From: Pseudomonadota bacterium
GTDB lineage: Bacteria > Pseudomonadota > Gammaproteobacteria > Steroidobacterales > Woeseiaceae
NCBI GenBank assembly: GCA_027621915.1
Contig: JAQCAD010000015.1
Coordinates: 1-64,000, forward strand
DNA: 64,000 bases
Direction: 5' to 3'
Both the position numbers and the translations under genes were made by a program. The notes beneath the pieces are model-generated. The model was given only the letters and a program-made list of their open reading frames with translations, searched no databases and was not told where the DNA came from. Below are positions 1 through 64,000 of the stretch, piece by piece. Each line of letters opens with the position of its first letter. The stretch's first letter is position 1.

Positions 1-16
1 GTCATCATTCACCTCG
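1..16 (-). promoter_or_regulatory. Ribosome-binding site and possible start of a gene leaving the left edge
   Basis: Read on the minus strand, a GAGGTGA motif is followed at once by two consecutive ATG codons (positions 8-6 and 5-3). This looks like the start of a gene that lies left of the window. It sits 37-45 bases downstream of the stop of the DUF6387-like ORF, so both may belong to one leftward transcript. Only two codons are visible, so nothing can be said about the product. Confidence 0.3.
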
Positions 17-52
17 TTATGGCATTTTAACGCCTTAACTCGGTGTCCGGTT

Positions 53-256
53 TTAGTAGACCACTTCACGATTAGGATTCTGCCCGCTTTCTAGGTCGTG
101 GACCAAAATTTTGATTTCTCGGTCCCATTCCATGACCTGGAATCGCGCCTCAAGATGAAAAAACCAATCGATAGCCGAAAAGGACTGTGCTTGGAGGTAA
201 TTAGCGTTGCGGAACCAATGAGGCAATTCAGCAAAATCAGTAATCTTCTTTGCCAA
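53..256 (-). pseudogene. N-terminal fragment of a DUF6387-like protein
   Basis: A 67-residue ORF starts with TTG, preceded by AAGGGG eight bases upstream. Its first residues (KKITDFAELPHWF) resemble the conserved opening of DUF6387 proteins (I..I.DLP.WFD.), which are usually about 250-300 residues long and often sit beside phage-type integrases. Here the frame closes after 67 codons and further stops follow, so it is most likely a truncated remnant. The family assignment comes from the opening motif only. It lies 106 bases downstream of the integrase stop on the same strand, which fits cargo of the same element. A genuine small protein cannot be excluded. Confidence 0.45.
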
Positions 257-361
257 TTTGAGCGCCCCTTCTAACGACCTTCAAAGAAAGCCTGGGCAGA
301 CCGGTGAAGGTATCCGGCTCTTCGGTGGCGAACCTAGCCCTGGCTCATCCAATATAGTTGC

Positions 362-1576
362 TTATGCTGACGATTTCCTGAGAGTGACTACTTTGTCGCC
401 TTTGTTAGCACACGCAAATGATGCCCATGTTTCCATCAGGTCACGCCGCTTATCAAAAATGTCACCGCGCAGGTAGGCCGCTTCGGTCTTATCGCTGACT
501 GAATGAGCTAGAGCCATCTCGCAGACCTCTCTCGGGAAGTTGGTTTTTTCTGCAGCCCAATCTCTAAATGTGGATCGAAATCCATGTGCGGTAATTGCCT
601 TTCCCATCCTGCGAATGAGCATTAGGAAGACCATTGTCGATAGCGGCTTCTTGACGGACCGACCGGGAAACACGTACTGGCTGCCACCTGAAATTTCTTT
701 CGCCCGTGTCAGAATTTCTAAGCAACGGGTGCTCAATGGTACTCGAAACTCTCGGCCAGCCTTCATCCGGCTTGCCGGTATGGTCCACGCGTTATCGTTC
801 AGATCGATTTCTGACCATTCCGCTAGGATGACTTCGCCAGTCCGAGTTGCCGTCAGAATCAGAAATTCAAAGGCCAGTCGAGTTGACTCATCCGCTTGGG
901 TGCTGCGTAAGTCGAAGATAAACGAGTTCAAATCCAAGTAGGGAAGGGCGGCATGGTGATCCTTCTGCTTTGGCTGTTTTGGTAGTCCTTTTCCAATGCC
1001 ATTTATTGGATTGTCACCTGATCGATGACCGGCGGCCTTTGCCCAATCTAGAACGGTGCCAATGCGCTGCCGGACTCTTCGGGCAGTCTCAGGTTTGGTA
1101 AGCCATATTGGAGATAACGCCCTCAATACTTCCGCAGTACCAATTTGATTGACCCGCTGCTCACCGAAGTGTGAGAACGCGTATTCCGTTAGCGTGTTGA
1201 TCCATTGTGCAGCGTGTTTTTCGTTCTTCCACGTTTTTGAATGTTCCTCGTGCACCACTATTGCCGCTTCTTTAAACGTCGGTGCATTTGTTCTCGCCTT
1301 GCGACGTTCCTCAATGGGATTGCCACCGTCTCTTGCAATCTCTCTCATCTCTGCGGCACTTTTCCGGGCCTTGGCAAGGGTAGTAGTTGAAATGCCCCCT
1401 AGCCCAATGTCTGTTCGCTTGCCTTGTACGACAGTGCGAAGTATCCATTTCTTGTTGCCGCTCGGATTCACAACAAGATACAGACCATTGCCGTCGGCAT
1501 ATCGCCCAGGCTTCTTGAGAGCCTTCACAGCGGGTGGAGAGAGCTTGTTGTGGGGGTGTGGTCCAGTCTGCTTCAT
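362..1576 (-). CDS. int: P4-family tyrosine recombinase/integrase
   Basis: Site-specific recombinase of 404 residues that would integrate or excise a mobile element. An N-terminal arm-binding domain of the DUF4102 type (GRYADGNGLYLVV near residue 30) is followed by a core-binding domain and a catalytic domain. All catalytic residues are visible: Arg245 in ATRTGE, Lys272, His331 and Arg334 in HGFR, His358 in LAH and Tyr368 in AAYLRGD. The length is normal for the family. I chose the ATG at 1576 because AGGAGA lies seven bases upstream; a longer in-frame ORF reaches 1636 but has no such site. An inverted repeat (1605-1623) overlaps the upstream region. The gene reads away from the tRNA-like attachment region at 1732-1911. 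Confidence 0.93.
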   Translation of the reverse strand: MKQTGPHPHNKLSPPAVKALKKPGRYADGNGLYLVVNPSGNKKWILRTVVQGKRTDIGLGGISTTTLAKARKSAAEMREIARDGGNPIEERRKARTNAPTFKEAAIVVHEEHSKTWKNEKHAAQWINTLTEYAFSHFGEQRVNQIGTAEVLRALSPIWLTKPETARRVRQRIGTVLDWAKAAGHRSGDNPINGIGKGLPKQPKQKDHHAALPYLDLNSFIFDLRSTQADESTRLAFEFLILTATRTGEVILAEWSEIDLNDNAWTIPASRMKAGREFRVPLSTRCLEILTRAKEISGGSQYVFPGRSVKKPLSTMVFLMLIRRMGKAITAHGFRSTFRDWAAEKTNFPREVCEMALAHSVSDKTEAAYLRGDIFDKRRDLMETWASFACANKGDKVVTLRKSSA

Positions 1577-1591
1577 ATCGCGTCTCCTGAG

Positions 1592-1623
1592 GTACCACAA
1601 TTTGTACCACATAAAATGTGGTA
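1592..1623. promoter_or_regulatory. Inverted repeat upstream of the integrase (operator or arm-type sites)
   Basis: A perfect 8-bp inverted repeat, TACCACAT-aaa-ATGTGGTA, occupies 1605-1623, and an additional half-site GTACCACA lies at 1593-1600. It is only 16-50 bases upstream of the integrase start and so could overlap its promoter. Binding by the integrase itself, by an excisionase or by a repressor are all possible; the sequence does not decide. Confidence 0.45.
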
Positions 1624-1731
1624 TGTCAGCAAACATTGTTGGACATTACTGGCACAGAATTGGTCAGTAATCATTGGTACTAAAGGAGTGTGTAGACCTT
1701 ACTGGATTTTCTGGGATCCTATGTAGGCGGA

Positions 1732-1798
1732 CCCCCTCTCCGCCAGCAAACCAAAACGGCCCCTTTATGGGGCCGTTTTGGTTTACCAGCAGAGGGTA
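1732..1798. repeat. tRNA-Ser 3'-end-like sequence with terminator hairpin, unit 1 (candidate att site)
   Basis: CCCCCTCTCCGCCA (1732-1745) matches the acceptor end of many bacterial tRNA-Ser genes (CTCTCCGCCA). It is followed by a perfect 16-bp stem, left arm 1748-1763, loop TTTAT, right arm 1769-1784. An outer arm pair, CCCTCT and AGAGGG (1791-1796), extends the structure. No tRNA body precedes it, so it looks like the short duplicated tRNA end left by integration rather than a gene. The hairpin could act as a terminator in both directions. Confidence 0.5.
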
Positions 1799-1893
1799 AG
1801 GATGAGAACCCCGTTCGACAAAACGCGTTAGCGTTTTGGACGCACGCAGGGCGCCCCGCAGGGGTGAGAATCGCCTTACGGCGATTCGAATCA
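1799..1893. repeat. String of short hairpins between the two tRNA-like units
   Basis: Between the two units the DNA is a run of self-complementary segments: AAAACGC-gtta-GCGTTTT (1820-1837), the palindrome GGGCGCCC (1849-1856), GAATCGCC-ttac-GGCGATTC (1868-1887) and GATTCGAATC (1883-1892). Open frames across it on the minus strand look non-coding. The role is unknown; it may be part of the attachment region or a dispersed palindromic repeat. Confidence 0.4.
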
Positions 1894-1895
1894 AT

Positions 1896-1959
1896 CCCCC
1901 CTTCTCCGCCAAAAACACAAGGGCCCCTCGCGGGGCCTTTCGTTTCAGGGAGAAGGTAT
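1896..1959. repeat. tRNA-Ser 3'-end-like sequence with terminator hairpin, unit 2 (candidate att site)
   Basis: CCCCCCTTCTCCGCCA (1896-1911) is a second tRNA-Ser-like acceptor end. It is preceded by GATTCGAATC (1883-1892), which resembles a T-loop but is offset by extra bases. A hairpin follows (AAGGGCCCC at 1919-1927, loop TCGC, right arm 1932-1940), with outer arms CCTTCTCC and GGGAGAAGG. It copies the layout of unit 1 with diverged sequence. Two such units suggest nested or repeated integration at one serine tRNA locus, or a dispersed repeat that mimics it. Confidence 0.45.
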
Positions 1960-1981
1960 GGGCGTTTTAACCAGGTTCGAC

Positions 1982-2053
1982 TCAAAGACCTGCGCAGCCA
2001 CAGACTATTGTCAGTGCGAGAATTGCAGTAGCCATCGATCGTTTCTTACACAT
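1982..2053 (-). CDS. Candidate 23-residue lipoprotein-like peptide
   Basis: A short ORF too small for routine gene calling: ATG at 2053 with GGGGAGA five bases upstream, 23 codons, TGA stop. The product opens with a basic stretch (MCKKRS), continues with a hydrophobic run (ATAILALTIV) and ends CGCAGL, which resembles a signal peptide ending in a lipobox-like cysteine. If real, the mature peptide would be only a few residues, as in some entericidin-like or lysis peptides. It could equally be the start of a gene cut off by the repeat region to its left. No neighbour defines a function. Confidence 0.3.
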   Translation of the reverse strand: MCKKRSMATAILALTIVCGCAGL

Positions 2054-2172
2054 TTTTTCTCCCCATAATCGGTTGATGACCATGTGTTTCTGCCTATGAA
2101 CCGAATTTCAGATTGTCGTGCCATGCTGCGCAAGGTTGAATTGAAAAGATAAGTGCGACACTCAGAAACTCA

Positions 2173-3273
2173 TCAATCGGGTCCGATTATTTCTTCATAC
2201 AACGCGATAGTTTTTATCGCAGTGTCTTCAACTTTGAAATTATTGCGTATGCGATCGTGAGCCGCTTTGCTCATCTTACCGTGCTGTTCCCGGTCATTGT
2301 ATAGCTGAAGCATTCGGTCTGCGATCGGCTGCGCCTCGCCAGGAGGCACAATGTAGCCGGAAATGCCTTCCTCGATTAGTTCCGGACTTCCGCCAGAATT
2401 GGTGACGATCGGCACGGCGCCGCCAATCATTGCTTCGATGATGCCGCGCGGCAGTCCTTCACGGCGCAAAGAAGGGAGGACGGCGATGTGGCAGTTGGGG
2501 AGTATCCACGGCATCCTCTTGAGAAAGCCATGTAAATGGATATTGTCCGCATAGGTGTTTTTCGCAGCGAGTTTCTGGTGAAGCCGGCTATCCATATTCG
2601 TTCCCGCGAGCAGAAAATGCATGTTCAGTCCGCGCGGTAGCTTGTCAATCGCATCGAGCAATACCGGAACACCCTTTCTCGGGACACCACGGGCAGTGCA
2701 GGCGACGACGAATGCATCGTCGGGAATGCCAAACTGTTTAAGGTTCTCAAAAGGTGGTTGATACCAGCCTGGGTTGTGTCCCTTGTGGATGGTTACTGGT
2801 ACTTCCCGTCGAAGTCGAATACCCGGGACGCCGAGGCTCAAAAGGTTCCGCCGAATCGCTTCACATACACAAATTATTCGATCAATTCTCGGATTCAATA
2901 AATAAAGCCACGACTGCGGGTCAAAATAACTCAGGTTTCCAACAATGCCGCGATAGGCAACCAGCTTTACGTTCATGCCCCGGGAGGCCCAAAGCCCGTT
3001 CATCGTCGCTCTCTTATCGAGCATGTGCAGAATGTCGTAGGGCTTACGTTTCAACTCATCGCGAATGAATCGAATGCATGGTCGACTGATTTTTCCCTTC
3101 AATACATACGGAATTGTATGGACACCCGCCGCTATCAGGGCATCATAATTAAATGTGCCTGGCCAGGTAATGACCGTGATGTCGACGCCACGCTTGTGCA
3201 TTTCGATGAAAGAGCCGGTTTCAGCGGGGTCGCTCTCCCCGTTGACACACAGGACTGTCAGCGGCTTGGTCAT
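2173..3273 (-). CDS. Glycosyltransferase family 4 (GT-B fold)
   Basis: A 366-residue cytoplasmic retaining glycosyltransferase that would add a sugar from a nucleotide donor to a growing glycan. The N-terminal Rossmann-like domain carries an early GESDPAETGSF segment. The C-terminal domain shows the GT4 signatures: VACTARGVPRKGV near residue 190, an EGLPRGIIEAM donor-binding EX7E segment, and TNSGGSPELIEEGISG. It is the last gene of a leftward set with two methyltransferases (17 bases from the next gene), which places it in the same glycan pathway. Donor and acceptor cannot be read from the sequence. Confidence 0.88.
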   Translation of the reverse strand: MTKPLTVLCVNGESDPAETGSFIEMHKRGVDITVITWPGTFNYDALIAAGVHTIPYVLKGKISRPCIRFIRDELKRKPYDILHMLDKRATMNGLWASRGMNVKLVAYRGIVGNLSYFDPQSWLYLLNPRIDRIICVCEAIRRNLLSLGVPGIRLRREVPVTIHKGHNPGWYQPPFENLKQFGIPDDAFVVACTARGVPRKGVPVLLDAIDKLPRGLNMHFLLAGTNMDSRLHQKLAAKNTYADNIHLHGFLKRMPWILPNCHIAVLPSLRREGLPRGIIEAMIGGAVPIVTNSGGSPELIEEGISGYIVPPGEAQPIADRMLQLYNDREQHGKMSKAAHDRIRNNFKVEDTAIKTIALYEEIIGPD

Positions 3274-3290
3274 CAGCGTATGTCGATCGA

Positions 3291-4118
3291 CTAGCGAAGT
3301 TCGGACTTGGGCAGGTCTCTCTTCTTCTTGTCAAACACGACGATCGAATCGTGGAAGAAGATGCCCTCTAGATTTGCCGACAGATAGCTTATTTCAATTT
3401 CCTTCAACGCCTCATTGTGCCCATGCCGAAAGTGCGTTTCCTTCCGATCAAAATACGGCTCATGAAGCATGTCGATCATCTGTTTCGACAAATCAATAAA
3501 TGTTTCTGGACTGTCGACGTGCTTAATCCAGTAATTGGTGTGCATATCCTCGACCATGTAGCAGCCACCATCTTTCAGCGCAGTACGAAACAGAGCCCCG
3601 AAGCTGATTATCTGGTGGTGGGTCTTATGACTGCCGTCATCCAGGATGATGTCGAAAGGTCCAAATTCTCCGGTGACTGCAGCCAGAAAATTCGGATCCG
3701 CCTGGCTGCCGATTCTTACGAAGACATTCTTATCGGCGATTTCGTGAGCAGAACATGATTGATCGATATCGATTCCAACGATGGTTGAATCGGGGTGGAA
3801 GTACTCCTTCCACATTCGCAACGACCCGCCACGAAAAACGCCTATCTCCAGCATGCGAATTGGACGATTCCGATACCGTTCAAAATGCCGGGAATAAATG
3901 TCGAAATAGTGGTGCCACTTATGCACGTTCGTATCAGCGGCAAATATTCGAAACAATTCGTTGTCCGGAGTTGCGGTCGCCGCACCGACTTTAACTTTCT
4001 CAGTCAGGTCCGCCGGAATCGATTCGGATGTATGCAATGAATGATCCGCGAGCAATGTCGGCGCCTTCGTTATCAAAAGTCCGAATTTGATAAGCAATTT
4101 ATTGAGTAGTTTTCTCAT
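3291..4118 (-). CDS. Class I SAM-dependent methyltransferase, TylE/MycE-like
   Basis: A 275-residue methyltransferase resembling macrocin/mycinamicin-type sugar O-methyltransferases and the cephalosporin-hydroxylase-like group. The SAM-binding motif MLEIGVFRGGS lies about one third in and is followed by GIDID and by the metal-binding-type segment ILDDGSHKTHHQ, and then VEDMHTNYW. The ATG at 4118 is chosen because it overlaps the upstream TGA as ATGA (4115-4118), indicating translational coupling; a longer frame to 4160 runs inside the neighbour. With the preceding methyltransferase it probably methylates hydroxyls of a deoxysugar. The exact substrate is unknown. Confidence 0.8.
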   Translation of the reverse strand: MRKLLNKLLIKFGLLITKAPTLLADHSLHTSESIPADLTEKVKVGAATATPDNELFRIFAADTNVHKWHHYFDIYSRHFERYRNRPIRMLEIGVFRGGSLRMWKEYFHPDSTIVGIDIDQSCSAHEIADKNVFVRIGSQADPNFLAAVTGEFGPFDIILDDGSHKTHHQIISFGALFRTALKDGGCYMVEDMHTNYWIKHVDSPETFIDLSKQMIDMLHEPYFDRKETHFRHGHNEALKEIEISYLSANLEGIFFHDSIVVFDKKKRDLPKSELR

Positions 4119-5167
4119 AGAGCGTAGAGCGCCTCGAAAAATTTGTGCTGGACCGCGCATTGCTGACGGTAGATCAGGCGCCAGTTCTGCCGGACGGGGT
4201 AGTCAGCCTCTCTGATCGTTTCGTTTTCAAAAGGCACTGTCGTTTCCTTCCATTGTTTGAAGTAGAAGTATCCTCGCGTCAGGCGCTCTATTTCATTGAA
4301 ATAGTAACGTATCTGGTCAATCCGCATTTCATGTAATGAGGAAATATTGACAAAAAGGTCGACACATTTCTCCGGTAAAAGCTCCAGCTGATTCGGCGTC
4401 AGGAAAAGTATATCGGCTGCCTCGTATTCCTCTTGTACATCTGCGAACTTTTCAAATGGGCGAAAGCCAAACGTTTTTCGCGCTGGAAAAATACTGGTCA
4501 GATACCGTTGCGCCACATACAAGGCCGGCGGAATATCGACAAGGATATACCGGCAGCCCGGCTGCAAGGTCAGGAATACATGCGCCGTTCGACCATAACC
4601 CGGGCCGAGCTCGAGAATTGTCCGAACCTGGCGCCGGTCTAGATCTGGATGAAGTATCGCCTTGTATTCAATCAGCGAATTGGCGAGATCCTGGGAAATG
4701 AGCTTTCCGTTCCGCATCACCTTCAGGGGGTTTCCTTCAAGGGGCTCATGTAGCTGATTCAAATGACCCTCGGAATCGTTTTTCTCTACATAGGACCAAA
4801 GCAGATTGGTGAGCATGTTGTAGAAAATGGTGTGCTTCCGCTTCAAGAGGTCATGGCGCGGTGATACCAGGGCGGCGAAAAATATCCTGATTGATTGCCA
4901 GACTCCCGCCTCCCGCATCAGGAAACGAATCTGCTTGTTTAGCGGATTGACGATCCACGTGAAGTAGTTCCGCGCCAGCGTACGTTTGAAGTTCTCATAG
5001 CCGCTGTCTACGAGCTGCTGCAGATTCTTGCGATTAAGGGCGTCCCAATACCTGGACGGCAGAATTTCCGCCCGGTACTTCGGAAATTCGTCGAACATCG
5101 ACTTTAACTCCGGATACCTTTCGAAAGCGGCCTGAGTCGGATCGGGTTTTTGTTTTTTTGCATCCAT
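4115..5167 (-). CDS. Putative sugar O-methyltransferase (TIGR04371-like)
   Basis: A 350-residue protein of the putative sugar O-methyltransferase family found in surface-polysaccharide loci. A long N-terminal helical region (SRYWDALNRKNLQQL, then a segment ending NLLWSYVEKN) precedes the Rossmann core, whose SAM motif is ILELGPGYGRTA around residue 190, followed by YILVDIPPALY and FVNISSLHEM. It overlaps the downstream methyltransferase by 4 bases and is divergent from the reductase/C-methyltransferase gene across a 145-bp gap. The family is inferred from overall layout and motifs; the acceptor sugar is unknown. Confidence 0.75.
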   Translation of the reverse strand: MDAKKQKPDPTQAAFERYPELKSMFDEFPKYRAEILPSRYWDALNRKNLQQLVDSGYENFKRTLARNYFTWIVNPLNKQIRFLMREAGVWQSIRIFFAALVSPRHDLLKRKHTIFYNMLTNLLWSYVEKNDSEGHLNQLHEPLEGNPLKVMRNGKLISQDLANSLIEYKAILHPDLDRRQVRTILELGPGYGRTAHVFLTLQPGCRYILVDIPPALYVAQRYLTSIFPARKTFGFRPFEKFADVQEEYEAADILFLTPNQLELLPEKCVDLFVNISSLHEMRIDQIRYYFNEIERLTRGYFYFKQWKETTVPFENETIREADYPVRQNWRLIYRQQCAVQHKFFEALYAL

Positions 5168-5256
5168 TTAAGGGGTCGCATCATGCCGGAAAATGGCACA
5201 AAAATCAGGCGTTTTCACACCACCTGCCTTAGACAGCCTGATGCCGGGACTGTACC

Positions 5257-5274
5257 ATGCGGGCTTTCCCGCAT
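5257..5274. promoter_or_regulatory. Inverted repeat in the divergent promoter region
   Basis: A perfect 7-bp inverted repeat, ATGCGGG-cttt-CCCGCAT, lies in the 145-bp gap between two divergent sugar-modification genes, 39 bases before the rightward GTG start. It may be an operator or an early hairpin in the rightward leader. No clear -35/-10 pair stands out beside it. Confidence 0.3.
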
Positions 5275-5312
5275 TAGGGCTGAGTCCCTTGTGCCGGCAC
5301 GGAGTTTGAAGA

Positions 5313-7259
5313 GTGCAAATACTGTTAACGGGCGGCTCGGGCATGTTGGGCACAGAGCTGTTGGCGCTGAATGCGGGCCTCACGGCCCCTTCCCGGGATG
5401 AGGTGGATATAACGAACGCCGCTGTCGTCGCCGCGTACATAGCGAAACACAAGCCTGACATTATCCTGCATGCTGCCGCGGTGACCGCCAATCGTGATAT
5501 CGAAGCGAGCCCGGCATCGGCACTGGATGTGAATATTCAGGGGACGGTCAATCTGGCCAGGGCCTGCCTGGATACCCGCACGCGTCTTGTCTTTTTGTCG
5601 ACGGACTACGTTTACAAAGGCGATCGGGGAAATTATTCGGAGTCAGACGAACTACTGCCATCGAACCTTTATGCATGGACCAAGCTCGCGGGAGAGGCGG
5701 CCGTCCGTGCAGTTCCGAATCACCTCATCATTCGCACCAGTTTTGGCAGCAGTCAGTTCGACTACCCGGCAGCATTTGCCGACAAATGGTCGTCGAAGGA
5801 ATACGTAGACATCATCGCACCGGAAATTTTGCTCGCTGCCCGTAGCCCCCTGACAGGTGTTGTGAATATCGGCGGGCCGAAACGAAGGATTTTCGAGTAT
5901 GCGAAAGTACGCAATCCCGGCGTCGCGTCGATCGAGCGAGGACAGTCAGCTCACTCGTCTCCTGCCGACACATCGCTCGACCTGACCCGCTGGTCGGAAT
6001 ACAAGCAAGGCCGCGGGATCGTCCGCGCAGTGACCAGTTGTCGGGTTTGCGGGGGGGCCGCGCTCGAGAAGTACCTTGATCTAGGCATGATGCCGCTTGC
6101 CAACAATCTCGCGCCGACCGCAAACGAAGCGAAATCGATGCAGCGTTTTCCGATGCAGGTTCAGTATTGTCGCGACTGCTCGCTTTCTCAGTTGACTGTC
6201 GTAATTGATCCGCGCGAAATGTTCTCTCACTACACCTATCGTTCATCGGTCAACAAGGGATACGTCAGGCACTGCCGGTCGATGGCGGAGTCAGTACAGC
6301 AGTTTCTCGGGCTCGTGCCAGGTGACCTGGTGGTCGACATCGCCGGCAATGACGGTGCGCTGTTACGGGAGTTCAAGGATGCACTGGGCGTGGATGTGCT
6401 GAATGTCGACCCGGCGGAAAATATTTCGGCTATCGCGAAAGCGCGCGGCATTCCGACAATCAACGAGTTCTGGTCGGTTGAGGTTGCACGGAGAATTCTG
6501 GATGAATATCAGCGGCCCAAGCTTATAACTGCGACCAATGTATTCGCACATGTGGATGATGTACGCGGGTTTATTTCAGCTGCAAAAAACTGCCTTGCGG
6601 AAGTAGGGGCGTTGATGCTGGAGTTCCCATATGGCGTCGATTTCATTGAACACCACGAGTTTGACACAATTTATTTTGAGCATTTGAGTTATGTCCTGAT
6701 CGAGCCCGTGCGAAGGCTCGCAGCGTTGTCTGGAATGGAAGTTTTCAACGTCGAAAAACAGGACATTCACGGCGGCAGTGTGAGAGTCTTTATCGGTATT
6801 GCAGGGAATCACGAAATCAACACGTCGGTGAAAAAATTCATCGATGCTGAAAAAGCCGATGGGTATCACGACGATAAGAAATACCTGAACTGGAATTGCG
6901 AGGTCGACGATTTGATAAGTAATCTGTCGAGGGAATTATGCAAGCTAAAAGCGGAAGGCGCCAAGATTGCAGCATTTGCCGCCTCTGCCAAAGGGAACAC
7001 CTTACTCAACGCTTGCGGTCTGGATAGTAATACGATCGATTACATCGTCGATGATACGCCCGAAAAGATTGGCCGATTTTCGCCAGGCAATGGAATACCA
7101 ATTGTCGATCGGTCAGTCCTGGAAAAAGATCCGCCGGATTACCTGCTTATCCTGGCATGGAATTTTGCCCGTGAGATAATCGCCGGTACTTCGCAGTTCA
7201 GCGATCAGGGTGGTCAATACATAATTCCGATTCCATCCTTTGGGATCGTCAAGAACTAG
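5313..7259 (+). CDS. RmlD-like sugar-nucleotide reductase fused to a TylC3-type sugar C-methyltransferase
   Basis: A 648-residue two-domain protein. Residues 1-about 205 are a short-chain reductase related to dTDP-4-dehydrorhamnose reductase: GGSGMLG at 7-13 binds NAD(P)H, STDYVY follows at 96-101, and Tyr120/Lys124 form the YxxxK pair. Residues about 240-648 are a C-methyltransferase: four zinc cysteines (243, 246, 286, 289), a SAM motif DIAGNDGAL near 342-350, the YFEHLSY catalytic segment of the TcaB9/TylC3 family, and a C-terminal domain. The start is GTG with GGAG about eight bases upstream. It heads the set with rmlA, rmlC and rmlB, so it may branch-methylate and reduce a dTDP-4-keto-hexose. 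The reductase domain is shorter than the usual 290 residues or so. Confidence 0.85.
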   Translation: MQILLTGGSGMLGTELLALNAGLTAPSRDEVDITNAAVVAAYIAKHKPDIILHAAAVTANRDIEASPASALDVNIQGTVNLARACLDTRTRLVFLSTDYVYKGDRGNYSESDELLPSNLYAWTKLAGEAAVRAVPNHLIIRTSFGSSQFDYPAAFADKWSSKEYVDIIAPEILLAARSPLTGVVNIGGPKRRIFEYAKVRNPGVASIERGQSAHSSPADTSLDLTRWSEYKQGRGIVRAVTSCRVCGGAALEKYLDLGMMPLANNLAPTANEAKSMQRFPMQVQYCRDCSLSQLTVVIDPREMFSHYTYRSSVNKGYVRHCRSMAESVQQFLGLVPGDLVVDIAGNDGALLREFKDALGVDVLNVDPAENISAIAKARGIPTINEFWSVEVARRILDEYQRPKLITATNVFAHVDDVRGFISAAKNCLAEVGALMLEFPYGVDFIEHHEFDTIYFEHLSYVLIEPVRRLAALSGMEVFNVEKQDIHGGSVRVFIGIAGNHEINTSVKKFIDAEKADGYHDDKKYLNWNCEVDDLISNLSRELCKLKAEGAKIAAFAASAKGNTLLNACGLDSNTIDYIVDDTPEKIGRFSPGNGIPIVDRSVLEKDPPDYLLILAWNFAREIIAGTSQFSDQGGQYIIPIPSFGIVKN

Positions 7260-7274
7260 GCCTGGAGTGAAACG

Positions 7275-8165
7275 GTGAGCAACAGTACCAGCAAAGGGAT
7301 CATTCTCGCCGGCGGCACCGGATCACGCCTGTATCCGCTAACGCTGTCGGTCAGTAAGCAGCTGATGCCGATCTATGACAAGCCGATGATCTACTACCCG
7401 CTCTCAACGCTCATGTCGGCGGGAATCAGGGACGTACTGGTCATCACCACCCCTGAAGATCAGCACTCGTTTCGGCAGCTGCTGGGTGACGGCGGCCAGT
7501 GGGGAATAACGCTGTCCTATGCTATTCAGCCGCATCCTGGCGGCCTCGCACAAGCCTTTCTTATCGGCGAAGACTTCATTGCGGGGCAGTCCGTCGCTCT
7601 GGTTTTAGGCGACAATATTTTTTACGGGCATGGTCTCGAACGGCAACTCATTTCAGCGGCGGACCAGTCGCACGTTGCGACAGTTTTTGCTTATCACGTC
7701 AACGATCCCGAGCGCTATGGGGTCGTGCATTTTGATAAAGATGGAAAGGCGCTCGGTATTGAAGAGAAACCGGCGCAACCCAAGTCAAGCTATGCCGTAA
7801 CGGGACTCTACTTTTACGATGCCCGGGTCGTCGAGATGGCCAAAACACTTAAGCCCTCCGCTCGTGGCGAATTGGAAATTACGGACATTAATCGAATGTA
7901 TCTTGCGGACGATACCTTGCATGTAGAAGTGCTCGGTCGAGGTGCGGCATGGCTCGACACCGGGACTCACGAGTCGCTATTGGAGGCGGCTCAGTTTGTG
8001 CAGATTATTGAGCATCGTCAGGGTCTTAAGATATGTTGCCCTGAAGAGATCGCCTATAAGAACGGGTTCATTGACGCGGCTGACGTGCGAATTCTTGCGG
8101 ACAGGTTGGGGAAAAGCGGTTATGGCGACTATTTGCGCGCCATGCTCGAGGAAACCACCTTTTGA
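7275..8165 (+). CDS. rmlA: Glucose-1-phosphate thymidylyltransferase
   Basis: RmlA (RfbA) makes dTDP-glucose from dTTP and glucose-1-phosphate, the entry step to dTDP-deoxysugars. The 296-residue length is normal. The nucleotidyltransferase signature [16 protein letters not shown] opens the protein, followed by [27 protein letters not shown] and GLYFYD. It starts with GTG at 7275, with GGAGTG about nine bases upstream, 15 bases after the fusion gene. Its TGA overlaps the ATG of rmlC, so the genes are co-translated. Confidence 0.97.
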
Positions 8166-8713
8166 TGGATTTCACGCCGACCCATATTCCGGACGTTATC
8201 GTCATTGATCCGCTCGTGCATGAAGACGGGCGTGGATTCCTGATGGAGACCTGGCAGGCTGATCGTTTTCGTGCGGCGGGCATTGACGCGAACTTCGTGC
8301 AGGATGTTCACAGTCGCTCGACCAGCGGGACGGTTCGTGGTCTGCATTATCAGATCAGCCAGGCGCAGGGGAAACTGATTCGCGTCATCCGCGGCGAGGC
8401 ATTCGACGTTGCTGTCGACCTCAGGAAATCGTCGGCAACATTTGGACGATGGGTTGGCGAAATTTTGTCGGAAGAAAATCGAAAGCTCATCTGGGTGCCC
8501 CCGGGTTTCGCACACGGATTCATGGTGCTGAGCGACGTCGCCGATTTTGAATACCGGATGACCGACTATCATGCTCCTGAATACGCCCGATCCATCCGAT
8601 GGGACGATCCGGACATTGCCATTGCATGGCCTTCGGAGCCCGGCAGGGTTCCGTTGATGTCGGAAGCTGACAGCAATGGTGTCGCCTTTAAGAATGCGGA
8701 AGTTTATGCGTAG
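8165..8713 (+). CDS. rmlC: dTDP-4-dehydrorhamnose 3,5-epimerase
   Basis: RmlC (RfbC) epimerises C3 and C5 of dTDP-4-keto-6-deoxyglucose. It has 182 residues, the usual length. Cupin-fold motifs are clear: DGRGFLMETW, FVQDVHSRSTSGTVRGLHYQ with the catalytic His, GEAFDVAVDLR, and VPPGFAHGFMVLSD. The ATG at 8165 overlaps the rmlA stop as TGATG, which I prefer to an in-frame TTG three bases earlier. The end overlaps the start of rmlB. Confidence 0.96.
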   Translation: MDFTPTHIPDVIVIDPLVHEDGRGFLMETWQADRFRAAGIDANFVQDVHSRSTSGTVRGLHYQISQAQGKLIRVIRGEAFDVAVDLRKSSATFGRWVGEILSEENRKLIWVPPGFAHGFMVLSDVADFEYRMTDYHAPEYARSIRWDDPDIAIAWPSEPGRVPLMSEADSNGVAFKNAEVYA

Positions 8714-9806
8714 ACTTCTGGTAACCGGTGGCGCGGGATTTATCGGTGCCAATTTCGTTCGATACTGGGCCGGCAAATATCCCGATGACCAGATCGTCGT
8801 GCTGGATGCGCTGACGTATGCGGGCAATATGGCGAATCTGCAGGGCCTGGACGAATTTGCTGGATTCGAGTTTGTGCATGGCGACATTGCAGATCAGAAA
8901 CTCGTTACTTCGCTGTTGGTCGATCAAAAGCTCGATACGATTGTGCATTTCGCGGCAGAGTCACACGTGGACCGTTCCATCCACGAGCCCGACGCATTCA
9001 TCAGGACGAACGTAAACGGAACTCACAATTTGCTGCGAGTGGCCCGTGAGGTGTGGCTGAATAGGGACGATGCGCCGCCTTCACATCTATTTCACCATGT
9101 GTCGACCGATGAAGTGTATGGCACTTTGGGTCCGGATGATCCTGCTTTCACCGAAAAAACACCGTACGCACCAAACTCACCCTATGCCGCGAGTAAGGCC
9201 GCGTCAGATCACCTGGTTCGCTCGTATCACCATACTTTCGGTTTGCGCGTAACGACCAGTAACTGCTCGAACAATTACGGTCCATATCAGTTTCCTGAAA
9301 AGTTAATTCCGTTAATGATTGTCAATGCATTGACCGGAAAGACATTGCCGGTTTACGGCGATGGATCAAATATTCGGGATTGGTTGTACGTCGAGGATCA
9401 TTGCAGAGGCATAGACCTTGTCATCAGTCGGGGGAAAGCAGGCGAGACTTACAATTTGGGCGGCAATAACGAGCATGCGAATATCGATATTGTCAGGGAG
9501 ATTTGTGCGCGAACAGACACATTGTTTGCCGAACGACCGGAGCTTGCTGTGGCATTCCCTGACGCACCTGCGGCAACCGGCAAACCGACGGAGTCACTCG
9601 TTTCGTTTGTCAAGGATCGCCTGGGCCACGACTGGCGGTATGCAATCGACGCGACGAAGTCGACAAACGAGTTAGGCTATTTACCGACGGAAGATTTTGA
9701 TTCAGGACTCGGTCAGACAATCGACTGGATGCTGTCCAATGAGGCGTGGTGGCGCGCTGTGATGGATGGCAGTTACCGGGCATGGCTCGAAAGGAACTAT
9801 GCCTGA
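8706..9806 (+). CDS. rmlB: dTDP-glucose 4,6-dehydratase
   Basis: RmlB (RfbB) converts dTDP-glucose to dTDP-4-keto-6-deoxyglucose with bound NAD. It has 366 residues. GGAGFIGANFVR binds NAD, STDEVYG carries the catalytic Asp-Glu pair, and YAASKA is the YxxxK motif; NNYGPYQFPEKLIP is also typical. The ATG at 8706 gives the standard N-terminus with GGAAG just upstream; an ATG at 8694 would add four residues. It overlaps the last 8 bases of rmlC. Its 3' end overlaps the convergent GT2 gene by 10 bases. The gene order A-C-B lacks a separate rmlD. Confidence 0.96.
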   Translation: MRRLLVTGGAGFIGANFVRYWAGKYPDDQIVVLDALTYAGNMANLQGLDEFAGFEFVHGDIADQKLVTSLLVDQKLDTIVHFAAESHVDRSIHEPDAFIRTNVNGTHNLLRVAREVWLNRDDAPPSHLFHHVSTDEVYGTLGPDDPAFTEKTPYAPNSPYAASKAASDHLVRSYHHTFGLRVTTSNCSNNYGPYQFPEKLIPLMIVNALTGKTLPVYGDGSNIRDWLYVEDHCRGIDLVISRGKAGETYNLGGNNEHANIDIVREICARTDTLFAERPELAVAFPDAPAATGKPTESLVSFVKDRLGHDWRYAIDATKSTNELGYLPTEDFDSGLGQTIDWMLSNEAWWRAVMDGSYRAWLERNYA

Positions 9807-10765
9807 TTGGCTTGCGCTCGCGGACTGATCCAGCTGCCGCTCCGGAGCGCTCCGATGTAGTAGCCCAGCAGCCCCTTGAGCATCCTGCTTCGTACCCGCA
9901 ACGCCGGTATCTGGCGCAGACTGATCAAGTCCAGAAAAGCAGCCAGGATAAGGCCCGGCACCCTGACAAGTATGATCAGGCCATGCGTTAACCACCGCTT
10001 CAGCCCCCTGGTGTGCTTCGAGGTGTAGACGTGCTTCGATATGATCACTTCGAGCTTGGTCATAGACTTGACCTGCACATTGATCCGACTTGAGCCGCCA
10101 TGAGCGTGGACGACCTGCACCTTCGGCGTGTAGGCGACCCGCAGCCCTGCCTGGTGTGCGCGACGACACAGATCCGCGTCCTCAACGTACATCCAGTAAT
10201 CCGGTGACCAACCGCCAATTGCGTCGTAGTCGCTTCTGTCAATCAACAGGAAGGACCCGGTGACCCAATCGCAGTAAACCAGCTCGCGATGGTCTGCCCG
10301 GGGGTCAGTAGAGCGCGATGGTGCGACTACGCGAAGGAGTGCCTTCAAAGTCTTGCTTTGATTTAACAGGTTGGGGAACTCGTCAAACACTTTCTGTGGT
10401 CGACCGTCTGTGCCCACCTGCTTTGGCGACAATAGCGCGACGTCCGGATAGGCTGATTTTTCGGCCATTAGCGCCTGTATTTCATCAACTGTAGCCACGA
10501 CATCCGGGTTCATGAACAGGAGCCGCTTTCCCTGTGCCTCAGCGGCTCCTATGCGGCAGCCGAAACCGAAGCCGGTGTTGGCCGAACTTGCGATGAGTTT
10601 GACCCAAGCGTATCGGCTCTGAAACTCCTGGAAAGTGACCGGGTCAGATTCGTTGTCGACGACGATGATTTCCCAGTCAGCCGGGAATCCGGGATGAATA
10701 GCGTCGAGAGCGGACTGCAGGTGCCCCCATGCCTTGTAGTTAACGATGATAATCGACAATTTCAT
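9797..10765 (-). CDS. Glycosyltransferase family 2, rhamnosyltransferase-like
   Basis: A 322-residue inverting GT-A glycosyltransferase. The N-terminus is SIIIVNYKAW, then VVDNESDP, SSANTGFGFG and the metal-binding-type FMNPDV. The acceptor side has WVTGSFLLIDRSDYDAIGG and YVEDADLCRRAHQAG, which is typical of dTDP-rhamnosyltransferases (WbbL type). A basic C-terminus with a hydrophobic segment (LIILVRVPGLILAAFLDLI) suggests membrane association. Its ATG overlaps the upstream permease stop by 4 bases. The rml genes next to it suggest a dTDP-deoxyhexose donor; this is inference. Confidence 0.88.
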   Translation of the reverse strand: MKLSIIIVNYKAWGHLQSALDAIHPGFPADWEIIVVDNESDPVTFQEFQSRYAWVKLIASSANTGFGFGCRIGAAEAQGKRLLFMNPDVVATVDEIQALMAEKSAYPDVALLSPKQVGTDGRPQKVFDEFPNLLNQSKTLKALLRVVAPSRSTDPRADHRELVYCDWVTGSFLLIDRSDYDAIGGWSPDYWMYVEDADLCRRAHQAGLRVAYTPKVQVVHAHGGSSRINVQVKSMTKLEVIISKHVYTSKHTRGLKRWLTHGLIILVRVPGLILAAFLDLISLRQIPALRVRSRMLKGLLGYYIGALRSGSWISPRAQANQA

Positions 10766-12084
10766 GAGGCAGAGCGCGACGAACTTTTGACATGGGACAG
10801 GAAGTAGACGATAAGGCCGGAACCGATGACGCCTAGGCCGAACAGGCCCTCAACTGGTTTGTTCATCAATACGAACCACAGCGTCCAACCGGTCAGCGAC
10901 AGATAGACGAGCGGCGGGACCGGGTAGAGAAAAGTGCGGTAAGGCCGAGGCAGGTCTGGCTGCTTTCTTCTCAGAACAAATACACCGGCTACGGTCGCGA
11001 AGCTATTGAGTGCGAGCGTAAAACCGGCGAAAACAAGAATTGATTCGAAACTTGAGCTGAGTACGAAACCGATGGCGAGCGCCGACTGAATATGGATTGC
11101 TCGGCTCGGAATCCCGTCTTTGTTTCTTTTCGCAAGAAAACCAAGTGCCTTGAAGTCTTCGCCGATAACCTGCAGAACACGTGGACCGGCGATTGTCATT
11201 GCGCTGACCGTCGACACCAGCAGCGATGCAAGTACGATTCCGGTGAATTGGCCACCTAGCTCGCCGAACGCCGCCTGAGCGGCGATGAATCCGACTTCCA
11301 GCTCTCCCTTTAGTGCATCCACCGATGCTGTGTAGAGAAAGACGAAATTGAGGGATACGTACAGGATCGTGACGACCAGGGTGCCGGTCAAGAGGATGCC
11401 AGGAAGAGTTCGTTGCGGATTCTCGAGTTCGCTACTGAGGTAAGTTGCGGCATTCCACCCTGTGTAGGCGTAGCTCACGTAAATCAACGAAACCGCGAAT
11501 GCGCTGCTTGTTAACAAGGCGCCATCACCGCGAGCCGGGAGAAATTGAATCGGCTGAGGCGTATCAATCGCGAAGATCGCAGCGAGACAAAATCCGACGA
11601 TCACGCCAACTTTAAGGATCGTGAACACAACTTGCAGTCCACCCGAATTGCGTCTGCTGCTACTGTGAATAATTGTCAATCCGACGATCAATCCAACCGC
11701 CAGTACTTTCTGGACCCATTCCGGCGAAGTTGTTGGAAAGATCGTCGTTGCGTATGCCGCGAACGTTATGGCGGCTAATGCGGTCGGGCCGGCGAAGCCG
11801 ATGGTCGCCGAGGTCCAGCCTGAAACAAAGCCGGCCGCCGGATGATAAATCCGTGCCAGGAAATTGTACTCGCCGCCGGAGCGGGGTATTGCTGCACCGA
11901 GTTCCGCGTAAGTCATCGCGCCACAAACGGCGATCAGACCGCCGATCGCCCACAGCATCAGAATGACGAATCCGGATTGTATGTCGAGCAGTTGGAATCC
12001 CAGGCTGGTAAAGACACCGGTGCCAACCATGTTGGCGATTACCACGGCCGTGACCGTCGTGAATTTGAATTTAGTCGAGGACAT
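10762..12084 (-). CDS. APC-superfamily amino acid permease
   Basis: A 440-residue inner-membrane transporter with about twelve hydrophobic segments. The first helix carries ANMVGTGVFTSLG, the unwound substrate-binding glycine motif of the APC fold. GAMTYAELGAAIPRSGGEYNFL and GWTSATIGFAGPTALAA are also typical of amino acid/polyamine exchangers. It is translationally coupled to the downstream GT2 gene (4-base overlap), an odd partner. It lies 222 bases downstream of the amino-acid-metabolism operon and may serve it. Substrate unknown. Confidence 0.88.
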   Translation of the reverse strand: MSSTKFKFTTVTAVVIANMVGTGVFTSLGFQLLDIQSGFVILMLWAIGGLIAVCGAMTYAELGAAIPRSGGEYNFLARIYHPAAGFVSGWTSATIGFAGPTALAAITFAAYATTIFPTTSPEWVQKVLAVGLIVGLTIIHSSSRRNSGGLQVVFTILKVGVIVGFCLAAIFAIDTPQPIQFLPARGDGALLTSSAFAVSLIYVSYAYTGWNAATYLSSELENPQRTLPGILLTGTLVVTILYVSLNFVFLYTASVDALKGELEVGFIAAQAAFGELGGQFTGIVLASLLVSTVSAMTIAGPRVLQVIGEDFKALGFLAKRNKDGIPSRAIHIQSALAIGFVLSSSFESILVFAGFTLALNSFATVAGVFVLRRKQPDLPRPYRTFLYPVPPLVYLSLTGWTLWFVLMNKPVEGLFGLGVIGSGLIVYFLSHVKSSSRSAS

Positions 12085-12306
12085 GCAGAGTTTGCGCTTT
12101 CTGGTCTTCTTGTCGGGCCATTATTGCGACGAATTCGTGGCCCGTCCAACTGGCAGTGCACCGGCCCGTCCCGCACCGCATCGTGATCCGGAAGTATCGC
12201 CGTTCGTCGAATACATTAGGCTGGAATAACAAGGCGTTGCGCGTTAAAAGACATGTGAAACATTATGAGTTCGACGAGACCCTGATTATTGGCTTGCCCG
12301 CCATTT

Positions 12307-13608
12307 TCACCGGCGTGACGGGCTGGGGCGGATAAGGAGTTGGTCATGCCCGGGTTGCCGGACAGATATTGCCGTCCCGATTGCACGCTGCAACGCGTCG
12401 ATATTCACAGTCGGATTGGCCGCTACGTGTCGGACCCAGCCTAGGTCGCCGATCGTCGTGGTCGACGCCGAACCTTCGGGCAGTCGGTCGATCAGGTCCC
12501 GTACGTCGGTATTGTCTTTGGTACGCCACAAAATCACGCCGCTGGCATTAGGTCCGTACAGTCGTACATTCGCCTGTTTGTCGAGATAATCGAACAGCAT
12601 CTGGGCCGACTCCATCGCGCCGTTGATACGCATCTCCAGGCCGGCCCGGCCCCAGGAAAGCAAAGTGGCAAACAGCGGAACCGCGTTCGCGCTGCGCGAT
12701 CCCATTACGCCAATGTTGGGTGACGCGAGATAAGCGCCCCCGAAACTTACCGCCCTGTGAGCGGCGGCGGAATCCCGAAACAGTACCAAACCGGATTCCT
12801 TGGGCTGGAAAAACCATTTATGAGCGGACATGGCAATCGAGTCCGCTGTATCAATTCCGTTGAGCCTGCCGCGGTGTTTGCTGGACAGTCGTAACGGGCC
12901 TGCCCAGGCCGCATCCACATGCTTCCACGCTGCGTTGCCTGTCAGCGTCAGGTCGTCCAATGCACCGGCACTCGTCGTACCTGCCGTGAGCACAATGGCT
13001 GAATCTGAAAGGTCAGCGGGAAGCTGCTCACGGTCGATCTGACCGAACCCCGTTGTATCGACAGCGAGGTAATCAAGTCCGAGTATGTGGGCGGACTTCG
13101 CAACGGACAGATGCGAAGCGGTCGACGAAACCACGCGCCTGATTCCCTTGATTTCCCTGGCGGCCCAAAGCGCAGTCAGGTTCGCGACTGTCGAACCCGG
13201 CGTCATATGTCCGCCGTTCATGCCGAAGCAGGGAGCGAGCCAGCGGACAACCAGGTCTTCGATGTCGCGCGCCGCTGGCGCGACGTCGGGATGAAGCAGA
13301 TTCTGATTTAACGCCGCATTCCAAAGAGACGTTGCCCAGGTCACCCAGGGCGTGGGTGGATCCATATGTGCGAACGCCGTTTCGGCGTTTAATCGCCGTG
13401 CGTGACCGATCACCAGCGGCGCCAGCAATTCGAGGGCTTTAATTTCGCCAATGCCCTCCTCAGGGAGTATTGCCGAAAACTCCGGCCTGGCAGATTCGAG
13501 AGATGGTTGAAGAATCGCATCAAGCGCTTTGTGCAACGCCTCTCGATCAGGGTCAAATGACGTATCGATCCTAACGCTCCAGTGCGAATTCGTCTGCGTC
13601 TTTATCAA
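12307..13608 (-). CDS. Group II PLP-dependent amino acid decarboxylase
   Basis: A pyridoxal-phosphate enzyme of the glutamate/DOPA/diaminobutyrate decarboxylase fold, about 410-433 residues. HMTPGSTVANLTALWAARE holds phosphate-binding residues, HVDAAWAGP contains the cofactor-ring Asp, and SAHKWFFQP has the Schiff-base Lys. The start is uncertain. The frame opens far into the upstream amidase gene, but no ATG lies near the junction. TTG codons at 13608 (overlapping the amidase by 38 bases) or 13536 are the candidates. It is the last gene of a four-gene operon for glutamate-family metabolism, so an acidic amino acid substrate is plausible but unproven. Confidence 0.8.
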   Translation of the reverse strand: MIKTQTNSHWSVRIDTSFDPDREALHKALDAILQPSLESARPEFSAILPEEGIGEIKALELLAPLVIGHARRLNAETAFAHMDPPTPWVTWATSLWNAALNQNLLHPDVAPAARDIEDLVVRWLAPCFGMNGGHMTPGSTVANLTALWAAREIKGIRRVVSSTASHLSVAKSAHILGLDYLAVDTTGFGQIDREQLPADLSDSAIVLTAGTTSAGALDDLTLTGNAAWKHVDAAWAGPLRLSSKHRGRLNGIDTADSIAMSAHKWFFQPKESGLVLFRDSAAAHRAVSFGGAYLASPNIGVMGSRSANAVPLFATLLSWGRAGLEMRINGAMESAQMLFDYLDKQANVRLYGPNASGVILWRTKDNTDVRDLIDRLPEGSASTTTIGDLGWVRHVAANPTVNIDALQRAIGTAISVRQPGHDQLLIRPSPSRR

Positions 13609-14347
13609 ACGGGAACTTATCTCGAAAATTTCTGAGCGTCGCGAGGTCAAGCGTTGCTGTTCCAGTGCCTTCCTGATCTCCCAGATCGACGAGGTCATTT
13701 CCAAGGTAGTCGATGATGGCACTTCCGCCGATATACGGCAGATCGTTGCCATCCAGTCCCACGCGGTTTACGCCGGCCAGGTAACTCAAATTTTCGATCG
13801 CGCGCGCCCGTAGCAGGGTGGCCCAGGCGTTGTGCCGGCGGCTGGGCCAGTTCGCGACATACAGCAGCAGGTCGTAATCGCCGCGGTTTCGGCTCCAGAC
13901 CGGAAATCGGAGGTCGTAGCAAATCATCGGGCGAATTCGAAAACCCTTGATCTCGAACGTTCGCAGGATATTGCCAGGGGCATAGTGACTGTGTTCGTCA
14001 GCAAGACGAAAAAGGTGGCGCTTATCGTACGTGGCTGCGGAGCCATCGGGCATCACGCAGATAAATCGATTGAAGTATGAATTGCCATCGACAACTATCA
14101 CGCTGCCGCATACAGCGGCCCCATGGGTGGCTGCGATTTGTTTCATCCACACGACTGTATCGCCGTCCATGGGTTCTGCGAGTCCTGGCGCGTCCATCGA
14201 AAAACCGGTCGTAAACATCTCGGGCAAGACGATGAGGTCTGTCTGTTCCCTGATGTTCTGGATCGCCAGGCTGAACATTTCACGGTTTCGTCGGGCGTCG
14301 TGCCAGTGGAGATTTGACTGCACGATAGATACTTTCAAAGTTGGCAT
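13571..14347 (-). CDS. yafV: Omega-amidase, YafV/Nit2-type carbon-nitrogen hydrolase
   Basis: A 258-residue cytoplasmic nitrilase-superfamily amidase. The catalytic triad is visible: Glu in VLPEMFTTGFSM, Lys in YDKRHLF and Cys in MICYDLRFPVWSRN. These flanking residues are the ones seen in YafV/Nit2 omega-amidases, which hydrolyse 2-oxoglutaramate or 2-oxosuccinamate. It overlaps the aminotransferase gene upstream by 13 bases, the classic glutamine-transaminase plus omega-amidase pairing. Together these convert glutamine to 2-oxoglutarate while re-aminating keto acids such as the methionine keto acid. Confidence 0.9.
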   Translation of the reverse strand: MPTLKVSIVQSNLHWHDARRNREMFSLAIQNIREQTDLIVLPEMFTTGFSMDAPGLAEPMDGDTVVWMKQIAATHGAAVCGSVIVVDGNSYFNRFICVMPDGSAATYDKRHLFRLADEHSHYAPGNILRTFEIKGFRIRPMICYDLRFPVWSRNRGDYDLLLYVANWPSRRHNAWATLLRARAIENLSYLAGVNRVGLDGNDLPYIGGSAIIDYLGNDLVDLGDQEGTGTATLDLATLRNFRDKFPFDKDADEFALER

Positions 14348-15501
14348 AGTCTTCCTGCCGCTTCCACGAGCATGTCGTCATCTTTGGCAAAGCAGAATCT
14401 CAATTTTCGACTGGCGGGTGTCTGTTCGCAAAAAACAGAAATAGGAATTGATGCCACCCCGATTTCCCGCGTTAATCTTTTCGCGTAAGAGACATCATCT
14501 TCATCTGTGATATTCGAATAATCCAATATTTGGAAAAAAGTACCATTGGCCGGGCGAAATCGAAATCGAGACTCACTGACAAGTGCGCAAAAACGATCTC
14601 GTTTCTCCTCGTAAAATGCCGGCAATGCCGCGTAATGATCGGGTGTCCGCGCCATGTAATCTCCAAGTGCATGTTGAATTGGTGAAACTACGGCGTAGCA
14701 AACCCATTGATGTATCTTGCGAAACTCATTGCTTAGTGCGGGCGGGGCGACGCAATAGCCAACTTTCCAGCCGGTTGCGTGATAAGTCTTGCCGAATGAC
14801 GAGATGACGAATGATCGCTGCCACAACTCGTCGTGCCTTATAAAGCTCTGGTGCGCGGCTCCATCGAAAACAATATGCTCATAAACCTCGTCAGAGAGCA
14901 GGTAGACTTTCGTGTCACGTACGATATCGGCAAGCACGTCCAGGTCGGCGGCACTGAGGATGACCCCGGTCGGATTGTGCGGAAAGTTCAGAATGATGAG
15001 TCGCGTCTTTTCATTTATCGAATCTTTCAGACGTTCCCAGTCGATATGAAAGTCCGGTTTTTCCGTAGTTACAATCAACGGGATATGTACGGTTTTACCA
15101 CCAGCCAGCGTGACTGACGGTTCATAGGAGTCATACGCAGGATCAAAAACGATTACCTCATCGCCGGGGTGAACAATTGCCTGAATGGCACTGAACAACC
15201 CCTCCGTTGCACCGTCGCAAACGGTGACTTCACGGTCCGGATCGACGCTACGACCATAGAGCATTGATACTTTTTCGGCGATTGACTGGCGAAGTGCCGG
15301 TACGCCAAGCATCGGCGCGTACTGATTGCCATTATTGTTCAGGTAATGGGTAACCAGGTCGAGGAGGGCCTGATCCGGGTTAAAGCTTGGGAAGCCCTGC
15401 GACAGGTTAATTGCTTTGTGTTCGATCGCCAGCGCACTCATCACTGCGAATATCGTGGTGCCGGAGTCCGGCAGCTTTGTGTCCATTGGAGCTTCGCTCA
15501 A
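14335..15501 (-). CDS. ybdL: Methionine/glutamine aminotransferase, YbdL-like
   Basis: A 388-residue class I/II PLP aminotransferase. NLSQGFPSF near the N-terminus, VTVCDGATEGLFSAI, NFPHNPTG, LLSDEVYEHIVFDG and SSFGKTYHATGWKVGY (with the Schiff-base Lys) are the family hallmarks. The YbdL group uses methionine and aromatic amino acids with glutamine-type donors. It starts 3 bases after the stop of the aldehyde dehydrogenase gene and overlaps the omega-amidase, so all three are one transcript. A second ATG five codons in is an alternative start. Confidence 0.9.
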   Translation of the reverse strand: MSEAPMDTKLPDSGTTIFAVMSALAIEHKAINLSQGFPSFNPDQALLDLVTHYLNNNGNQYAPMLGVPALRQSIAEKVSMLYGRSVDPDREVTVCDGATEGLFSAIQAIVHPGDEVIVFDPAYDSYEPSVTLAGGKTVHIPLIVTTEKPDFHIDWERLKDSINEKTRLIILNFPHNPTGVILSAADLDVLADIVRDTKVYLLSDEVYEHIVFDGAAHQSFIRHDELWQRSFVISSFGKTYHATGWKVGYCVAPPALSNEFRKIHQWVCYAVVSPIQHALGDYMARTPDHYAALPAFYEEKRDRFCALVSESRFRFRPANGTFFQILDYSNITDEDDVSYAKRLTREIGVASIPISVFCEQTPASRKLRFCFAKDDDMLVEAAGRLCQL

Positions 15502-15504
15502 CGT

Positions 15505-17088
15505 CTAGCTGACTGGCGGAATTTCCCATCCGCCTGGTATCGAACTCTGATCCATGATGACCTCACGATGGTGGCTCCACGTGACGTGAATGGCCTCGGT
15601 GGTACCAATGCCGGCACCTCGAGGGTCACCACCTGGCCCAAACCAGTGATTCTGTGGCGCGCCTGTCGTTCTTGCCCTGATGCCACAATAAGTCGTCCCA
15701 TTGACAGTGGCACCGAGCACCGCATTCTGAAAATCAACATCCTTGCTGACCACCGCTGCGGTCAGATGGTGGGACATTCTTTCCAGCACATCCAGCACCT
15801 TCGGCAGATCCCCGTCTCCCCATGTGACGATGACCTGGAACGGACCAAACAACTCAGTGGTAATCAGCTCGAAGTACCTGCCCGCGACCGCATCGATGGA
15901 AACCTTGACGGCGGTGGGCTCCATCGCCCCGTAACACGCCGGAATCGAATGGTTTTTCAAAGGCTTACCACCGAAAAGCAGTTCGGCGCCTGGTACGGCC
16001 AGCATCGCGTCGATGTGTGCCTTCATCTGGTCATTCGTCCACGTGAGTACGGGGCCGAGCGACAGATCGTTCAGGTTTCGACGGCCGGCGAGTTCGCCGA
16101 GTTTTGGTAACAACGCATCCGCCCAATTGTTGTGCACCATTACCATGCTTTGTGCTGAACATTTCTGCCCGGATGAATTGTATGCGTCTTCGTCGCATTG
16201 CCATGCGACGTAGTCGACCTGGTCGGGGTGGAAATCGGGTCCAATGACTTTCCAGTCGAACCCGGCATCTTCTATTCTGACCGCACCATTCATTATTTCG
16301 GACAATCGTTCTGCGACGCCACTGGATCCAGTGAATTGCACCAGTCGGATATGGTCGCGAGAGTCCTCGATCAGCCGCCCCATGTCTGTGCCCCTGCAAT
16401 GAATCATGTCGACGTCATTCGGATCCAGACCTGCGTGGATTAGCAATCGCACGAATTGCTCGAGAACGACGCTGACTTTGGTCTCGGGCTTGATCAGAGG
16501 CCGGTTGCCCATCGCCAGCGCGCCGACCAGTTGCAGGGCCGGAATTTCGAGGGGGAAGTTGAATGGGGCGATGATGACGACCGGACCGTACGGCCACCGG
16601 TAACCCCTCGATTCCTGACCGTCATGGTTCCCCGGATTCGAAAAACCACGGGCGAGGAAACGAACGCCATCACCGGCCAGGTTCTCAAGGAATACCCGGG
16701 TAACGACCGTCTCTCCAAGACTCTGATTCCAGCTTTTTGGCATAACTCGCTGGGTCAGTTTGGTAAAAAAATTTTCTACCTGTGGAGTTGCCAGGAGTGC
16801 CGCTGCACGTGCACAGACCTGCCCGAGGTACACATACCGACCCGGGTTTTTCAGCGGATTATGCAGTCCGGATTTCGGGCAACTCTTCAGGCCCTCGACA
16901 TAGGGCGAGAAATCGGTCGTGTGAGGTTCTTTGATGAATGCATCGCCATTCATGGGGTCAACGACGTCGTCATAACGTCCATCGCCGTTAACCCACTTGC
17001 CACCTACGAGGTTCTGCAGAATTCCTGGATTGGCTGCTGTCATGCCATCGAACGGGTCGACAGTCGCAAATTCGGGCACTCGGGACAT
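15505..17088 (-). CDS. Plant-type (ALDH12) 1-pyrroline-5-carboxylate dehydrogenase
   Basis: A 527-residue NAD-dependent aldehyde dehydrogenase closely resembling plant mitochondrial P5C dehydrogenase (ALDH12A1) over its whole length. Shared segments include GKWVNGDGRY, VDPMNGDAFIK, SGLHNPLKNPGRY, GYRWPYGPVVIIAPFNFPLE, SSGQKCSAQSM with the catalytic Cys, and TTGAPQNHWFGPGGDPRG. It would oxidise P5C/glutamate semialdehyde to glutamate. I chose the ATG at 17088 because AGGAGA lies six bases upstream; the open frame reaches 17352 into the 4.5S RNA. It heads the operon with aminotransferase, omega-amidase and decarboxylase. Most gammaproteobacteria use the unrelated PutA fusion for this step. Confidence 0.88.
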   Translation of the reverse strand: MSRVPEFATVDPFDGMTAANPGILQNLVGGKWVNGDGRYDDVVDPMNGDAFIKEPHTTDFSPYVEGLKSCPKSGLHNPLKNPGRYVYLGQVCARAAALLATPQVENFFTKLTQRVMPKSWNQSLGETVVTRVFLENLAGDGVRFLARGFSNPGNHDGQESRGYRWPYGPVVIIAPFNFPLEIPALQLVGALAMGNRPLIKPETKVSVVLEQFVRLLIHAGLDPNDVDMIHCRGTDMGRLIEDSRDHIRLVQFTGSSGVAERLSEIMNGAVRIEDAGFDWKVIGPDFHPDQVDYVAWQCDEDAYNSSGQKCSAQSMVMVHNNWADALLPKLGELAGRRNLNDLSLGPVLTWTNDQMKAHIDAMLAVPGAELLFGGKPLKNHSIPACYGAMEPTAVKVSIDAVAGRYFELITTELFGPFQVIVTWGDGDLPKVLDVLERMSHHLTAAVVSKDVDFQNAVLGATVNGTTYCGIRARTTGAPQNHWFGPGGDPRGAGIGTTEAIHVTWSHHREVIMDQSSIPGGWEIPPVS

Positions 17089-17203
17089 TCTAATCTCCTG
17101 ATCTTTCGTTTCTCTGATCGCCCTCGGCGATGCGCGCAAAGCGAGAGAATAGCAACCTTGACGGTAGATGTTGCAGTAGATTTCGCGATCTCCTCTCATT
17201 GCG

Positions 17204-17232
17204 TTGTATCGGCCACATGATGAGGCGATAAT
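17204..17232 (+). promoter_or_regulatory. Sigma70-type promoter of the 4.5S RNA gene
   Basis: TTGTAT (17204-17209) and GATAAT (17227-17232) are separated by exactly 17 bases. Transcription would begin about eight bases later, at the mapped 5' end of the RNA (17240). The opposite-strand dehydrogenase start lies at 17088, so this region is free of coding sequence. Confidence 0.65.
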
Positions 17233-17239
17233 CGCCGCC

Positions 17240-17345
17240 GGCCCGTGTCGGCTTCCTCGCGACGGCCACCCGTGAACCCCGTCAGGCCCGGAAGGGAGCA
17301 GCGGCAGCGGCGACGCCGGGTGCCGGGGAACAGCTGGCGCGGGCC
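17240..17345 (+). ncRNA. ffs: 4.5S signal recognition particle RNA (small bacterial type)
   Basis: The RNA partner of Ffh in co-translational membrane targeting. The universally conserved core is present: GTCAGGCCCGGAAGGGAGCA (17282-17301), with GGAA tetraloop and asymmetric internal loop, then GCCGGG and GGGGAACAGCTGGC. The ends GGCCCGTG and CGCGGGCC pair to close the long hairpin. Ends were set by that pairing, so they may be off by a few bases. It is followed directly by dnaX, as in many gammaproteobacteria. Confidence 0.95.
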
Positions 17346-17448
17346 ACTTCATTTGTATTGAGCGTCATATGAGGCTTCGCCTCGTGTGCCTCATTGGTTA
17401 CACTGTTCGATCCTCTGGGACAAAAACGATGTGCGGTCGCGATCTCTT

Positions 17449-19083
17449 ATGAGTTACCTGGTACTGGCCCGGAAATGGCGCCCCAAGAATTTTGCCGAAA
17501 CCGTAGGGCAGGAACATGTGCTCAAAGCGCTATCAAATGCGCTCGAAACAGGGCGATTGCATCATGCGTACCTGTTCGCCGGTACTCGCGGGGTGGGCAA
17601 AACTACCATCGCCAGAATTCTTGCGAAATCTCTTAACTGTGACAACGGCATCACCGCAAAACCATGTGGCGAATGTGGTGCCTGCCGGGAAATTGACGAA
17701 GGGCGTTTCGTCGATCTGATCGAGGTCGATGCGGCTTCGAGGACCAAGGTTGATGATACCCGAGACCTCCTGGACAACGTTCAATATGCGCCGGCGCGGG
17801 GGCGGTTCAAGGTATACCTGATTGACGAGGTTCACATGTTGTCAAAAAGTTCATTCAACGCTTTGTTGAAGACACTTGAGGAGCCGCCGCCGCATGTGAA
17901 GTTCCTCCTGGCAACAACCGATCCACAGAAACTGCCCATAACGGTGCTGTCACGTTGCCTGCAATTCAACTTGAAACGGCTTACGCCCTCGCTCATTCGC
18001 GAGCGGCTCGAACTGATTTGTGATGCCGAGTCTGTCGGGTTCGAAACAGCGGCGCTGGTTATGATTGCCAGGGCTGCCGACGGCAGTTTACGCGACGCCC
18101 TGAGCTTGCTGGATCAGGCGATTGCTTTTTGCGGCGGCACAGTCAGCGAAGAAGGTGTCGCTTCCATGCTCGGCACAATCGATCGCCAGCATGTTAGTAA
18201 GATAGTCAAGTCGCTTGCTGGCGCCGATTCACAAGGGTTGATAGCGGCAATCGCTGACGTTGATGAGCAATTTCCTGACTATGCACAGCTTCTCGACGAT
18301 CTTGCGAGAATGCTGCAGCGCATAGCAATTTATCAGGCCGTTGGGGTTGTGGATCAGGAAGACAGCGTAAATGTGGCTGAAATTGCGGATTTCGCGGCCA
18401 GTATTTCTCTCGAGGACGTTCAACTTTTTTATCAGATCGCGTTATTGGGTCGTCGCGACCTGCATCTCGCTCCTGACCCGCGGGGCGGCGTTGAAATGAC
18501 GCTGCTTAGAATGCTTACATTCCAACCGGGCGGAGACGCAGGGATTGCGGGCAGCGGAACGGCAACCCGAGACAAGTCGGTAATAGCCGCGCCGGCTCCT
18601 GCGACGGCGAAAAAGCAGGCGATTCAAGGCGGTGAGGGTGCCCCAGCAAATATACAAGCAAATGCAGTATGGCGAGAGCCGGTGTGGGCCGAACTGATAA
18701 ACCAGCTCAGTTTGTCGGGAGTTAACAAACAGCTTGCCAGCAATTGCGCATACCTCTGCCGAAAAGCTGACACCGTGTTTTTGAGTCTTGACAGTCGTTC
18801 CGAGTCCTATCTCACTAAACCTCGTCAATTGGCATTGGCTGAGGCTCTGAGCTCCAATTTCGGAGAAGACCTGACAGTTGATATCACTATCGCCAGGGGC
18901 CCGACAAAGGCGGAGACACCGACACAACTGGAAGCGAGGCAGGAGACGGAGGCGCTCGAGGCGGCTCGCGCCGGGCTGGAGGCCGACCCGAATGTCCAGG
19001 CGCTTAAAGAAATGTTTGGCGCCAAACTGGTGCCTGATTCTGTTGAACCATTGAGCAACAAGTCTGCAGCAATTCGGGAGTGA
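17449..19083 (+). CDS. dnaX: DNA polymerase III tau/gamma subunit
   Basis: The clamp-loader ATPase of the replicative polymerase, 544 residues. [22 protein letters not shown] is the standard start, GTRGVGKTT the Walker A, CGECGAC part of the zinc site, LIDEVHMLS the Walker B and TTDPQKLP sensor I. The C-terminal third is the variable tau region. The ATG at 17449 gives the family N-terminus; the frame opens 63 bases earlier. GCG-AAA-AAG at 18607-18615 is a possible -1 slippage site followed by a TGA in the -1 frame at 18633, which would give a shorter gamma form of about 395 residues. It lies 4 bases before ybaB. Confidence 0.95.
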
Positions 19084-19087
19084 AGTG

Positions 19088-19411
19088 ATGAAAGGCGGTA
19101 TCGGTCAACTCATGAAACAGGCCCAGCAGATGCAGGCCGATATGCAAAAGGCGCAGGACGAAATGGCCAGCCTGACGGTCACCGGCGTATCCGGTGGCGG
19201 CATGGTCAAAATTACGATGACCTGCAAGCATGTCGTGCGTGGTCTCGAAATCGACGATTCGCTGTTCGGTGATGACAAGGACATGCTCGAAGACCTGATT
19301 ATCGCGGCATTCAATGACGCCGTCCGGAGGGTCGAAAACACCGTGCAGGAAAAATTTTCGGGAATGACGGCCGGGTTAAGTCTGCCGCCCGGAATAAAGC
19401 TTCCTTTCTAG
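19088..19411 (+). CDS. ybaB: Nucleoid-associated protein, YbaB/EbfC family
   Basis: A small DNA-binding dimer of 107 residues encoded between dnaX and recR, its conserved place. [22 protein letters not shown] and the glycine-rich [12 protein letters not shown] are diagnostic. ATG at 19088 follows the dnaX stop by four bases; a GTG just before it is an alternative. Probably co-transcribed with dnaX and recR. Confidence 0.95.
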
Positions 19412-19417
19412 AAGCAT

Positions 19418-20029
19418 TTGCTGACTGACGTGTCGTATTCCCCATTACTCTTGCGTTTGATCGATACCCTGCGATGCATGCCGGGCGTCGGTCGCAAGTC
19501 CGCACAACGAATCGCATTTCATTTATTGGAGCGTGATCGAAACGGCGCGGACGAACTTTCGAGAGCACTCTCTGATGCCGTCAAGGGTATTGGTCATTGC
19601 GTGCACTGCCGAATGTTGACTGAATATGATGCCTGCAATATATGCTCGGCATCTGGCCGTGACAGTAAATTGCTTTGCGCAGTGGAGTCTCCTGCGGACG
19701 TAATGGCCGTTGAGGATGCGACCGGATACAAAGGGCTGTACTTCGTTTTGATGGGCCACCTGTCACCGCTGGACGGCATTGGGCCTGATGAACTCGGTAT
19801 GCCGGCGTTGGAGGCTCGATTGCGCGATGGCAACGTGGAAGAGCTGATCATCGCAACGAACCCAACGGTCGAGGGCGACGCAACTGCTCACTACCTTGCC
19901 GATCTTGCGGGGAAACACGAAGTTCAGGCCAGCCGGATTGCTCATGGTGTCCCGCTTGGCGGTGAACTCGAATACGTTGATGGCGGCACGTTGTCACACG
20001 CTTTTTTTGGTCGCCGCGTGGTCGATTAA
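19418..20029 (+). CDS. recR: Recombination mediator protein RecR
   Basis: RecR (203 residues) works with RecF/RecO to load RecA at gaps. The helix-hairpin-helix ([20 protein letters not shown]), a four-cysteine zinc motif (CVHC and CNIC) and the Toprim segment ([28 protein letters not shown]) are all present, as is [16 protein letters not shown]. No ATG fits; TTG at 19418 (GAAG just upstream) or GTG at 19430 is the start. It lies six bases after ybaB. Confidence 0.95.
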
Positions 20030-20058
20030 TATCACATTGATGTAAACAGGGTAGCGAA

Positions 20059-20409
20059 ATGACCGATTCCGAATGTCTTTTCTGCAAAATCGCGGCTGGG
20101 AAAATCAATGCGGACGTGATTTACGAATCTGACGATGTTGTAGCCTTCAGGGATATCAACCCGCAAGCGCCGACGCACGTTCTGGTCATTCCAAAACGCC
20201 ATATTTCGACGATTAATGACCTAAAAAAGTCTGACTCCGGCATTGTTGGCGAGATGTATATTGCTGCGAAAGAGATTGCGAGACAGGAAGACATTGCCGA
20301 CGATGGTTATCGCGCGGTCATGAATTGCAACGCCGCTGCCGGACAAACAGTCTTTCACATTCATTTGCATGTGCTGGGCGGGCGACAGTTAACCTGGCCG
20401 CCGGGTTAG
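20059..20409 (+). CDS. hinT: HIT-family nucleoside phosphoramidase (HinT)
   Basis: A 116-residue purine nucleoside phosphoramidate hydrolase. CLFCKIAAGKI at the start and the histidine triad HIHLHVLGGRQL near the C-terminus identify it; the length is standard. It sits 29 bases after recR and ends just before the convergent rsgA. Confidence 0.93.
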   Translation: MTDSECLFCKIAAGKINADVIYESDDVVAFRDINPQAPTHVLVIPKRHISTINDLKKSDSGIVGEMYIAAKEIARQEDIADDGYRAVMNCNAAAGQTVFHIHLHVLGGRQLTWPPG

Positions 20410-20412
20410 TCG

Positions 20413-21324
20413 CTAACCGAATTTGTCCGACAGTTTCTGCGAGCTGGACATCAGGCGCTTGTAACTTTCATATCGGCGCTCACTGATCTCTTGCCCCGCG
20501 GCAGCGTCCTTAACGCTACAACCAGGCTCCCGAAGATGTTTGCAGTTCGCGAATCGACACTGCTGGCTTCGTTCGTAGATCTCCCGAAACCCCCGATTAA
20601 CGTCCTGCGCACTTTCGATTGTTGGCGCGTAATCGCGTACGCCGGGCGAATCAATGACAGCGCCGCCGTCCGGCAAGTTCAGCATGACTGAATTGGCCGT
20701 TGTATGTTTGCCTTCGCGGGAACTGTCGGACAGTTCGCCGGTGCGTTGTTCGGCTTCCGAGATCAAGTTATTGATAACGCTAGATTTTCCGACGCCAGAC
20801 TGGCCGACTATGATTGCCGTCTTGCCTTTTAGCTCGGCCGACAATAATTCCATATTGATGGCGTTCTTGGCGCTGCACAGCAAGACCGAATAGCCAATTT
20901 TCCTGTACTCGTCGAGAACGACTTTTGCTTTCTCAGTGGCTGAGACTAAATCGGATTTGTTGAAAACGACGATTCCTTCGGCACCGATGATTTCTGCCGC
21001 GGCGAGATAACGATCGACAACGAACCAGTCCGGTTTCGGTTCGGCTGCGGCCATTACAACAACACAACTCAAATTGGCGGCCAGCACCTCCTTGCGCCCA
21101 CGGCTGTCGGGTCTGGTGAGTTCATTGTCTCGGTGGCATATGGACTGGATCAACCACTCAGGCTCGTTCAGGATTGGCTCGGCAATCACGTAGTCGCCAC
21201 AAACTGGACGAAGCTTCTTGCCTTTGATGCGGGCGACGATTTCTCCGTAATGGTCAATCCGCAGGTTCATTCGGCGACTGAATGTGCCGATAACGAGGCA
21301 TTTATGCTGGGTTTCGACTGTCAC
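20413..21324 (-). CDS. rsgA: Ribosome small-subunit-dependent GTPase A
   Basis: RsgA (YjeQ), a circularly permuted GTPase that checks 30S maturation. After an N-terminal OB fold come NKSDL (G4), GQSGVGKSSVIN (G1), GKHTTANS (G2) and DSPGVRDY (G3), in the permuted order. The C-terminal zinc motif is CRFANCKHLREPGC. The GTG at 21324 gives 303 residues; the open frame reaches an ATG at 21393 (326 residues), and no strong ribosome site decides between them. It is divergent from orn, as in E. coli. Confidence 0.93.
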   Translation of the reverse strand: MTVETQHKCLVIGTFSRRMNLRIDHYGEIVARIKGKKLRPVCGDYVIAEPILNEPEWLIQSICHRDNELTRPDSRGRKEVLAANLSCVVVMAAAEPKPDWFVVDRYLAAAEIIGAEGIVVFNKSDLVSATEKAKVVLDEYRKIGYSVLLCSAKNAINMELLSAELKGKTAIIVGQSGVGKSSVINNLISEAEQRTGELSDSSREGKHTTANSVMLNLPDGGAVIDSPGVRDYAPTIESAQDVNRGFREIYERSQQCRFANCKHLREPGCSVKDAAAGQEISERRYESYKRLMSSSQKLSDKFG

Positions 21325-21454
21325 AGCAATTGAAGAAAGATGATCTGCAGGTCCATGGCAAAGGAGTATGCCGCTCGCCGGAGAGCCTTGCACCCATTTA
21401 CGCTGTTACACTACCCAGCCACGAGGTAGATCACGGTCCTTTAACGAGGAACAC

Positions 21455-22024
21455 ATGGCCAACGACGAACGGGAATTGGCAGGCGACAACGCAACCAATC
21501 TGATCTGGATCGATCTTGAAATGACCGGTCTCGATACCGCCAGTGACCACATAATCGAAATTGCGACGGTCGTCACTGACGCCCAACTGAACGAGATTGC
21601 AGTGGGGCCCGAATTGGCCATACACCAGCCGCAAGCGATTCTTGATGGTATGGATGAATGGAACACGCGTCAGCACGGTGAGTCCGGGTTGAGCAAGCGA
21701 GTGCTCGAGAGTGGACTCAGCGTCACTCAAGCTGAGTCCGAAACGCTTCAATTCCTGAAAAAATACGTGCTAGCGGGCAAGTCACCGATGTGTGGCAATA
21801 GTATTTGCCAGGATCGAAGGTTCATGGCCAGGTTGATGCCGGAGCTGGAAGCTTTTTTCCACTATCGAAATCTCGATGTCAGCACACTGAAGATCCTGGC
21901 AAACACCTGGATGCCGGAAGTGGCCGCCGGATACACTAAAGAATCTTCGCACCGTGCGCTGGACGATATCAGGGATTCTATTGCGGAGCTCGCATACTAT
22001 CGCCGCACCATGTTCGTATCGTAG
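21455..22024 (+). CDS. orn: Oligoribonuclease
   Basis: A 3'-5' exonuclease of the DEDDh family that clears 2-5-nucleotide RNAs and pGpG. It has 189 residues. [11 protein letters not shown] carries the DxE pair, [12 protein letters not shown] the second Asp, and [16 protein letters not shown] the His and last Asp. The ATG at 21455 follows CGAGGA by six bases; the longer frame from 21368 is not needed. The next gene starts 19 bases downstream. Confidence 0.96.
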
Positions 22025-22043
22025 CGGCAGCAACGGGTTGATC

Positions 22044-22661
22044 ATGACGGACAAACCTGGCGCGCCCGCGACTCTTCGCAATCGAGAACCGATACTTGAG
22101 GTCCTTCGAATCGAGATGGCGAATTGTCAGTCGGTTCTGGAAATCGGATCCGGTACCGGCCAGCATGCCGTTTTCTTTGGTCGCGAGCTTCCCTGGCTTA
22201 GCTGGCAAACCAGCGACCGCCTGGAGAATCATGACGGAATCAATGCGTGGATAGCGGAAGCTTCACTGCCAAACGTGCGCAGGCCTCTGGATCTCGACGT
22301 AGAGTTAGTCGACAGTGTGCCTGGCGAGTATTGCGGCGTTTTTTCGGCCAACACGGCACACATCATGTCTTTCGATGCTGTGATATGCATGTTTCAATTG
22401 GTCGGAAACGCCCTTTCTGCGGACGGTCTGTTTTGCCTGTACGGTCCATTCAATCTGAATAACGATTTCACAAGTGAGAGTAACAGGCAGTTTGATGCGT
22501 CGCTCAAAACACGCGATCCACGGATGGGCATTCGTGATTTGGCGGAAATTAGGGTGCTTGCTTCGGAGAACGATCTAGTAACTGAGAAAACCTACGCCAT
22601 GCCGGCCAACAATATGCTCATTGTGTGGAAAAAAACATCGACAAAACGGGTGAAAAAATGA
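22044..22661 (+). CDS. DUF938 family SAM-dependent methyltransferase-like protein
   Basis: A 205-residue protein of the DUF938 family, recognised by RNREPILEVL followed by VLEIGSGTGQHAVFFG and PWLSWQTSD. The glycine-rich motif is a SAM-binding loop, so a class I methyltransferase is likely; the substrate is unknown for the family. It starts 19 bases after orn, and its stop overlaps the ATG of the next gene (ATGA), so the three probably form one operon. Confidence 0.88.
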   Translation: MTDKPGAPATLRNREPILEVLRIEMANCQSVLEIGSGTGQHAVFFGRELPWLSWQTSDRLENHDGINAWIAEASLPNVRRPLDLDVELVDSVPGEYCGVFSANTAHIMSFDAVICMFQLVGNALSADGLFCLYGPFNLNNDFTSESNRQFDASLKTRDPRMGIRDLAEIRVLASENDLVTEKTYAMPANNMLIVWKKTSTKRVKK

Positions 22662-23041
22662 AGCTTCACCGGGGTGGTTGTCATTGTGGCAGGGTCCGAT
22701 TTGAAGTGGAGGCACCGGAAGATCAGATGCTGAGCGACTGCAATTGCAGTATTTGTCGAATGACCGGTTATTTGCACCTGATCGTTCCAAAAGCAGCATT
22801 TCGCCTGGTCGAGGGCGAAGACCAGTTGACCACCTATGAATTCAATACTCGAGTGGCCAAGCACTACTTCTGCGGACATTGCGGAATCAAGTCATTCTAT
22901 GTTCCGCGATCGCATCCAGACGGGGTAAGTGTAAACGCACGTTGTCTCGATCCTGGCACCCTTTCGCCTGGCAAGGTCGAGAAATTTGATGGCGCGAACT
23001 GGGAGAAAAATATCCACAAACTTCGGCACGACAATGAATAG
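22658..23041 (+). CDS. GFA/CENP-V domain zinc protein
   Basis: A 127-residue protein of the glutathione-dependent formaldehyde-activating fold. Zinc ligands are visible as GGCHCGRVRFEV, CNCSICR and CGHCGIKSFY. Members bind glutathione adducts, but most have no proven reaction. The ATG at 22658 overlaps the stop of the DUF938 gene; a GTG at 22625 would add eleven residues inside that gene. Confidence 0.9.
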   Translation: MKLHRGGCHCGRVRFEVEAPEDQMLSDCNCSICRMTGYLHLIVPKAAFRLVEGEDQLTTYEFNTRVAKHYFCGHCGIKSFYVPRSHPDGVSVNARCLDPGTLSPGKVEKFDGANWEKNIHKLRHDNE

Positions 23042-23153
23042 ATCGACTTTCGTCGCCATTGAGAGACACAAAAGCAGGGATTCCACAAATGCTGGTGTGG
23101 AAAAACGGCTTGTCTTATAGTTGCCGCCAACGCCGAACAGTGAATCTTTCGAA

Positions 23154-23837
23154 ATGACCAATAAGTACTTTTATCTGACTTCAATAGCGCTGTGGGTGTG
23201 CCTCGGCTTGTTACAACCGGTTGCCGCAGAATCGAGATGGGTAAGCGACCAGTTCGAAGTCATGTTGCGTACAGGACCCAGCACAAGCAATGCTATCGAG
23301 TTGATGATTGACAGTGGCGTCGAGCTTGAGATCCTGGAAGTGGACGCCGAATCTGGCTATACGCGCGTCAGGACGGGCGGGGGTACCGAAGGCTGGGTAT
23401 TGAGCAGGTATCTGATGTCTGAGCCCTCGGCGCGGGAGCAATTGCAAACGCTGACCGCGCAGTTAACGAGCTTAAATTCGCAAGGCAGCAGTTTGGGCAG
23501 TCAGTTAGGCGCTGTTCGCGCAGAGTACGAGACCGCGACGCGCCAGATTCGCCAATTGGAACAGGACAAGTCCAGGTTGCAATTGCAATTGGACGAAACC
23601 ACAAGGAAAGCGGCAAATACGCTGGCGATCGATCGGCAGAATCAGGACTTGCAACAGCAACTGACGGATGCGGAAATTAAGATGAGTATCCTGGAGCAGG
23701 AAAACGAAATTCTCAGCGGCCAGACGACACGCAACTGGTTTATCACCGGGTCCCTGGTGCTATTTGGAGGAATTCTGCTGGGCCTGATACTGCCGCGCCT
23801 GAAGGTCCAGCGGCGGTCTCGTTACGATAGCTTCTAG
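23154..23837 (+). CDS. TIGR04211-type SH3-domain envelope protein (YgiM-like)
   Basis: A 227-residue exported protein anchored at its C-terminus. A signal peptide (ending LLQPVAAES) is followed by a bacterial SH3 domain (WVSDQFEVMLRTGPS to GWVLSRYLMSEP), a coiled coil (about residues 90-190, rich in Gln/Leu heptads) and a C-terminal transmembrane segment (ITGSLVLFGGILLGLILP) with a basic tail. This order is that of the TIGR04211/YgiM family. It is thought to act at the cell wall; no enzyme motif is present. ATG at 23154 was chosen to begin the signal peptide. Confidence 0.88.
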   Translation: MTNKYFYLTSIALWVCLGLLQPVAAESRWVSDQFEVMLRTGPSTSNAIELMIDSGVELEILEVDAESGYTRVRTGGGTEGWVLSRYLMSEPSAREQLQTLTAQLTSLNSQGSSLGSQLGAVRAEYETATRQIRQLEQDKSRLQLQLDETTRKAANTLAIDRQNQDLQQQLTDAEIKMSILEQENEILSGQTTRNWFITGSLVLFGGILLGLILPRLKVQRRSRYDSF

Positions 23838-23853
23838 GGAAGTGGCCGGGTCT

Positions 23854-26217
23854 TCAAACTTTTTTCCCGGCCAAAAACATCCAGGTTTCGACGACCGTGT
23901 CGGGATTCAAAGACATGCTCTCGATGCCCTGATCGAGTAGCCAGCGCGCAAGGTCCGGATGATCCGACGGTCCCTGTCCGCAAATTCCTACATACTTTCC
24001 TTTCGCCGTACATGCCTTGATCGCCATCGCCAACAACGCCAGAACGGCATCGTCACGTTCATCGAATAGATCGGCAATCAAAGCCGAGTCGCGATCGAGC
24101 CCGAGAGTCAGCTGCGTCATGTCGTTGGACCCAATCGACATGCCATCGAAATATTCGAGATATTGATCGGCGAGCAGAGCGTTCGTTGGCAATTCGCACA
24201 TCATGATGATCTTCAATCCATCTTTGCCACGCTCGAGCCCGTTTTCTGCGAGAATATCGATGACCTGTTTTGCCTGCGCTACAGTTCGTACAAACGGAAT
24301 CATGAGCTGAACGTTGGTCAGACCCATGTCGTTTCGAACCCTCTTCAATGCGGCGCACTCGAGATCAAAACACGGCCGAAAAGTTTCAGATACGTAACGC
24401 GCAGCGCCTCTGAATCCGAGCATCGGATTTTCTTCCGACGGTTCGTACCTGTCTCCGCCGATCAGATTCGCGTATTCGTTTGATTTAAAATCGGAAAGCC
24501 TGACGATTACTGGTTCGGGAGCGAATGCGGCGGCAATAGTGGCCACACCCTCAGCTAACTTCTCGATAAAGAAGCTGATTGGATTATCATAACCGGCCAT
24601 CTGTTCATCGACCGCAAATCTGGTGTCGTCATCCAGTGTTTCGTATTCAAGAAGTGCGTTTGGATGCACTCCAATCATCCGGTTGATGATGAACTCGAGG
24701 CGGGCCAGGCCGACGCCATGATTAGGGATACTGGCAAAATCGAATGCGCGATCCGGATTGCCCACATTCATCATGATCTTGACAGGTATTTCCGGTAACG
24801 CATCAAGCTCGATCCTGGACTGTTCGAATTCAAGCTTGCCCGCATATACGAATCCTTCGTCACCCTCAGCGCAACTGACCGTAACGTCCGCACCATCCTG
24901 AATTGCCGTAGTTGCGTTTCCGCAGCCGACTACAGCAGGAATACCAAGTTCTCTCGCAATTATCGCGGCGTGGCAGGTTCGCCCACCTCTATTGGTTACA
25001 ATCGCTGACGCGCGTTTCATGACCGGTTCCCAATCAGGGTCCGTCATATCCGACACAAGAACATCCCCAGGCTGAATGCGATTCATCTCGGAGACATTCT
25101 TAATGACCTTTGCGGTTCCCTGCCCAATCTTTTGTCCAATGCTGCGGCCGGTCGTCAGGATTTCCGATTGAGTTTTCAGTGTGAATCGATCAATTGTACG
25201 GCCGCTGCGGCTTTGGACAGTCTCCGGTCGCGCCTGCAAAATGTATAGCCGGCCGTCTGTGCCATCTTTTCCCCACTCAATGTCCATTGGTCGTCCATAG
25301 TGATCTTCGATTACTACGGCCGTTCTGGCGAGTGCAATAATGTCGATGTCGCTCAACGAAAACCGCAAACTGTCCGCCTCGTCAACGTCGATCGTGCTTA
25401 CGGTCCTGCCGGGCTCCGGGTTGTCGCTATAGACCATTTTGATGGCCTTGCTGCCGAGGTTTTTTCTGAGAATCGGGTGCTTCCCACTTTTTAACGCCGG
25501 CTTATACACATAAAACTCGTCGGGATTTACAGCACCCTGTACGACCGTTTCACCAAGACCATACGAGGATGTGATAAAAACCGCATTTCGAAAACCGGTC
25601 TCTGTATCCAGAGTGAAAATAACGCCGGCAGCGCCAACATCACTCCGAACCATGTATTGAACGCCTACCGATAATGCGACCAGAGAATGATCAAATCCCT
25701 GGTGAACTCTGTAGGCGATAGCACGATCATTGAAAAGCGACGCAAATACCTGGTGCAACGCGTCGATCAGATTTTCGATGCCTCTTACATTGAGAAACGT
25801 TTCCTGTTGCCCGGCAAACGAGGCATCGGGCAGGTCCTCCGCGGTCGCTGACGAACGAACTGCAACCGAAATGTTCCGGCCACCAGACATCTCGTCAAAT
25901 GCCTGCTCGATGTCAGTCATCAGTCGATCGGGCAGGGCGGTCGCGCTGATCCAGTCGCGTATGCTCTTGCCAGCGGTGGTCAGTGCGTCAATATCGTCCA
26001 CATCAAGCTCAGCCAGTTTGTCGTTGATTCGATCCGCGAGGCCATCTGTGTTGAGGAAGTCACGGTAAGCCGCGGCGGTTGTCGCAAATCCACCAGGCAC
26101 ATCTACGCCAAGATTGCCCAGGTTGCTGATCATTTCTCCAAGCGAAGCGTTTTTTCCACCCACAATTTCAACATCTTGCATGCCCAATTGGTTGAGCTTG
26201 ATGACGTATGGATCCAA
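23854..26217 (-). CDS. ppsA: Phosphoenolpyruvate synthase
   Basis: PpsA makes PEP from pyruvate with ATP giving AMP, for gluconeogenesis. The 787 residues match the usual length. The nucleotide-binding domain starts with [11 protein letters not shown] and has [39 protein letters not shown] contains the phosphorylated His416, and [17 protein letters not shown] the PEP-binding domain. I prefer a TTG start at 26217, with AGGGAG seven bases upstream, over the ATG at 26259. It is divergent from its regulator gene, the arrangement seen in E. coli. Confidence 0.97.
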
Positions 26218-26320
26218 AACTGACTCCCTTGTTTTAATGCCTAAGAAATGGACAATCAATCACTAAGCGCAATATATGCAACCCGCATCAGAAATGCGAC
26301 GACCAGAGGCTGGATTCTAA

Positions 26321-27145
26321 ATGAGTGAACGTACCGTATTTTTTCTGTCTGATCAGACCGGAGTTACCGCTGAAACGCTAGGTCACAGCTTGTTGACGCA
26401 ATTTAATTCACAGGATTTCCGGCAGGTGACTTTGCCATTTATAGATAGCGATGACAAGGCGGAAGAAGCGGTACGCAAGATCAATGCTGCGGCCGAAAAA
26501 GGCGGATTAAGACCAATCGTATTTTCAACTCTGGTTCAGGACGACTTTCGATCTACCATTCGTCAGGCGGAAGGTTTGCATCTTGATATATTCGATGCAT
26601 TCCTGGAGCCGCTGGAAAGAGAGCTCCAGCAGAAATCAACCCATGAGCCCGGTCGTGCCCATGGAATGAGTGATATTGACAGTTATATGAAAAGAATTGA
26701 GGCGACGAATTTCGCGCTTGCAAACGATGATGGTGGCATCACACGTAATTACGAAGTGGCAGACGTAATATTGATAGGGGTATCGCGATCCGGCAAAACG
26801 CCGACTTGTCTGTACCTCGCTTTGCAATACGGAGTCTATGCGGCCAATTTTCCGTTAACAGACGAAGAACTGGATAGCGGAACACTTCCCGATATTCTTT
26901 TGAGCCAGAAAGAAAAACTGGTTGGACTGACTATCGCACCAACGCGACTCCAACAGATCAGAAAGGAACGCCGCGCACTGGGTCAGTATTCATCGGCACA
27001 ACAGGTTAGATATGAGTTGCGCGAGGCAGAAAAAATATTCAGCAAATATGATGTACCGCACATAAATACAACGGAATTATCGATCGAGGAGATCGCGAGC
27101 AGGATTCTTAATACTACCGGCGTAGAACGCCGAGTGCGACCTTAA
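26321..27145 (+). CDS. ppsR: PEP synthetase regulatory kinase/pyrophosphorylase (DUF299)
   Basis: PpsR inactivates PEP synthase by ADP-dependent threonine phosphorylation and reactivates it by Pi-dependent removal. The 274 residues open with ERTVFFLSDQTGVTAETLG, and the P-loop GVSRSGKTPTCLYLA is near residue 150. It is divergent from ppsA across about 100 bases, so the two share a control region. Confidence 0.96.
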   Translation: MSERTVFFLSDQTGVTAETLGHSLLTQFNSQDFRQVTLPFIDSDDKAEEAVRKINAAAEKGGLRPIVFSTLVQDDFRSTIRQAEGLHLDIFDAFLEPLERELQQKSTHEPGRAHGMSDIDSYMKRIEATNFALANDDGGITRNYEVADVILIGVSRSGKTPTCLYLALQYGVYAANFPLTDEELDSGTLPDILLSQKEKLVGLTIAPTRLQQIRKERRALGQYSSAQQVRYELREAEKIFSKYDVPHINTTELSIEEIASRILNTTGVERRVRP

Positions 27146-27222
27146 TATTTTTCTCAATTACTCAGGTCCGGAACCAAATTTGCATGGCTAGCGTTAACGA
27201 ATTGCTGTGATATATTCGAGCT

Positions 27223-27678
27223 ATGTTTCTCGAGCATCAACTTAATCCACAAGCGATCGTAAGGCCAGGAAGCTTTGTTGGGCTTATGGCACTCTACGAG
27301 AGTAATTACCTTCGGTTGCTACAGGTGATCCCTGAGATTCATCGCCTCGACGGTTATTATCGGTCATCGGTTGCGGGCGACTGTGACTTGCACGTCGAAA
27401 TACTGGAGCGAAGCCGTTACACGATTACCATGTCGTTGTCCTATTTTTTTTGGGAAAACAATTCTCGCGTCGCCGATCCGGACATGAAGGTGCGCCTTTA
27501 CCTCGACGGCAAATTGGCAGAGGCGATGCGATTCTCCGGTGACCACCGGCATCCGGAACTACGAAAGCTTTCACGAAAACACAGGCAGGATCTGAATTCT
27601 CGCTGGCGCCGTAATGTCCTGCTGAATAAATGGCTGGACTACCTGATGGATCAGGGGCACCTGGTTCTCGAACGCTAG
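27223..27678 (+). CDS. DUF1249 family protein (YqiB-like)
   Basis: A 151-residue cytoplasmic protein of the DUF1249 family, with a YESNYLRLLQVIP opening, LHVEILERSRYT, the DMKVRLYLDGKLAE strand segment and a basic C-terminus ending LLNKWLDYLMDQGHL. The family function is unknown; in enterobacteria the gene lies near cpdA. Here it follows ppsR by 77 bases and is followed by 141 bases with no gene I can support. Confidence 0.88.
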   Translation: MFLEHQLNPQAIVRPGSFVGLMALYESNYLRLLQVIPEIHRLDGYYRSSVAGDCDLHVEILERSRYTITMSLSYFFWENNSRVADPDMKVRLYLDGKLAEAMRFSGDHRHPELRKLSRKHRQDLNSRWRRNVLLNKWLDYLMDQGHLVLER

Positions 27679-27819
27679 GTAGGTCGCCGAACAGTCGTCC
27701 GAGCCACCAAAACTGTCGATTCAGTCAAGGATTGGCAGCCTCCCTCTTGTCATGATTCAGCCTGTAATTGCACATATTGCGCCGCTGCGTTGTGCATGAT
27801 TATGTAAAAGGGGCATGCA

Positions 27820-28851
27820 TTGTCCAGTTTGACAGCGATTTTCGGAAACTCCGAGGTTAAGTCACAAGACAGCGACAAGCTGATGGACTTGTATTGGAAC
27901 CGTGCCGAACTTAAGAAAGAATTCGCGGGGATGCGCAAAGAGCAATTCCGACTGCAGGACGTTATCAAACAACAGGAAGGCGCAAAATGCAGATTACAGC
28001 AAAAGCTCGATCATCTCGAAAGTTTGCTAGTAGATGCACAGCTTTCTCACAACGTCGTAGTCTTCTACCAATTGCGTGGTCTCGGGCACAAATGTGAACG
28101 CAAAGTAGCTAAATTTGCAGAACAGCTCAAACAACAACGGGAACAAAAGCGTCACAGCAGCGTGCTGGTTACCTGGAATGAGCAGCGCCAGGCTGAGGCA
28201 AAAGATGTTGAACTGCAACTACTCGAAAAACGCGATGCCGTTTTACAGCTTGAAGATCAATTGCAGGCAGAACAGAGGCGTCTTGCGTCGATGAGCGGTT
28301 TGAAGCGGTTGTTTAGTGGCCGGTCCGCCATGAAACTTGTTGACGGTTTGGCTGGCGAACTGGAAGTGGCGGTTCAGAAAGAGCGAATGCTCAATGAGGC
28401 AATCGACGAGATCAAGAATCGACAGCCTCCCGATCACCAGGGACTGGAGATTCCGGCCAAACGCTCGATTAATCTGATGATCATCTCGTTCGCCCAGCAG
28501 CTGTATATTCATTTCGCCGAGTTCCGGATAGCCGATTTGATCAAGGAGTCGACGGAAAAAAGCGTTGGGGCTATTAACTATGGCACGCGATACGAGTGTG
28601 ATGAGCTCTTGGGTCGAATCCAAAAAAGCATAGAAAGTATGGAGCAAAGTACTGAATTTGCGGACGTACTCCAGAAGCGCGCCAAGATGATTGGTGAACT
28701 GGCCAAATTTCCAGGCAGTAACGATGCTGTACCAATCGCCGATACAGCGGCGACGCTGTTCCAATTCGACTCAAATGGACTGGTCAGGAAAAGTGACGCA
28801 AATTTAGTCGGCGAGAACTATTGGGGAATGTCGAAGATTTTCAGTCGCTGA
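27820..28851 (+). CDS. Unrecognised coiled-coil protein
   Basis: A 343-residue soluble protein I do not recognise. Residues about 20-190 are rich in Glu, Gln, Lys and Leu in heptad-like spacing, predicted as long coiled coils. A short basic stretch (SMSGLKRLFSGRSAMK) separates this from a mixed C-terminal half (from RSINLMIISFAQQLYIHF) with no known motif. No signal peptide is evident. The start is TTG with GGGG seven bases upstream. It stands alone between DUF1249 and a convergent gene. A structural or scaffold role is only a guess. Confidence 0.65.
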   Translation: MSSLTAIFGNSEVKSQDSDKLMDLYWNRAELKKEFAGMRKEQFRLQDVIKQQEGAKCRLQQKLDHLESLLVDAQLSHNVVVFYQLRGLGHKCERKVAKFAEQLKQQREQKRHSSVLVTWNEQRQAEAKDVELQLLEKRDAVLQLEDQLQAEQRRLASMSGLKRLFSGRSAMKLVDGLAGELEVAVQKERMLNEAIDEIKNRQPPDHQGLEIPAKRSINLMIISFAQQLYIHFAEFRIADLIKESTEKSVGAINYGTRYECDELLGRIQKSIESMEQSTEFADVLQKRAKMIGELAKFPGSNDAVPIADTAATLFQFDSNGLVRKSDANLVGENYWGMSKIFSR

Positions 28852-28871
28852 ACGTCGTATCCGGCCAGCAT

Positions 28872-29381
28872 TCAAATATCTGTTCGAAACATCCGCTGCT
28901 GGAACTGCGGCAAATCGATTTCATTATCCAAAACTGCCGACGGATCGGATTCGTCATCGCTCGAATGGTCGGAAATTCGATCGGTTTCAGCTACAGGTGA
29001 GGACGTGGTTTCGCGAGCCCCACCAGGTTCGGCGACTTCTCGAGTCGCATCGAATATTTCGCGGAGCACATTTTCAACTCGCGGGGCCAGGTAGAGATAC
29101 GGTGCCGCTGTTTCACCAGTCCTGTCTTGTGCATCCAACAGTTCAAAATCCGATGACGCGAGCCTGGAAGAGTCGGGAGCAATTGACACATGATCGACGA
29201 GGCGAACTGAGAACGCTTCTATCGGCAAAGCTGCAATTCGTAGATCGTCCGTACCTGTGTCGCGTCCACTCGATGTCGTCGTGGCACAGAGAGCGCTGGT
29301 GCTCCATCCGAGGCACAAGGCGGTGATTGCCGCTAATGCGACGACGCTGGTGTCGATCTGTAACGGACGGCTTGTATCCAC
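28872..29381 (-). CDS. Hypothetical exported protein
   Basis: A 169-residue protein with a hydrophobic N-terminal stretch (VVALAAITALCLGWSTSALCATT) that looks like a signal peptide, then an acidic, Ser/Asp-rich low-complexity chain and the C-terminal segment LDNEIDLPQFQQRMFRTDI. No domain is recognised. It lies 62 bases downstream of the Prc protease gene on the same strand and could share its transcript. The modest length and low complexity make it less certain than its neighbours. Confidence 0.55.
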   Translation of the reverse strand: MDTSRPLQIDTSVVALAAITALCLGWSTSALCATTTSSGRDTGTDDLRIAALPIEAFSVRLVDHVSIAPDSSRLASSDFELLDAQDRTGETAAPYLYLAPRVENVLREIFDATREVAEPGGARETTSSPVAETDRISDHSSDDESDPSAVLDNEIDLPQFQQRMFRTDI

Positions 29382-29443
29382 GGCGACCTCAACTTGGAAT
29401 GAGTCAGGTAGACTGGTGTTGTACTTCAGTATAACACCGAATA

Positions 29444-31588
29444 TTAGTCTTGCAAGTTCTCCATTTTAGCCGGCTGACCCGTATTTCGCGCGGTCTGGGC
29501 CGGCGGCGCCGACTTGACCTCGCGAAGTACCGCCAGATCGGTGACGATTGCTGCCGCCTGGTCAAGGTGAATGTCCGGGCCTTCAAGCGCCTCGAGTTCC
29601 TCGACCGTCGCCAAGGCATCGAGATCTAATGCGGCCCGGCGATGATTTTCTCTGTCCAATCGTTTCGCCATTTCATCTTCGCGTTCTGTTCGTCGCCGAT
29701 CGATGTTTAGTGAAACCGACTTACGCGAACGCGCTTCCTCTACGTCACGTATGCCCTCCAATAAATATTGAAAGTCCGGATCTTCTTTAGCGCGTGAGAT
29801 GTGATTGGCCGTCAGCGAATCAATTGTTGTGTCGAGCGGCGTACCAGCACGGAATTCGGTTGTCCGAATCGTATCCCAGGGCAACGCAGTTTCACGAACG
29901 CTCTCACCGACAACGTTTGCGTCAATTGGTGAAGGTAATGCAATGTCAGGATCAACGCCCCGATGTTGCGTGCTTTCGCCCGTAACCCGATAGTACTTTC
30001 CGATCGTCAGGGTCAGTTGTCCCAATCCTTCATCGTCCGGGCGACGTACGTATTGATCCAGCGAGTACAGATTTTGCACCGTTCCCTTGCCGAATGTTTG
30101 CTGCCCAATGATTACTCCGCGGGCGTAATCCTGAATCGCGGCGGCAAAAATCTCCGAAGCGGATGCGCTGTAGCGATTGACCAGGACGGCCAGCGGTCCA
30201 TGATATGCGACCCGTGGTACAGGATCCGGATCATCGAGTCGGCTGATACGACCGTTCGAATTTCTAAGCTGCACTACCGGTCCGTTATCGATAAACAAAC
30301 CGGATAGCGCTGTAGCTTCTGTCAGATGACCGCCACCGTTATTTCGCAGATCTATAATGAGCCCGTCGACTCCTTTTTCTTCAAGCTCGCCGATCAGTCG
30401 TTTGACGTCTTTCGTCGTGCTCGTGTAGTCCTTATCGCCGTTAGACAGGGCCCGGTAATCCCGGTAGAAGCTGGGCACATCGATTACACCAATCGTCCAG
30501 TCCCGACCGTCCCTGGGAATCGTAATAACCTGGCTTTTGGCCGCCTGTTCCTCAAGTTTCACCTGATTTCGGGTGAGCGTAATAACCTTCTCTCCGGCGC
30601 CCGGCAGGGCACCGGCCGGCATGACCTGAAGGCGCACCACAGTTTCCGCGGGCCCGCGAATCAGTTGGACGACGTCATCAAGGCGCCAACCGATGACGTC
30701 GACGAGTTCGCCGTCTGCGCCCTGGGCCACGCCAGTAATTTTGTCCTTGGGCTGCAATAGTCCGTCGATAGCAGCCGGGCCACCAGGAATGATATTGATG
30801 ACCATGACGTAGTCATCTTCTGTTTGCAGCGATGCGCCGATCCCAAAATACGACAGGCTCATCTGAATTCGATACTCCTCGGAATTTCGCGGCGACAGGT
30901 AACTTGAGTGTGGATCCAACGCATGCGCGAACGAATTCATGAACATTTCGAATACATCGTCACTATTCATCTGGTCCATGCGTTTGAGAAAACGCGTGTA
31001 TCGTTTGTCCAGTTTTTCATTGATTTCGTCCCAGGTCTGGTCGGCAAGTGCCAGGCTGAGCGCATCATTCTTAACTCTCAGGCGCCACAATTCGTCGAGT
31101 TCCGAAGTGTTGGCAGCCCACGGCATGTCTTCGCGATCAAACAGGTAGTCTTCATCAACGGAGAAATCAGGTTCAGTCTGGAGCTCCGTCAGTGCGAATT
31201 GAAGACGCTCTCGCACCCTGGTGCGATAGACCTCGAACATTTCAAATACCGGGTCGAGAGGTTCGGACCTGACCATGTCATCCAGCAGCAATCGATACTG
31301 TTCGAAAGCGGCGACGTCGGAGGCAAGCAAATACATTCGGTTGTTGTCGAGAGATTCAATGTAGCCGTCCAGCACCTGGGACGACAGATCATCGTCAACC
31401 GAGGCGTGCCGATAATGGGACTTCTGGACAAATTCTGTAACCAGCTGGCCGATCTTTTCGTGGCGGGCAACAGGTGCCAGTTTCGTCGCATCAGTGCTTG
31501 CGAATATCGGCGAAGCAGTAGGCAGCAGCAGCGCTGCAAATATGACAATCCCTATCCGCTTCCGGATGCTGGTCAAATGTATTCTCAA
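29444..31588 (-). CDS. prc: Carboxy-terminal processing protease Prc (S41)
   Basis: A 714-residue periplasmic tail-specific protease (E. coli Prc is 682). A signal peptide (IVIFAALLLPTASPIFA) precedes an N-terminal helical domain, a PDZ domain (LGIG-like FGIGASLQTEDDYVMVINIIPGGPA), and the catalytic region SASASEIFAAAIQDYARGVIIG with Ser, followed by QQTFGKGTVQ with the Lys of the dyad. A C-terminal DUF3340-type tail follows. It trims penicillin-binding proteins and lipoproteins and destroys tmRNA-tagged proteins in the periplasm. Confidence 0.95.
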   Translation of the reverse strand: MRIHLTSIRKRIGIVIFAALLLPTASPIFASTDATKLAPVARHEKIGQLVTEFVQKSHYRHASVDDDLSSQVLDGYIESLDNNRMYLLASDVAAFEQYRLLLDDMVRSEPLDPVFEMFEVYRTRVRERLQFALTELQTEPDFSVDEDYLFDREDMPWAANTSELDELWRLRVKNDALSLALADQTWDEINEKLDKRYTRFLKRMDQMNSDDVFEMFMNSFAHALDPHSSYLSPRNSEEYRIQMSLSYFGIGASLQTEDDYVMVINIIPGGPAAIDGLLQPKDKITGVAQGADGELVDVIGWRLDDVVQLIRGPAETVVRLQVMPAGALPGAGEKVITLTRNQVKLEEQAAKSQVITIPRDGRDWTIGVIDVPSFYRDYRALSNGDKDYTSTTKDVKRLIGELEEKGVDGLIIDLRNNGGGHLTEATALSGLFIDNGPVVQLRNSNGRISRLDDPDPVPRVAYHGPLAVLVNRYSASASEIFAAAIQDYARGVIIGQQTFGKGTVQNLYSLDQYVRRPDDEGLGQLTLTIGKYYRVTGESTQHRGVDPDIALPSPIDANVVGESVRETALPWDTIRTTEFRAGTPLDTTIDSLTANHISRAKEDPDFQYLLEGIRDVEEARSRKSVSLNIDRRRTEREDEMAKRLDRENHRRAALDLDALATVEELEALEGPDIHLDQAAAIVTDLAVLREVKSAPPAQTARNTGQPAKMENLQD

Positions 31589-31724
31589 AGCTCTCTCCGT
31601 GGTCCGCTTCCGGACATGCAGCCTAATCCCAGTGAGCTAGGCTAGATGGCATAAGCCCTTCAATCAAGGGCGAATTTGGCAATTTTGGTGCTTTGTTGGG
31701 ATATGTTCGCTGCGCCTAAGTAAA

Positions 31725-32018
31725 ATGCGCGCCATGCGCCCACTCACCGTCATTACAGGAATAATGCTTGGCTCCTGTCTGTCCATAGGATTCAGTCTCG
31801 GCGCCGTTCTCCTGATTGTGTTCATCCTTGGCGATGACCATCCGCGACTGATCCGGGAATATGGCCCGCTCGTCATGAGTTTTGCCGTATTTACAGCTAT
31901 GACAGCGATATCTGCTGTGAGTTTCTATGCCTTGCTAAAACATCACCCGGCCCGCTGGCTGGCACAGGCGGCGATGTGGGCGGGCGTATCAGGGACAGCC
32001 TATTACTATTGGCCGTAG
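31725..32018 (+). CDS. Small inner-membrane protein
   Basis: A 97-residue protein with three hydrophobic segments (about residues 8-35, 48-68 and 78-95) joined by short charged loops (LGDDHPRLIREY, KHHPARW). No family is recognised. An ATG three codons in (31734) is an alternative start. It is divergent from prc and convergent with the YkvA-like gene. The hydrophobic profile makes a real gene likely. Confidence 0.65.
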   Translation: MRAMRPLTVITGIMLGSCLSIGFSLGAVLLIVFILGDDHPRLIREYGPLVMSFAVFTAMTAISAVSFYALLKHHPARWLAQAAMWAGVSGTAYYYWP

Positions 32019-32082
32019 CAACGCCAGCAACCGGCAAATACGCCATTTTGTGGACTTTATGTCAAATAGAAATGGGTTGAGG

Positions 32083-32643
32083 TCAGTCTATACTGTGGCT
32101 GGACTGGGGGGCCAAGGCCGAATTCCGCCGTTGGCGCATCCTGGACTGCAGCTCGTTACGCCGATCTTCGAGCCAGACTTCCCGGGTGACATCCGAAGTC
32201 TTGCTCTTGATGCCTTTGCCGGCCGGGTGATTCTTACGGAAATCGCAAAAATCGCCGTACGCTTCGATTTCGTGCTCCAGTTCCCGAACGACGAGTTCAA
32301 TCATGATGGCGTCATCAAGGAAGCCGAGACCTGGAATGTGATCCGGAATCAGATCTTCCGGTTCTGTGAAATAAGCCAGGGCATTCAGGACCCTTGCCGA
32401 ATCCTTCTCGGGCAGTCGCCACTCATGATCCACCAGCATATCGATCATTACGCTGAGCTTGTCGAGACGTTCGCCGACAAATTCAGAGACCTTTTGCCGA
32501 TCAACAGATTTCAGCAGTGACTCGGCACCGGCCACTATGTCGTCGGCGTGCAACTGGCCTACGGACGTTCTCGATTCGCGCATAATCAGACGAAAATGCT
32601 TGAGGTCATCGTCATCGAGATCAATAGAGATTCGTAATCCCAT
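32083..32643 (-). CDS. YkvA/DUF1232-like protein
   Basis: A 186-residue protein whose centre, ALAYFTEPEDLIPDHIPGLGFLDDAIMIELV, matches the DUF1232 (YkvA) signature of a DLIPD-containing paired segment. The N-terminal 90 residues are helical and charged, and the C-terminus is basic and polar. It probably associates with the membrane; function is unknown. The ATG at 32643 has GGAG eight bases upstream. Confidence 0.72.
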   Translation of the reverse strand: MGLRISIDLDDDDLKHFRLIMRESRTSVGQLHADDIVAGAESLLKSVDRQKVSEFVGERLDKLSVMIDMLVDHEWRLPEKDSARVLNALAYFTEPEDLIPDHIPGLGFLDDAIMIELVVRELEHEIEAYGDFCDFRKNHPAGKGIKSKTSDVTREVWLEDRRNELQSRMRQRRNSALAPQSSHSID

Positions 32644-32733
32644 CCCGCCACGCTCCGGTAATTCAGGCGTGGAGACTACCTGCGGTCACAAAACCCGTCA
32701 ATTCGCCAACCTGGGTTCCGCGTGGGGAGGCAC

Positions 32734-33102
32734 CTACTTACGTGAGTTGTTCCAATACTTCGAACGGTCGAAGCGACCAGTGTTGTACGGATCCAGCCCA
32801 AATTCCTCATCCGAATCAAGGAGGCTGTCGTCAACTATTTTCAAAGTCTCGTGGGTACCCGAATCTTCACGTACGTATTTGTTTCGAATCAGTACATTTT
32901 TACCGGGCCCGCCATCAATTATTTTGCCGCCCAGGTCCGCGGAATAATCGACGTTCTGGAGAACGACAGGTTCCAATTTTGGCGGCGCGTTTTGTCTGGC
33001 AGGTCTGGGTATCACGTAGGCACCGGTCTGTCGAAATGTTCGGTCCGAGTCCGGTTTTTTCGCGGCAAATTTTTCGGAGAACCAGTTGATCAAGCGCTTC
33101 AT
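32734..33102 (-). CDS. Conserved-looking hypothetical protein
   Basis: A 122-residue soluble protein I cannot assign. The N-terminus is amphipathic and basic (KRLINWFSEKFAAKK), then a proline-rich linker, VDYSADLGGKIIDGGPGKNVLIRNKYVRED and an acidic stretch ending YNTGRFDRSKYWNN. No catalytic motif or signal peptide is visible. It lies 90 bases upstream of the YkvA-like gene on the same strand; the 193 bases before it are AT-rich and could hold its promoter. Confidence 0.55.
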   Translation of the reverse strand: MKRLINWFSEKFAAKKPDSDRTFRQTGAYVIPRPARQNAPPKLEPVVLQNVDYSADLGGKIIDGGPGKNVLIRNKYVREDSGTHETLKIVDDSLLDSDEEFGLDPYNTGRFDRSKYWNNSRK

Positions 33103-33295
33103 CGTAGACAGCCAGGGAATTCAGGATAAATGTTAGTGGGTAACTGCAAGCGTAATCTGTGAGGCGCCAAAGGGTGTAGCCTCATTAACATAATTTCTAT
33201 TATTAGCACGGCAATTTGCTGAAAACAAAGAAAAAAGTGTGATCAGAATCACAAATTATGCAGATTTGCTGGCTAATCGCCGACTAGTTCCGCAT

Positions 33296-33583
33296 TTATC
33301 GGGCGGCGGCGCGCCGAAAACCAAAAGCCGTCAGCCGCAACAACTGCCATGCTATGTACGGCGACAGCATCAGGAACCATACGACCGGCTTGCCGGCCCG
33401 AAACTCGCTGTGCAACATCCCGTAGAAGTTGGAGAAGCCGGTTTCCCCATACTCGCCAAAAATCGATTGACCGACGACGTAAATGATTGCGGGCAGCACG
33501 GCGATACCCACGAACCAAAGCACCAGGAACAATGCCGTCTCTTTGAGCGCAACTTTTTTCCGACTTTCGATGTTTTCAGGCAT
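33296..33583 (-). CDS. Small membrane protein
   Basis: A 95-residue protein with two hydrophobic helices (about residues 18-40, ALFLVLWFVGIAVLPAIIYV, and 66-85, PVVWFLMLSPYIAWQLL) joined by an exposed loop with GEYGETGFSNFYG. The C-terminus is arginine-rich. No family is recognised. It is leftward, between the FHA gene and the 122-residue hypothetical gene. Confidence 0.62.
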   Translation of the reverse strand: MPENIESRKKVALKETALFLVLWFVGIAVLPAIIYVVGQSIFGEYGETGFSNFYGMLHSEFRAGKPVVWFLMLSPYIAWQLLRLTAFGFRRAAAR

Positions 33584-33706
33584 TAGCGGTGCTTCCCGTA
33601 GGCCGCTAATCGTTGACTAACGCGCCCGGAAGGTCAAGCCTGATTGGCTACGCGGTAAATCGATTGAGATTGGCGATTGGTATTTCCCCTCGAGTGAGTG
33701 CGAGGC

Positions 33707-35254
33707 TCACTGGCGTTTGGGGCGTTCCTCGTATTTGAAGTCGGCCGTGCCAATCGACACCAAGTCTCCGGATTGGAGAATCTGCTCGGTGATCTGTTTC
33801 CTGTTCACGAATACACCATTCTTACTTCCCCAATCAATGACGCGAGTCATGCCCAGTTCCGTAGAGATCACCGCGTGCCGCCGGCTGACATATTTCATAT
33901 TCAGCTGAATGTCATTGTGCGACGTTCGACCGATAGTCAATCTGTCTTTGAACAGCGGGAAGCGCAGCTCGCGGCCATCCGCTTTACCAATCAAGAGACG
34001 GGCTACGCGATTGCGCAGTTTTTGACTTGGTTGATCATTCCTATCAGCTTTGTAACCATCGATTTTCTGCAGGACGTTGTCGAAATCGACTTTGAGTTCT
34101 ATCTTGCTGGTGTGCTTTGATAGCTCCTGCATCAAATCCGATATCGCACTGTCCTTGATACGAAGCTTTCGTACGTAATCGTCTGCATCCAGCTTGGCGC
34201 GTTTTAGTTTCCCCGTTAATTCCCGGATCGTCTTGTTACTCTCTTTTTCGAATTCGGAAAGTTGAGATTCCAGTGCCTCCCGAAATCCCCTGTAATCAAT
34301 CAGGTCCGATGCCATTTGTCCGTTGAGTGTTTCCTGGCCAGCAAGCGTTTCCTGGCCAGCAAGCGTTTCCTCGGCCGCACCGAGTTCGAACCTGATTTGC
34401 CGAATTTCTCTTTCGTATTCAATACGGACGTTCTCGAGAACGTCATCTTTCGAACTGGCGAGCTGTCGCTCGTATGTAAGTTTAGTAGACAACTGATCGA
34501 TCACGTCGTTGGCAGCTTTGAGGCTGGATTCAAGCTGGCGCTGAGCGGCGACTGACGATTGATAATTCGAGAGTTGATCCCGAAGCTTGTTCCTCAAAGA
34601 GTCCGCATAACGCTCAATTCGCACGTTGTCATCCCTCAGGGAATCAAGTTCTTGAAATTGAGCCGCAAGCTTTCCTGACTGTTCGGCGATACTTGCCCGG
34701 CATCTGGCAATTTCATTCCCCGCCTGGTGTTCGAGCGACGGGCTCGCGATCAGGTCCGATTGAAGTGATTCAATCGTTTTTGTCAATTCCTGAACGGTGA
34801 ATTCCAACGCGATCGATTTGTCCTGAAGTTCGCTAGCCAGCGAATTCGCTTCTTGAAACGACGCCTGGCTGACCTTGTAGTCATCTTCGAGAGACTTGAT
34901 TTTTCGCCGCGTCGCGTCAAGCTCGGATCGCGTTTGGCGCAATTCGGAATTGACGCTGGTTGTGATTTCCGCGCGTTCTGCCACCTCAACTTCCAGCCCG
35001 CGTTGCCGAGATACCAGGTGCTCGATCTCGAATCGCAATTCTTCCGCGAGCATAGATTGTTCACTTAGCGCACGGCCAAGATCCGCACGTGTACTGTCTG
35101 GTAACCCGAACTCATCGATATCGAAGGTCTGTGCATTCACTTCTATTTCCGCCTGCACAGCGCTTTCAGAAGGGTCCGCGGCGGCGGGCGCTTCAATACC
35201 GGAAGCGCGCTCGTCGTTAGTCGGGGCGACTAATCTTTTATTCTTTTTCGCCAT
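33707..35254 (-). CDS. Coiled-coil protein with C-terminal FHA domain
   Basis: A 515-residue soluble protein. Residues 60-400 are an almost unbroken coiled coil of the SMC/myosin-like composition. The last 90 residues are a forkhead-associated domain that binds phosphothreonine: LTIGRTSHNDIQL, YVSRRHAVIS, IDWGSKNGVFVN and GDLVSIGTADF show the Arg, Ser and Asn of the binding site. An exact 18-bp tandem duplication (34329-34364) encodes repeated ETLAGQ in the coil. It is the downstream neighbour of an AAA ATPase gene (84 bases). Probably a scaffold that reads Ser/Thr phosphorylation; partners are unknown. Confidence 0.85.
   Translation of the reverse strand: MAKKNKRLVAPTNDERASGIEAPAAADPSESAVQAEIEVNAQTFDIDEFGLPDSTRADLGRALSEQSMLAEELRFEIEHLVSRQRGLEVEVAERAEITTSVNSELRQTRSELDATRRKIKSLEDDYKVSQASFQEANSLASELQDKSIALEFTVQELTKTIESLQSDLIASPSLEHQAGNEIARCRASIAEQSGKLAAQFQELDSLRDDNVRIERYADSLRNKLRDQLSNYQSSVAAQRQLESSLKAANDVIDQLSTKLTYERQLASSKDDVLENVRIEYEREIRQIRFELGAAEETLAGQETLAGQETLNGQMASDLIDYRGFREALESQLSEFEKESNKTIRELTGKLKRAKLDADDYVRKLRIKDSAISDLMQELSKHTSKIELKVDFDNVLQKIDGYKADRNDQPSQKLRNRVARLLIGKADGRELRFPLFKDRLTIGRTSHNDIQLNMKYVSRRHAVISTELGMTRVIDWGSKNGVFVNRKQITEQILQSGDLVSIGTADFKYEERPKRQ
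34329..34380. repeat. 18-bp tandem repeat inside the FHA gene
   Basis: The unit GTTTCCTGGCCAGCAAGC occurs twice in perfect tandem (34329-34346 and 34347-34364), followed by a degenerate third start. It adds six residues per copy to the coiled coil without breaking the frame, so copy number could vary between strains. Confidence 0.8.
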
Positions 35255-35338
35255 GACGAAATTCTAGCATGCGGCATATTGGGAATTGGCACGCCAGGCC
35301 GAGAAAAATCTGTATTTCGTTAAATCGCGCGTCGGGAC

Positions 35339-36829
35339 TCAATCACAAGAGACGGTTCTTCCGGATGCCCATTGGCGCAACAACTCAACTTTTTCTGACA
35401 TAACCACAGATAGTGGTTTGGTTCGCGCCAGTTCGGCCAGCAGGTGACTGCTCATGAGGCTGGACTTTTGCGCATGCGCAGCGTAAAGCGCTGAGACGAT
35501 CGCCTGTTCAATCTCGGCGCCTGAAAAACCTGCCGCTGCGGCGGCAAAATCAGGAAGAGATAACGCTGCCGGATCCTGGCCGCGCGTACGAAGATGAATA
35601 TCGAATATTTGTTCACGGATCTCCGAAGAGGGCAGGTCGACGAAAAACAGTTCGTCGAAGCGACCTTTTCGAACCAATTCAGGCGGTAATGCGCTTATGT
35701 CATTCGCGGTCGCAACTACGAACACCTGGCTTTTTCTTTCCGCCATCCAGGTCAGAAAACTACCGAGAACTCGCTGGGTCGTTCCGGTTTCCCCGCCGCT
35801 ACCGGCCAGACCTTTTTCGATCTCGTCGATCCACAAGACGCAAGGTGCCATTACGTCGGCGGTCTTTAACGAGTCCCGCAGATTTTTTTCCGTTTCACCA
35901 TGATACTTGTTGTATAAAGTGCCGAAATCCAGTCGGAGGAGGGGCAACCCAAATACTCCGGCCGTCGCTTTCGCCGCAAGGCTTTTCCCGCAGCCTTGCA
36001 CACCAATTAGCAATATGCCCTTGGGCGTATCAAGGTGCGTGGCGCTGCCGTCTCTCAAGAAAGCTGGCTTCCGTAGTACCAGCCACTGCTTCAGATTCCC
36101 GAGTCCACCCACGTCACTGAATTTTGCTGTGTCGTATTCATAATGAAGAATCCCTCCCCGATTGAGTAATTCGTACTTCGCCTGCATGACATTTGGCAGA
36201 TCGCTCCTGGTGATAGCGCCGTCATGAAATATCGCGTTTCGCGCCAGCTTCTCGGTGTCGTGATCTGTAAGGCCAGCGAGATTTTGAACAAGCATTTGAT
36301 AGGCTTTCGGATCGTACTGAACATGAGACCCAGGATTATCGCTGGCGTACTCATTCATTAAGCGTTTTACAATTCTTTCCCGTTCGTCCTCTGTTGGTAA
36401 CGCCATATCGAAACGCGCAGTAAAACTTTCGAGTTCGTGGGGAAGTTCCACGTTATGGCTGATGAGAATGAGTTGTCGCGAGATTTCGCCAAATCGCATG
36501 CAGATATCTTTCATCAAGCGGACATTCACTGGATCTTGCAGGTAGGGATGAAAATCCAGCAGCACGTAGATACCGGGTTTGGCGACAGCCCTGATATGTC
36601 GCAGCACTTCCGGCGGCTCGGAATTGTGAAGTTGTGGCTCAAGCTCAATATCGAGTCGCTGCAAACCGTCCGTAATCGTCCAGCGGAACAGCGGCAGGTA
36701 TTCTTTGCTGGCGCGAGATAAAGTTATCGTTCGCAGAAGATGAAGCATACGCTTCTCATCGCGCGTTTCGATCACCACGATAGGCATTCGCGATTGAAGA
36801 ATTAGCTCAAGGTCACGTTGTCTGTCCAT
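35339..36829 (-). CDS. AAA+ ATPase, Ycf46-like
   Basis: A 496-residue ATPase. An N-terminal domain (residues 1-230, with IVVIETRDEKRMLHLL and LILISHNVELPHELE, a degenerate ATPase fold) precedes a full AAA module: GVQGCGKS Walker A, LWIDEIEKGL Walker B, FVVATANDISALPPELVRKGRFDELF with sensor and arginine finger, and a helical lid. This layout is that of the Ycf46-like group found in plastids, cyanobacteria and many bacteria, of unclear function. It lies upstream of the FHA/coiled-coil gene on the same strand, so the two may cooperate. Confidence 0.88.
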   Translation of the reverse strand: MDRQRDLELILQSRMPIVVIETRDEKRMLHLLRTITLSRASKEYLPLFRWTITDGLQRLDIELEPQLHNSEPPEVLRHIRAVAKPGIYVLLDFHPYLQDPVNVRLMKDICMRFGEISRQLILISHNVELPHELESFTARFDMALPTEDERERIVKRLMNEYASDNPGSHVQYDPKAYQMLVQNLAGLTDHDTEKLARNAIFHDGAITRSDLPNVMQAKYELLNRGGILHYEYDTAKFSDVGGLGNLKQWLVLRKPAFLRDGSATHLDTPKGILLIGVQGCGKSLAAKATAGVFGLPLLRLDFGTLYNKYHGETEKNLRDSLKTADVMAPCVLWIDEIEKGLAGSGGETGTTQRVLGSFLTWMAERKSQVFVVATANDISALPPELVRKGRFDELFFVDLPSSEIREQIFDIHLRTRGQDPAALSLPDFAAAAAGFSGAEIEQAIVSALYAAHAQKSSLMSSHLLAELARTKPLSVVMSEKVELLRQWASGRTVSCD

Positions 36830-36947
36830 TTTTCCTTTAGTCTTTTGTCATAGCACGCGTTCTATTTTTCACGAACCTGCGATGCAGTTCATGTTGAAGA
36901 GCGCTGCGATCGGGTAATTTCGAGTATTGTTGACCAGAGAACTCAGC

Positions 36948-37466
36948 ATGTCATCCTCGCGGTTCACAAGAAATCGAATTCTGATATGCGCCATCGCCGC
37001 AGCGATGTTATCTGCCTGCGGTCACGATCAGGTTCGGCGCGTGGCCGTCCCGGATGGCGGATCGCGAACGCAGGCAATTCCGCCGAAAGTAAACGCGCGA
37101 AGTCTGGGAGAAAAGGCAGCCATTATCGCTGTTCGTCAAATTGGTGTGCCTTACAGATATGGCGGCGCCACGGAAAGAGGATTCGACTGCAGCGGACTTA
37201 TGCAATACGCCTACGCGAATGTCGGCAAACGAATCCCGCGTACTACCGCCGAACAGTTGCGACAATTGGCGCCGATCCGCGACGATACCCTGCGGGTAGG
37301 GGATCTGTTGTTCTTCCGCATTGACGGGAAGGTTTCACATGTTGGTATGTATTTAGGCGATCGACGATTCGTACATGCCCCAGCAACGGGCCGCGTGGTT
37401 AGCACCGAAAACCTGGATTCGGATTTTTATCGAAGCGCTCTCGTTCGGGCGGCACGGCCTGACTGA
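36948..37466 (+). CDS. NlpC/P60 cell-wall hydrolase lipoprotein
   Basis: A 172-residue lipoprotein peptidase that would cut cell-wall peptides. The signal peptide ends in lipobox LSAC. The catalytic domain carries Cys in RGFDCSGLMQYAY, His in SHVGMYLGD and HAPATGRVV. IPRTTAEQL and VGDLLFF are further family marks. ATG at 36948 places the signal peptide correctly; seven more codons upstream are open. It is divergent from the AAA ATPase gene across about 120 bases. Confidence 0.9.
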   Translation: MSSSRFTRNRILICAIAAAMLSACGHDQVRRVAVPDGGSRTQAIPPKVNARSLGEKAAIIAVRQIGVPYRYGGATERGFDCSGLMQYAYANVGKRIPRTTAEQLRQLAPIRDDTLRVGDLLFFRIDGKVSHVGMYLGDRRFVHAPATGRVVSTENLDSDFYRSALVRAARPD

Positions 37467-37479
37467 GCCGGTCGGGCAA

Positions 37480-38163
37480 TCAGACAGCTTCGTCAGAGAT
37501 GATGAACAACTTCAGTTGATCTGCCAGCGCATTGCAGGCTTTGTTCTGGGTGCGGGCGATCAGCGGGATCGGGATAACGATTGCCGGAAGAAATGACGTG
37601 CCACTGACATCCGCGCTGACGGTTCCAGCGTCTTCAAGTCCGGCAAGGTCCCAGACGTCCGCTTCATAATTGGAATCGTTTTGCCACCAGGCGAAGCCGA
37701 AACATCCGCCTCCGCCAGGACCAGCGGCGCAAGACATACTTCCACCCCCAGCGACTTTGTCCGTGTCACCGTCGAGCCAAACTACGTAACGAATTCCTTT
37801 TTCCTTGATTTTCTCCGCGACACCTGGCCGCGACATCAATGTGGGAAGACCTTTTGTTTCTGCCGGTGCCGTCCGTGGCTCGAACCACGGAAACAGTGCA
37901 TCCACAAATTCGGTGTTAGGAACGACCCGTAGTCCGGTCGAGCCGCTGCCAATAGAATTGCCTACGCAAGCGATGAATTTGGCTTCGGTTTCGTTACCCA
38001 AATGGTAACTCTTGGCCATGATGACGATTCCCTCGCCAGCTCCAATTCCAGTGGTATTTTCGCGAATATTTTCGACCCGGGATGTTACGCATCCGCTCAG
38101 GATTGCCCCTGCCATGGCAATGCCAAGAAGTCGCTGCGGTGTTAGAATCCTACGACGATTCAT
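37480..38163 (-). CDS. Lipoprotein of unknown function
   Basis: A 227-residue lipoprotein: basic start, hydrophobic stretch, lipobox LSGC, then Cys-containing body. VVWLDGDTDKVAGGGS precedes a glycine/cysteine segment (MSCAAGPGGGGCFGFAWW), and the tail is KACNALADQLKLFI. I do not recognise the family. Its start overlaps the end of the next lipoprotein gene by 14 bases, so both are translated from one message. It ends 14 bases from the convergent NlpC/P60 gene. Confidence 0.75.
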   Translation of the reverse strand: MNRRRILTPQRLLGIAMAGAILSGCVTSRVENIRENTTGIGAGEGIVIMAKSYHLGNETEAKFIACVGNSIGSGSTGLRVVPNTEFVDALFPWFEPRTAPAETKGLPTLMSRPGVAEKIKEKGIRYVVWLDGDTDKVAGGGSMSCAAGPGGGGCFGFAWWQNDSNYEADVWDLAGLEDAGTVSADVSGTSFLPAIVIPIPLIARTQNKACNALADQLKLFIISDEAV

Positions 38164-38842
38164 CAGGTATCTCCTCAGCCGCTGTTTGCAAAGCGATATC
38201 TTCGTGGACCGGAGTAACAGAAGGCGGCGATGTCTGCTGTACGTTGGTCCCGCGTAGTTTGCTGATGCCCGTTGACTTGTCCATTTGCAGAATGATTAAC
38301 GCGGCAGCATCTCGCATCGCCAGTACCGCAGCACGTTGCAGCGCCTCATCCGTGCTAAAGGTTGTCGATTGGCTCTTTCCATAGGCGGCGATCGGCCAGT
38401 TCGCGATCTGAATGCCATCCTTGTCAAAAATCTTGATGCGATATCGTATCCAGACCGCAAAATCATCGGTCTGGCTCTGGCTCGGGACAGAAAACTCGAA
38501 GGCGTCAATGCTCGGTTCGATGAGCGCATCGAACTCAAGATCTTGCGGGTTCACTTCATTGTCGATAACTCTGAATTCGGTGAACATCGAACCGAAAAGT
38601 TGCGTAAACAGTATGCGGTTCGCGCGGCCAAGATCAATCGACCATTTTTCCTTGCCAATAACCTGCTCTTCGTGAACGAAATTATCGAACACGGCGGGGT
38701 AGCGTGCAGCTACTGACAGCGGCAGCTGATCGATCAGCGGTTTGGGAATAGTCGGATTGTGCAGCGTGACTTTCGCACCACCGCATCCGGCGATGCCGAT
38801 CACCACAAGTGTTGCGATGGACGTCTTGAGTCTGAGCGACAT
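38150..38842 (-). CDS. Lipoprotein, possible outer-membrane or transport auxiliary type
   Basis: A 230-residue lipoprotein with lipobox IAGC after a short hydrophobic stretch. The body has alternating strands and an amphipathic region (KWSIDLGRANRILFTQLFGSMF), then EALQRAAVLAMRDAAALIILQM and a polar tail. The organisation recalls the ABC-transport auxiliary/YajG-like lipoproteins, but the match is by layout only. It is the first gene of the two-lipoprotein pair and is preceded by 272 bases without a gene. Confidence 0.72.
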   Translation of the reverse strand: MSLRLKTSIATLVVIGIAGCGGAKVTLHNPTIPKPLIDQLPLSVAARYPAVFDNFVHEEQVIGKEKWSIDLGRANRILFTQLFGSMFTEFRVIDNEVNPQDLEFDALIEPSIDAFEFSVPSQSQTDDFAVWIRYRIKIFDKDGIQIANWPIAAYGKSQSTTFSTDEALQRAAVLAMRDAAALIILQMDKSTGISKLRGTNVQQTSPPSVTPVHEDIALQTAAEEIPDESS

Positions 38843-39114
38843 TGATTCAATAGCTTTCCGCGAGGGTGTCGGCGTGTTCGACTGTCAAAAGATGAGAGCG
38901 TTTGCGAGCGGTTAAGTTCCGTAACACACCGCTTGCGGCAGTGTCACTGACTTTAGACTGCGTGGCAGGGCAGTGCAACCAATCTGGTGCGTAAACCCGC
39001 CGAATGAGCGCGCTTGACAACGACATCTAACTAACGGAATTTAAAGTAATTTTTCCGAGACGTGCGTGGCACTTGCCATAATTTCGGCGCGGCGAGTCGC
39101 AATTGACCTGAAAA

Positions 39115-40113
39115 TCATCCGGTCCAGACCAACGGGCTTTCCTGCATCAGGGCAACCTGTTCACGCAAAGACAAAATGTGATCGTCCCAGTAGCGCCTCG
39201 AATTAAACCAGGGAAACGCTGTCTTGAACGCCGGATCCTCCCAACGCCGCGCAATCCACGCGGCGTAGTGCATGATACGCAGGGACCTAAGCGCCTCGAG
39301 CAGATTCAATTCCCTCGCATCGAAATTGCGAAATTCGAGATAACCCTCCAATAGCGTTGCGAGTTGCGGGGTCTGTTCTTCGCGGTCGCCTGACAGGAAC
39401 ATCCACAAATCCTGGATAGCAGGTCCGCTCCTGGCGTCGTCAAGGTCAACTATGTGCAGTTGCTCGCCGTCGACCAGGACGTTGCCGGGGTGAAAGTCTC
39501 CATGAAGGCGTATTTCGCGAGTGTTGCCAGCTCGGCTGAAACACTCCTCGATACCTTCAAACAAATGGTCGGCAAGCCCCTCGTAAATATCGATCATTTC
39601 TTCCGGTATGAATTCACTTTCGAGAAGGAAGTCGCACGATTGATGACCAAAAGTTTCGATATCGATGACTGGTCTGTGCCGAAAATTACTTGATTCCCCC
39701 GCAAGATGAATACGTGCAATTAATCGTCCCAGTTGGCGCATCATGTCCTTGTCGTCGAGTTCGGGCGATCGGCCACCGCGGCAGGGCGAAACGGAAATTC
39801 TGAAACTGTTCATGTGATGAAGCGTTCGCCCTTGAAGCGTCAGCGGCGGTACAACCGGGATTTCCTTTTCAGCCAGCTCGATACTGAACGCGTGTTCCTC
39901 CAGGATGGCGTCGTCAGACCACCGTCCGGGTCGATAAAACTTTGCGACGACCGGACGACTATCTTCAATGCCGACCTGGTACACGCGGTTTTCGTAGCTG
40001 TTGAGTGTCAAGAACCGACCATCACAACGGAGACCCAGATTCTCAATCGCGGAAAGAATGTCGTGCGGCTGAAGCCCGATGTAGGCGAGCGTAGACGAGT
40101 CGGGCTCGGTCAA
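39115..40113 (-). CDS. srkA: Stress response kinase A (YihE/RdoA)
   Basis: A 332-residue eukaryote-like Ser/Thr protein kinase of the choline-kinase fold, which protects against stress-linked cell death. LNSYENRVYQVG is the nucleotide loop, VVAKFYRPGRW holds the Lys, LHGDFHPGNVLVD the catalytic Asp and IVDLDDARSGPAIQDLWM the metal-binding Asp. Length and motifs match SrkA. A kinase in the same window as an FHA protein is notable, though the genes are 4 kb apart. Confidence 0.93.
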   Translation of the reverse strand: MTEPDSSTLAYIGLQPHDILSAIENLGLRCDGRFLTLNSYENRVYQVGIEDSRPVVAKFYRPGRWSDDAILEEHAFSIELAEKEIPVVPPLTLQGRTLHHMNSFRISVSPCRGGRSPELDDKDMMRQLGRLIARIHLAGESSNFRHRPVIDIETFGHQSCDFLLESEFIPEEMIDIYEGLADHLFEGIEECFSRAGNTREIRLHGDFHPGNVLVDGEQLHIVDLDDARSGPAIQDLWMFLSGDREEQTPQLATLLEGYLEFRNFDARELNLLEALRSLRIMHYAAWIARRWEDPAFKTAFPWFNSRRYWDDHILSLREQVALMQESPLVWTG

Positions 40114-40350
40114 CAGGGTGTCCTCATTCAGAAATGCCGTGTCAGGCGAGGTGGCGGATTATAGGTTTGAAATACTTCATTAGATATGCCTGACGTCGGA
40201 TCCCGCTCGTGTGATCACTGGAATGCATGTGATCATTTATCAGGTTCGCGATCTTGTCGCGCCCAGCAGCGCTATGATTATGGTTCCCGCACATCAATTG
40301 CCGTAAGCTGTCGAAAATCTCACACGACTTGTTTATCGAGGCCTAAATTC

Positions 40351-41283
40351 GTGAATCCAGGTCTATATTTGCGGCAATCTGTCTATGTGGTTTTCGTTCT
40401 GGCGACAATCGTCTGTCCGTTGCGACAAAGTCTTGCAGAATCGGCAATCGGACAGTGCGAGGAGGGCTACGCGCAGTGCTTGAAAAACTGGCAGTTGCAG
40501 CGACTCGCGTTTCTAAAGGGTGAAGATGGCTACCTTAACCTCGCTGGCCTGTTCTGGTTGAAAGAAGGTAGCAACACATTTGGCGGTGACCGTTCGAATG
40601 ACCTGGTGTTTCCAGGAGTTCGGGAATCAAATCTTGGCATGTTTACACTGCGTGATGGCCAGGTAACGATGTCTGTAAACAGTAACTATGATGTTCGGGC
40701 CGCAGATCGGCCGGTCACGAGCATTGTCATGTCAGACGACACGACCGACGCCCCAACTGTTGCGAGCTACAGCGGATTCAACTGGACGGTTATTCGCAGG
40801 GCGGGTCAATTCGCCATCAGGCTTCGGGATTTCAATCATCCGGCTATTGAAGACTTCCCGCCCATCGAATCGTATCCGGCGGACGAGAGTTACAGGGTAA
40901 AAGCGAAACTGAAGTTGTATGCCGAAAAGCGCGTGGTTCGGGTCGATACGGTAATTGCCGGCCTAGATTACAACCCCTGGTCACCTGGTGAGGTCCAGTT
41001 CGAGCTGGGCGGCCTGGTATATGAACTCGAAGCATACGACGCTGGTAGCGAGTTATTTATAGTTTTCGGCGATCGAACCAGTGGGCGAGAAACCTATCCT
41101 GCCGGTCGTTTTCTTTACGCGCTAAAGCCGGAAGATGGTGGCAATCTGATTCTGGATTTCAACACGGCGCACAACCCTCCTTGTGCATTCAATGAGTTCG
41201 CGACTTGCCCAATTGCTTCGGCGAGGAATCGGTTACCGGTTAGTATTTCAGCCGGCGAACGATTCGATCCGACTTTCCATTAA
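40351..41283 (+). CDS. DUF1684 exported protein
   Basis: A 310-residue protein of the DUF1684 family, known by FGDRTSGRETYPAGRFLY and LDFNTAHNPPCAFNEFATCPIA near the C-terminus, and LAGLFWLKEGSNTFG early on. The hydrophobic N-terminus (YVVFVLATIVCPL) suggests export. I prefer the GTG at 40351, with GAGG about nine bases upstream; the frame is open 55 codons further. The reaction of this family is not known. Confidence 0.85.
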   Translation: MNPGLYLRQSVYVVFVLATIVCPLRQSLAESAIGQCEEGYAQCLKNWQLQRLAFLKGEDGYLNLAGLFWLKEGSNTFGGDRSNDLVFPGVRESNLGMFTLRDGQVTMSVNSNYDVRAADRPVTSIVMSDDTTDAPTVASYSGFNWTVIRRAGQFAIRLRDFNHPAIEDFPPIESYPADESYRVKAKLKLYAEKRVVRVDTVIAGLDYNPWSPGEVQFELGGLVYELEAYDAGSELFIVFGDRTSGRETYPAGRFLYALKPEDGGNLILDFNTAHNPPCAFNEFATCPIASARNRLPVSISAGERFDPTFH

Positions 41284-41295
41284 ACGCCAGGAATG

Positions 41296-42525
41296 CTATT
41301 CGAGGTCGAACGTAAGGCCAGCGTTTTGGGTTAGTCGCCGCATCAGAGCTGCCCCCAGAGCGGTAGAGGGAGTCCAGAGGCCGCCAGAAACCTCCAGATC
41401 GTCAAGCGCGAGACATGCTGCACTTTCCGCCAGCATTTTGCTTGTCGAGCCGTAACCCGGATCACGATCGCCTTTTGCTCGGACACGCATCAGTTCGCCG
41501 TTTGGCAATTTGCCGATCAGGAGCAAATTGAAGTAGCCGTTTTCGCGTTCGTGTCGGGAAGGACCATCGCCGGGCTTCGGCAACATTTTTTGCAGCAACA
41601 TCGTGCGGGTGAATGGGATCGCGCTGGCGATCATAAATACAGTGAGCCCAAAGCTCATTAACATTGATTTGAGCCGACCGCCAAGCCCCGGCCCTGCAAT
41701 CGTGGCTTCATGATAACGAAAATTCTTGCCGTACTGAAAATTTGAGAGCGCATGACTGCGACGAACTACGCGCGTGTTCACGCCGGCCATGACAAATGGC
41801 GCCGTCCACACATCCATATCGGCGTTGTAACCGCTGCCCCTTTGGTCTTTTCGATCCGGACCTGTCCGCTGGCCATCGGGGTTGAGTGCATACGGATCGA
41901 CCAGTATCCGCGCAACGTTTTTGTCGTTTCTCGCCTGTTTGATCGCGTTTAACATGCTCGCGTAGGTGCCACCGCTTGCGCCACCTTTAATCGCCCTCAC
42001 GAGCAAAGTCACTTCGACACACGCCGCGCCATGTTTTTCCCATGCCAGCTGTTGCAGGTACCATACGCCCATGTCTGACGGGATAGAGTCGAATCCGCAG
42101 CTCATTACTATTTTGGCACCTGATCTCACCGCCGCGTCCTGATGCCTGTCGATCATCTGGCGCATCCACTGGACCTCGCCGCACAAATCACAGTAATGCG
42201 TTCCGTTTTTGACGCAAGACTCGACAAGTTCACTGCCGTATTTTGCGTAAGGACCGACCGTGGTAAGCAAAACACGAGTTGAACCGGTGAGCATGTCGAG
42301 CGATTCCCGATCACGACTGTCGGCAAGAATGATTGAAGGTCGCGGCCGGTCGCCTGGAACGGATACTAACAACCGTTCAAGCTTGCCTTGATCCCGCCCG
42401 GCGATCGCCCAGCGCAATCTTTCGCCCTGCGGGTATCGTTCGAGAAGATACTCAACGACGAGGCGGCCGGTAAATCCGGAGGCACCCCACACAACGACAT
42501 CGAATTGACGGCCTTCATTGTCCAT
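41296..42525 (-). CDS. Saccharopine dehydrogenase-like oxidoreductase (trans-acting enoyl-reductase type)
   Basis: A 409-residue NAD(P)-binding protein. VVVWGASGFTGRLVVEYL is the Rossmann loop, followed by WAIAGRDQGKL, LLTTVGPYAKYG, HYCDLCGE and SCGFDSIPSDMGV, which are all diagnostic of the saccharopine-dehydrogenase-like group that includes mycobacterial trans-acting enoyl reductases. A hydrophobic segment near residue 290 (LTVFMIASAIPFTR) suggests membrane contact. The substrate is likely a lipid-linked enoyl group, by family analogy. Convergent with the DUF1684 gene. Confidence 0.9.
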   Translation of the reverse strand: MDNEGRQFDVVVWGASGFTGRLVVEYLLERYPQGERLRWAIAGRDQGKLERLLVSVPGDRPRPSIILADSRDRESLDMLTGSTRVLLTTVGPYAKYGSELVESCVKNGTHYCDLCGEVQWMRQMIDRHQDAAVRSGAKIVMSCGFDSIPSDMGVWYLQQLAWEKHGAACVEVTLLVRAIKGGASGGTYASMLNAIKQARNDKNVARILVDPYALNPDGQRTGPDRKDQRGSGYNADMDVWTAPFVMAGVNTRVVRRSHALSNFQYGKNFRYHEATIAGPGLGGRLKSMLMSFGLTVFMIASAIPFTRTMLLQKMLPKPGDGPSRHERENGYFNLLLIGKLPNGELMRVRAKGDRDPGYGSTSKMLAESAACLALDDLEVSGGLWTPSTALGAALMRRLTQNAGLTFDLE

Positions 42526-42659
42526 TCGGTCAGGTTAAGGTTGCTTGTCTATAATTACAACAGCGCGTCGAGGCTTACGCGGACATCGTGATATCGGACA
42601 TCGACGAATCCCGCGAGAGAAGATAGTCTAGCTGGCAAATTTTCCAGGAAACAATACTC

Positions 42660-44399
42660 ATGCGAATCCACAGTCTTCGGCCCTCTTTAATAGGCGCTAT
42701 TTTTTCCATCGTGCTGGTCACGGCCTGCGGCGATTCCGACAAGGTCACGAGATCCGCGCTCGATTCAGAACAGGATTTGCTTAGGTTCGTTCCTGCAGAC
42801 ACTCCCTACCTGATCGCGACTCCAGGCGACATGCCGGACGATTTGCTGGACAAGTTAGAGCCTCAGGTTGACGTGATGCTCAAAGCCTATCATTCGATTA
42901 TCCGGGCAATGATCGAGAATGCTTACTCGAAGGCCAGGGAGGCGGATTCCGACCTCGCGTCCTACCAGAAAATAATGCCCGTGGTTGAAGAGCTTGAAAC
43001 GCTGATGTCGGTTGACGGATTGCGACAGGCGGGTGTCGCGAGAAATTCGGACATTGCCATTTACGGCGTTGGCCTGCTTCCGGTTTTTCGTTTGTCACTA
43101 TCTGACGGTGCGTCGCTGGAAGCCGTGATCACTCGCCTGGAGGAGAAGGCGAATCAGAAAATGAATGTGGCTTCGATCGACGGTACTTCGTATCGTTATG
43201 CTGGAGATGATGAGGGGCGAATCGTTGTCGCCATCGTGGATCAGGATCTTGTAGTTTCGATCATGCCGACGGCGTTGTCCGACGATATGTTTAAACAGGT
43301 TCTTGGATTGACGTTGCCAGCGAACAACATCGCTTCCAGCGGTGCACTGCGCGAAGTCGCAGTGGCATACGGCCTGAGCGACGCCATGATCGGCATGGTT
43401 GATTTCACGCGCATTGCCGATATTTTCCTGAATTCAGCGTCCGGAATAAATTCTGAGTTGCTCTCATTGATGGAATACGACGGTTCATCCTTAACCGACG
43501 TTTGCAAATCAGAAATTCTAACGATGGTCGGTGTCATGCCAAGAGTGGTCTTCGGCTACTCGGAACTGACCAGCCGAGTCATGACATCGAAGATAGTTAT
43601 GGAGCTTCGCGACGATCTGGCAACAGGGATAGCCACCCTGACGGGCGTTGTTCCAGGGCTGGGACAACCCCAGGGAGGGCTCTTTTCGATTGGCATGAGT
43701 ACTGATCTTCTGGCGGCACGCTCGTTCTACTCAGCACGTTTGGACGCAATCGAGGCGGAGCCTTTCGAGTGTGAACTCTTCGCTGACGTTCAGGATAGTG
43801 TTGTAGCTGGCCGTGATGTTCTCAACCAGCCAATTCCTCCGGTCGTATACGGATTTAATGGTTTTCTCGCTTCAGTTTCGAAGATTGATGGCATGGACCT
43901 GACCAGGAATGTGCCGCCGACGTCCGTCGATATGCGATTGCTGGTTGCAGTGGACAACGCAGCGTCGCTGATCGCGATGGGTGCAATGTTCAGTCCGGAA
44001 CTGGCGACCATGGATATCCAGAGTGGCGGCGATCCGGTACGACTTGCGATGCCGATGCTCGAATCCATCGGGATTGATGCCTTTGTCGCGATGACCGATG
44101 ACGCCGTGGCTGTATCGGTCGGGGACGGCATGCAGGATGGACTTGGCGGCATGCTTAAGGCTGCGACGTCCAAACCGTCGCCATTTCTGGTCGTTGATAT
44201 GGATGCGGAACGTTACTACGGATTTGTTAGTGACGCGATTTCAGTTCAGGCTGGCACCCTGGCGAGCATGCCGGAACTGCTGGAAGCAACGCAGGCGATG
44301 AGCCAATCGATTCAAACATTGATCGACAGAGTGGGGCTGGTTGTAAACTTTACCGAGAACGGCGTAGAAATTGAGTCGCGTATTCAACTTTCAGAATAA
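42660..44399 (+). CDS. Large lipoprotein of unknown function
   Basis: A 579-residue lipoprotein with signal peptide and lipobox VTAC. The rest has alternating strand/helix stretches: FVPADTPYLIATPGDMP near the start, then DNAASLIAMGAMFSPELA and FVAMTDDAVAVSVGDGMQ later. The opening FVPADTPY resembles DUF3352-type proteins, a weak clue. There are no obvious catalytic motifs. It begins 134 bases from the divergent oxidoreductase and ends 27 bases before lhgO, so the latter may be co-transcribed. Confidence 0.78.
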   Translation: MRIHSLRPSLIGAIFSIVLVTACGDSDKVTRSALDSEQDLLRFVPADTPYLIATPGDMPDDLLDKLEPQVDVMLKAYHSIIRAMIENAYSKAREADSDLASYQKIMPVVEELETLMSVDGLRQAGVARNSDIAIYGVGLLPVFRLSLSDGASLEAVITRLEEKANQKMNVASIDGTSYRYAGDDEGRIVVAIVDQDLVVSIMPTALSDDMFKQVLGLTLPANNIASSGALREVAVAYGLSDAMIGMVDFTRIADIFLNSASGINSELLSLMEYDGSSLTDVCKSEILTMVGVMPRVVFGYSELTSRVMTSKIVMELRDDLATGIATLTGVVPGLGQPQGGLFSIGMSTDLLAARSFYSARLDAIEAEPFECELFADVQDSVVAGRDVLNQPIPPVVYGFNGFLASVSKIDGMDLTRNVPPTSVDMRLLVAVDNAASLIAMGAMFSPELATMDIQSGGDPVRLAMPMLESIGIDAFVAMTDDAVAVSVGDGMQDGLGGMLKAATSKPSPFLVVDMDAERYYGFVSDAISVQAGTLASMPELLEATQAMSQSIQTLIDRVGLVVNFTENGVEIESRIQLSE

Positions 44400-44426
44400 C
44401 GGCGTGGCGTAGATCGGGAACGTCAT

Positions 44427-45641
44427 ATGACAGCAGTTCAAACGGACATCCTGGTTGTTGGTGGCGGCCTTGTGGGTCTCTCTACCGCAATGCATCTGAA
44501 GCAAATGCAGCCGCGCCTGTCGATCACATTGATCGAGAAAGATGGGGTCGCGGCTGCGCAGCAATCGGGGCATAACTCAGGCGTCTTGCATGCGGGTATT
44601 TACTACGAGCCTGGCTCGTTGAAAGCCAGATTTTGTGTTGAGGGGAATAGGGCGCTCAGCAATTTGTGCGAGCGATTCGATATTCCGATTGTTCGCTGCG
44701 GCAAGGTCATTGTTGCAAATACGGACAAGGAAAAGGACCGGCTGGAACGCCTGCACGATCGCGGTGTCGACAATGGCGTGCCTGGACTGCGTATGATCTC
44801 GAGCCGCGAGTTGAGGGAAATTGAACCTCATGTGGAGGGGTCAAAAGCGCTCTTTGCGCCGGAGTCTGCCATCATCGACTTCAAGAAAGTGGCGTGCGCC
44901 TACGCGGAAATTTTCCGGAATGCAGGCGGAAATTTACATTTCAATACGGAGTTCGTTTCCGCGTGCTTGGAAAACGGTCGCCATCGCGTTGTTACCAATC
45001 AGGGTGAATTTGGTGCAAGGCTGATAATCAGTTGCGCAGGGCTTCACGCGGACGTTGTCGCCGGCAGAACCGGGAATCGGACAGAATTACGTGTGATTCC
45101 GTTTCGCGGAGAATATCTACAACTTCGCAAAGATCGCCGCAATCTGGTTAATGGGTTGGTGTATCCGGTGCCTGACCCGGATCTGCCGTTCCTAGGCGTG
45201 CACTTCACGCCGCGTATCGATGGCTCAGTGGAAGCAGGTCCCAGCGCAATCCTGGCGACGAAACGCGAAGGGTACAGTTACAGAGACTTCTCGTTGAAAG
45301 ATGTCGCGTCCACATTGTCGTTCCCCGGATTCTGGCTGTTAGTTGCCCGCAACCTGGGTCCTGGAATTGCGGAGATAAACCAGGCTTTGAGGAAAAGTGT
45401 GTTTTTGAAGGGGCTGCAGCGGCTGATCCCCGAGCTCCAGGAAGACGATCTTGAGCCCGGCGGTTCCGGTGTCCGAGCGATGGCGGTAGACAGGAAGGGT
45501 CGAATGGTCGATGACTTTCACATCGAGGAAACGCCCGGTGCCATTCATGTGCTCAACGCGCCATCGCCGGCCGCAACGTCATCGTTGATGATTGGGAAAT
45601 ACATCGCCGGCAAGGCCGATCTACGTATTAATTCCGGGTAG
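44427..45641 (+). CDS. lhgO: L-2-hydroxyglutarate oxidase/dehydrogenase
   Basis: A 404-residue FAD enzyme that oxidises L-2-hydroxyglutarate to 2-oxoglutarate and passes electrons to the respiratory chain. ILVVGGGLVGLSTAMHL binds FAD, SGHNSGVLHAGIYYEPGSLK is the LhgO signature, and GSGVRAMAVDRKGRMVDDF closes the protein. It removes a by-product of lysine and 2-oxoglutarate metabolism, which may suit a genome with omega-amidase and P5C pathways nearby. Confidence 0.95.
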   Translation: MTAVQTDILVVGGGLVGLSTAMHLKQMQPRLSITLIEKDGVAAAQQSGHNSGVLHAGIYYEPGSLKARFCVEGNRALSNLCERFDIPIVRCGKVIVANTDKEKDRLERLHDRGVDNGVPGLRMISSRELREIEPHVEGSKALFAPESAIIDFKKVACAYAEIFRNAGGNLHFNTEFVSACLENGRHRVVTNQGEFGARLIISCAGLHADVVAGRTGNRTELRVIPFRGEYLQLRKDRRNLVNGLVYPVPDPDLPFLGVHFTPRIDGSVEAGPSAILATKREGYSYRDFSLKDVASTLSFPGFWLLVARNLGPGIAEINQALRKSVFLKGLQRLIPELQEDDLEPGGSGVRAMAVDRKGRMVDDFHIEETPGAIHVLNAPSPAATSSLMIGKYIAGKADLRINSG

Positions 45642-45705
45642 TACTGTTTGCGGATTAAGTTAGAATCTCGTATCGAAATTCATCTCTTCCCAATGGTGGT
45701 CGTAC

Positions 45706-46236
45706 ATGAAAACCAGGTTCATACCTTTCATAGCGCTGTTTGGCCTCGTCGCGTGCTCTTTTGCTGGTGAGACCAATGATGGCTCGGTCGTTGCAATCAA
45801 CGCTGACGACATTCGCGCGGATGCATCGTCTCTGAATGGATGGCAGTACGTTTCAAGCGGTCAGCCAGATACCGAAGTTCTTTTACTCGCCAAAAATGCT
45901 GGATTTACAACAGTTGTTGATTTGCGAGGGGAATCCGAGGATCGCGGTTTTGACGAAGCTGCAGAAGTTTCGGCATTGGGCATGAGCTACGTGACTTTGC
46001 CAATCGCCAATGCCGATGACGTAACGTTTGAGAATGCGGCGGCATTTGACAAGATTCTTGCTGCCGCTGAGGGACCGGTTCTCGTTCATTGTGCCAGCGG
46101 GAATCGTGTAGGGGCATTGTTCGCGCTAAGGGAAAAGATGTCCGGCGCCTCGAATGATGACGCACTTGCTGCCGGCAAAGCAGCAGGGCTCACTAGCCTT
46201 GAGCCTGTCGTGTTGGAACGATTGCAGGAAAAATAG
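45706..46236 (+). CDS. Exported protein tyrosine phosphatase-like lipoprotein
   Basis: A 176-residue protein with the phosphatase loop HCASGNRVG (CX5R) near residue 125 and the preceding TTVVDLRGESEDRGFDEAAE, as in the DUF442/dual-specificity-like group. The N-terminus (FIALFGLVACSFAG) is a lipoprotein signal with lipobox LVAC, which is unusual for this fold and would put it in the periplasm. It lies 64 bases after lhgO and ends before a bidirectional terminator. Confidence 0.82.
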   Translation: MKTRFIPFIALFGLVACSFAGETNDGSVVAINADDIRADASSLNGWQYVSSGQPDTEVLLLAKNAGFTTVVDLRGESEDRGFDEAAEVSALGMSYVTLPIANADDVTFENAAAFDKILAAAEGPVLVHCASGNRVGALFALREKMSGASNDDALAAGKAAGLTSLEPVVLERLQEK

Positions 46237-46308
46237 GCGATCCGGCAAGTATTGTCAGTCCAATTGTCCTAGTCAGCCGGACGAACGATTGACTAGACGC
46301 AAGAAAGA

Positions 46309-46334
46309 AAAAGGCCGCCTGTCGGCAGCCTTTT
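46309..46334. terminator. Bidirectional terminator
   Basis: AAAAGGC pairs with GCCTTTT, and an inner GCC pairs with GGC, separated by a C/A mismatch and a TGTC loop. A-rich on the left and T-rich on the right, it can terminate both the rightward phosphatase gene and the leftward lectin-like gene that converge here. Confidence 0.75.
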
Positions 46335-46354
46335 AATCAGCAACTTGCGTGAAA

Positions 46355-46999
46355 CTAGTCTGCGGCGAAGCAATAGTAAAGCCCGTCGCCGCCCGTGCCC
46401 TGCAGGTCGCTTTGGCCGCAACCACGCGACGCATGCGCATTATTCCACGACGTAGGATTTGCGCCGCCACCTTGACGATCGTGATGCCCTACATTGGCGC
46501 TGCCATCTGCACCACTGTACGTCCAGTCTTTGCATGAATGGTCGTCGCCGTCAGTGAATGCGGTTCCATCGAGATCGGATCCGGTCAGGATGTCATGCCT
46601 GTTCGGAGTATCCCCGCGACCATTGATTGGTTCGCCGCTTTCGCTGATGGAATTCTCTTTGCCGAGTTTGTTGTTGTCGCTATGCAGATCAGCGACGTCG
46701 GTTGCGACCACAACGCCGTTCGCGTTCGTCCATGGTCCCGAGCCGATTCGATCGCGGGCATTAACCGGCGTGTCACCGCCGCTGGTACTCAGGTAGGCGC
46801 GCCAGGTTTTCCCGCCCGCACCAACTGAATCGGCAAGTAGGCCGCAATGGGCGTCCGCACCCGCAAGGCCGCCGAGATTCGCGCCATCGCCTGGGCCCTT
46901 GCTGGTCAGGAAGAAGGTCAATTCAGAATCCTGAGCGTTTGCATAACCGATGCCAATGGCAGTTGCCAACAGCGAAATTATCAATATTCGTTTTTTCAT
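46355..46999 (-). CDS. Exported lectin-like fold protein
   Basis: A 214-residue protein with an N-terminal signal peptide (ILIISLLATAIGIGYANA). The mature part opens with FFLTSKGPGDGANLGGLAGADAHC and has GKTWRAYLSTSGG, ARDRIGSGPWTNANGVVVA and NNAHASRGCGQ. These are shared by a common group of small secreted proteins annotated as lectin-like or DUF1554-like. Cysteines at both ends suggest disulfides. Ligand unknown. It is convergent with the phosphatase gene. Confidence 0.82.
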   Translation of the reverse strand: MKKRILIISLLATAIGIGYANAQDSELTFFLTSKGPGDGANLGGLAGADAHCGLLADSVGAGGKTWRAYLSTSGGDTPVNARDRIGSGPWTNANGVVVATDVADLHSDNNKLGKENSISESGEPINGRGDTPNRHDILTGSDLDGTAFTDGDDHSCKDWTYSGADGSANVGHHDRQGGGANPTSWNNAHASRGCGQSDLQGTGGDGLYYCFAAD

Positions 47000-47074
47000 C
47001 TTGCGGCCTCCTTAGCCTCCATTTCTACTTTACGACGCTTTGAATTGAATGCCAGCGGCGATTGTCACCCTGCT

Positions 47075-47641
47075 TTAGTCTTCAATTTCGACGATCAATT
47101 CAATTTCAACTGCCTGACCTCTCGGCAGTGACGCCACGCCGACGGCGGAACGTGCGTGCCGGCCACGTTCTCCGAATACTTCAACCAGAAGATCTGAAAA
47201 ACCGTTGATGACTGCAGGTTGCTGCACGAAATCTGGGTCTGAATTCACCATACCCAGTACTTTGACCACGCGTTTGACCCGGCTGAGGTCACCCAGCATT
47301 AATTTGAGAACTGCCAATTGATTGATGGCCGTAAGGCGGGCCCCCTCATATCCTTCTTCTATGCTGATACCCGCACCCAGTTTGCCGACGATTTCAGTGC
47401 CATCCGCTCGTTTCGGTCCTTTGCCGGCTAGGAAAATGAGATTGCCCGACTGCACGCCATTGACGTAGTTCGCGACAGGTTGAGGCGGGTCAGGTAATTC
47501 GATACCAAGTGCCTTGAGCCTGGCTTCAGGGTCGTAAGGCTGTTGGCTCGCGCCATCCTGTGCATTGGCCGACGTAAAAAAGGCTGCGGCCAGAATAACT
47601 GAAGGGATAGCGAAACCGGGAAAAACGCGGATCTTGGACAT
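47075..47641 (-). CDS. RidA-family protein with signal peptide
   Basis: A 188-residue YjgF/YER057c/UK114 protein. The RidA body is visible: YVNGVQSGNLIFLAGKGP, GYEGARLTAINQLAVLK, VLGMVNSDPDFVQQP and GRHARSAVGVASLPRGQAVEIELIVE, the last with the substrate-binding Arg. Cytoplasmic RidA deaminates enamines and imines. Here the N-terminus (AIPSVILAAAFFTSANA) is a signal peptide, so this copy is exported. ATG at 47641 follows AGGTG by six bases; the open frame extends into the repeat region. Confidence 0.88.
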   Translation of the reverse strand: MSKIRVFPGFAIPSVILAAAFFTSANAQDGASQQPYDPEARLKALGIELPDPPQPVANYVNGVQSGNLIFLAGKGPKRADGTEIVGKLGAGISIEEGYEGARLTAINQLAVLKLMLGDLSRVKRVVKVLGMVNSDPDFVQQPAVINGFSDLLVEVFGERGRHARSAVGVASLPRGQAVEIELIVEIED

Positions 47642-47709
47642 TCGACACCTCATAAACACACTCAAATTTCGACGAATGTAGCATGGCCGTGTACGACTGA
47701 AGGTTGCGG

Positions 47710-47790
47710 GGATGGATCGCGACCATCCCTGGTCGTGACCTTCGCTGTGCGAAGGCGCCTGCGGCGCCGAATTCGCTCCCGGCGAATTCG
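47710..47790. repeat. Five consecutive hairpins upstream of the RidA gene
   Basis: Short perfect palindromes follow each other with no gap: GGATGG/CCATCC (47710-47728), GGTC/GACC (47731-47740), CTTCGC/GCGAAG (47740-47754), GGCGCC-tgc-GGCGCC (47754-47768) and CGAATTCGC/GCGAATTCG (47768-47790). The whole lies between tmRNA and the RidA gene, in a 296-bp stretch with no gene I can support. Confidence 0.7.
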
Positions 47791-47909
47791 TGAACCACTT
47801 GCGCCCACACTGCTGAAGAAACCGCCATTTCTGATCGCGCAAGTTGAGAGAAATTGATAACCGACCGTGTTGACCTGTTACGCGCGAGTCCCCGGCACCC
47901 GCCAATGAA

Positions 47910-47931
47910 TAGGCCACCCGAAGGTGGCCTA
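47910..47931 (-). terminator. Terminator hairpin after tmRNA
   Basis: TAGGCCACC-cgaa-GGTGGCCTA forms a perfect 9-bp stem six bases beyond the tmRNA 3' end on its transcript side. It lacks a long T-run. Confidence 0.55.
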
Positions 47932-47937
47932 AGTCAT

Positions 47938-48299
47938 TGGTGGAGGCGGCGGGGATCGAACCCGCGTCCGCAAGCCCTCCGCTACGGGGTCTACATGCTT
48001 ATTCCGTCTTTAATCTCATCGCAGGCTACCCGACGGGCAGGGAAGACCTGAAACCAGCCCAGTGATTTTTTAACGGTTCGGACCCTGAACACGCCCTTGC
48101 CGCGGTCTTGTGTATATGACTCCTGTGATCCGATCGCACAAGCACGAGCCGGGCAGAAGGCACTAAGTTGGTTTTTAAGCAGCTAGTGCGTAGTTGTCGT
48201 CGTTGGCAACTATAGGTTTTACAGCTGGTTTAACGAGGTCATCTGTCCCTCGGCATGCACCCGGAGTTTCGCGACCCACGTCGAATCCAATTCGCCCCC
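47938..48299 (-). ncRNA. ssrA: Transfer-messenger RNA
   Basis: tmRNA of about 362 nt for rescuing stalled ribosomes. The 5' end GGGGGCGAATTGGATTCGAC (from 48299) and the 3' end with the T-arm GGTTCGATCC and encoded CCA (47938) pair over seven bases with one G-U. The tag frame (48175-48207) encodes ANDDNYALAA and then stops. Open frames on both strands across it are artefacts. It lies one gene away from smpB, its protein partner. Confidence 0.95.
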
Positions 48300-48409
48300 G
48301 GCAATACTGTGAGTCAGGGTAGTGTAAGGGCGGATCCGAAAAAAACAATCGATCGGAGCGAATTCCACCAAAACTGTTCTTGCTACAAAAGACGAAGCAA
48401 ACTAAAATC

Positions 48410-48432
48410 ATTGCTACCGATAGCGTAACAAT
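48410..48432. promoter_or_regulatory. Palindromic operator candidate before the HxlR gene
   Basis: ATTGCTACCGATAGCGTAACAAT contains a perfect GCTA-ccga-TAGC core flanked by ATTG and CAAT, 14 bases before the HxlR start. HxlR proteins bind such sites, often their own promoters. Confidence 0.4.
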
Positions 48433-48446
48433 CAGCTGGAGGGCGC

Positions 48447-48779
48447 ATGGCGCAACGAATTCAGAATCTTCGCCGGGCACCGACGTCCGATTCCATGGCG
48501 CGGGCGCTGGACCTGTCGGGTCGCCGCTGGGCACTGCGGATTGTCTGGGAGTTGCGGGTCGGGCCGCTGAACTTCCGGGCGTTGCGTTCGGCTTGCGGTG
48601 ATATCTCTCCAAGCGTCTTGCAGAGCAGATTACACGAGCTCCGGAACGATCAGATCATCGAGAAAATACCCGGGCTGGGCTATCGCCTCAGCACCGGTGG
48701 TGAAAAGCTGTTCCAGGTATTGGCACAGCTCGACAAGTGGTCGGGTACCTTGTCGGATGGCTCGCGCAGGAGTAAGTAA
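48447..48779 (+). CDS. HxlR-family winged-helix transcriptional regulator
   Basis: A 110-residue DNA-binding protein. LSGRRWALRIVWELRVGPLNFRALR and ISPSVLQSRLHELRNDQII form the HxlR winged helix. It lacks the usual N-terminal CP motif, so redox sensing by that Cys is unlikely. GGAGGG precedes the ATG. It lies between divergent tmRNA and convergent smpB; its targets are unknown. Confidence 0.87.
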   Translation: MAQRIQNLRRAPTSDSMARALDLSGRRWALRIVWELRVGPLNFRALRSACGDISPSVLQSRLHELRNDQIIEKIPGLGYRLSTGGEKLFQVLAQLDKWSGTLSDGSRRSK

Positions 48780-48810
48780 ATACTTCTAAAAGGTGTCATA
48801 AGTCTTTGTT

Positions 48811-49293
48811 TTATTGGTTAGAAGATTTCATTATTCGGCCCTGTTCGCGCTTCCAGTCCTGCGCCTTCTTGGCGGCCCGTTTGTCATGCATTTGCTTGCC
48901 TTTCGCAAGCCCGATATCGAGTTTTACGCGGCCCTTACTCCAGTGCAGGTTAAGTGGCACAACGGTGTAACCCTTACGCTCCACTGCGCCGACGAGGCGA
49001 TCGAGTTCGTGCCGGTTGAGAAGCAGTTTTCGAGTACGCGTTGGATCCGGTCGGATATGGGTAGAGGCAGTCGCGAGCGGCGTGATATGGGCACCCAGCA
49101 ACCAGGCCTCACCATTGCGTAGATGAACGTAGGCCTCAGTCACTTGGGCGCGTCCCTCCCTGAGGCTTTTCACCTCCCACCCCTCAAGCGCCAGGCCAGC
49201 CTGCAGCGTGTCCTCAATTGTGTAGTCGAAGCGCGCTTTCTTGTTGACCGCAATCTTTGCTGGCGCGACTTTCTTGTCTTTGCCCTTTTTCAC
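48811..49293 (-). CDS. smpB: SsrA-binding protein SmpB
   Basis: A 160-residue partner of tm[53 protein letters not shown] and [26 protein letters not shown] are typical, with the basic C-terminal tail that enters the mRNA channel. Located close to ssrA, as in many gammaproteobacteria. Confidence 0.96.
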
Positions 49294-49420
49294 CGAGATG
49301 CCATAGCCATAATGATTCGTTAGGGGCCGGGATTATAGTGCAGGTCAGGCCGTGACGTTTGTTGTGTGGCGTAATAAATTAATCCAGAATCGCGCCATCA
49401 GCGCCGGCCTAAAAACGAAG

Positions 49421-50803
49421 ATGTCCAAAGAACAAGAAAACGGCACGACTCAGAGGTCATCTCTGCATGGCCACTGGTCATCTCGATTCGCTTTTATTCT
49501 TGCGGTGACCGGGTCGGCTGTCGGGCTCGGCAATATCTGGAAGTTTCCCTATATCGCCGGTCAGAATGGTGGTGGTGCGTTCGTGCTCGTCTATCTAGTC
49601 TGCGTCGCCGTTATCGGCCTGCCAGTCATGATGTCCGAAATTCTCATCGGCAGGCGCGGCCGTCGCAATCCGATCGCGACGATGGCGCTTCTTGGCGAAG
49701 AGGAAGGTAGCTCCGGCCAATGGAAATGGCTGGGCGCACTGGGCGTCGTCGCTGGGATCCTGATTCTCTCGTACTACAGCGTAATCGGCGGTTGGACGTT
49801 GGCCTATATACCGAAAAGCATTTCCGGCGCATTTACGGGCGCGTCGGCGGCGGACGTAGAGGCAATCTACGCCGGGTTCACTGGTAGCTGGGTGTCGGTG
49901 ACGATAGCGCATACCATTTTCATGGCTATTACCGTGATTGTCGTTGCTCGTGGTGTTGAACGCGGTCTCGAGCGGGCAGTGCGCGTAATGGTTCCTGCTC
50001 TCCTGGTGCTGATGCTGGTGTTGCTGGGATACGCCGCGACCTCAGGGAGCTTTGCCGAAGGCATAAATTTTATGTTCACGCCCAATTTTGATGCCCTCAC
50101 CTGGGACGGAGTGCTGCAGGCGATGGGGCAGGCGTTTTTCACGCTCAGCCTTGGCATGGGTGCAATCATGGCTTACGGCGCCTATTTGCCCGAGGAAACG
50201 TCAATCACCGTTGCGTCTGGTTCTGTCGTTATTGCGGATACGATTATTGCTGTACTTGCCGGACTCGTTATATTTCCCCTTGTTTTCGCAAACGGTCTCG
50301 ATCCTGCAGAGGGCCCTGGTCTCGTGTTCGTGACATTGCCGCTGGCATTCGGTCAGATGGGCGGCGGCGTCTTCTTTGGGACGGTCTTTTTCATACTGCT
50401 CAGTTTCGCCGCCTGGACCTCAGCGCTGGGGCTGGTCGAGCCCGGTGTGGCGTGGGTCGTAGAGCGCTTCGGACGATCCCGTACGCAAGCCGCCACGATG
50501 GTCGGCGGCACGATCTGGGCACTGGGATTGGGATCAGTGCTGTCGTTCAATGGATTGGCCGAATTTACGTTTTTGCGGGGCACGATCTATCAAAACGTCG
50601 AATACCTCACGAGTAATGTCATGTTGCCGTTGGGGGGATTATTGATAGCTATATTTGCTGCCTGGGTCATGTGCAGGAATTCGACGTCAGAGGAGTTGCG
50701 CGGAGTCGGTACAAGCTACAAATTCTGGCGATTCCTGACTCGTTATGTTGCACCGGCGGCAATCTTGCTGGTGTTCCTTCAGGCCGTCGGCCTGATCGAC
50801 TGA
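49421..50803 (+). CDS. Sodium-dependent transporter, NSS/SNF family
   Basis: A 460-residue inner-membrane symporter of the LeuT fold. FILAVTGSAVGLGNIWKFPYIAGQNGGGAFVLVYL is helix 1 with the Na+ and substrate-binding residues; eleven to twelve hydrophobic helices follow. Substrates in this family are amino acids or amines. ATG at 49421 (GAAG immediately before it) gives the standard start; the open frame begins 69 bases earlier. Confidence 0.92.
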   Translation: MSKEQENGTTQRSSLHGHWSSRFAFILAVTGSAVGLGNIWKFPYIAGQNGGGAFVLVYLVCVAVIGLPVMMSEILIGRRGRRNPIATMALLGEEEGSSGQWKWLGALGVVAGILILSYYSVIGGWTLAYIPKSISGAFTGASAADVEAIYAGFTGSWVSVTIAHTIFMAITVIVVARGVERGLERAVRVMVPALLVLMLVLLGYAATSGSFAEGINFMFTPNFDALTWDGVLQAMGQAFFTLSLGMGAIMAYGAYLPEETSITVASGSVVIADTIIAVLAGLVIFPLVFANGLDPAEGPGLVFVTLPLAFGQMGGGVFFGTVFFILLSFAAWTSALGLVEPGVAWVVERFGRSRTQAATMVGGTIWALGLGSVLSFNGLAEFTFLRGTIYQNVEYLTSNVMLPLGGLLIAIFAAWVMCRNSTSEELRGVGTSYKFWRFLTRYVAPAAILLVFLQAVGLID

Positions 50804-50809
50804 CGGAAT

Positions 50810-51247
50810 ATGAGGCGTGTGAACAGAAGCGCGCTGGTCCCGTATCGGGCGTCCGAGATGTTTCGCCTGGTAGATGATGTCGATTCCTACGCGGAGTTTC
50901 TGCCCTGGTGCAGTTTTTCGAAAGTGCTCAGCCGTCGTGCAGATAGCGTCGATGCGACGCTCGAATTGCACAAAGGTACCATTGCCAAGAAATTCACAAC
51001 GCGCAACACGTTGAAGCAGAATGAATCTATCGACATTGAATTAATTGGTGGGCTGTTTCGACATTTGGCCGGAGGCTGGCGATTTCAATCGTTTGGCGCT
51101 GAAGGCAGCAAAGTATCGCTTGAGCTTGAGTTTGAGTTTGCGAGCAGGATGGTCGACGTCATGTTTGGTCCGTTTTTCGAGGAAACCTGTAATTCAATGA
51201 TCGAGGCTTTCACTCGTCGCGCGGCTGCTGTCTATGGCGATCGCTGA
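50810..51247 (+). CDS. ratA: RatA family SRPBCC/Coq10-like protein
   Basis: A 145-residue START-fold protein. SALVPYRASEMFRLVDDVDSYAEFLPWC is the diagnostic beginning, with GLFRHLAGGWRF and VSLELEFEF later. E. coli RatA was reported to block 70S assembly; the Coq10-like fold suggests ubiquinone binding as an alternative role. It overlaps ratB by 14 bases. Confidence 0.93.
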   Translation: MRRVNRSALVPYRASEMFRLVDDVDSYAEFLPWCSFSKVLSRRADSVDATLELHKGTIAKKFTTRNTLKQNESIDIELIGGLFRHLAGGWRFQSFGAEGSKVSLELEFEFASRMVDVMFGPFFEETCNSMIEAFTRRAAAVYGDR

Positions 51248-51581
51248 TACTCCGGAAGTGATGGTTGCCGGGACCGTTCGGGTGGAAATTGTACTCGGAT
51301 TGCCCGATCGCCAGCAGCTTGTATGCGTCGATGTCAGTCAGGGTACCAGCTGCGCTTCCGCGATCGGCCAGTCGGGTATTGGCGCAGACTTTCCAGATAT
51401 TGATCTGGGGTCGAATCCAATTGCTATTTGGGGTAAGCCCGCCAGTCGGCACGACATACTTAGAAATGGCGATCGGGTGGAAATTCTGAGACCGCTCGTA
51501 TCAGACCCGCGCGACGCCAGGCGGCAACGCGCAGACAAAGGTCAAGTGATGGGCGGCGGGCGTGTGAAGGACGCCGGTTAA
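51234..51581 (+). CDS. rnfH: RnfH/RatB ubiquitin-like protein
   Basis: A 115-residue protein with a beta-grasp fold: VRVEIVLGLPDRQQLVCVDV, IAIWGKPAS and RNGDRVEILRPLVSDPRDARRQRA. It accompanies ratA in gammaproteobacteria; its role is unclear. Its end overlaps the convergent bamE gene by four bases. Confidence 0.92.
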   Translation: MAIADTPEVMVAGTVRVEIVLGLPDRQQLVCVDVSQGTSCASAIGQSGIGADFPDIDLGSNPIAIWGKPASRHDILRNGDRVEILRPLVSDPRDARRQRADKGQVMGGGRVKDAG

Positions 51582-51904
51582 AGATCGGACTTGAGTTCCT
51601 GATCCTTCAAAATCTCGGTTACGTTTTCGCCGTCGAAAAAAATTGATATCCAGCGTTTAAACGTGGCGTTTTCACGCCCGATTCTCAGAAAATAGACGTA
51701 ATCCCAGCGATTCTCATGGAACGGGTCATCGATCATTGGAGTGCCGAGCAGGAATCGAACCTGACCTCTCGTCATACCGACCTCAACCTGGTCGATATCT
51801 TCCTGGTCCAGAAGATTGCCCTGGGACAATGCCGCCTGGTAAACACAGCCATTGGCCAGGACACCAAATGCAAGGATCAGAATGATAAGCAGACGTATTC
51901 GCAT
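51578..51904 (-). CDS. bamE: Outer membrane assembly lipoprotein BamE (SmpA/OmlA)
   Basis: A 108-residue lipoprotein of the BAM complex. The signal peptide ends in lipobox ANGC. The SmpA/OmlA fold follows: VEVGMTRGQVRFLLGTPMIDDPFHENRWDYVY. ATG at 51904 begins the signal peptide; the longer frame overlaps the fur promoter region. It is divergent from fur, a conserved arrangement. Confidence 0.94.
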   Translation of the reverse strand: MRIRLLIILILAFGVLANGCVYQAALSQGNLLDQEDIDQVEVGMTRGQVRFLLGTPMIDDPFHENRWDYVYFLRIGRENATFKRWISIFFDGENVTEILKDQELKSDL

Positions 51905-52076
51905 GAGAGAAATTGACAACCGGAAAATTAAATCGTGCGGTTTATTGTGGGAAACAATAGAAACCGAGGTGGAGCAACAAGGGTGGACTGGGCCATAATA
52001 GCCGCGCATGATACCGACTTGTCACGCCTTGCGGTAGCCACCGTATTTCCTACTGGAATTCAACGAGAGCCAGCCA

Positions 52077-52496
52077 ATGCTACAGCGACAGGAATTACGA
52101 AAAGCCGGCCTGAAAATTACTTTACCCAGGCTGAAGATCCTGGAAATCCTTGAGAAAGACTCGACTCGCCATCTGAGCGCGGAGGATATCTACAAGGAGC
52201 TCATAGAGACCGGTGAGGATATTGGGCTGGCGACGGTTTATCGAGTACTCACCCAGTTTGAGGCTGCCGGACTGGTTATTCGCCACAATTTCGAAGGTGG
52301 CCACTCGGTTTTTGAAATGGATAGCGGTGATCACCACGATCATATGGTCTGTATTGAGAGTGGAGACGTTGTCGAGTTCACGAATGACGAAATAGAACGC
52401 ATTCAACAAAAGATTGCCCGAGAACATAATTTCGAGTTAGTGGACCACAATCTGGTCCTTTATGTACGGCCGCTGAGAAAGACCAAAGAGACCTGA
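52077..52496 (+). CDS. fur: Ferric uptake regulator
   Basis: A 139-residue iron-responsive repressor. LRKAGLKITLPRLKILEIL and LATVYRVLTQFEAAGLV form the winged helix, and GDHHDHMVCIESGDVVEF the metal site. As in Pseudomonas-type Fur, only the first Cys of the CxxC pair is kept, so a structural Cys4 zinc site is incomplete. Divergent from bamE. Confidence 0.96.
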   Translation: MLQRQELRKAGLKITLPRLKILEILEKDSTRHLSAEDIYKELIETGEDIGLATVYRVLTQFEAAGLVIRHNFEGGHSVFEMDSGDHHDHMVCIESGDVVEFTNDEIERIQQKIAREHNFELVDHNLVLYVRPLRKTKET

Positions 52497-52515
52497 TAAG
52501 GTAACGACGGTTAAG

Positions 52516-54213
52516 TCAGGCCGTGGCGTTCTCTGTTTGCTTCAACCGGCCGGATTGCAGCATTTCGGCAGCGTGATCGCGGGTTCGTTGCGTAATTTCC
52601 ACCCCACCGAGCATCCGTGCGATTTCCTCGACTCTTTCCTGGTCACTCAATCGTGTGACTCCAGTCCGGGTGGTCTTGCCGTCACTAAGTTTAATAATAC
52701 GAAAGTGATTGGTTCCAAGACTTGCAACTTGCGGTAAATGCGTAACGCAAAACACCTGTCGGGATTGGCCAAGGTCGCGCAAACGCAGGCCTACCATCTC
52801 GGCGACTCCACCGCCGACTCCGCTGTCGACTTCATCGAACACCATTGTTGGGATGGCGCTGCCGTCGCTTGCAATTACCTGGATAGCAAGGCTCATGCGT
52901 GACAGCTCGCCGCCGGACGCGACTTTGGAAAGTGGCATCGGGGTTTGACCAGGATTCGCACTGATCAGGTATTCGATGTCATCCAGCCCGAACGCGCGCG
53001 GATCCGTTACGTCGCGGGGACTGATTCTGACGTCAAACACGCCGCCGGGCATGCCCAGGTCCTTCATGGACTCCGTGACCGCGGACGAGAACGTCATTGC
53101 CGCCTTTTTCCGGCCTGCCGAGAGTCGGCTGGCAGATTTACGATATGCCGCCTCCGCGACACTCACGGCTTGCCGCAACTCAGTACCGCGTTCTTCCGCG
53201 TGCTCGAGATCATCGAGTTGTTTTTTGAGTTGGCAATGTAGTTCGTCGATCGCATCCTGACTGACACGATGTTTGCGTGCAATTTTGCTCACCGCATCCA
53301 GGCGCTCTTCCACCCAGTCTTGGCGCGCGGAATCCATCTCGAGCGTGTTGCCATATCGACGCAGGTTTTCTGCGGCTTCAGCTACCTGGATGTTGGCTTC
53401 CCGCAGGATTGTGAGAACCGGTTCGAGCGCGTCGTCAATTGCCGCGAGCGACTCAATAGCCCGTGCGGCCTCTGCTATCAGCGACTGCGCGTTTTTTTCA
53501 TCCGCGTCGAACAAGAGCTGAAGTGCATTGCCTACGCCTTCCGCCAGCTTGCCGCCATTTTGAAGTTTCGTCCGTTCATGCGATAACTCGGTAAATTCGC
53601 CAGGGAGCAGGTCGAGTGCGTCAAGCTCACCTATCTGAAAACGCAGCAGCTCAAAACGCGAATTTCGGTCGTTGTCGAGGGCCTCAAGCGTCGAAAGCTT
53701 TTCTGCGAGATTATTCCAGTCGTGGAATGCATTGCTCGTCGCAACCGCCAAGTCGATGAGACCGCCGAAGTAGTCCAGAAGGTTTCGCTGAACGCCGCGC
53801 CGCGCCAGGGATTGATGGAAATGCTGGCCATGAATATCCAGCAACATTTCGCCGAGAGTTTTTGAACTCTGTAACGGAACGCTGTTGCCGTTTATGAATG
53901 CCCTTGAGCGACCGTCTGCGCCGATGACCCGTCGCAAGTTGCACTCGTCGTCCTGGTCCAGCATTTGTCCTTCCAGCCACTTGCGTGCGTCAGGCAGGTT
54001 TTGCAGATCAAATTCGGCGACGATCTCAGCACGTTCTGCGCCAGTCCTGACCAGCCCGCTGCCGCCGCGTTCGCCCAGTACAAGACCAAGGGCATCTACC
54101 AGGATCGATTTTCCCGCGCCGGTTTCCCCTGTCAGGACCGTCATGCCCTGAGAAAATTCAATTTCAACCTGGTCGATTATTGCGAAGTTGCGAATCTGAA
54201 CGTTTGTCAGCAC
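52516..54213 (-). CDS. recN: DNA repair protein RecN
   Basis: A 565-residue SMC-like ATPase in double-strand break repair. LTGETGAGKSILVDALGLVLGERG is Walker A, and DEVDSGVGGGVAEMVGLRL is the Walker B region, with long coiled coils between. CVTHLPQVASLGTNHF is typical of RecN. It follows nadK with no gap and is convergent with fur. Confidence 0.96.
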   Translation of the reverse strand: MLTNVQIRNFAIIDQVEIEFSQGMTVLTGETGAGKSILVDALGLVLGERGGSGLVRTGAERAEIVAEFDLQNLPDARKWLEGQMLDQDDECNLRRVIGADGRSRAFINGNSVPLQSSKTLGEMLLDIHGQHFHQSLARRGVQRNLLDYFGGLIDLAVATSNAFHDWNNLAEKLSTLEALDNDRNSRFELLRFQIGELDALDLLPGEFTELSHERTKLQNGGKLAEGVGNALQLLFDADEKNAQSLIAEAARAIESLAAIDDALEPVLTILREANIQVAEAAENLRRYGNTLEMDSARQDWVEERLDAVSKIARKHRVSQDAIDELHCQLKKQLDDLEHAEERGTELRQAVSVAEAAYRKSASRLSAGRKKAAMTFSSAVTESMKDLGMPGGVFDVRISPRDVTDPRAFGLDDIEYLISANPGQTPMPLSKVASGGELSRMSLAIQVIASDGSAIPTMVFDEVDSGVGGGVAEMVGLRLRDLGQSRQVFCVTHLPQVASLGTNHFRIIKLSDGKTTRTGVTRLSDQERVEEIARMLGGVEITQRTRDHAAEMLQSGRLKQTENATA

Positions 54214-55110
54214 TTACTCACCGTCTCCGAATTTGCGCTTGCGGCTGTCACGGCCCCAATGGAGCTTTGATCGCAAGATTTCGTAGTAATCGTAACCCGG
54301 TGGATGAATCAGTGTGATCCGGGTTTCGGACGGCGTGATCAGTAATTTGTCGGATGGGCCGAAAGGGCCCATGGCATGCCCATCGACGCTAATCTCGGCG
54401 CTGGTGTCATGCCTTTCCAGCAAGGTTACTTCAATCGCCTGGTTCGCGGGAATCACGATAGGTCGGACACTCAACGTATGCGGGCAGATCGGAACGACAA
54501 CGATCGCGTCCAGCTGCGGGTCGATAATCGGGCCGCCACAACTTAGCGCATAGGCGGTTGAGCCGGTGGGTGTTGCAACGATCAGCCCGTCGCCCATGTA
54601 AGTGTTTACGTATCGATCCGCTATGCGGGTTTCGAAGTCGAGCATACGGCCTGTATCGCGACGCTGGAGAACGATGTCATTTAGAGCCAAAGCCGAAATT
54701 TGACTGCCATTACTTAATTCTAGAGTCGAGACGAGCCGCAGGCGCGATTCTCGTGTGTAGTTGCCACCGAGTATCTGGTCGAGACTTTCGAGCATTTGAT
54801 CGGGAGACACGTCAGTCAAAAAGCCCAGGCGGCCATGATTGACACCGAGCAAGGGCACATCTATTCCACCGGTCATCGAGGCCGCGTGAAGCATAGTGCC
54901 GTCTCCACCTACGGCAATAATCAAATCGACCTCGTTGGGCAGCGCCTCGGCGTTAATAGCCATGACCGACAATTCGGTGGCGATATCCGGCGTTGCAAGA
55001 ACAGCAAGTTTTGCACCCGTCAAATGGGCTGCAATCAGACGCATGGGCTCTGCTACGCGAGGATCCGCGTACAGGCCGGTTAGCGCTATTTTTTTGAATT
55101 CCCGATTCAT
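54214..55110 (-). CDS. nadK: NAD kinase
   Basis: A 298-residue enzyme that phosphorylates NAD to NADP. AVGGDGTMLHAA and LGVNHGRLGFLTD are the catalytic GGDG and NxGxLGFLT motifs, and TPTGSTAYALSCGGPI binds NAD. The stop abuts the recN start. It is divergent from hrcA. Confidence 0.96.
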   Translation of the reverse strand: MNREFKKIALTGLYADPRVAEPMRLIAAHLTGAKLAVLATPDIATELSVMAINAEALPNEVDLIIAVGGDGTMLHAASMTGGIDVPLLGVNHGRLGFLTDVSPDQMLESLDQILGGNYTRESRLRLVSTLELSNGSQISALALNDIVLQRRDTGRMLDFETRIADRYVNTYMGDGLIVATPTGSTAYALSCGGPIIDPQLDAIVVVPICPHTLSVRPIVIPANQAIEVTLLERHDTSAEISVDGHAMGPFGPSDKLLITPSETRITLIHPPGYDYYEILRSKLHWGRDSRKRKFGDGE

Positions 55111-55266
55111 GCAGGGTCAAATTCCCATATGGTGTAGCATCTGGCCAGGTCGTGCTGGCGAGTCGTGCCGATTGTTGCAAACCCTTGACCCACCGCCAAG
55201 CCATTGATACGTTTTTGTTTCACACTAACACAACGTATTGGCTGGCCTTTTTTCGTAACTGTGCGA

Positions 55267-56325
55267 ATGTCCCCAGAATCGATACCTCAAATACCGAATG
55301 AACGCGCCCAGCAGCTGCTAAAGGTGCTTATTCAGCGGTTTATTCGCGATGGGTTGCCGGTCGGGAGCAGAACCCTGGCGCGCAATTCCGGTATTGAGCT
55401 CAGCCCGGCGACCATACGCAATGTGATGTCGGACCTGGAGGAACTCGGTCTGATTGCGGCGCCACATACCTCTTCTGGACGAGTGCCAACGGCGCAGGGA
55501 TACCGTTTGTTCGTCGATTCGCTCATTCGCTTCAAGCCTCCGAAGCAGAGCGAAATTGACAGACTGAAAAGCCAACTCTCCGCACAGGCCGGGAATCCGA
55601 GTGCGCTACTTGATTCCGTGTCGAAAATGCTTTCCGAAGTAACGAGGCTTGCTGGCGTTGTATCTGTACCGAAAGGTCAGCGGGCGGTGTTGCGACAAAT
55701 CGAGTTTCTGTCTTTGTCGGACAATCGGGTGCTGGCGATTCTCGTTATCAATGATCGAGAGGTGCAGAACCGGGTTTTACATACCGAGAAACCGCATACA
55801 CGTGACGAATTACAGCGCGCTGCGAATTACATAAACGAGAACTACGTGGGGCACGATCTCGAGAAGATTCGCAAAAACCTGATCAATGATCTTGAGCAAA
55901 CCCGGGACTCAATGAACCAGGCGATGCTCGACATCATCTCTGTTGCCCAGTCGGCCATGGACGTTGCGATAGGGCCGAAAGAGGAGTTGAGGGTATCGGG
56001 CGAAACCAAGTTGATGAATTTCGCTGAAATGTCGGATGTCGAAACGCTCCGTCGGCTGTTCGATGCGTTTTCGAAAAAACGATTCATGCTGGAAATGCTG
56101 GATCGGAGTATTCAGGCCAACGGCGTACAGGTTTTCATCGGAAGCGAGTCTGGATACCAGATTCTGGACGACTGCAGTATCGTCACTGCACCGTATCATC
56201 TGGACGATGACCACGTTGGCGTCCTGGGCGTCATTGGTCCGACGAGGATGGCGTACGATCGCGTCGTACCGCTTGTCGATATCACCGCTCGATTGCTCGA
56301 ATCTGCGTTGAATCCGCAAAACTAA
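55267..56325 (+). CDS. hrcA: Heat-inducible transcription repressor HrcA
   Basis: A 352-residue repressor that binds CIRCE operators with help from GroEL. The winged helix (VGSRTLARNSGIELSPATIRNVMSDLEELGLI) is followed by PHTSSGRVPTAQGYRLFVDSL and a GAF-like C-terminal half. The ATG at 55267 is preceded by an in-frame GTG six bases upstream. I see no CIRCE element in the window. Confidence 0.95.
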   Translation: MSPESIPQIPNERAQQLLKVLIQRFIRDGLPVGSRTLARNSGIELSPATIRNVMSDLEELGLIAAPHTSSGRVPTAQGYRLFVDSLIRFKPPKQSEIDRLKSQLSAQAGNPSALLDSVSKMLSEVTRLAGVVSVPKGQRAVLRQIEFLSLSDNRVLAILVINDREVQNRVLHTEKPHTRDELQRAANYINENYVGHDLEKIRKNLINDLEQTRDSMNQAMLDIISVAQSAMDVAIGPKEELRVSGETKLMNFAEMSDVETLRRLFDAFSKKRFMLEMLDRSIQANGVQVFIGSESGYQILDDCSIVTAPYHLDDDHVGVLGVIGPTRMAYDRVVPLVDITARLLESALNPQN

Positions 56326-56375
56326 GCTTTTTTGTTCGGTTTGCAGGCAATCCGGCGTCAAATTGCGCCCAGACT

Positions 56376-56404
56376 CTTGATATTTGCTGAGGGAGTCCCA
56401 CAAT
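56376..56404 (+). promoter_or_regulatory. Sigma32-like heat-shock promoter before grpE
   Basis: CTTGAT (56376-56381) and CCCACAAT (56397-56404) are separated by 15 bases, close to the RpoH consensus (CTTGAA, then CCCCATNT). It lies about 70 bases before the grpE start. No CIRCE is present, so sigma32 control is the simpler reading. Confidence 0.45.
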
Positions 56405-56472
56405 TCCCGCATCTTTTACGGTGCCGAGCCCACGATCGAGCCGGCACTTGATAATTCCGGAGCAGAATCACG

Positions 56473-57000
56473 ATGACCGTAGACCCTGATCGTGCCGACG
56501 AACACGTCGTCGCCGAAGAGAACGATGGCGCAGTAGACGAGCTGGCTGAGACCAAAGCACGCGCCGATGAGAACTGGGACAAATATCTTCGTACCGCAGC
56601 CGAAATGGAAAATGTCCGCAAGCGGGCAGCCAGGGACGTTGAACACGCCCATAAATTCGCGATTGAGCGTTTTGCCACCGATCTGCTGGCAGTTTGTGAC
56701 AGTCTGGAAATGGCCTTGGCAGCCGACGGCGAGCCGAGTACTGAGACCCTGAAAGCTGGCAGTGAGGCTACGCTCAAGTTGCTCACAACGACTATGCAGC
56801 GGTTCGGCGTTGAGGAACTGGACCCGCAAGGCGAGCCATTCGACCCGAGCCAGCATGAGGCAATGACGATGCTGCCGACTGCGGATGTCGAGCCGGGAAG
56901 CGTGGTAGCTGTGTATCAGAAGGGTTACGCGCTGAAGGGTCGCCTGCTTCGACCGGCACGGGTAGTTGTCGCCTCGGAACCGGTTGCGGCGACCGAATAG
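56473..57000 (+). CDS. grpE: Nucleotide exchange factor GrpE
   Basis: A 175-residue cochaperone that releases ADP from DnaK. A coiled-coil N-terminus (acidic) leads to KYLRTAAEMENVRKRAARDVEHAHKFAIERFATDLL and the beta domain QHEAMTMLPTADVEPGSVV. It lies 94 bases before dnaK. Confidence 0.96.
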   Translation: MTVDPDRADEHVVAEENDGAVDELAETKARADENWDKYLRTAAEMENVRKRAARDVEHAHKFAIERFATDLLAVCDSLEMALAADGEPSTETLKAGSEATLKLLTTTMQRFGVEELDPQGEPFDPSQHEAMTMLPTADVEPGSVVAVYQKGYALKGRLLRPARVVVASEPVAATE

Positions 57001-57094
57001 CCTGGAAATTCAGAAGCAGGATCGCTTGAATCGTCCGCTCCTGCCCCCACGTAATGTCTAGTTTAGATTTAATTCAATTTGGAGTATTGAAATC

Positions 57095-59017
57095 ATGGGT
57101 AAAGTTATTGGTATCGATCTGGGTACCACCAACTCTTGCGTCGCGGTTATGGAGGGGGGGAAGCCCCGCGTGATCGAGAACAGCGAAGGGGATCGAACCA
57201 CACCCTCGATCGTTGCGTTCGGCAAGGACAATGAGGTCCTGGTTGGCCAGTCGGCCAAGCGCCAGTCGGTAACCAATCCGACGAATACGTTGTTTGCGGT
57301 CAAGAGACTGATCGGTCGACGATTTGAAGATGACGTCGTACAGCGCGATATGGACATGGTGTCATACAAAATTGTCAAAGCGGACAATGGTGACGCCTGG
57401 GTTGAAGCCGGCGGCAAGGCCATGGCGCCACCGGAAATCTCGGCTCGCGTATTGATGAAGATGAAGAAGACCGCTGAGGACTATCTCGGCGAGCCGGTGA
57501 CTGAAGCGGTCGTTACCGTTCCTGCGTACTTCAACGACTCACAGCGCCAGGCTACCAAAGACGCCGGCAAAATAGCCGGTTTGGACGTGAAGCGAATTAT
57601 TAACGAGCCGACCGCGGCTGCGCTTGCGTATGGAATGGACAAGAAGCGTGGCGACGCCAAAATTGCTGTATTCGATCTCGGCGGTGGTACTTTCGATATC
57701 TCGATAATCGAGATTGCGGAAGTAGATGGCGAGCATCAGTTTGAAGTGCTGGCAACCAATGGCGATACGTTCCTTGGTGGTGAAGACTTCGATATGCGCG
57801 TCATTGAGTACCTGACATCAGAATTTCAAAAAGAGAGCGGTGTGAATATCGCGAAAGACCCGCTTGCGATGCAACGACTGAAGGAGGCATCGGAAAAAGC
57901 GAAAATCGAGTTGTCGACACAGCATCAGACTGAAATCAACTTGCCGTATATAACAGCTGATGCTACGGGTCCGAAGCACCTCAGCATCAAGTTGACTCGT
58001 GCCAAACTGGAATCATTGGTTGACAAACTGATTTCGCGAACAATTGAACCATGCAAAGTCGCTTTGAAAGACGCCGGTCTGAAGGTGAACGAGATTGACG
58101 ACGTCATCCTGGTGGGTGGTCAGACCCGCATGCCGAAGGTGGCTGAGGAAGTGCAGAATTTCTTTGGCAAAGAGCCGCGTCGTGACGTGAACCCGGATGA
58201 GGCTGTGGCATTGGGCGCAGCAATTCAGGGTGGCGTACTGGCTGGCGACGTTAAAGATGTGTTGCTGCTTGACGTTACGCCATTGTCACTCGGTATCGAG
58301 ACGCAAGGCGAAGTCATGACAACGCTGATTGGCAAAAACACGACGATTCCGGCGAACGAGACACAAGTTTTCTCAACCGCTGCCGACAATCAAACTGCAG
58401 TAACCATTCATGTTCTGCAAGGTGAACGTCAGCGAGCGCATGACAATAAGTCGCTCGGACGATTTGACCTGGCTGATATTCCACCTGCGCCACGAGGAAT
58501 GCCGCAGATCGAAGTGCAGTTTGATATCGACGCCAACGGCATCCTCAACGTGTCTGCGAAAGACAAGGCGACGGGAAAGAAGCAGGCTATCGTCATCAAA
58601 GCGTCCAGTGGTTTGTCGGACGAAGAGATTGAGCAAATGGTGGTCGATGCTGAAAGCCATGCGGAAGAAGACAAGAAATTCCGCGAGCGCGTTGATGCAC
58701 GCAACAAGGCGGAAGGACTCATTCATGCGGCCGAAAAGACGCTTTCCGAAGCTGGCGATAAAGTCAGCGGAGAGCAACGGCTGGCTGTAGAAAATGCGGT
58801 CTCTGATCTCAAGGCCGTGCTTGATAGTGGCGAGAAAGACACGATTGAAGCGAAGACGTCTGCATTGGCGCAGGCATCTGCGTCAGTTGCCCAAAAGCTC
58901 TATGAAGAACAGGCCGCCGAAGACGGGAGCACATCCGAAAGCGGTAACAGCGGTGACGATGTTGTTGACGCGGAGTTCGAGGAAGTCGACAGCGACAACA
59001 AGTCGAAATCTGACTAG
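57095..59017 (+). CDS. dnaK: Chaperone DnaK (Hsp70)
   Basis: A 640-residue Hsp70. [26 protein letters not shown] and [12 protein letters not shown] are the three Hsp70 signatures; the substrate domain starts after [14 protein letters not shown], and the C-terminus is acidic. GGAG lies ten bases before the ATG. Length is standard. Confidence 0.98.
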
Positions 59018-59042
59018 CATTGGGTTTTAGGTAAACGGACTG

Positions 59043-59072
59043 AACTCGGGCGCCAAAGCTGGCGCCCGAGTT
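59043..59072. terminator. Perfect hairpin between dnaK and dnaJ
   Basis: A 13-bp perfect stem, AACTCGGGCGCCA, loop AAGC, right arm ending GAGTT. No T-run follows, so it may act as a stability element or attenuator that lowers dnaJ expression relative to dnaK. Confidence 0.65.
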
Positions 59073-59090
59073 CTAAAGAAGCTCTGCACG

Positions 59091-60215
59091 ATGGCCAAGC
59101 GCGACTATTACGAAATTCTCGGCGTTAAGAAAGACGCTACGGCGGATGAGATTAAAAAGTCTTACCGCCGTCTCGCTATGAAGTTTCATCCTGACCGTAA
59201 TACTGATGATGCCGCCGCCGAAGAGAAATTCAAAGAGGCCAAAGAAGCATACGAAATACTGAAAGACGCTGACAAGCGCGCAGCATTCGATCGCTTCGGC
59301 CACGATGGCGTTCGCGGCGGTCCTTCCGGTGGCGGATTCAGTTCGGAAGGTTTCAGCGACATTTTTGGCGACGTGTTCGGCGACATTTTTGGCGGGGGCG
59401 GCAGACGTGGCGCAAGTCAGGTGTTTCGTGGCGCGGACCTGGGGTACGAACTAAAACTTGACCTTGAAGGTGCGATCAGAGGCGAGTCAGTCACGATTGA
59501 CGTACCAACACAGGTTAGTTGCGAGGACTGTGGCGGCAGTGGCGCGGAAAAAGGAACCGATCCGATCAGATGCACTGCATGCAACGGGGCAGGTCAGGTC
59601 CGCATGCAACAGGGTTTTTTCTCGATCCAGCAGACTTGCCCTGCCTGTAAAGGTTCGGGTAAGACGATCACGGATCCCTGTAAGACTTGTCGTGGTCGTG
59701 GCAGAAATTCGAAAACCAAGACGCTTAATGTCAAAGTGCCGGCGGGTGTCGATAACGGCGATCGAATCCGGCTTTCTGGCGAGGGCGAGGCGGGCCGCAA
59801 CGGAGGACCGGCGGGCGATCTCTATGTGGAAATTCGAGTCGAACCTCACAAGATTTTCGAGCGCGACGGATCGGACCTTTCCTGCGATGTGCCCATTAGT
59901 TTTGGCACTGCTACCTTGGGTGGCGAAGTTGAATTACCGACACTAAACGGCACCGTATCGCTGAAGATTCCGCCGGGAACGCAGTCAGGAAAGATATTCC
60001 GGTTGCGCGGCAAGGGCGTAGCCACCGTGCGCGACCACCGCACCGGCGATCTGTTTGCCCAAGTCGCAGTAGAAACACCGGTCCACCTGACGTCGGAACA
60101 GGAATCTTTGCTGCGCAAGTTCGAGGATTCCGTCAGTACTGGTGGTGGGCGGCACAATCCTCGTGCGGGTGGGTGGCTCGATTCCGTAAAACGGTTCTTT
60201 GACCAGATCAGTTGA
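59091..60215 (+). CDS. dnaJ: Chaperone DnaJ (Hsp40)
   Basis: A 374-residue cochaperone. The J domain has [13 protein letters not shown] with HPD. A Gly/Phe region follows, then four CxxCxGxG zinc repeats ([32 protein letters not shown]) and the C-terminal substrate domains. Standard length and placement after dnaK. Confidence 0.97.
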
Positions 60216-60299
60216 CTATCAGACTGCCGAATCGGGGTAGCAGATTAGGTCGAGCTTGAGTAAACTACTGCGGGTCGTCGGGTGGCCGGCGATTTCGAG

Positions 60300-60326
60300 A
60301 GCGGAAGACATAGTCCTTCCGCTTTT
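60300..60326 (+). terminator. Rho-independent terminator after dnaJ
   Basis: AGCGGAAG pairs with CTTCCGCT over eight bases around an eight-base loop, with TTT(T) after. It lies 85 bases past dnaJ and 57 before carA. Confidence 0.75.
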
Positions 60327-60382
60327 GTGCATCTAAAGTATGGATTGACTGGCCCCTCGATATTGAAAATTATGGATCGCTG

Positions 60383-61540
60383 TTGAGTACGCCCGCTGTT
60401 CTGGCATTGCAAGACGGGACAATATTCCGCGGCGTTTCTGTCGGTGCCGACGGTAAAACGATCGGCGAAGTCGTGTTCAATACGGCAATGACCGGCTATC
60501 AGGAAATCCTGACTGACCCCTCATATTGTCGTCAGATCGTCACGCTGACATACCCGCACATTGGCAACACCGGAACCAACAGTGAGGACATGGAGTCATC
60601 CCAGGTGCATGCGTCGGGTCTCGTTATCCGTGATTGCTCAATGATCGCCAGCAGTTGGCGATCGGAACGCAGTTTTTCGGATTTTCTTGTTGCGGGCAAC
60701 ACAGTGGCAATAGCTGACATTGATACCCGCAAGTTGACGAGGATCCTGAGAGAAAAAGGCGCGCAGTCCGGCTGCATAATGACTGGCGAAGTCGATGCCG
60801 CAGTCGCCGTCAAACATGCCAACAAGTTCCCGGGCATCGCTGGAATGGATCTCGCGAAATTCGTGACGACTGACAGATCGTATCAATGGTGTCAGGGCAG
60901 CAGTTTCGCGCTACGCGGTCGCGTGATGAGCCGCAGAATCGCGCCGTACCATGTAGTCGCGGTCGACTACGGGATCAAACGCAATATTCTGCGAATTCTG
61001 TCAGACCTCGAATGTCGAATGACGGTTGTTCCGGCGACTACGACGGCTGCGGAAGTGTTGGCTTTGGACCCGGATGGTGTGTTCCTCTCAAACGGACCTG
61101 GCGATCCGGAGCCCTGCGAATACGCAATCACCGCTATAAGCGAACTTCTGGAAACCCCGGTGCCCGTTTTCGGAATTTGCCTCGGACACCAGTTACTCGC
61201 GTTGGCCAGCGGCGCCAAGACCATAAAGATGAAATTCGGTCATCATGGTGCTAATCATCCGGTGCAGGAATTGCGGAGTGGCAGGGTAGCAATCACCAGT
61301 CAGAATCACGGCTTTGCGGTGGATCCTGCTTCGTTGCCCGACCATGTCGAGATTACTCACAAATCGCTCTTTGATGGCTCGTTGCAGGGTATTGCCTTCA
61401 AAGACAGGCCGGCATACAGCTTTCAGGGGCATCCGGAGGCGAGTCCCGGACCTCATGATGTGCTCCATCTCTTCGAAAGGTTCATCGCCGACATGGACGA
61501 GTACAAGCGGAATTCTGGTCGAAAAATGGCTACTTTATAG
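60383..61540 (+). CDS. carA: Carbamoyl-phosphate synthase small subunit
   Basis: A 385-residue glutaminase subunit that delivers ammonia to Car[16 protein letters not shown] opens it; [16 protein letters not shown] contains the nucleophilic Cys, and [14 protein letters not shown] has the His and Glu. The only fitting start is TTG at 60383; a nearby ATG at 60372 hits a stop after four codons. Confidence 0.96.
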
Positions 61541-61613
61541 ATATTTAAAACAACAACTTATAGAAAGTATTTAAAGTAAATACTAAATAAAAACCGCATC
61601 CGGACCAAAGAGA

Positions 61614-64000
61614 ATGCCGAAACGCACAGACATCGAAAGTATCCTGATCATCGGGGCAGGCCCGATTGTGATCGGGCAGGCGTGCGAATTTGACTACTCA
61701 GGTGCCCAGGCCTGCAAGGCGCTCAAAGAGGAGGGATATCGGGTCATACTGGTGAACTCAAATCCCGCCACGATCATGACCGATCCGGAAACCGCGGATG
61801 CCGTCTACATCGAGCCCCTTCACTGGAAAACGCTTGAACAAGTGATTGCGAAAGAAAGACCGGACGCTCTTTTGCCAACAATGGGCGGTCAAACCGGTCT
61901 CAACTGCGCACTGGATCTCGTTCGAGAGGGCGTGCTTGAGAAGTACAAAGTTGAGCTCATCGCGGCATCTCGAGAAGCGATTGATATGGCCGAGGATCGA
62001 GAGTTGTTTCGCAAGGCCATGTCTGAGATTGGCCTGGAGTGTCCAAAAGCAGAAATCGCGCATTCGATCGAAGAGGCGATGGAGAAACAGTCTGAAGTCG
62101 GTTACCCGACGATCATCCGACCGTCTTTTACCATGGGTGGTACGGGCGGGGGCATTGCCTACAATCAGGAAGAGTTTCAACAAATCGTAACGCACGGCCT
62201 TGAAATGTCGCCAACTACAGAAGTCTTGCTCGAAGAATCAGTTATTGGCTGGAAAGAATTCGAGATGGAAGTGGTAAGGGACAAGAATGACAACTGCATA
62301 ATTGTTTGTTCGATAGAGAATTTCGACGCAATGGGTGTGCATACTGGTGACTCGATTACGGTCGCCCCGGCACAGACGCTGACCGATAAGGAATATCAAC
62401 GAATGCGTAATGCGTCTATTGATGTATTGCGAAAGATTGGTGTTGAAACCGGCGGATCGAACGTTCAATTTGCAGTGAATCCGAAAGATGGCAGATTGCT
62501 GGTCATTGAGATGAATCCGCGGGTCTCTCGCTCTTCTGCTCTTGCCTCGAAAGCAACAGGATTTCCAATCGCCAAAGTTGCTGCAAAATTGGCGATCGGT
62601 TATACGCTGGACGAACTCAAGAACGAGATTACCGGTGGCGCGACGCCGGCTTCCTTTGAGCCCACAATCGACTACGTTGTCACCAAGATTCCCCGATTCA
62701 ATTTTGAGAAGTTTCCAGGTGCTGTCGACCGATTGACCACGCAGATGAAGTCTGTCGGTGAGGTCATGGCTATTGGACGAACTTTTCAGGAGTCGTTGCA
62801 AAAAGCATTGCGCGGATTGGAAACAGGCGTCAACGGTTTGGATGAAATTATCCGGACAGTTATTGAGGATGACGAAAAAGACCGCCTGCGCCTGGAATTA
62901 AGGATACCGGGGCCGAATAGAATTTTTTATGTCGCCGACGCACTGCGCCAGGGCTTTTCAGTAGAACAAGTTGCAGAGCTGACAAATATCGATCCGTGGT
63001 TTCTGATTCAGATTGCAGACCTGGTGAATGAGGAAAAACAAATTCGAACCGCTGGTTTGGAAGCGTTGGATGCACGTCGAATACGGGCGATCAAGCGAAA
63101 GGGATTCTCAGATGCCCGGCTCGCAGCATTGTTGAAAGTTAAAGAGCATACCGTTCGGCAGCGTCGAATTGCGGCCGGCGTCACACCGGTGTTCAAGCGC
63201 GTCGATACCTGTGGCGCCGAATTTGCCACAAAGACCGCTTATCTTTATTCAACATACGAAGAAGAGTGTGAGGCGGAACCCGGAGACCGCGCCAAGATTA
63301 TGATTCTGGGAGGTGGGCCGAACCGAATCGGGCAGGGCATCGAATTCGATTATTGCTGTGTGCATGCGGCCATGGCGCTTCGCGAATCTGGCTATGAGAC
63401 GATCATGGTTAACTGCAATCCCGAAACTGTCTCGACCGACTTCGATACTTCCGATCGCCTGTATTTCGAACCCCTGACCTTCGAAGATGTCATGGCCGTG
63501 ATTGATGTAGAGAAACCAAAAGGTGTCATCGTTCAGTACGGTGGTCAGACGCCTTTAAAGCTTGCGCGGGAACTGGAAGCCGCCGGAGCGCCGATCATCG
63601 GTACTTCGCCGGATTCGATCGACCTGGCCGAGGATCGCGAGCGTTTTAAGAAGCTGGTTGAGACGTTGCAACTAAAGCAGCCGCCGAATCGAACCGCGCG
63701 AAACTCGGCAGAGGCCGTCGCGCTGGGGTCGGATGTCGGATACCCGCTGGTTGTTCGTCCTTCCTACGTGCTGGGTGGCCGGGCAATGGAAATCGTACAT
63801 GGTGAAGAGGATCTTGCCGCCTATATGGATGCGGCGATCGGAGTGTCCAATGACAGTCCGGTGCTCCTCGACCGGTTTCTGGACCTGGCTATCGAAGTTG
63901 ATGTGGACGCCATATGCGATGGCGAGCGGGTTCTGATCGGTGGAATTATGGAGCACATTGAACAGGCTGGTGTCCATTCCGGCGATTCCGGATGCTCCAT
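61614..64000 (+). CDS. carB: Carbamoyl-phosphate synthase large subunit (runs off the window)
   Basis: The first 795 codons of CarB, open to the window edge; the full protein is about 1070 residues. It starts [21 protein letters not shown]. The first ATP-grasp half has [15 protein letters not shown] and [18 protein letters not shown], and a second carbamoyl-phosphate half begins at [17 protein letters not shown]. It lies 73 bases after carA. Confidence 0.96.

Follow-up and report, generated by a model that had tools for sequence, protein, structure and literature searches.

Gene content and layout of the locus

The window analyzed here, a 64,000-nucleotide stretch of contig JAQCAD010000015.1, comes from a bacterium of the Woeseiaceae, a family common in marine sediment. 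An initial annotation described a compact operon of four genes, and all four were confirmed on the minus strand, running in one direction within positions 12307 to 17088 (Table 1). That set overlooked the permease, which is the conserved fourth member of the operon. The permease begins 222 nt beyond the decarboxylase, so that the gene set runs on into it and then into the glycosyltransferase, which overlaps the permease by 4 nt. The glycosyltransferase was found behind the permease within the genus only (in G000, which is this genome, and in G004, G005, G008, and G009). A scan for promoters and terminators returned background numbers (4 found versus 4.5 expected; 9 found versus 7.8 expected).

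Table 1. Features at the ALDH12 locus, in window coordinates
Feature	Coordinates	Strand	Remarks
ALDH12-type L-glutamate-gamma-semialdehyde (P5C) dehydrogenase	15505..17088	-	527 aa; 6d97 match
YbdL-type (methionine/glutamine) aminotransferase	14335..15501	-	388 aa (TTG 15501) or 383 aa (ATG 15486); PRK09082
YafV-type omega-amidase (nitrilase superfamily)	13571..14347	-	258 aa; PRK10438
Group II PLP-dependent decarboxylase, short (about 405-430 aa) orphan subfamily	12307..13608	-	PF00282; probable insertion in operon
APC-superfamily amino-acid permease (LAT-like)	10762..12084	-	PF13520; conserved downstream operon member
Family 2 glycosyltransferase	9797..10765	-	PF00535, 48 bits
Bacterial small SRP RNA	17246..17342	+	Rfam RF00169, 64.1 bits; between operon and divergent dnaX

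The genes had also been described as separated by 3 bases or overlapping. Two overlaps were found, one of 13 nt between the amidase and the aminotransferase and one of 38 nt between the decarboxylase and the amidase, and the gap between ALDH12 and the aminotransferase is either 3 or 18 nt, depending on whether the aminotransferase starts at the TTG or at the ATG. Of 12 relatives, 8 match from the ATG (residue 6) onward, and 4 match from residue 1 or 2. For the decarboxylase, TTG 13608 is the best choice of start. The listed open reading frame starts at 13752, and its first 48 codons are the amidase gene read out of frame; matches to the decarboxylases of G007 and G004 that reach into these codons read through stops. 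In G007, the decarboxylase and amidase genes are arranged as they are here, with an overlap of 44 nt.

Family membership of the operon proteins

ALDH12 matched the structure 6d97, a plant/moss ALDH12 P5C dehydrogenase, with 637 bits over residues 4 to 525, whereas the next-best match scored 76 bits. Its full-length similarity to the ALDH12 family thus far exceeds that to other aldehyde dehydrogenase families, and among the 25 NCBIfam models listed for this protein, no cut-off was exceeded. The stretches SGQKCSAQS and EDAGFDWK align to 6d97; QKCSAQS and EDAGFDWK are presumably the catalytic Cys and Glu stretches. By family membership, the enzyme is classed as the glutamate-forming type, which supports the earlier proposal that ALDH12 supplies glutamate. 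It differs from 6d97 in being bacterial and in lying in an operon, with proline dehydrogenase encoded on another contig. A search of viral contigs for ALDH12 gave no match.

The aminotransferase scored 578 bits against NCBIfam PRK09082 (cut-off, 420), and its best PDB match was YbdL (1u08, 404 bits). The amidase scored 285 bits against the PRK10438 equivalog (cut-off, 249) and 264 bits against PDB 2e11. Aligned to 2e11, the protein retains Glu in LPEMF, Lys in DKRHLF, and Cys in CYDLRFP, which would form the catalytic triad. Family membership thus identifies the two proteins as a predicted glutamine transaminase/omega-amidase pair of the known kind, in agreement with the glutamine-to-2-oxoglutarate route first suggested for them. 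The two families, whose genes adjoin and overlap at this locus, are those of the glutamine transaminase-omega-amidase (glutaminase II) pathway and of MtnE/omega-amidase in methionine salvage, but here the pair stands together with ALDH12 and an APC permease. The permease itself scored 164 bits against PF13520 and 179 bits against TIGR00911, under the cut-off of 702 for the latter.

Conservation of the operon among genomes

ALDH12 is present in 58 of 149 genomes, this one included; within the genus it was not seen in G002, G003, and G010, whose completeness is 72 to 77%. Neighbors at ALDH12 loci were called with bit thresholds that we set. The aminotransferase lies 0 to 59 nt downstream of ALDH12 (BLAST bounds) at 19 of the 55 informative loci. 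Of these 19, 17 extend far enough to show the permease, and 15 carry it farther downstream, in the same orientation; a permease match was absent at the ALDH12-aminotransferase loci of G017 and G026. In G025 and G029, no amidase match was found between the aminotransferase and the permease. Because the order is conserved across genera, the gene set is more than a chance grouping, a conclusion that does not depend on tightness alone. The other 36 informative loci carry ALDH12 without these neighbors within the available DNA (28 in genus g11, 5 in family f13, and 3 others), and ALDH12 is therefore not bound to the amidase pair.

The interval between amidase and permease varies. The two genes are adjacent, with gaps of up to about 110 nt (BLAST bounds), in G005, G006, G009, G013, G016, G020, G024, and G028. 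They are separated by PPK2 in G004 and G008, by the decarboxylase and PPK2 (the latter recognized by Pfam) in G007, by an 871-aa gene on the opposite strand in G012, and by the decarboxylase alone in the genome of the window. The 67 nt immediately 5' of the permease in this genome align to G007 at 78%.

The decarboxylase and its relatives

The decarboxylase belongs to group II (PF00282, 102 bits; cut-off, 27) but passes no NCBIfam function cut-off. It fell short of the cut-offs for L-2,4-diaminobutyrate decarboxylase (NF052646, 117 bits versus a cut-off of 900), for the aspartate decarboxylase PanP (TIGR03799, 110 versus 606), for histidine decarboxylase (PRK02769, 87 versus 305), and for MfnA (77 versus 299). 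The gene is intact, with a dN/dS of about 0.13 at a dS near saturation, and its product is 63% identical to that of G007.

We compared the protein with Sphaerobacter 4rit/4rj0, the Ruminococcus tryptophan decarboxylase 4obu, L-2,4-diaminobutyrate decarboxylase, and PanP. The AlphaFold model (pLDDT, 82) shares their fold (Z of 42.0, to 4rj0, and 40.2), and the alignment shares the PLP lysine, the His, the Asp, and the Tyr that is altered in the Y333N/Y333Q entries. H166, D232, K264, and Y293 are invariant across 57 aligned decarboxylases; judged by how they align with 4rit and with the Y333 entries, K264 is predicted to be the PLP lysine, H166 the stacking His, D232 the Asp, and Y293 the loop Tyr. 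Y293 falls within a stretch of pLDDT under 50. The protein differs from the known enzymes in its identity to them of 23 to 30%, its length (about 405 aa versus 470 to 500), a loop after the Tyr that aligns as roughly 7 residues shorter, and scores of 110 to 117 bits against cut-offs of 606 to 900. A further difference is the AHxDPPTPW stretch, which together with an NQN stretch is conserved in this subfamily of about 405 aa, although the constancy of AHxDPPTPW is partly built in because the locus scan searched for it.

That scan used two peptide patterns and found at least 136 loci, of which 80 were kept. No decarboxylase open reading frame was recovered from 3 of 81 loci; without these, 78 remained (77 named loci and the window). 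The subfamily is patchy in Pseudomonadota, with records also labeled Cyanobacteriota, Acidobacteriota, Campylobacterota, and SAR324. Neighbors were clustered from up to six open reading frames per side of 90 aa or more, predicted with our own gene caller, and no constant neighbor was found in the 78 loci. The largest neighbor family, in 7 loci, is probably PaiB-like: PF04299 matched 2 of 51 scanned proteins, 2 members of the group being among those scanned. An ABC-transporter neighborhood occurs in 4 to 6 loci. A MocR-like regulator recurs in 5, although in one of them it shares 33% identity and lies more than 3.9 kb distant; the Pfam scan covered the regulator of L081 only. The 51 proteins were selected by eye from 64 close same-strand neighbors; the 13 omitted comprised the amidase of the window, frames that were short or looked antisense, and a few others that were long or nearly duplicated.

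A tree was built from 57 sequences, namely the window, five relatives (duplicates of L071-L074 and L079), and 51 of the 75 other named loci, with 24 omitted. A single clade (99/99) unites the five genus members, with this genome and G007 as sisters (100/95). Elsewhere in the genus, the decarboxylase stands at other sites, behind a mazG-like gene in G004 and G011 and behind an amidohydrolase in G005.

ALDH12 and PutA

A PutA-type P5C dehydrogenase (TIGR01238) was found in 1 of 12 genus genomes, versus 10 of 11 sampled from the family's other genera. PutA and the present system share a presumed overall step, proline to glutamate, but here the P5C dehydrogenase is a separate protein of a distant type. 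Short proline dehydrogenase frames occur in 6 of the 12 genus genomes. No proline dehydrogenase was found in 5 of the 12 (G001, G002, G005, G008, and G010), three of which (G001, G005, and G008) carry ALDH12. In the genome of the window, the aldehyde dehydrogenase near proline dehydrogenase is HpaE (822 bits). Against TIGR01237, this genome returned ten dehydrogenases at an E value of 1e-80 or less, the best at 357 bits and none over the cut-off of 660; across all 13 genomes searched, this model matched dehydrogenases unspecifically and never above the cut-off. ALDH12 may take PutA's place as P5C dehydrogenase within this genus, though the five genomes without a proline dehydrogenase match and the possible presence of other P5C dehydrogenases count against this. 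Since both enzymes occur in other genera of the family, ALDH12 is not always a PutA substitute.

An operon with a probable inserted decarboxylase

We favor, at a probability of roughly 70%, an old conserved operon of ALDH12, aminotransferase, omega-amidase, and APC permease into which a separate decarboxylase was inserted later, the enzyme roles being assigned by family membership. The operon lies opposite dnaX in part of the family. The permease would move an amino acid, and the aminotransferase would transfer the amino group of glutamine (or methionine) to a 2-oxo acid. The omega-amidase would convert 2-oxoglutaramate to 2-oxoglutarate and ammonia, drawing transamination forward; PMC6302742 likewise describes omega-amidase as a ratchet. 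ALDH12 would form glutamate by oxidizing glutamate semialdehyde, which would derive from proline, ornithine, or arginine, and, in this genus, may serve proline breakdown instead of PutA. The decarboxylase, a putative functional stand-alone alpha-decarboxylase dispensable for the operon, would have entered in an ancestor that this genome shares with G007. In these two genomes it is probably cotranscribed with the operon, and its translation may be coupled to that of the amidase.

Another reading, possible but rather unlikely, assigns the aminotransferase/amidase pair to methionine salvage (MtnE/MtnU-like); ALDH12 and the permease would then stand with the pair for shared regulation only. The aminotransferase does belong to a methionine aminotransferase family, and, according to PMC6302742, omega-amidase genes were seen to be frequent members of methionine-salvage operons. 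Among 13 genomes searched, acireductone dioxygenase was clearly over the cut-off in this genome, G001, G003, G007, and G008. However, no salvage-ring gene was recognized in the operon, and of the genomes with the gene trio, G005 gave no dioxygenase match, G004 scored below the cut-off, and G006 gave a marginal partial match (27.5 versus 27 bits).

The four genes had first been suggested to form one undescribed glutamate-family pathway; in such a pathway, the decarboxylase would use an amino acid made by the aminotransferase. The shared strand, the overlap with the amidase, and the intact gene with its low dN/dS speak for this, as does G007, which keeps the arrangement despite its divergent decarboxylase; the overlap could mean that in these two genomes the decarboxylase is truly coupled to the pathway. 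However, the decarboxylase lies between amidase and permease in only 2 of 149 genomes, and the only one of the 77 named decarboxylase loci with the other three genes is L071, which its length and identities show to be G007's own contig. The order thus comes close to being unique to this genome, and same-genus copies lie elsewhere. After comparing gene order across 149 genomes and 80 named loci, we rejected the single pathway as the main reading and consider it improbable: the four genes are probably not one new pathway because the decarboxylase appears to be a mobile gene inserted into an older operon.

It is equally doubtful that the decarboxylase replaces PanD, making beta-alanine from aspartate: none of the 12 genus genomes has panD (PF02261), 15 of the 21 searched genomes that carry the decarboxylase lack it too, and PanP is the second-best NCBIfam model, but its score is far under the cut-off, panD and the decarboxylase co-occur in 6 of the 21 genomes and in G018, and 7 of the 12 genus genomes without panD also lack the decarboxylase, so that the panD survey does not support this as a general role.

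Returning to a later insertion into an older operon, we tentatively suggest, while leaning against so specific a statement, that the decarboxylase represents a new specificity class (about 405 aa, with AHxDPPTPW and NQN, patchy and without a fixed partner) that changes sites and was captured by overlap, in two Woeseiaceae, into an ALDH12/glutamine-transaminase/omega-amidase/permease operon that replaces PutA. In the open-licence literature, the extent of our claim, we found no paper that mentions YafV and YbdL together, none that combines omega-amidase, aldehyde dehydrogenase, operon, and decarboxylase, and none that joins ALDH12, P5C dehydrogenase, and bacteria. The operon links a plant-type P5C dehydrogenase with a glutamine transaminase/omega-amidase pair in a bacterial family and suggests a possible way for a lineage to manage without PutA. 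Since the decarboxylase subfamily spans at least 136 loci and the window's member is over no NCBIfam cut-off, a single enzyme assay could name this gene in many genomes. Tight spacing alone was misleading at this locus, where the most tightly overlapping neighbor, the decarboxylase, is the likely intruder.

Gene order around ALDH12

The initial annotation described a compact set of four genes, and all four were confirmed, each encoded on the minus strand. The ALDH12 product is closely related to the ALDH12 protein of structure 6d97 (637 bits; second-best match, 76 bits). The aminotransferase passed the NCBIfam cut-off of PRK09082 "methionine aminotransferase," with YbdL as its nearest match, and the amidase passed that of PRK10438, which we take to be YafV. 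The decarboxylase matched PF00282 (Pfam) and passed no NCBIfam model at cut-off. Its most likely start is the TTG at 13608, since relatives' matches extending further upstream cross stops and a matching TTG, with an overlap of 44 nt, occurs in the compared genome G007.

ALDH12 was found in 58 of 149 sampled genomes, including the window's own, and its neighbors in all 58 regions were scored by tblastn using self-set thresholds. Three regions (G011, G015, and G058) stop at the gene itself, leaving 55 informative. The aminotransferase lay 0 to 59 nt after ALDH12 in 19 of these, and the amidase came next in 16 of the 19; the G014 region stops before the amidase, and tblastn found none in G025 or G029. 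Of the 17 regions with enough DNA, 15 had an APC permease farther downstream in the same orientation; the 17 leave out G001 and G014, whose DNA stops before the permease position, and include G017 and G026, in which tblastn found no permease. A divergent dnaX lay 224 to 470 nt upstream of ALDH12 in 16 of the 19. The remaining 36 regions (28 of genus g11, 5 of family f13, and G019, G022, and G148) had none of these neighbors beside ALDH12 within the 584 to 8,444 nt covered downstream. These counts establish the conserved set as ALDH12-aminotransferase-amidase-permease and not the four genes first described.

Proposed roles of the conserved genes

The aminotransferase and omega-amidase would act as a glutamine transaminase/omega-amidase pair; hydrolysis of 2-oxoglutaramate is described as making the transamination irreversible (PMC6302742). 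ALDH12 would convert glutamate semialdehyde to glutamate. Of 12 genomes of the genus, 1 has a PutA-type P5C dehydrogenase; among 11 genomes sampled from the family's other genera, 10 do. Six genus genomes carry a short proline dehydrogenase (frames of 215 to 316 aa; the window genome's own is cut near a contig end). Because the aldehyde dehydrogenase adjoining this gene in the window's genome is HpaE (822 bits), ALDH12 is the best candidate for P5C oxidation in the genus. Three observations count against this role: no proline dehydrogenase was found in 5 of the 12 genus genomes, 3 of which have ALDH12; other family members carry ALDH12 and PutA together; and ten dehydrogenases of the window's genome match TIGR01237, all below cut-off. 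The HpaB oxygenase gene of the same genome (contig C80; L230:1863-3326) occupies two adjacent frames, covering HpaB-1 model positions 2 to 263 and 275 to 474; either the gene is disrupted or the sequence is in error. In G007 it is a single 491-aa frame.

Use of the aminotransferase/amidase pair in methionine salvage is also possible, because acireductone dioxygenase is clearly above cut-off in the window's genome, G001, G003, G007, and G008, and marginal in G006 (27.5 versus 27 bits).

The decarboxylase is an insertion in the operon

The four-gene order was not general: the decarboxylase lay between the amidase and permease only in the window's genome, where it stands alone, and in G007, where PPK2 accompanies it. 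The amidase is directly beside the permease in eight genomes, and G012 has an 871-aa gene between them. PPK2 (assigned by Pfam) lies there on the opposite strand in G004 and G008, and 67 nt of the window align to G007 DNA upstream of the permease. The junction looks insertion prone, because PPK2 is there in three genomes and was not found in the window. The loci holding this opposite-strand polyphosphate kinase gene are L032:5018-5908, L171, and L174.

Decarboxylase orthologues (at least 47% identity) occurred in 7 of the 149 genomes: the window's own, G004, G005, G007, G011, G018, and G043. The gene is preceded in G004 and G011 by what we take to be a fumarase-nudix-mazG-like row and in G005 by an amidohydrolase. 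The G043 orthologue is in two pieces, split across two frames (L037:9239-10352), representing a pseudogene or a sequence error. In a 57-member family tree, the five genus sequences formed one clade (99/99), with the window and G007 copies as sisters (100/95) and G018 outside. Because the genus copies form one clade yet sit at different places, the decarboxylase was present early in the genus and then moved site. It diverges faster than its neighbors between the window's genome and G007 (63% identity versus 87, 84, and 71%); the gene is intact, with a dN/dS of ~0.13 at a dS near saturation.

Predicted activity and wider family of the decarboxylase

The AlphaFold model (pLDDT, 82; pTM, 0.82; residues 1 to 13, 291 to 295, and 297 to 299 below 50) matched group II decarboxylases along almost all of its length, with Z scores of 42.0 for Sphaerobacter 4rj0, 40.2 for Ruminococcus tryptophan decarboxylase 4obv, and 40.1 for DfoJ lysine decarboxylase. 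Four residues were invariant in a 57-row alignment: Lys, His, Asp, and a Tyr aligned with the residue altered in the Y333N/Y333Q entries; model confidence is low around this Tyr. The protein is likely an active alpha-decarboxylase. Compared with other group II decarboxylases, the window subfamily is shorter, and the loop after the Tyr is ~7 residues shorter. PDB 8zpi, deposited as the diaminobutyrate-2-oxoglutarate transaminase EctB, matches group II decarboxylases in sequence and fold (Z, 38.9), and its name seems doubtful. The idea that the decarboxylase substitutes for PanD is weakened by the co-occurrence of both genes in 6 of 21 genomes.

A scan of one genome per species (84,980 species) with the patterns [EA][TG]AFAHMD and PPTPW[IV]TW, which relatives lacking both escape, yielded 136 relatives, of which the best 80 were kept. 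The constancy of these two stretches is partly built in, since the scan looked for them. The relatives have a patchy distribution within Pseudomonadota, and one or a few records each carry the labels Cyanobacteriota, Acidobacteriota, Campylobacterota, and SAR324; many of the records come from metagenome bins, which can be mislabeled. Among 78 recovered loci, including the window, ALDH12, the aminotransferase, or the amidase was nearby only in the window and L071, the G007 contig. No neighbor family recurred in more than 7 of the 78 loci, and Pfam counts for 51 of 64 close same-strand neighbors gave no domain with more than 6 members. Several loci (L081, L108, L116, L128, and L143) have, close to the decarboxylase, a MocR-like regulator (in L081 with GntR and aminotransferase domains by Pfam) and a protein that is probably PaiB-like, possibly a clue to the ligand of the decarboxylase.

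The pathway initially proposed for the four genes thus keeps its putative aminotransferase/omega-amidase pair and glutamate-forming ALDH12 and loses the decarboxylase, which is inserted and has no constant partner; that enzyme should be studied as an orphan family rather than as an operon part. A joint reading, in which the decarboxylase is a new, site-changing specificity class captured into an operon replacing PutA, is tentative, at roughly one chance in three; it loses weight because the scan itself accounts for part of the motif constancy and because the evidence for PutA replacement is mixed.

Other features of the window

An integrated element is likely at the left end of the window, where an integrase-like frame adjoins an int-alpA RNA.

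Additional features located in the window
Feature	Position	Strand	Evidence
int-alpA RNA	278-344		RF02996, 55.8 bits
424-aa ORF	362-1636		Tyrosine integrase-like by look; beside int-alpA RNA
tmRNA	47938-48299	minus	RF00023, 227.6 bits
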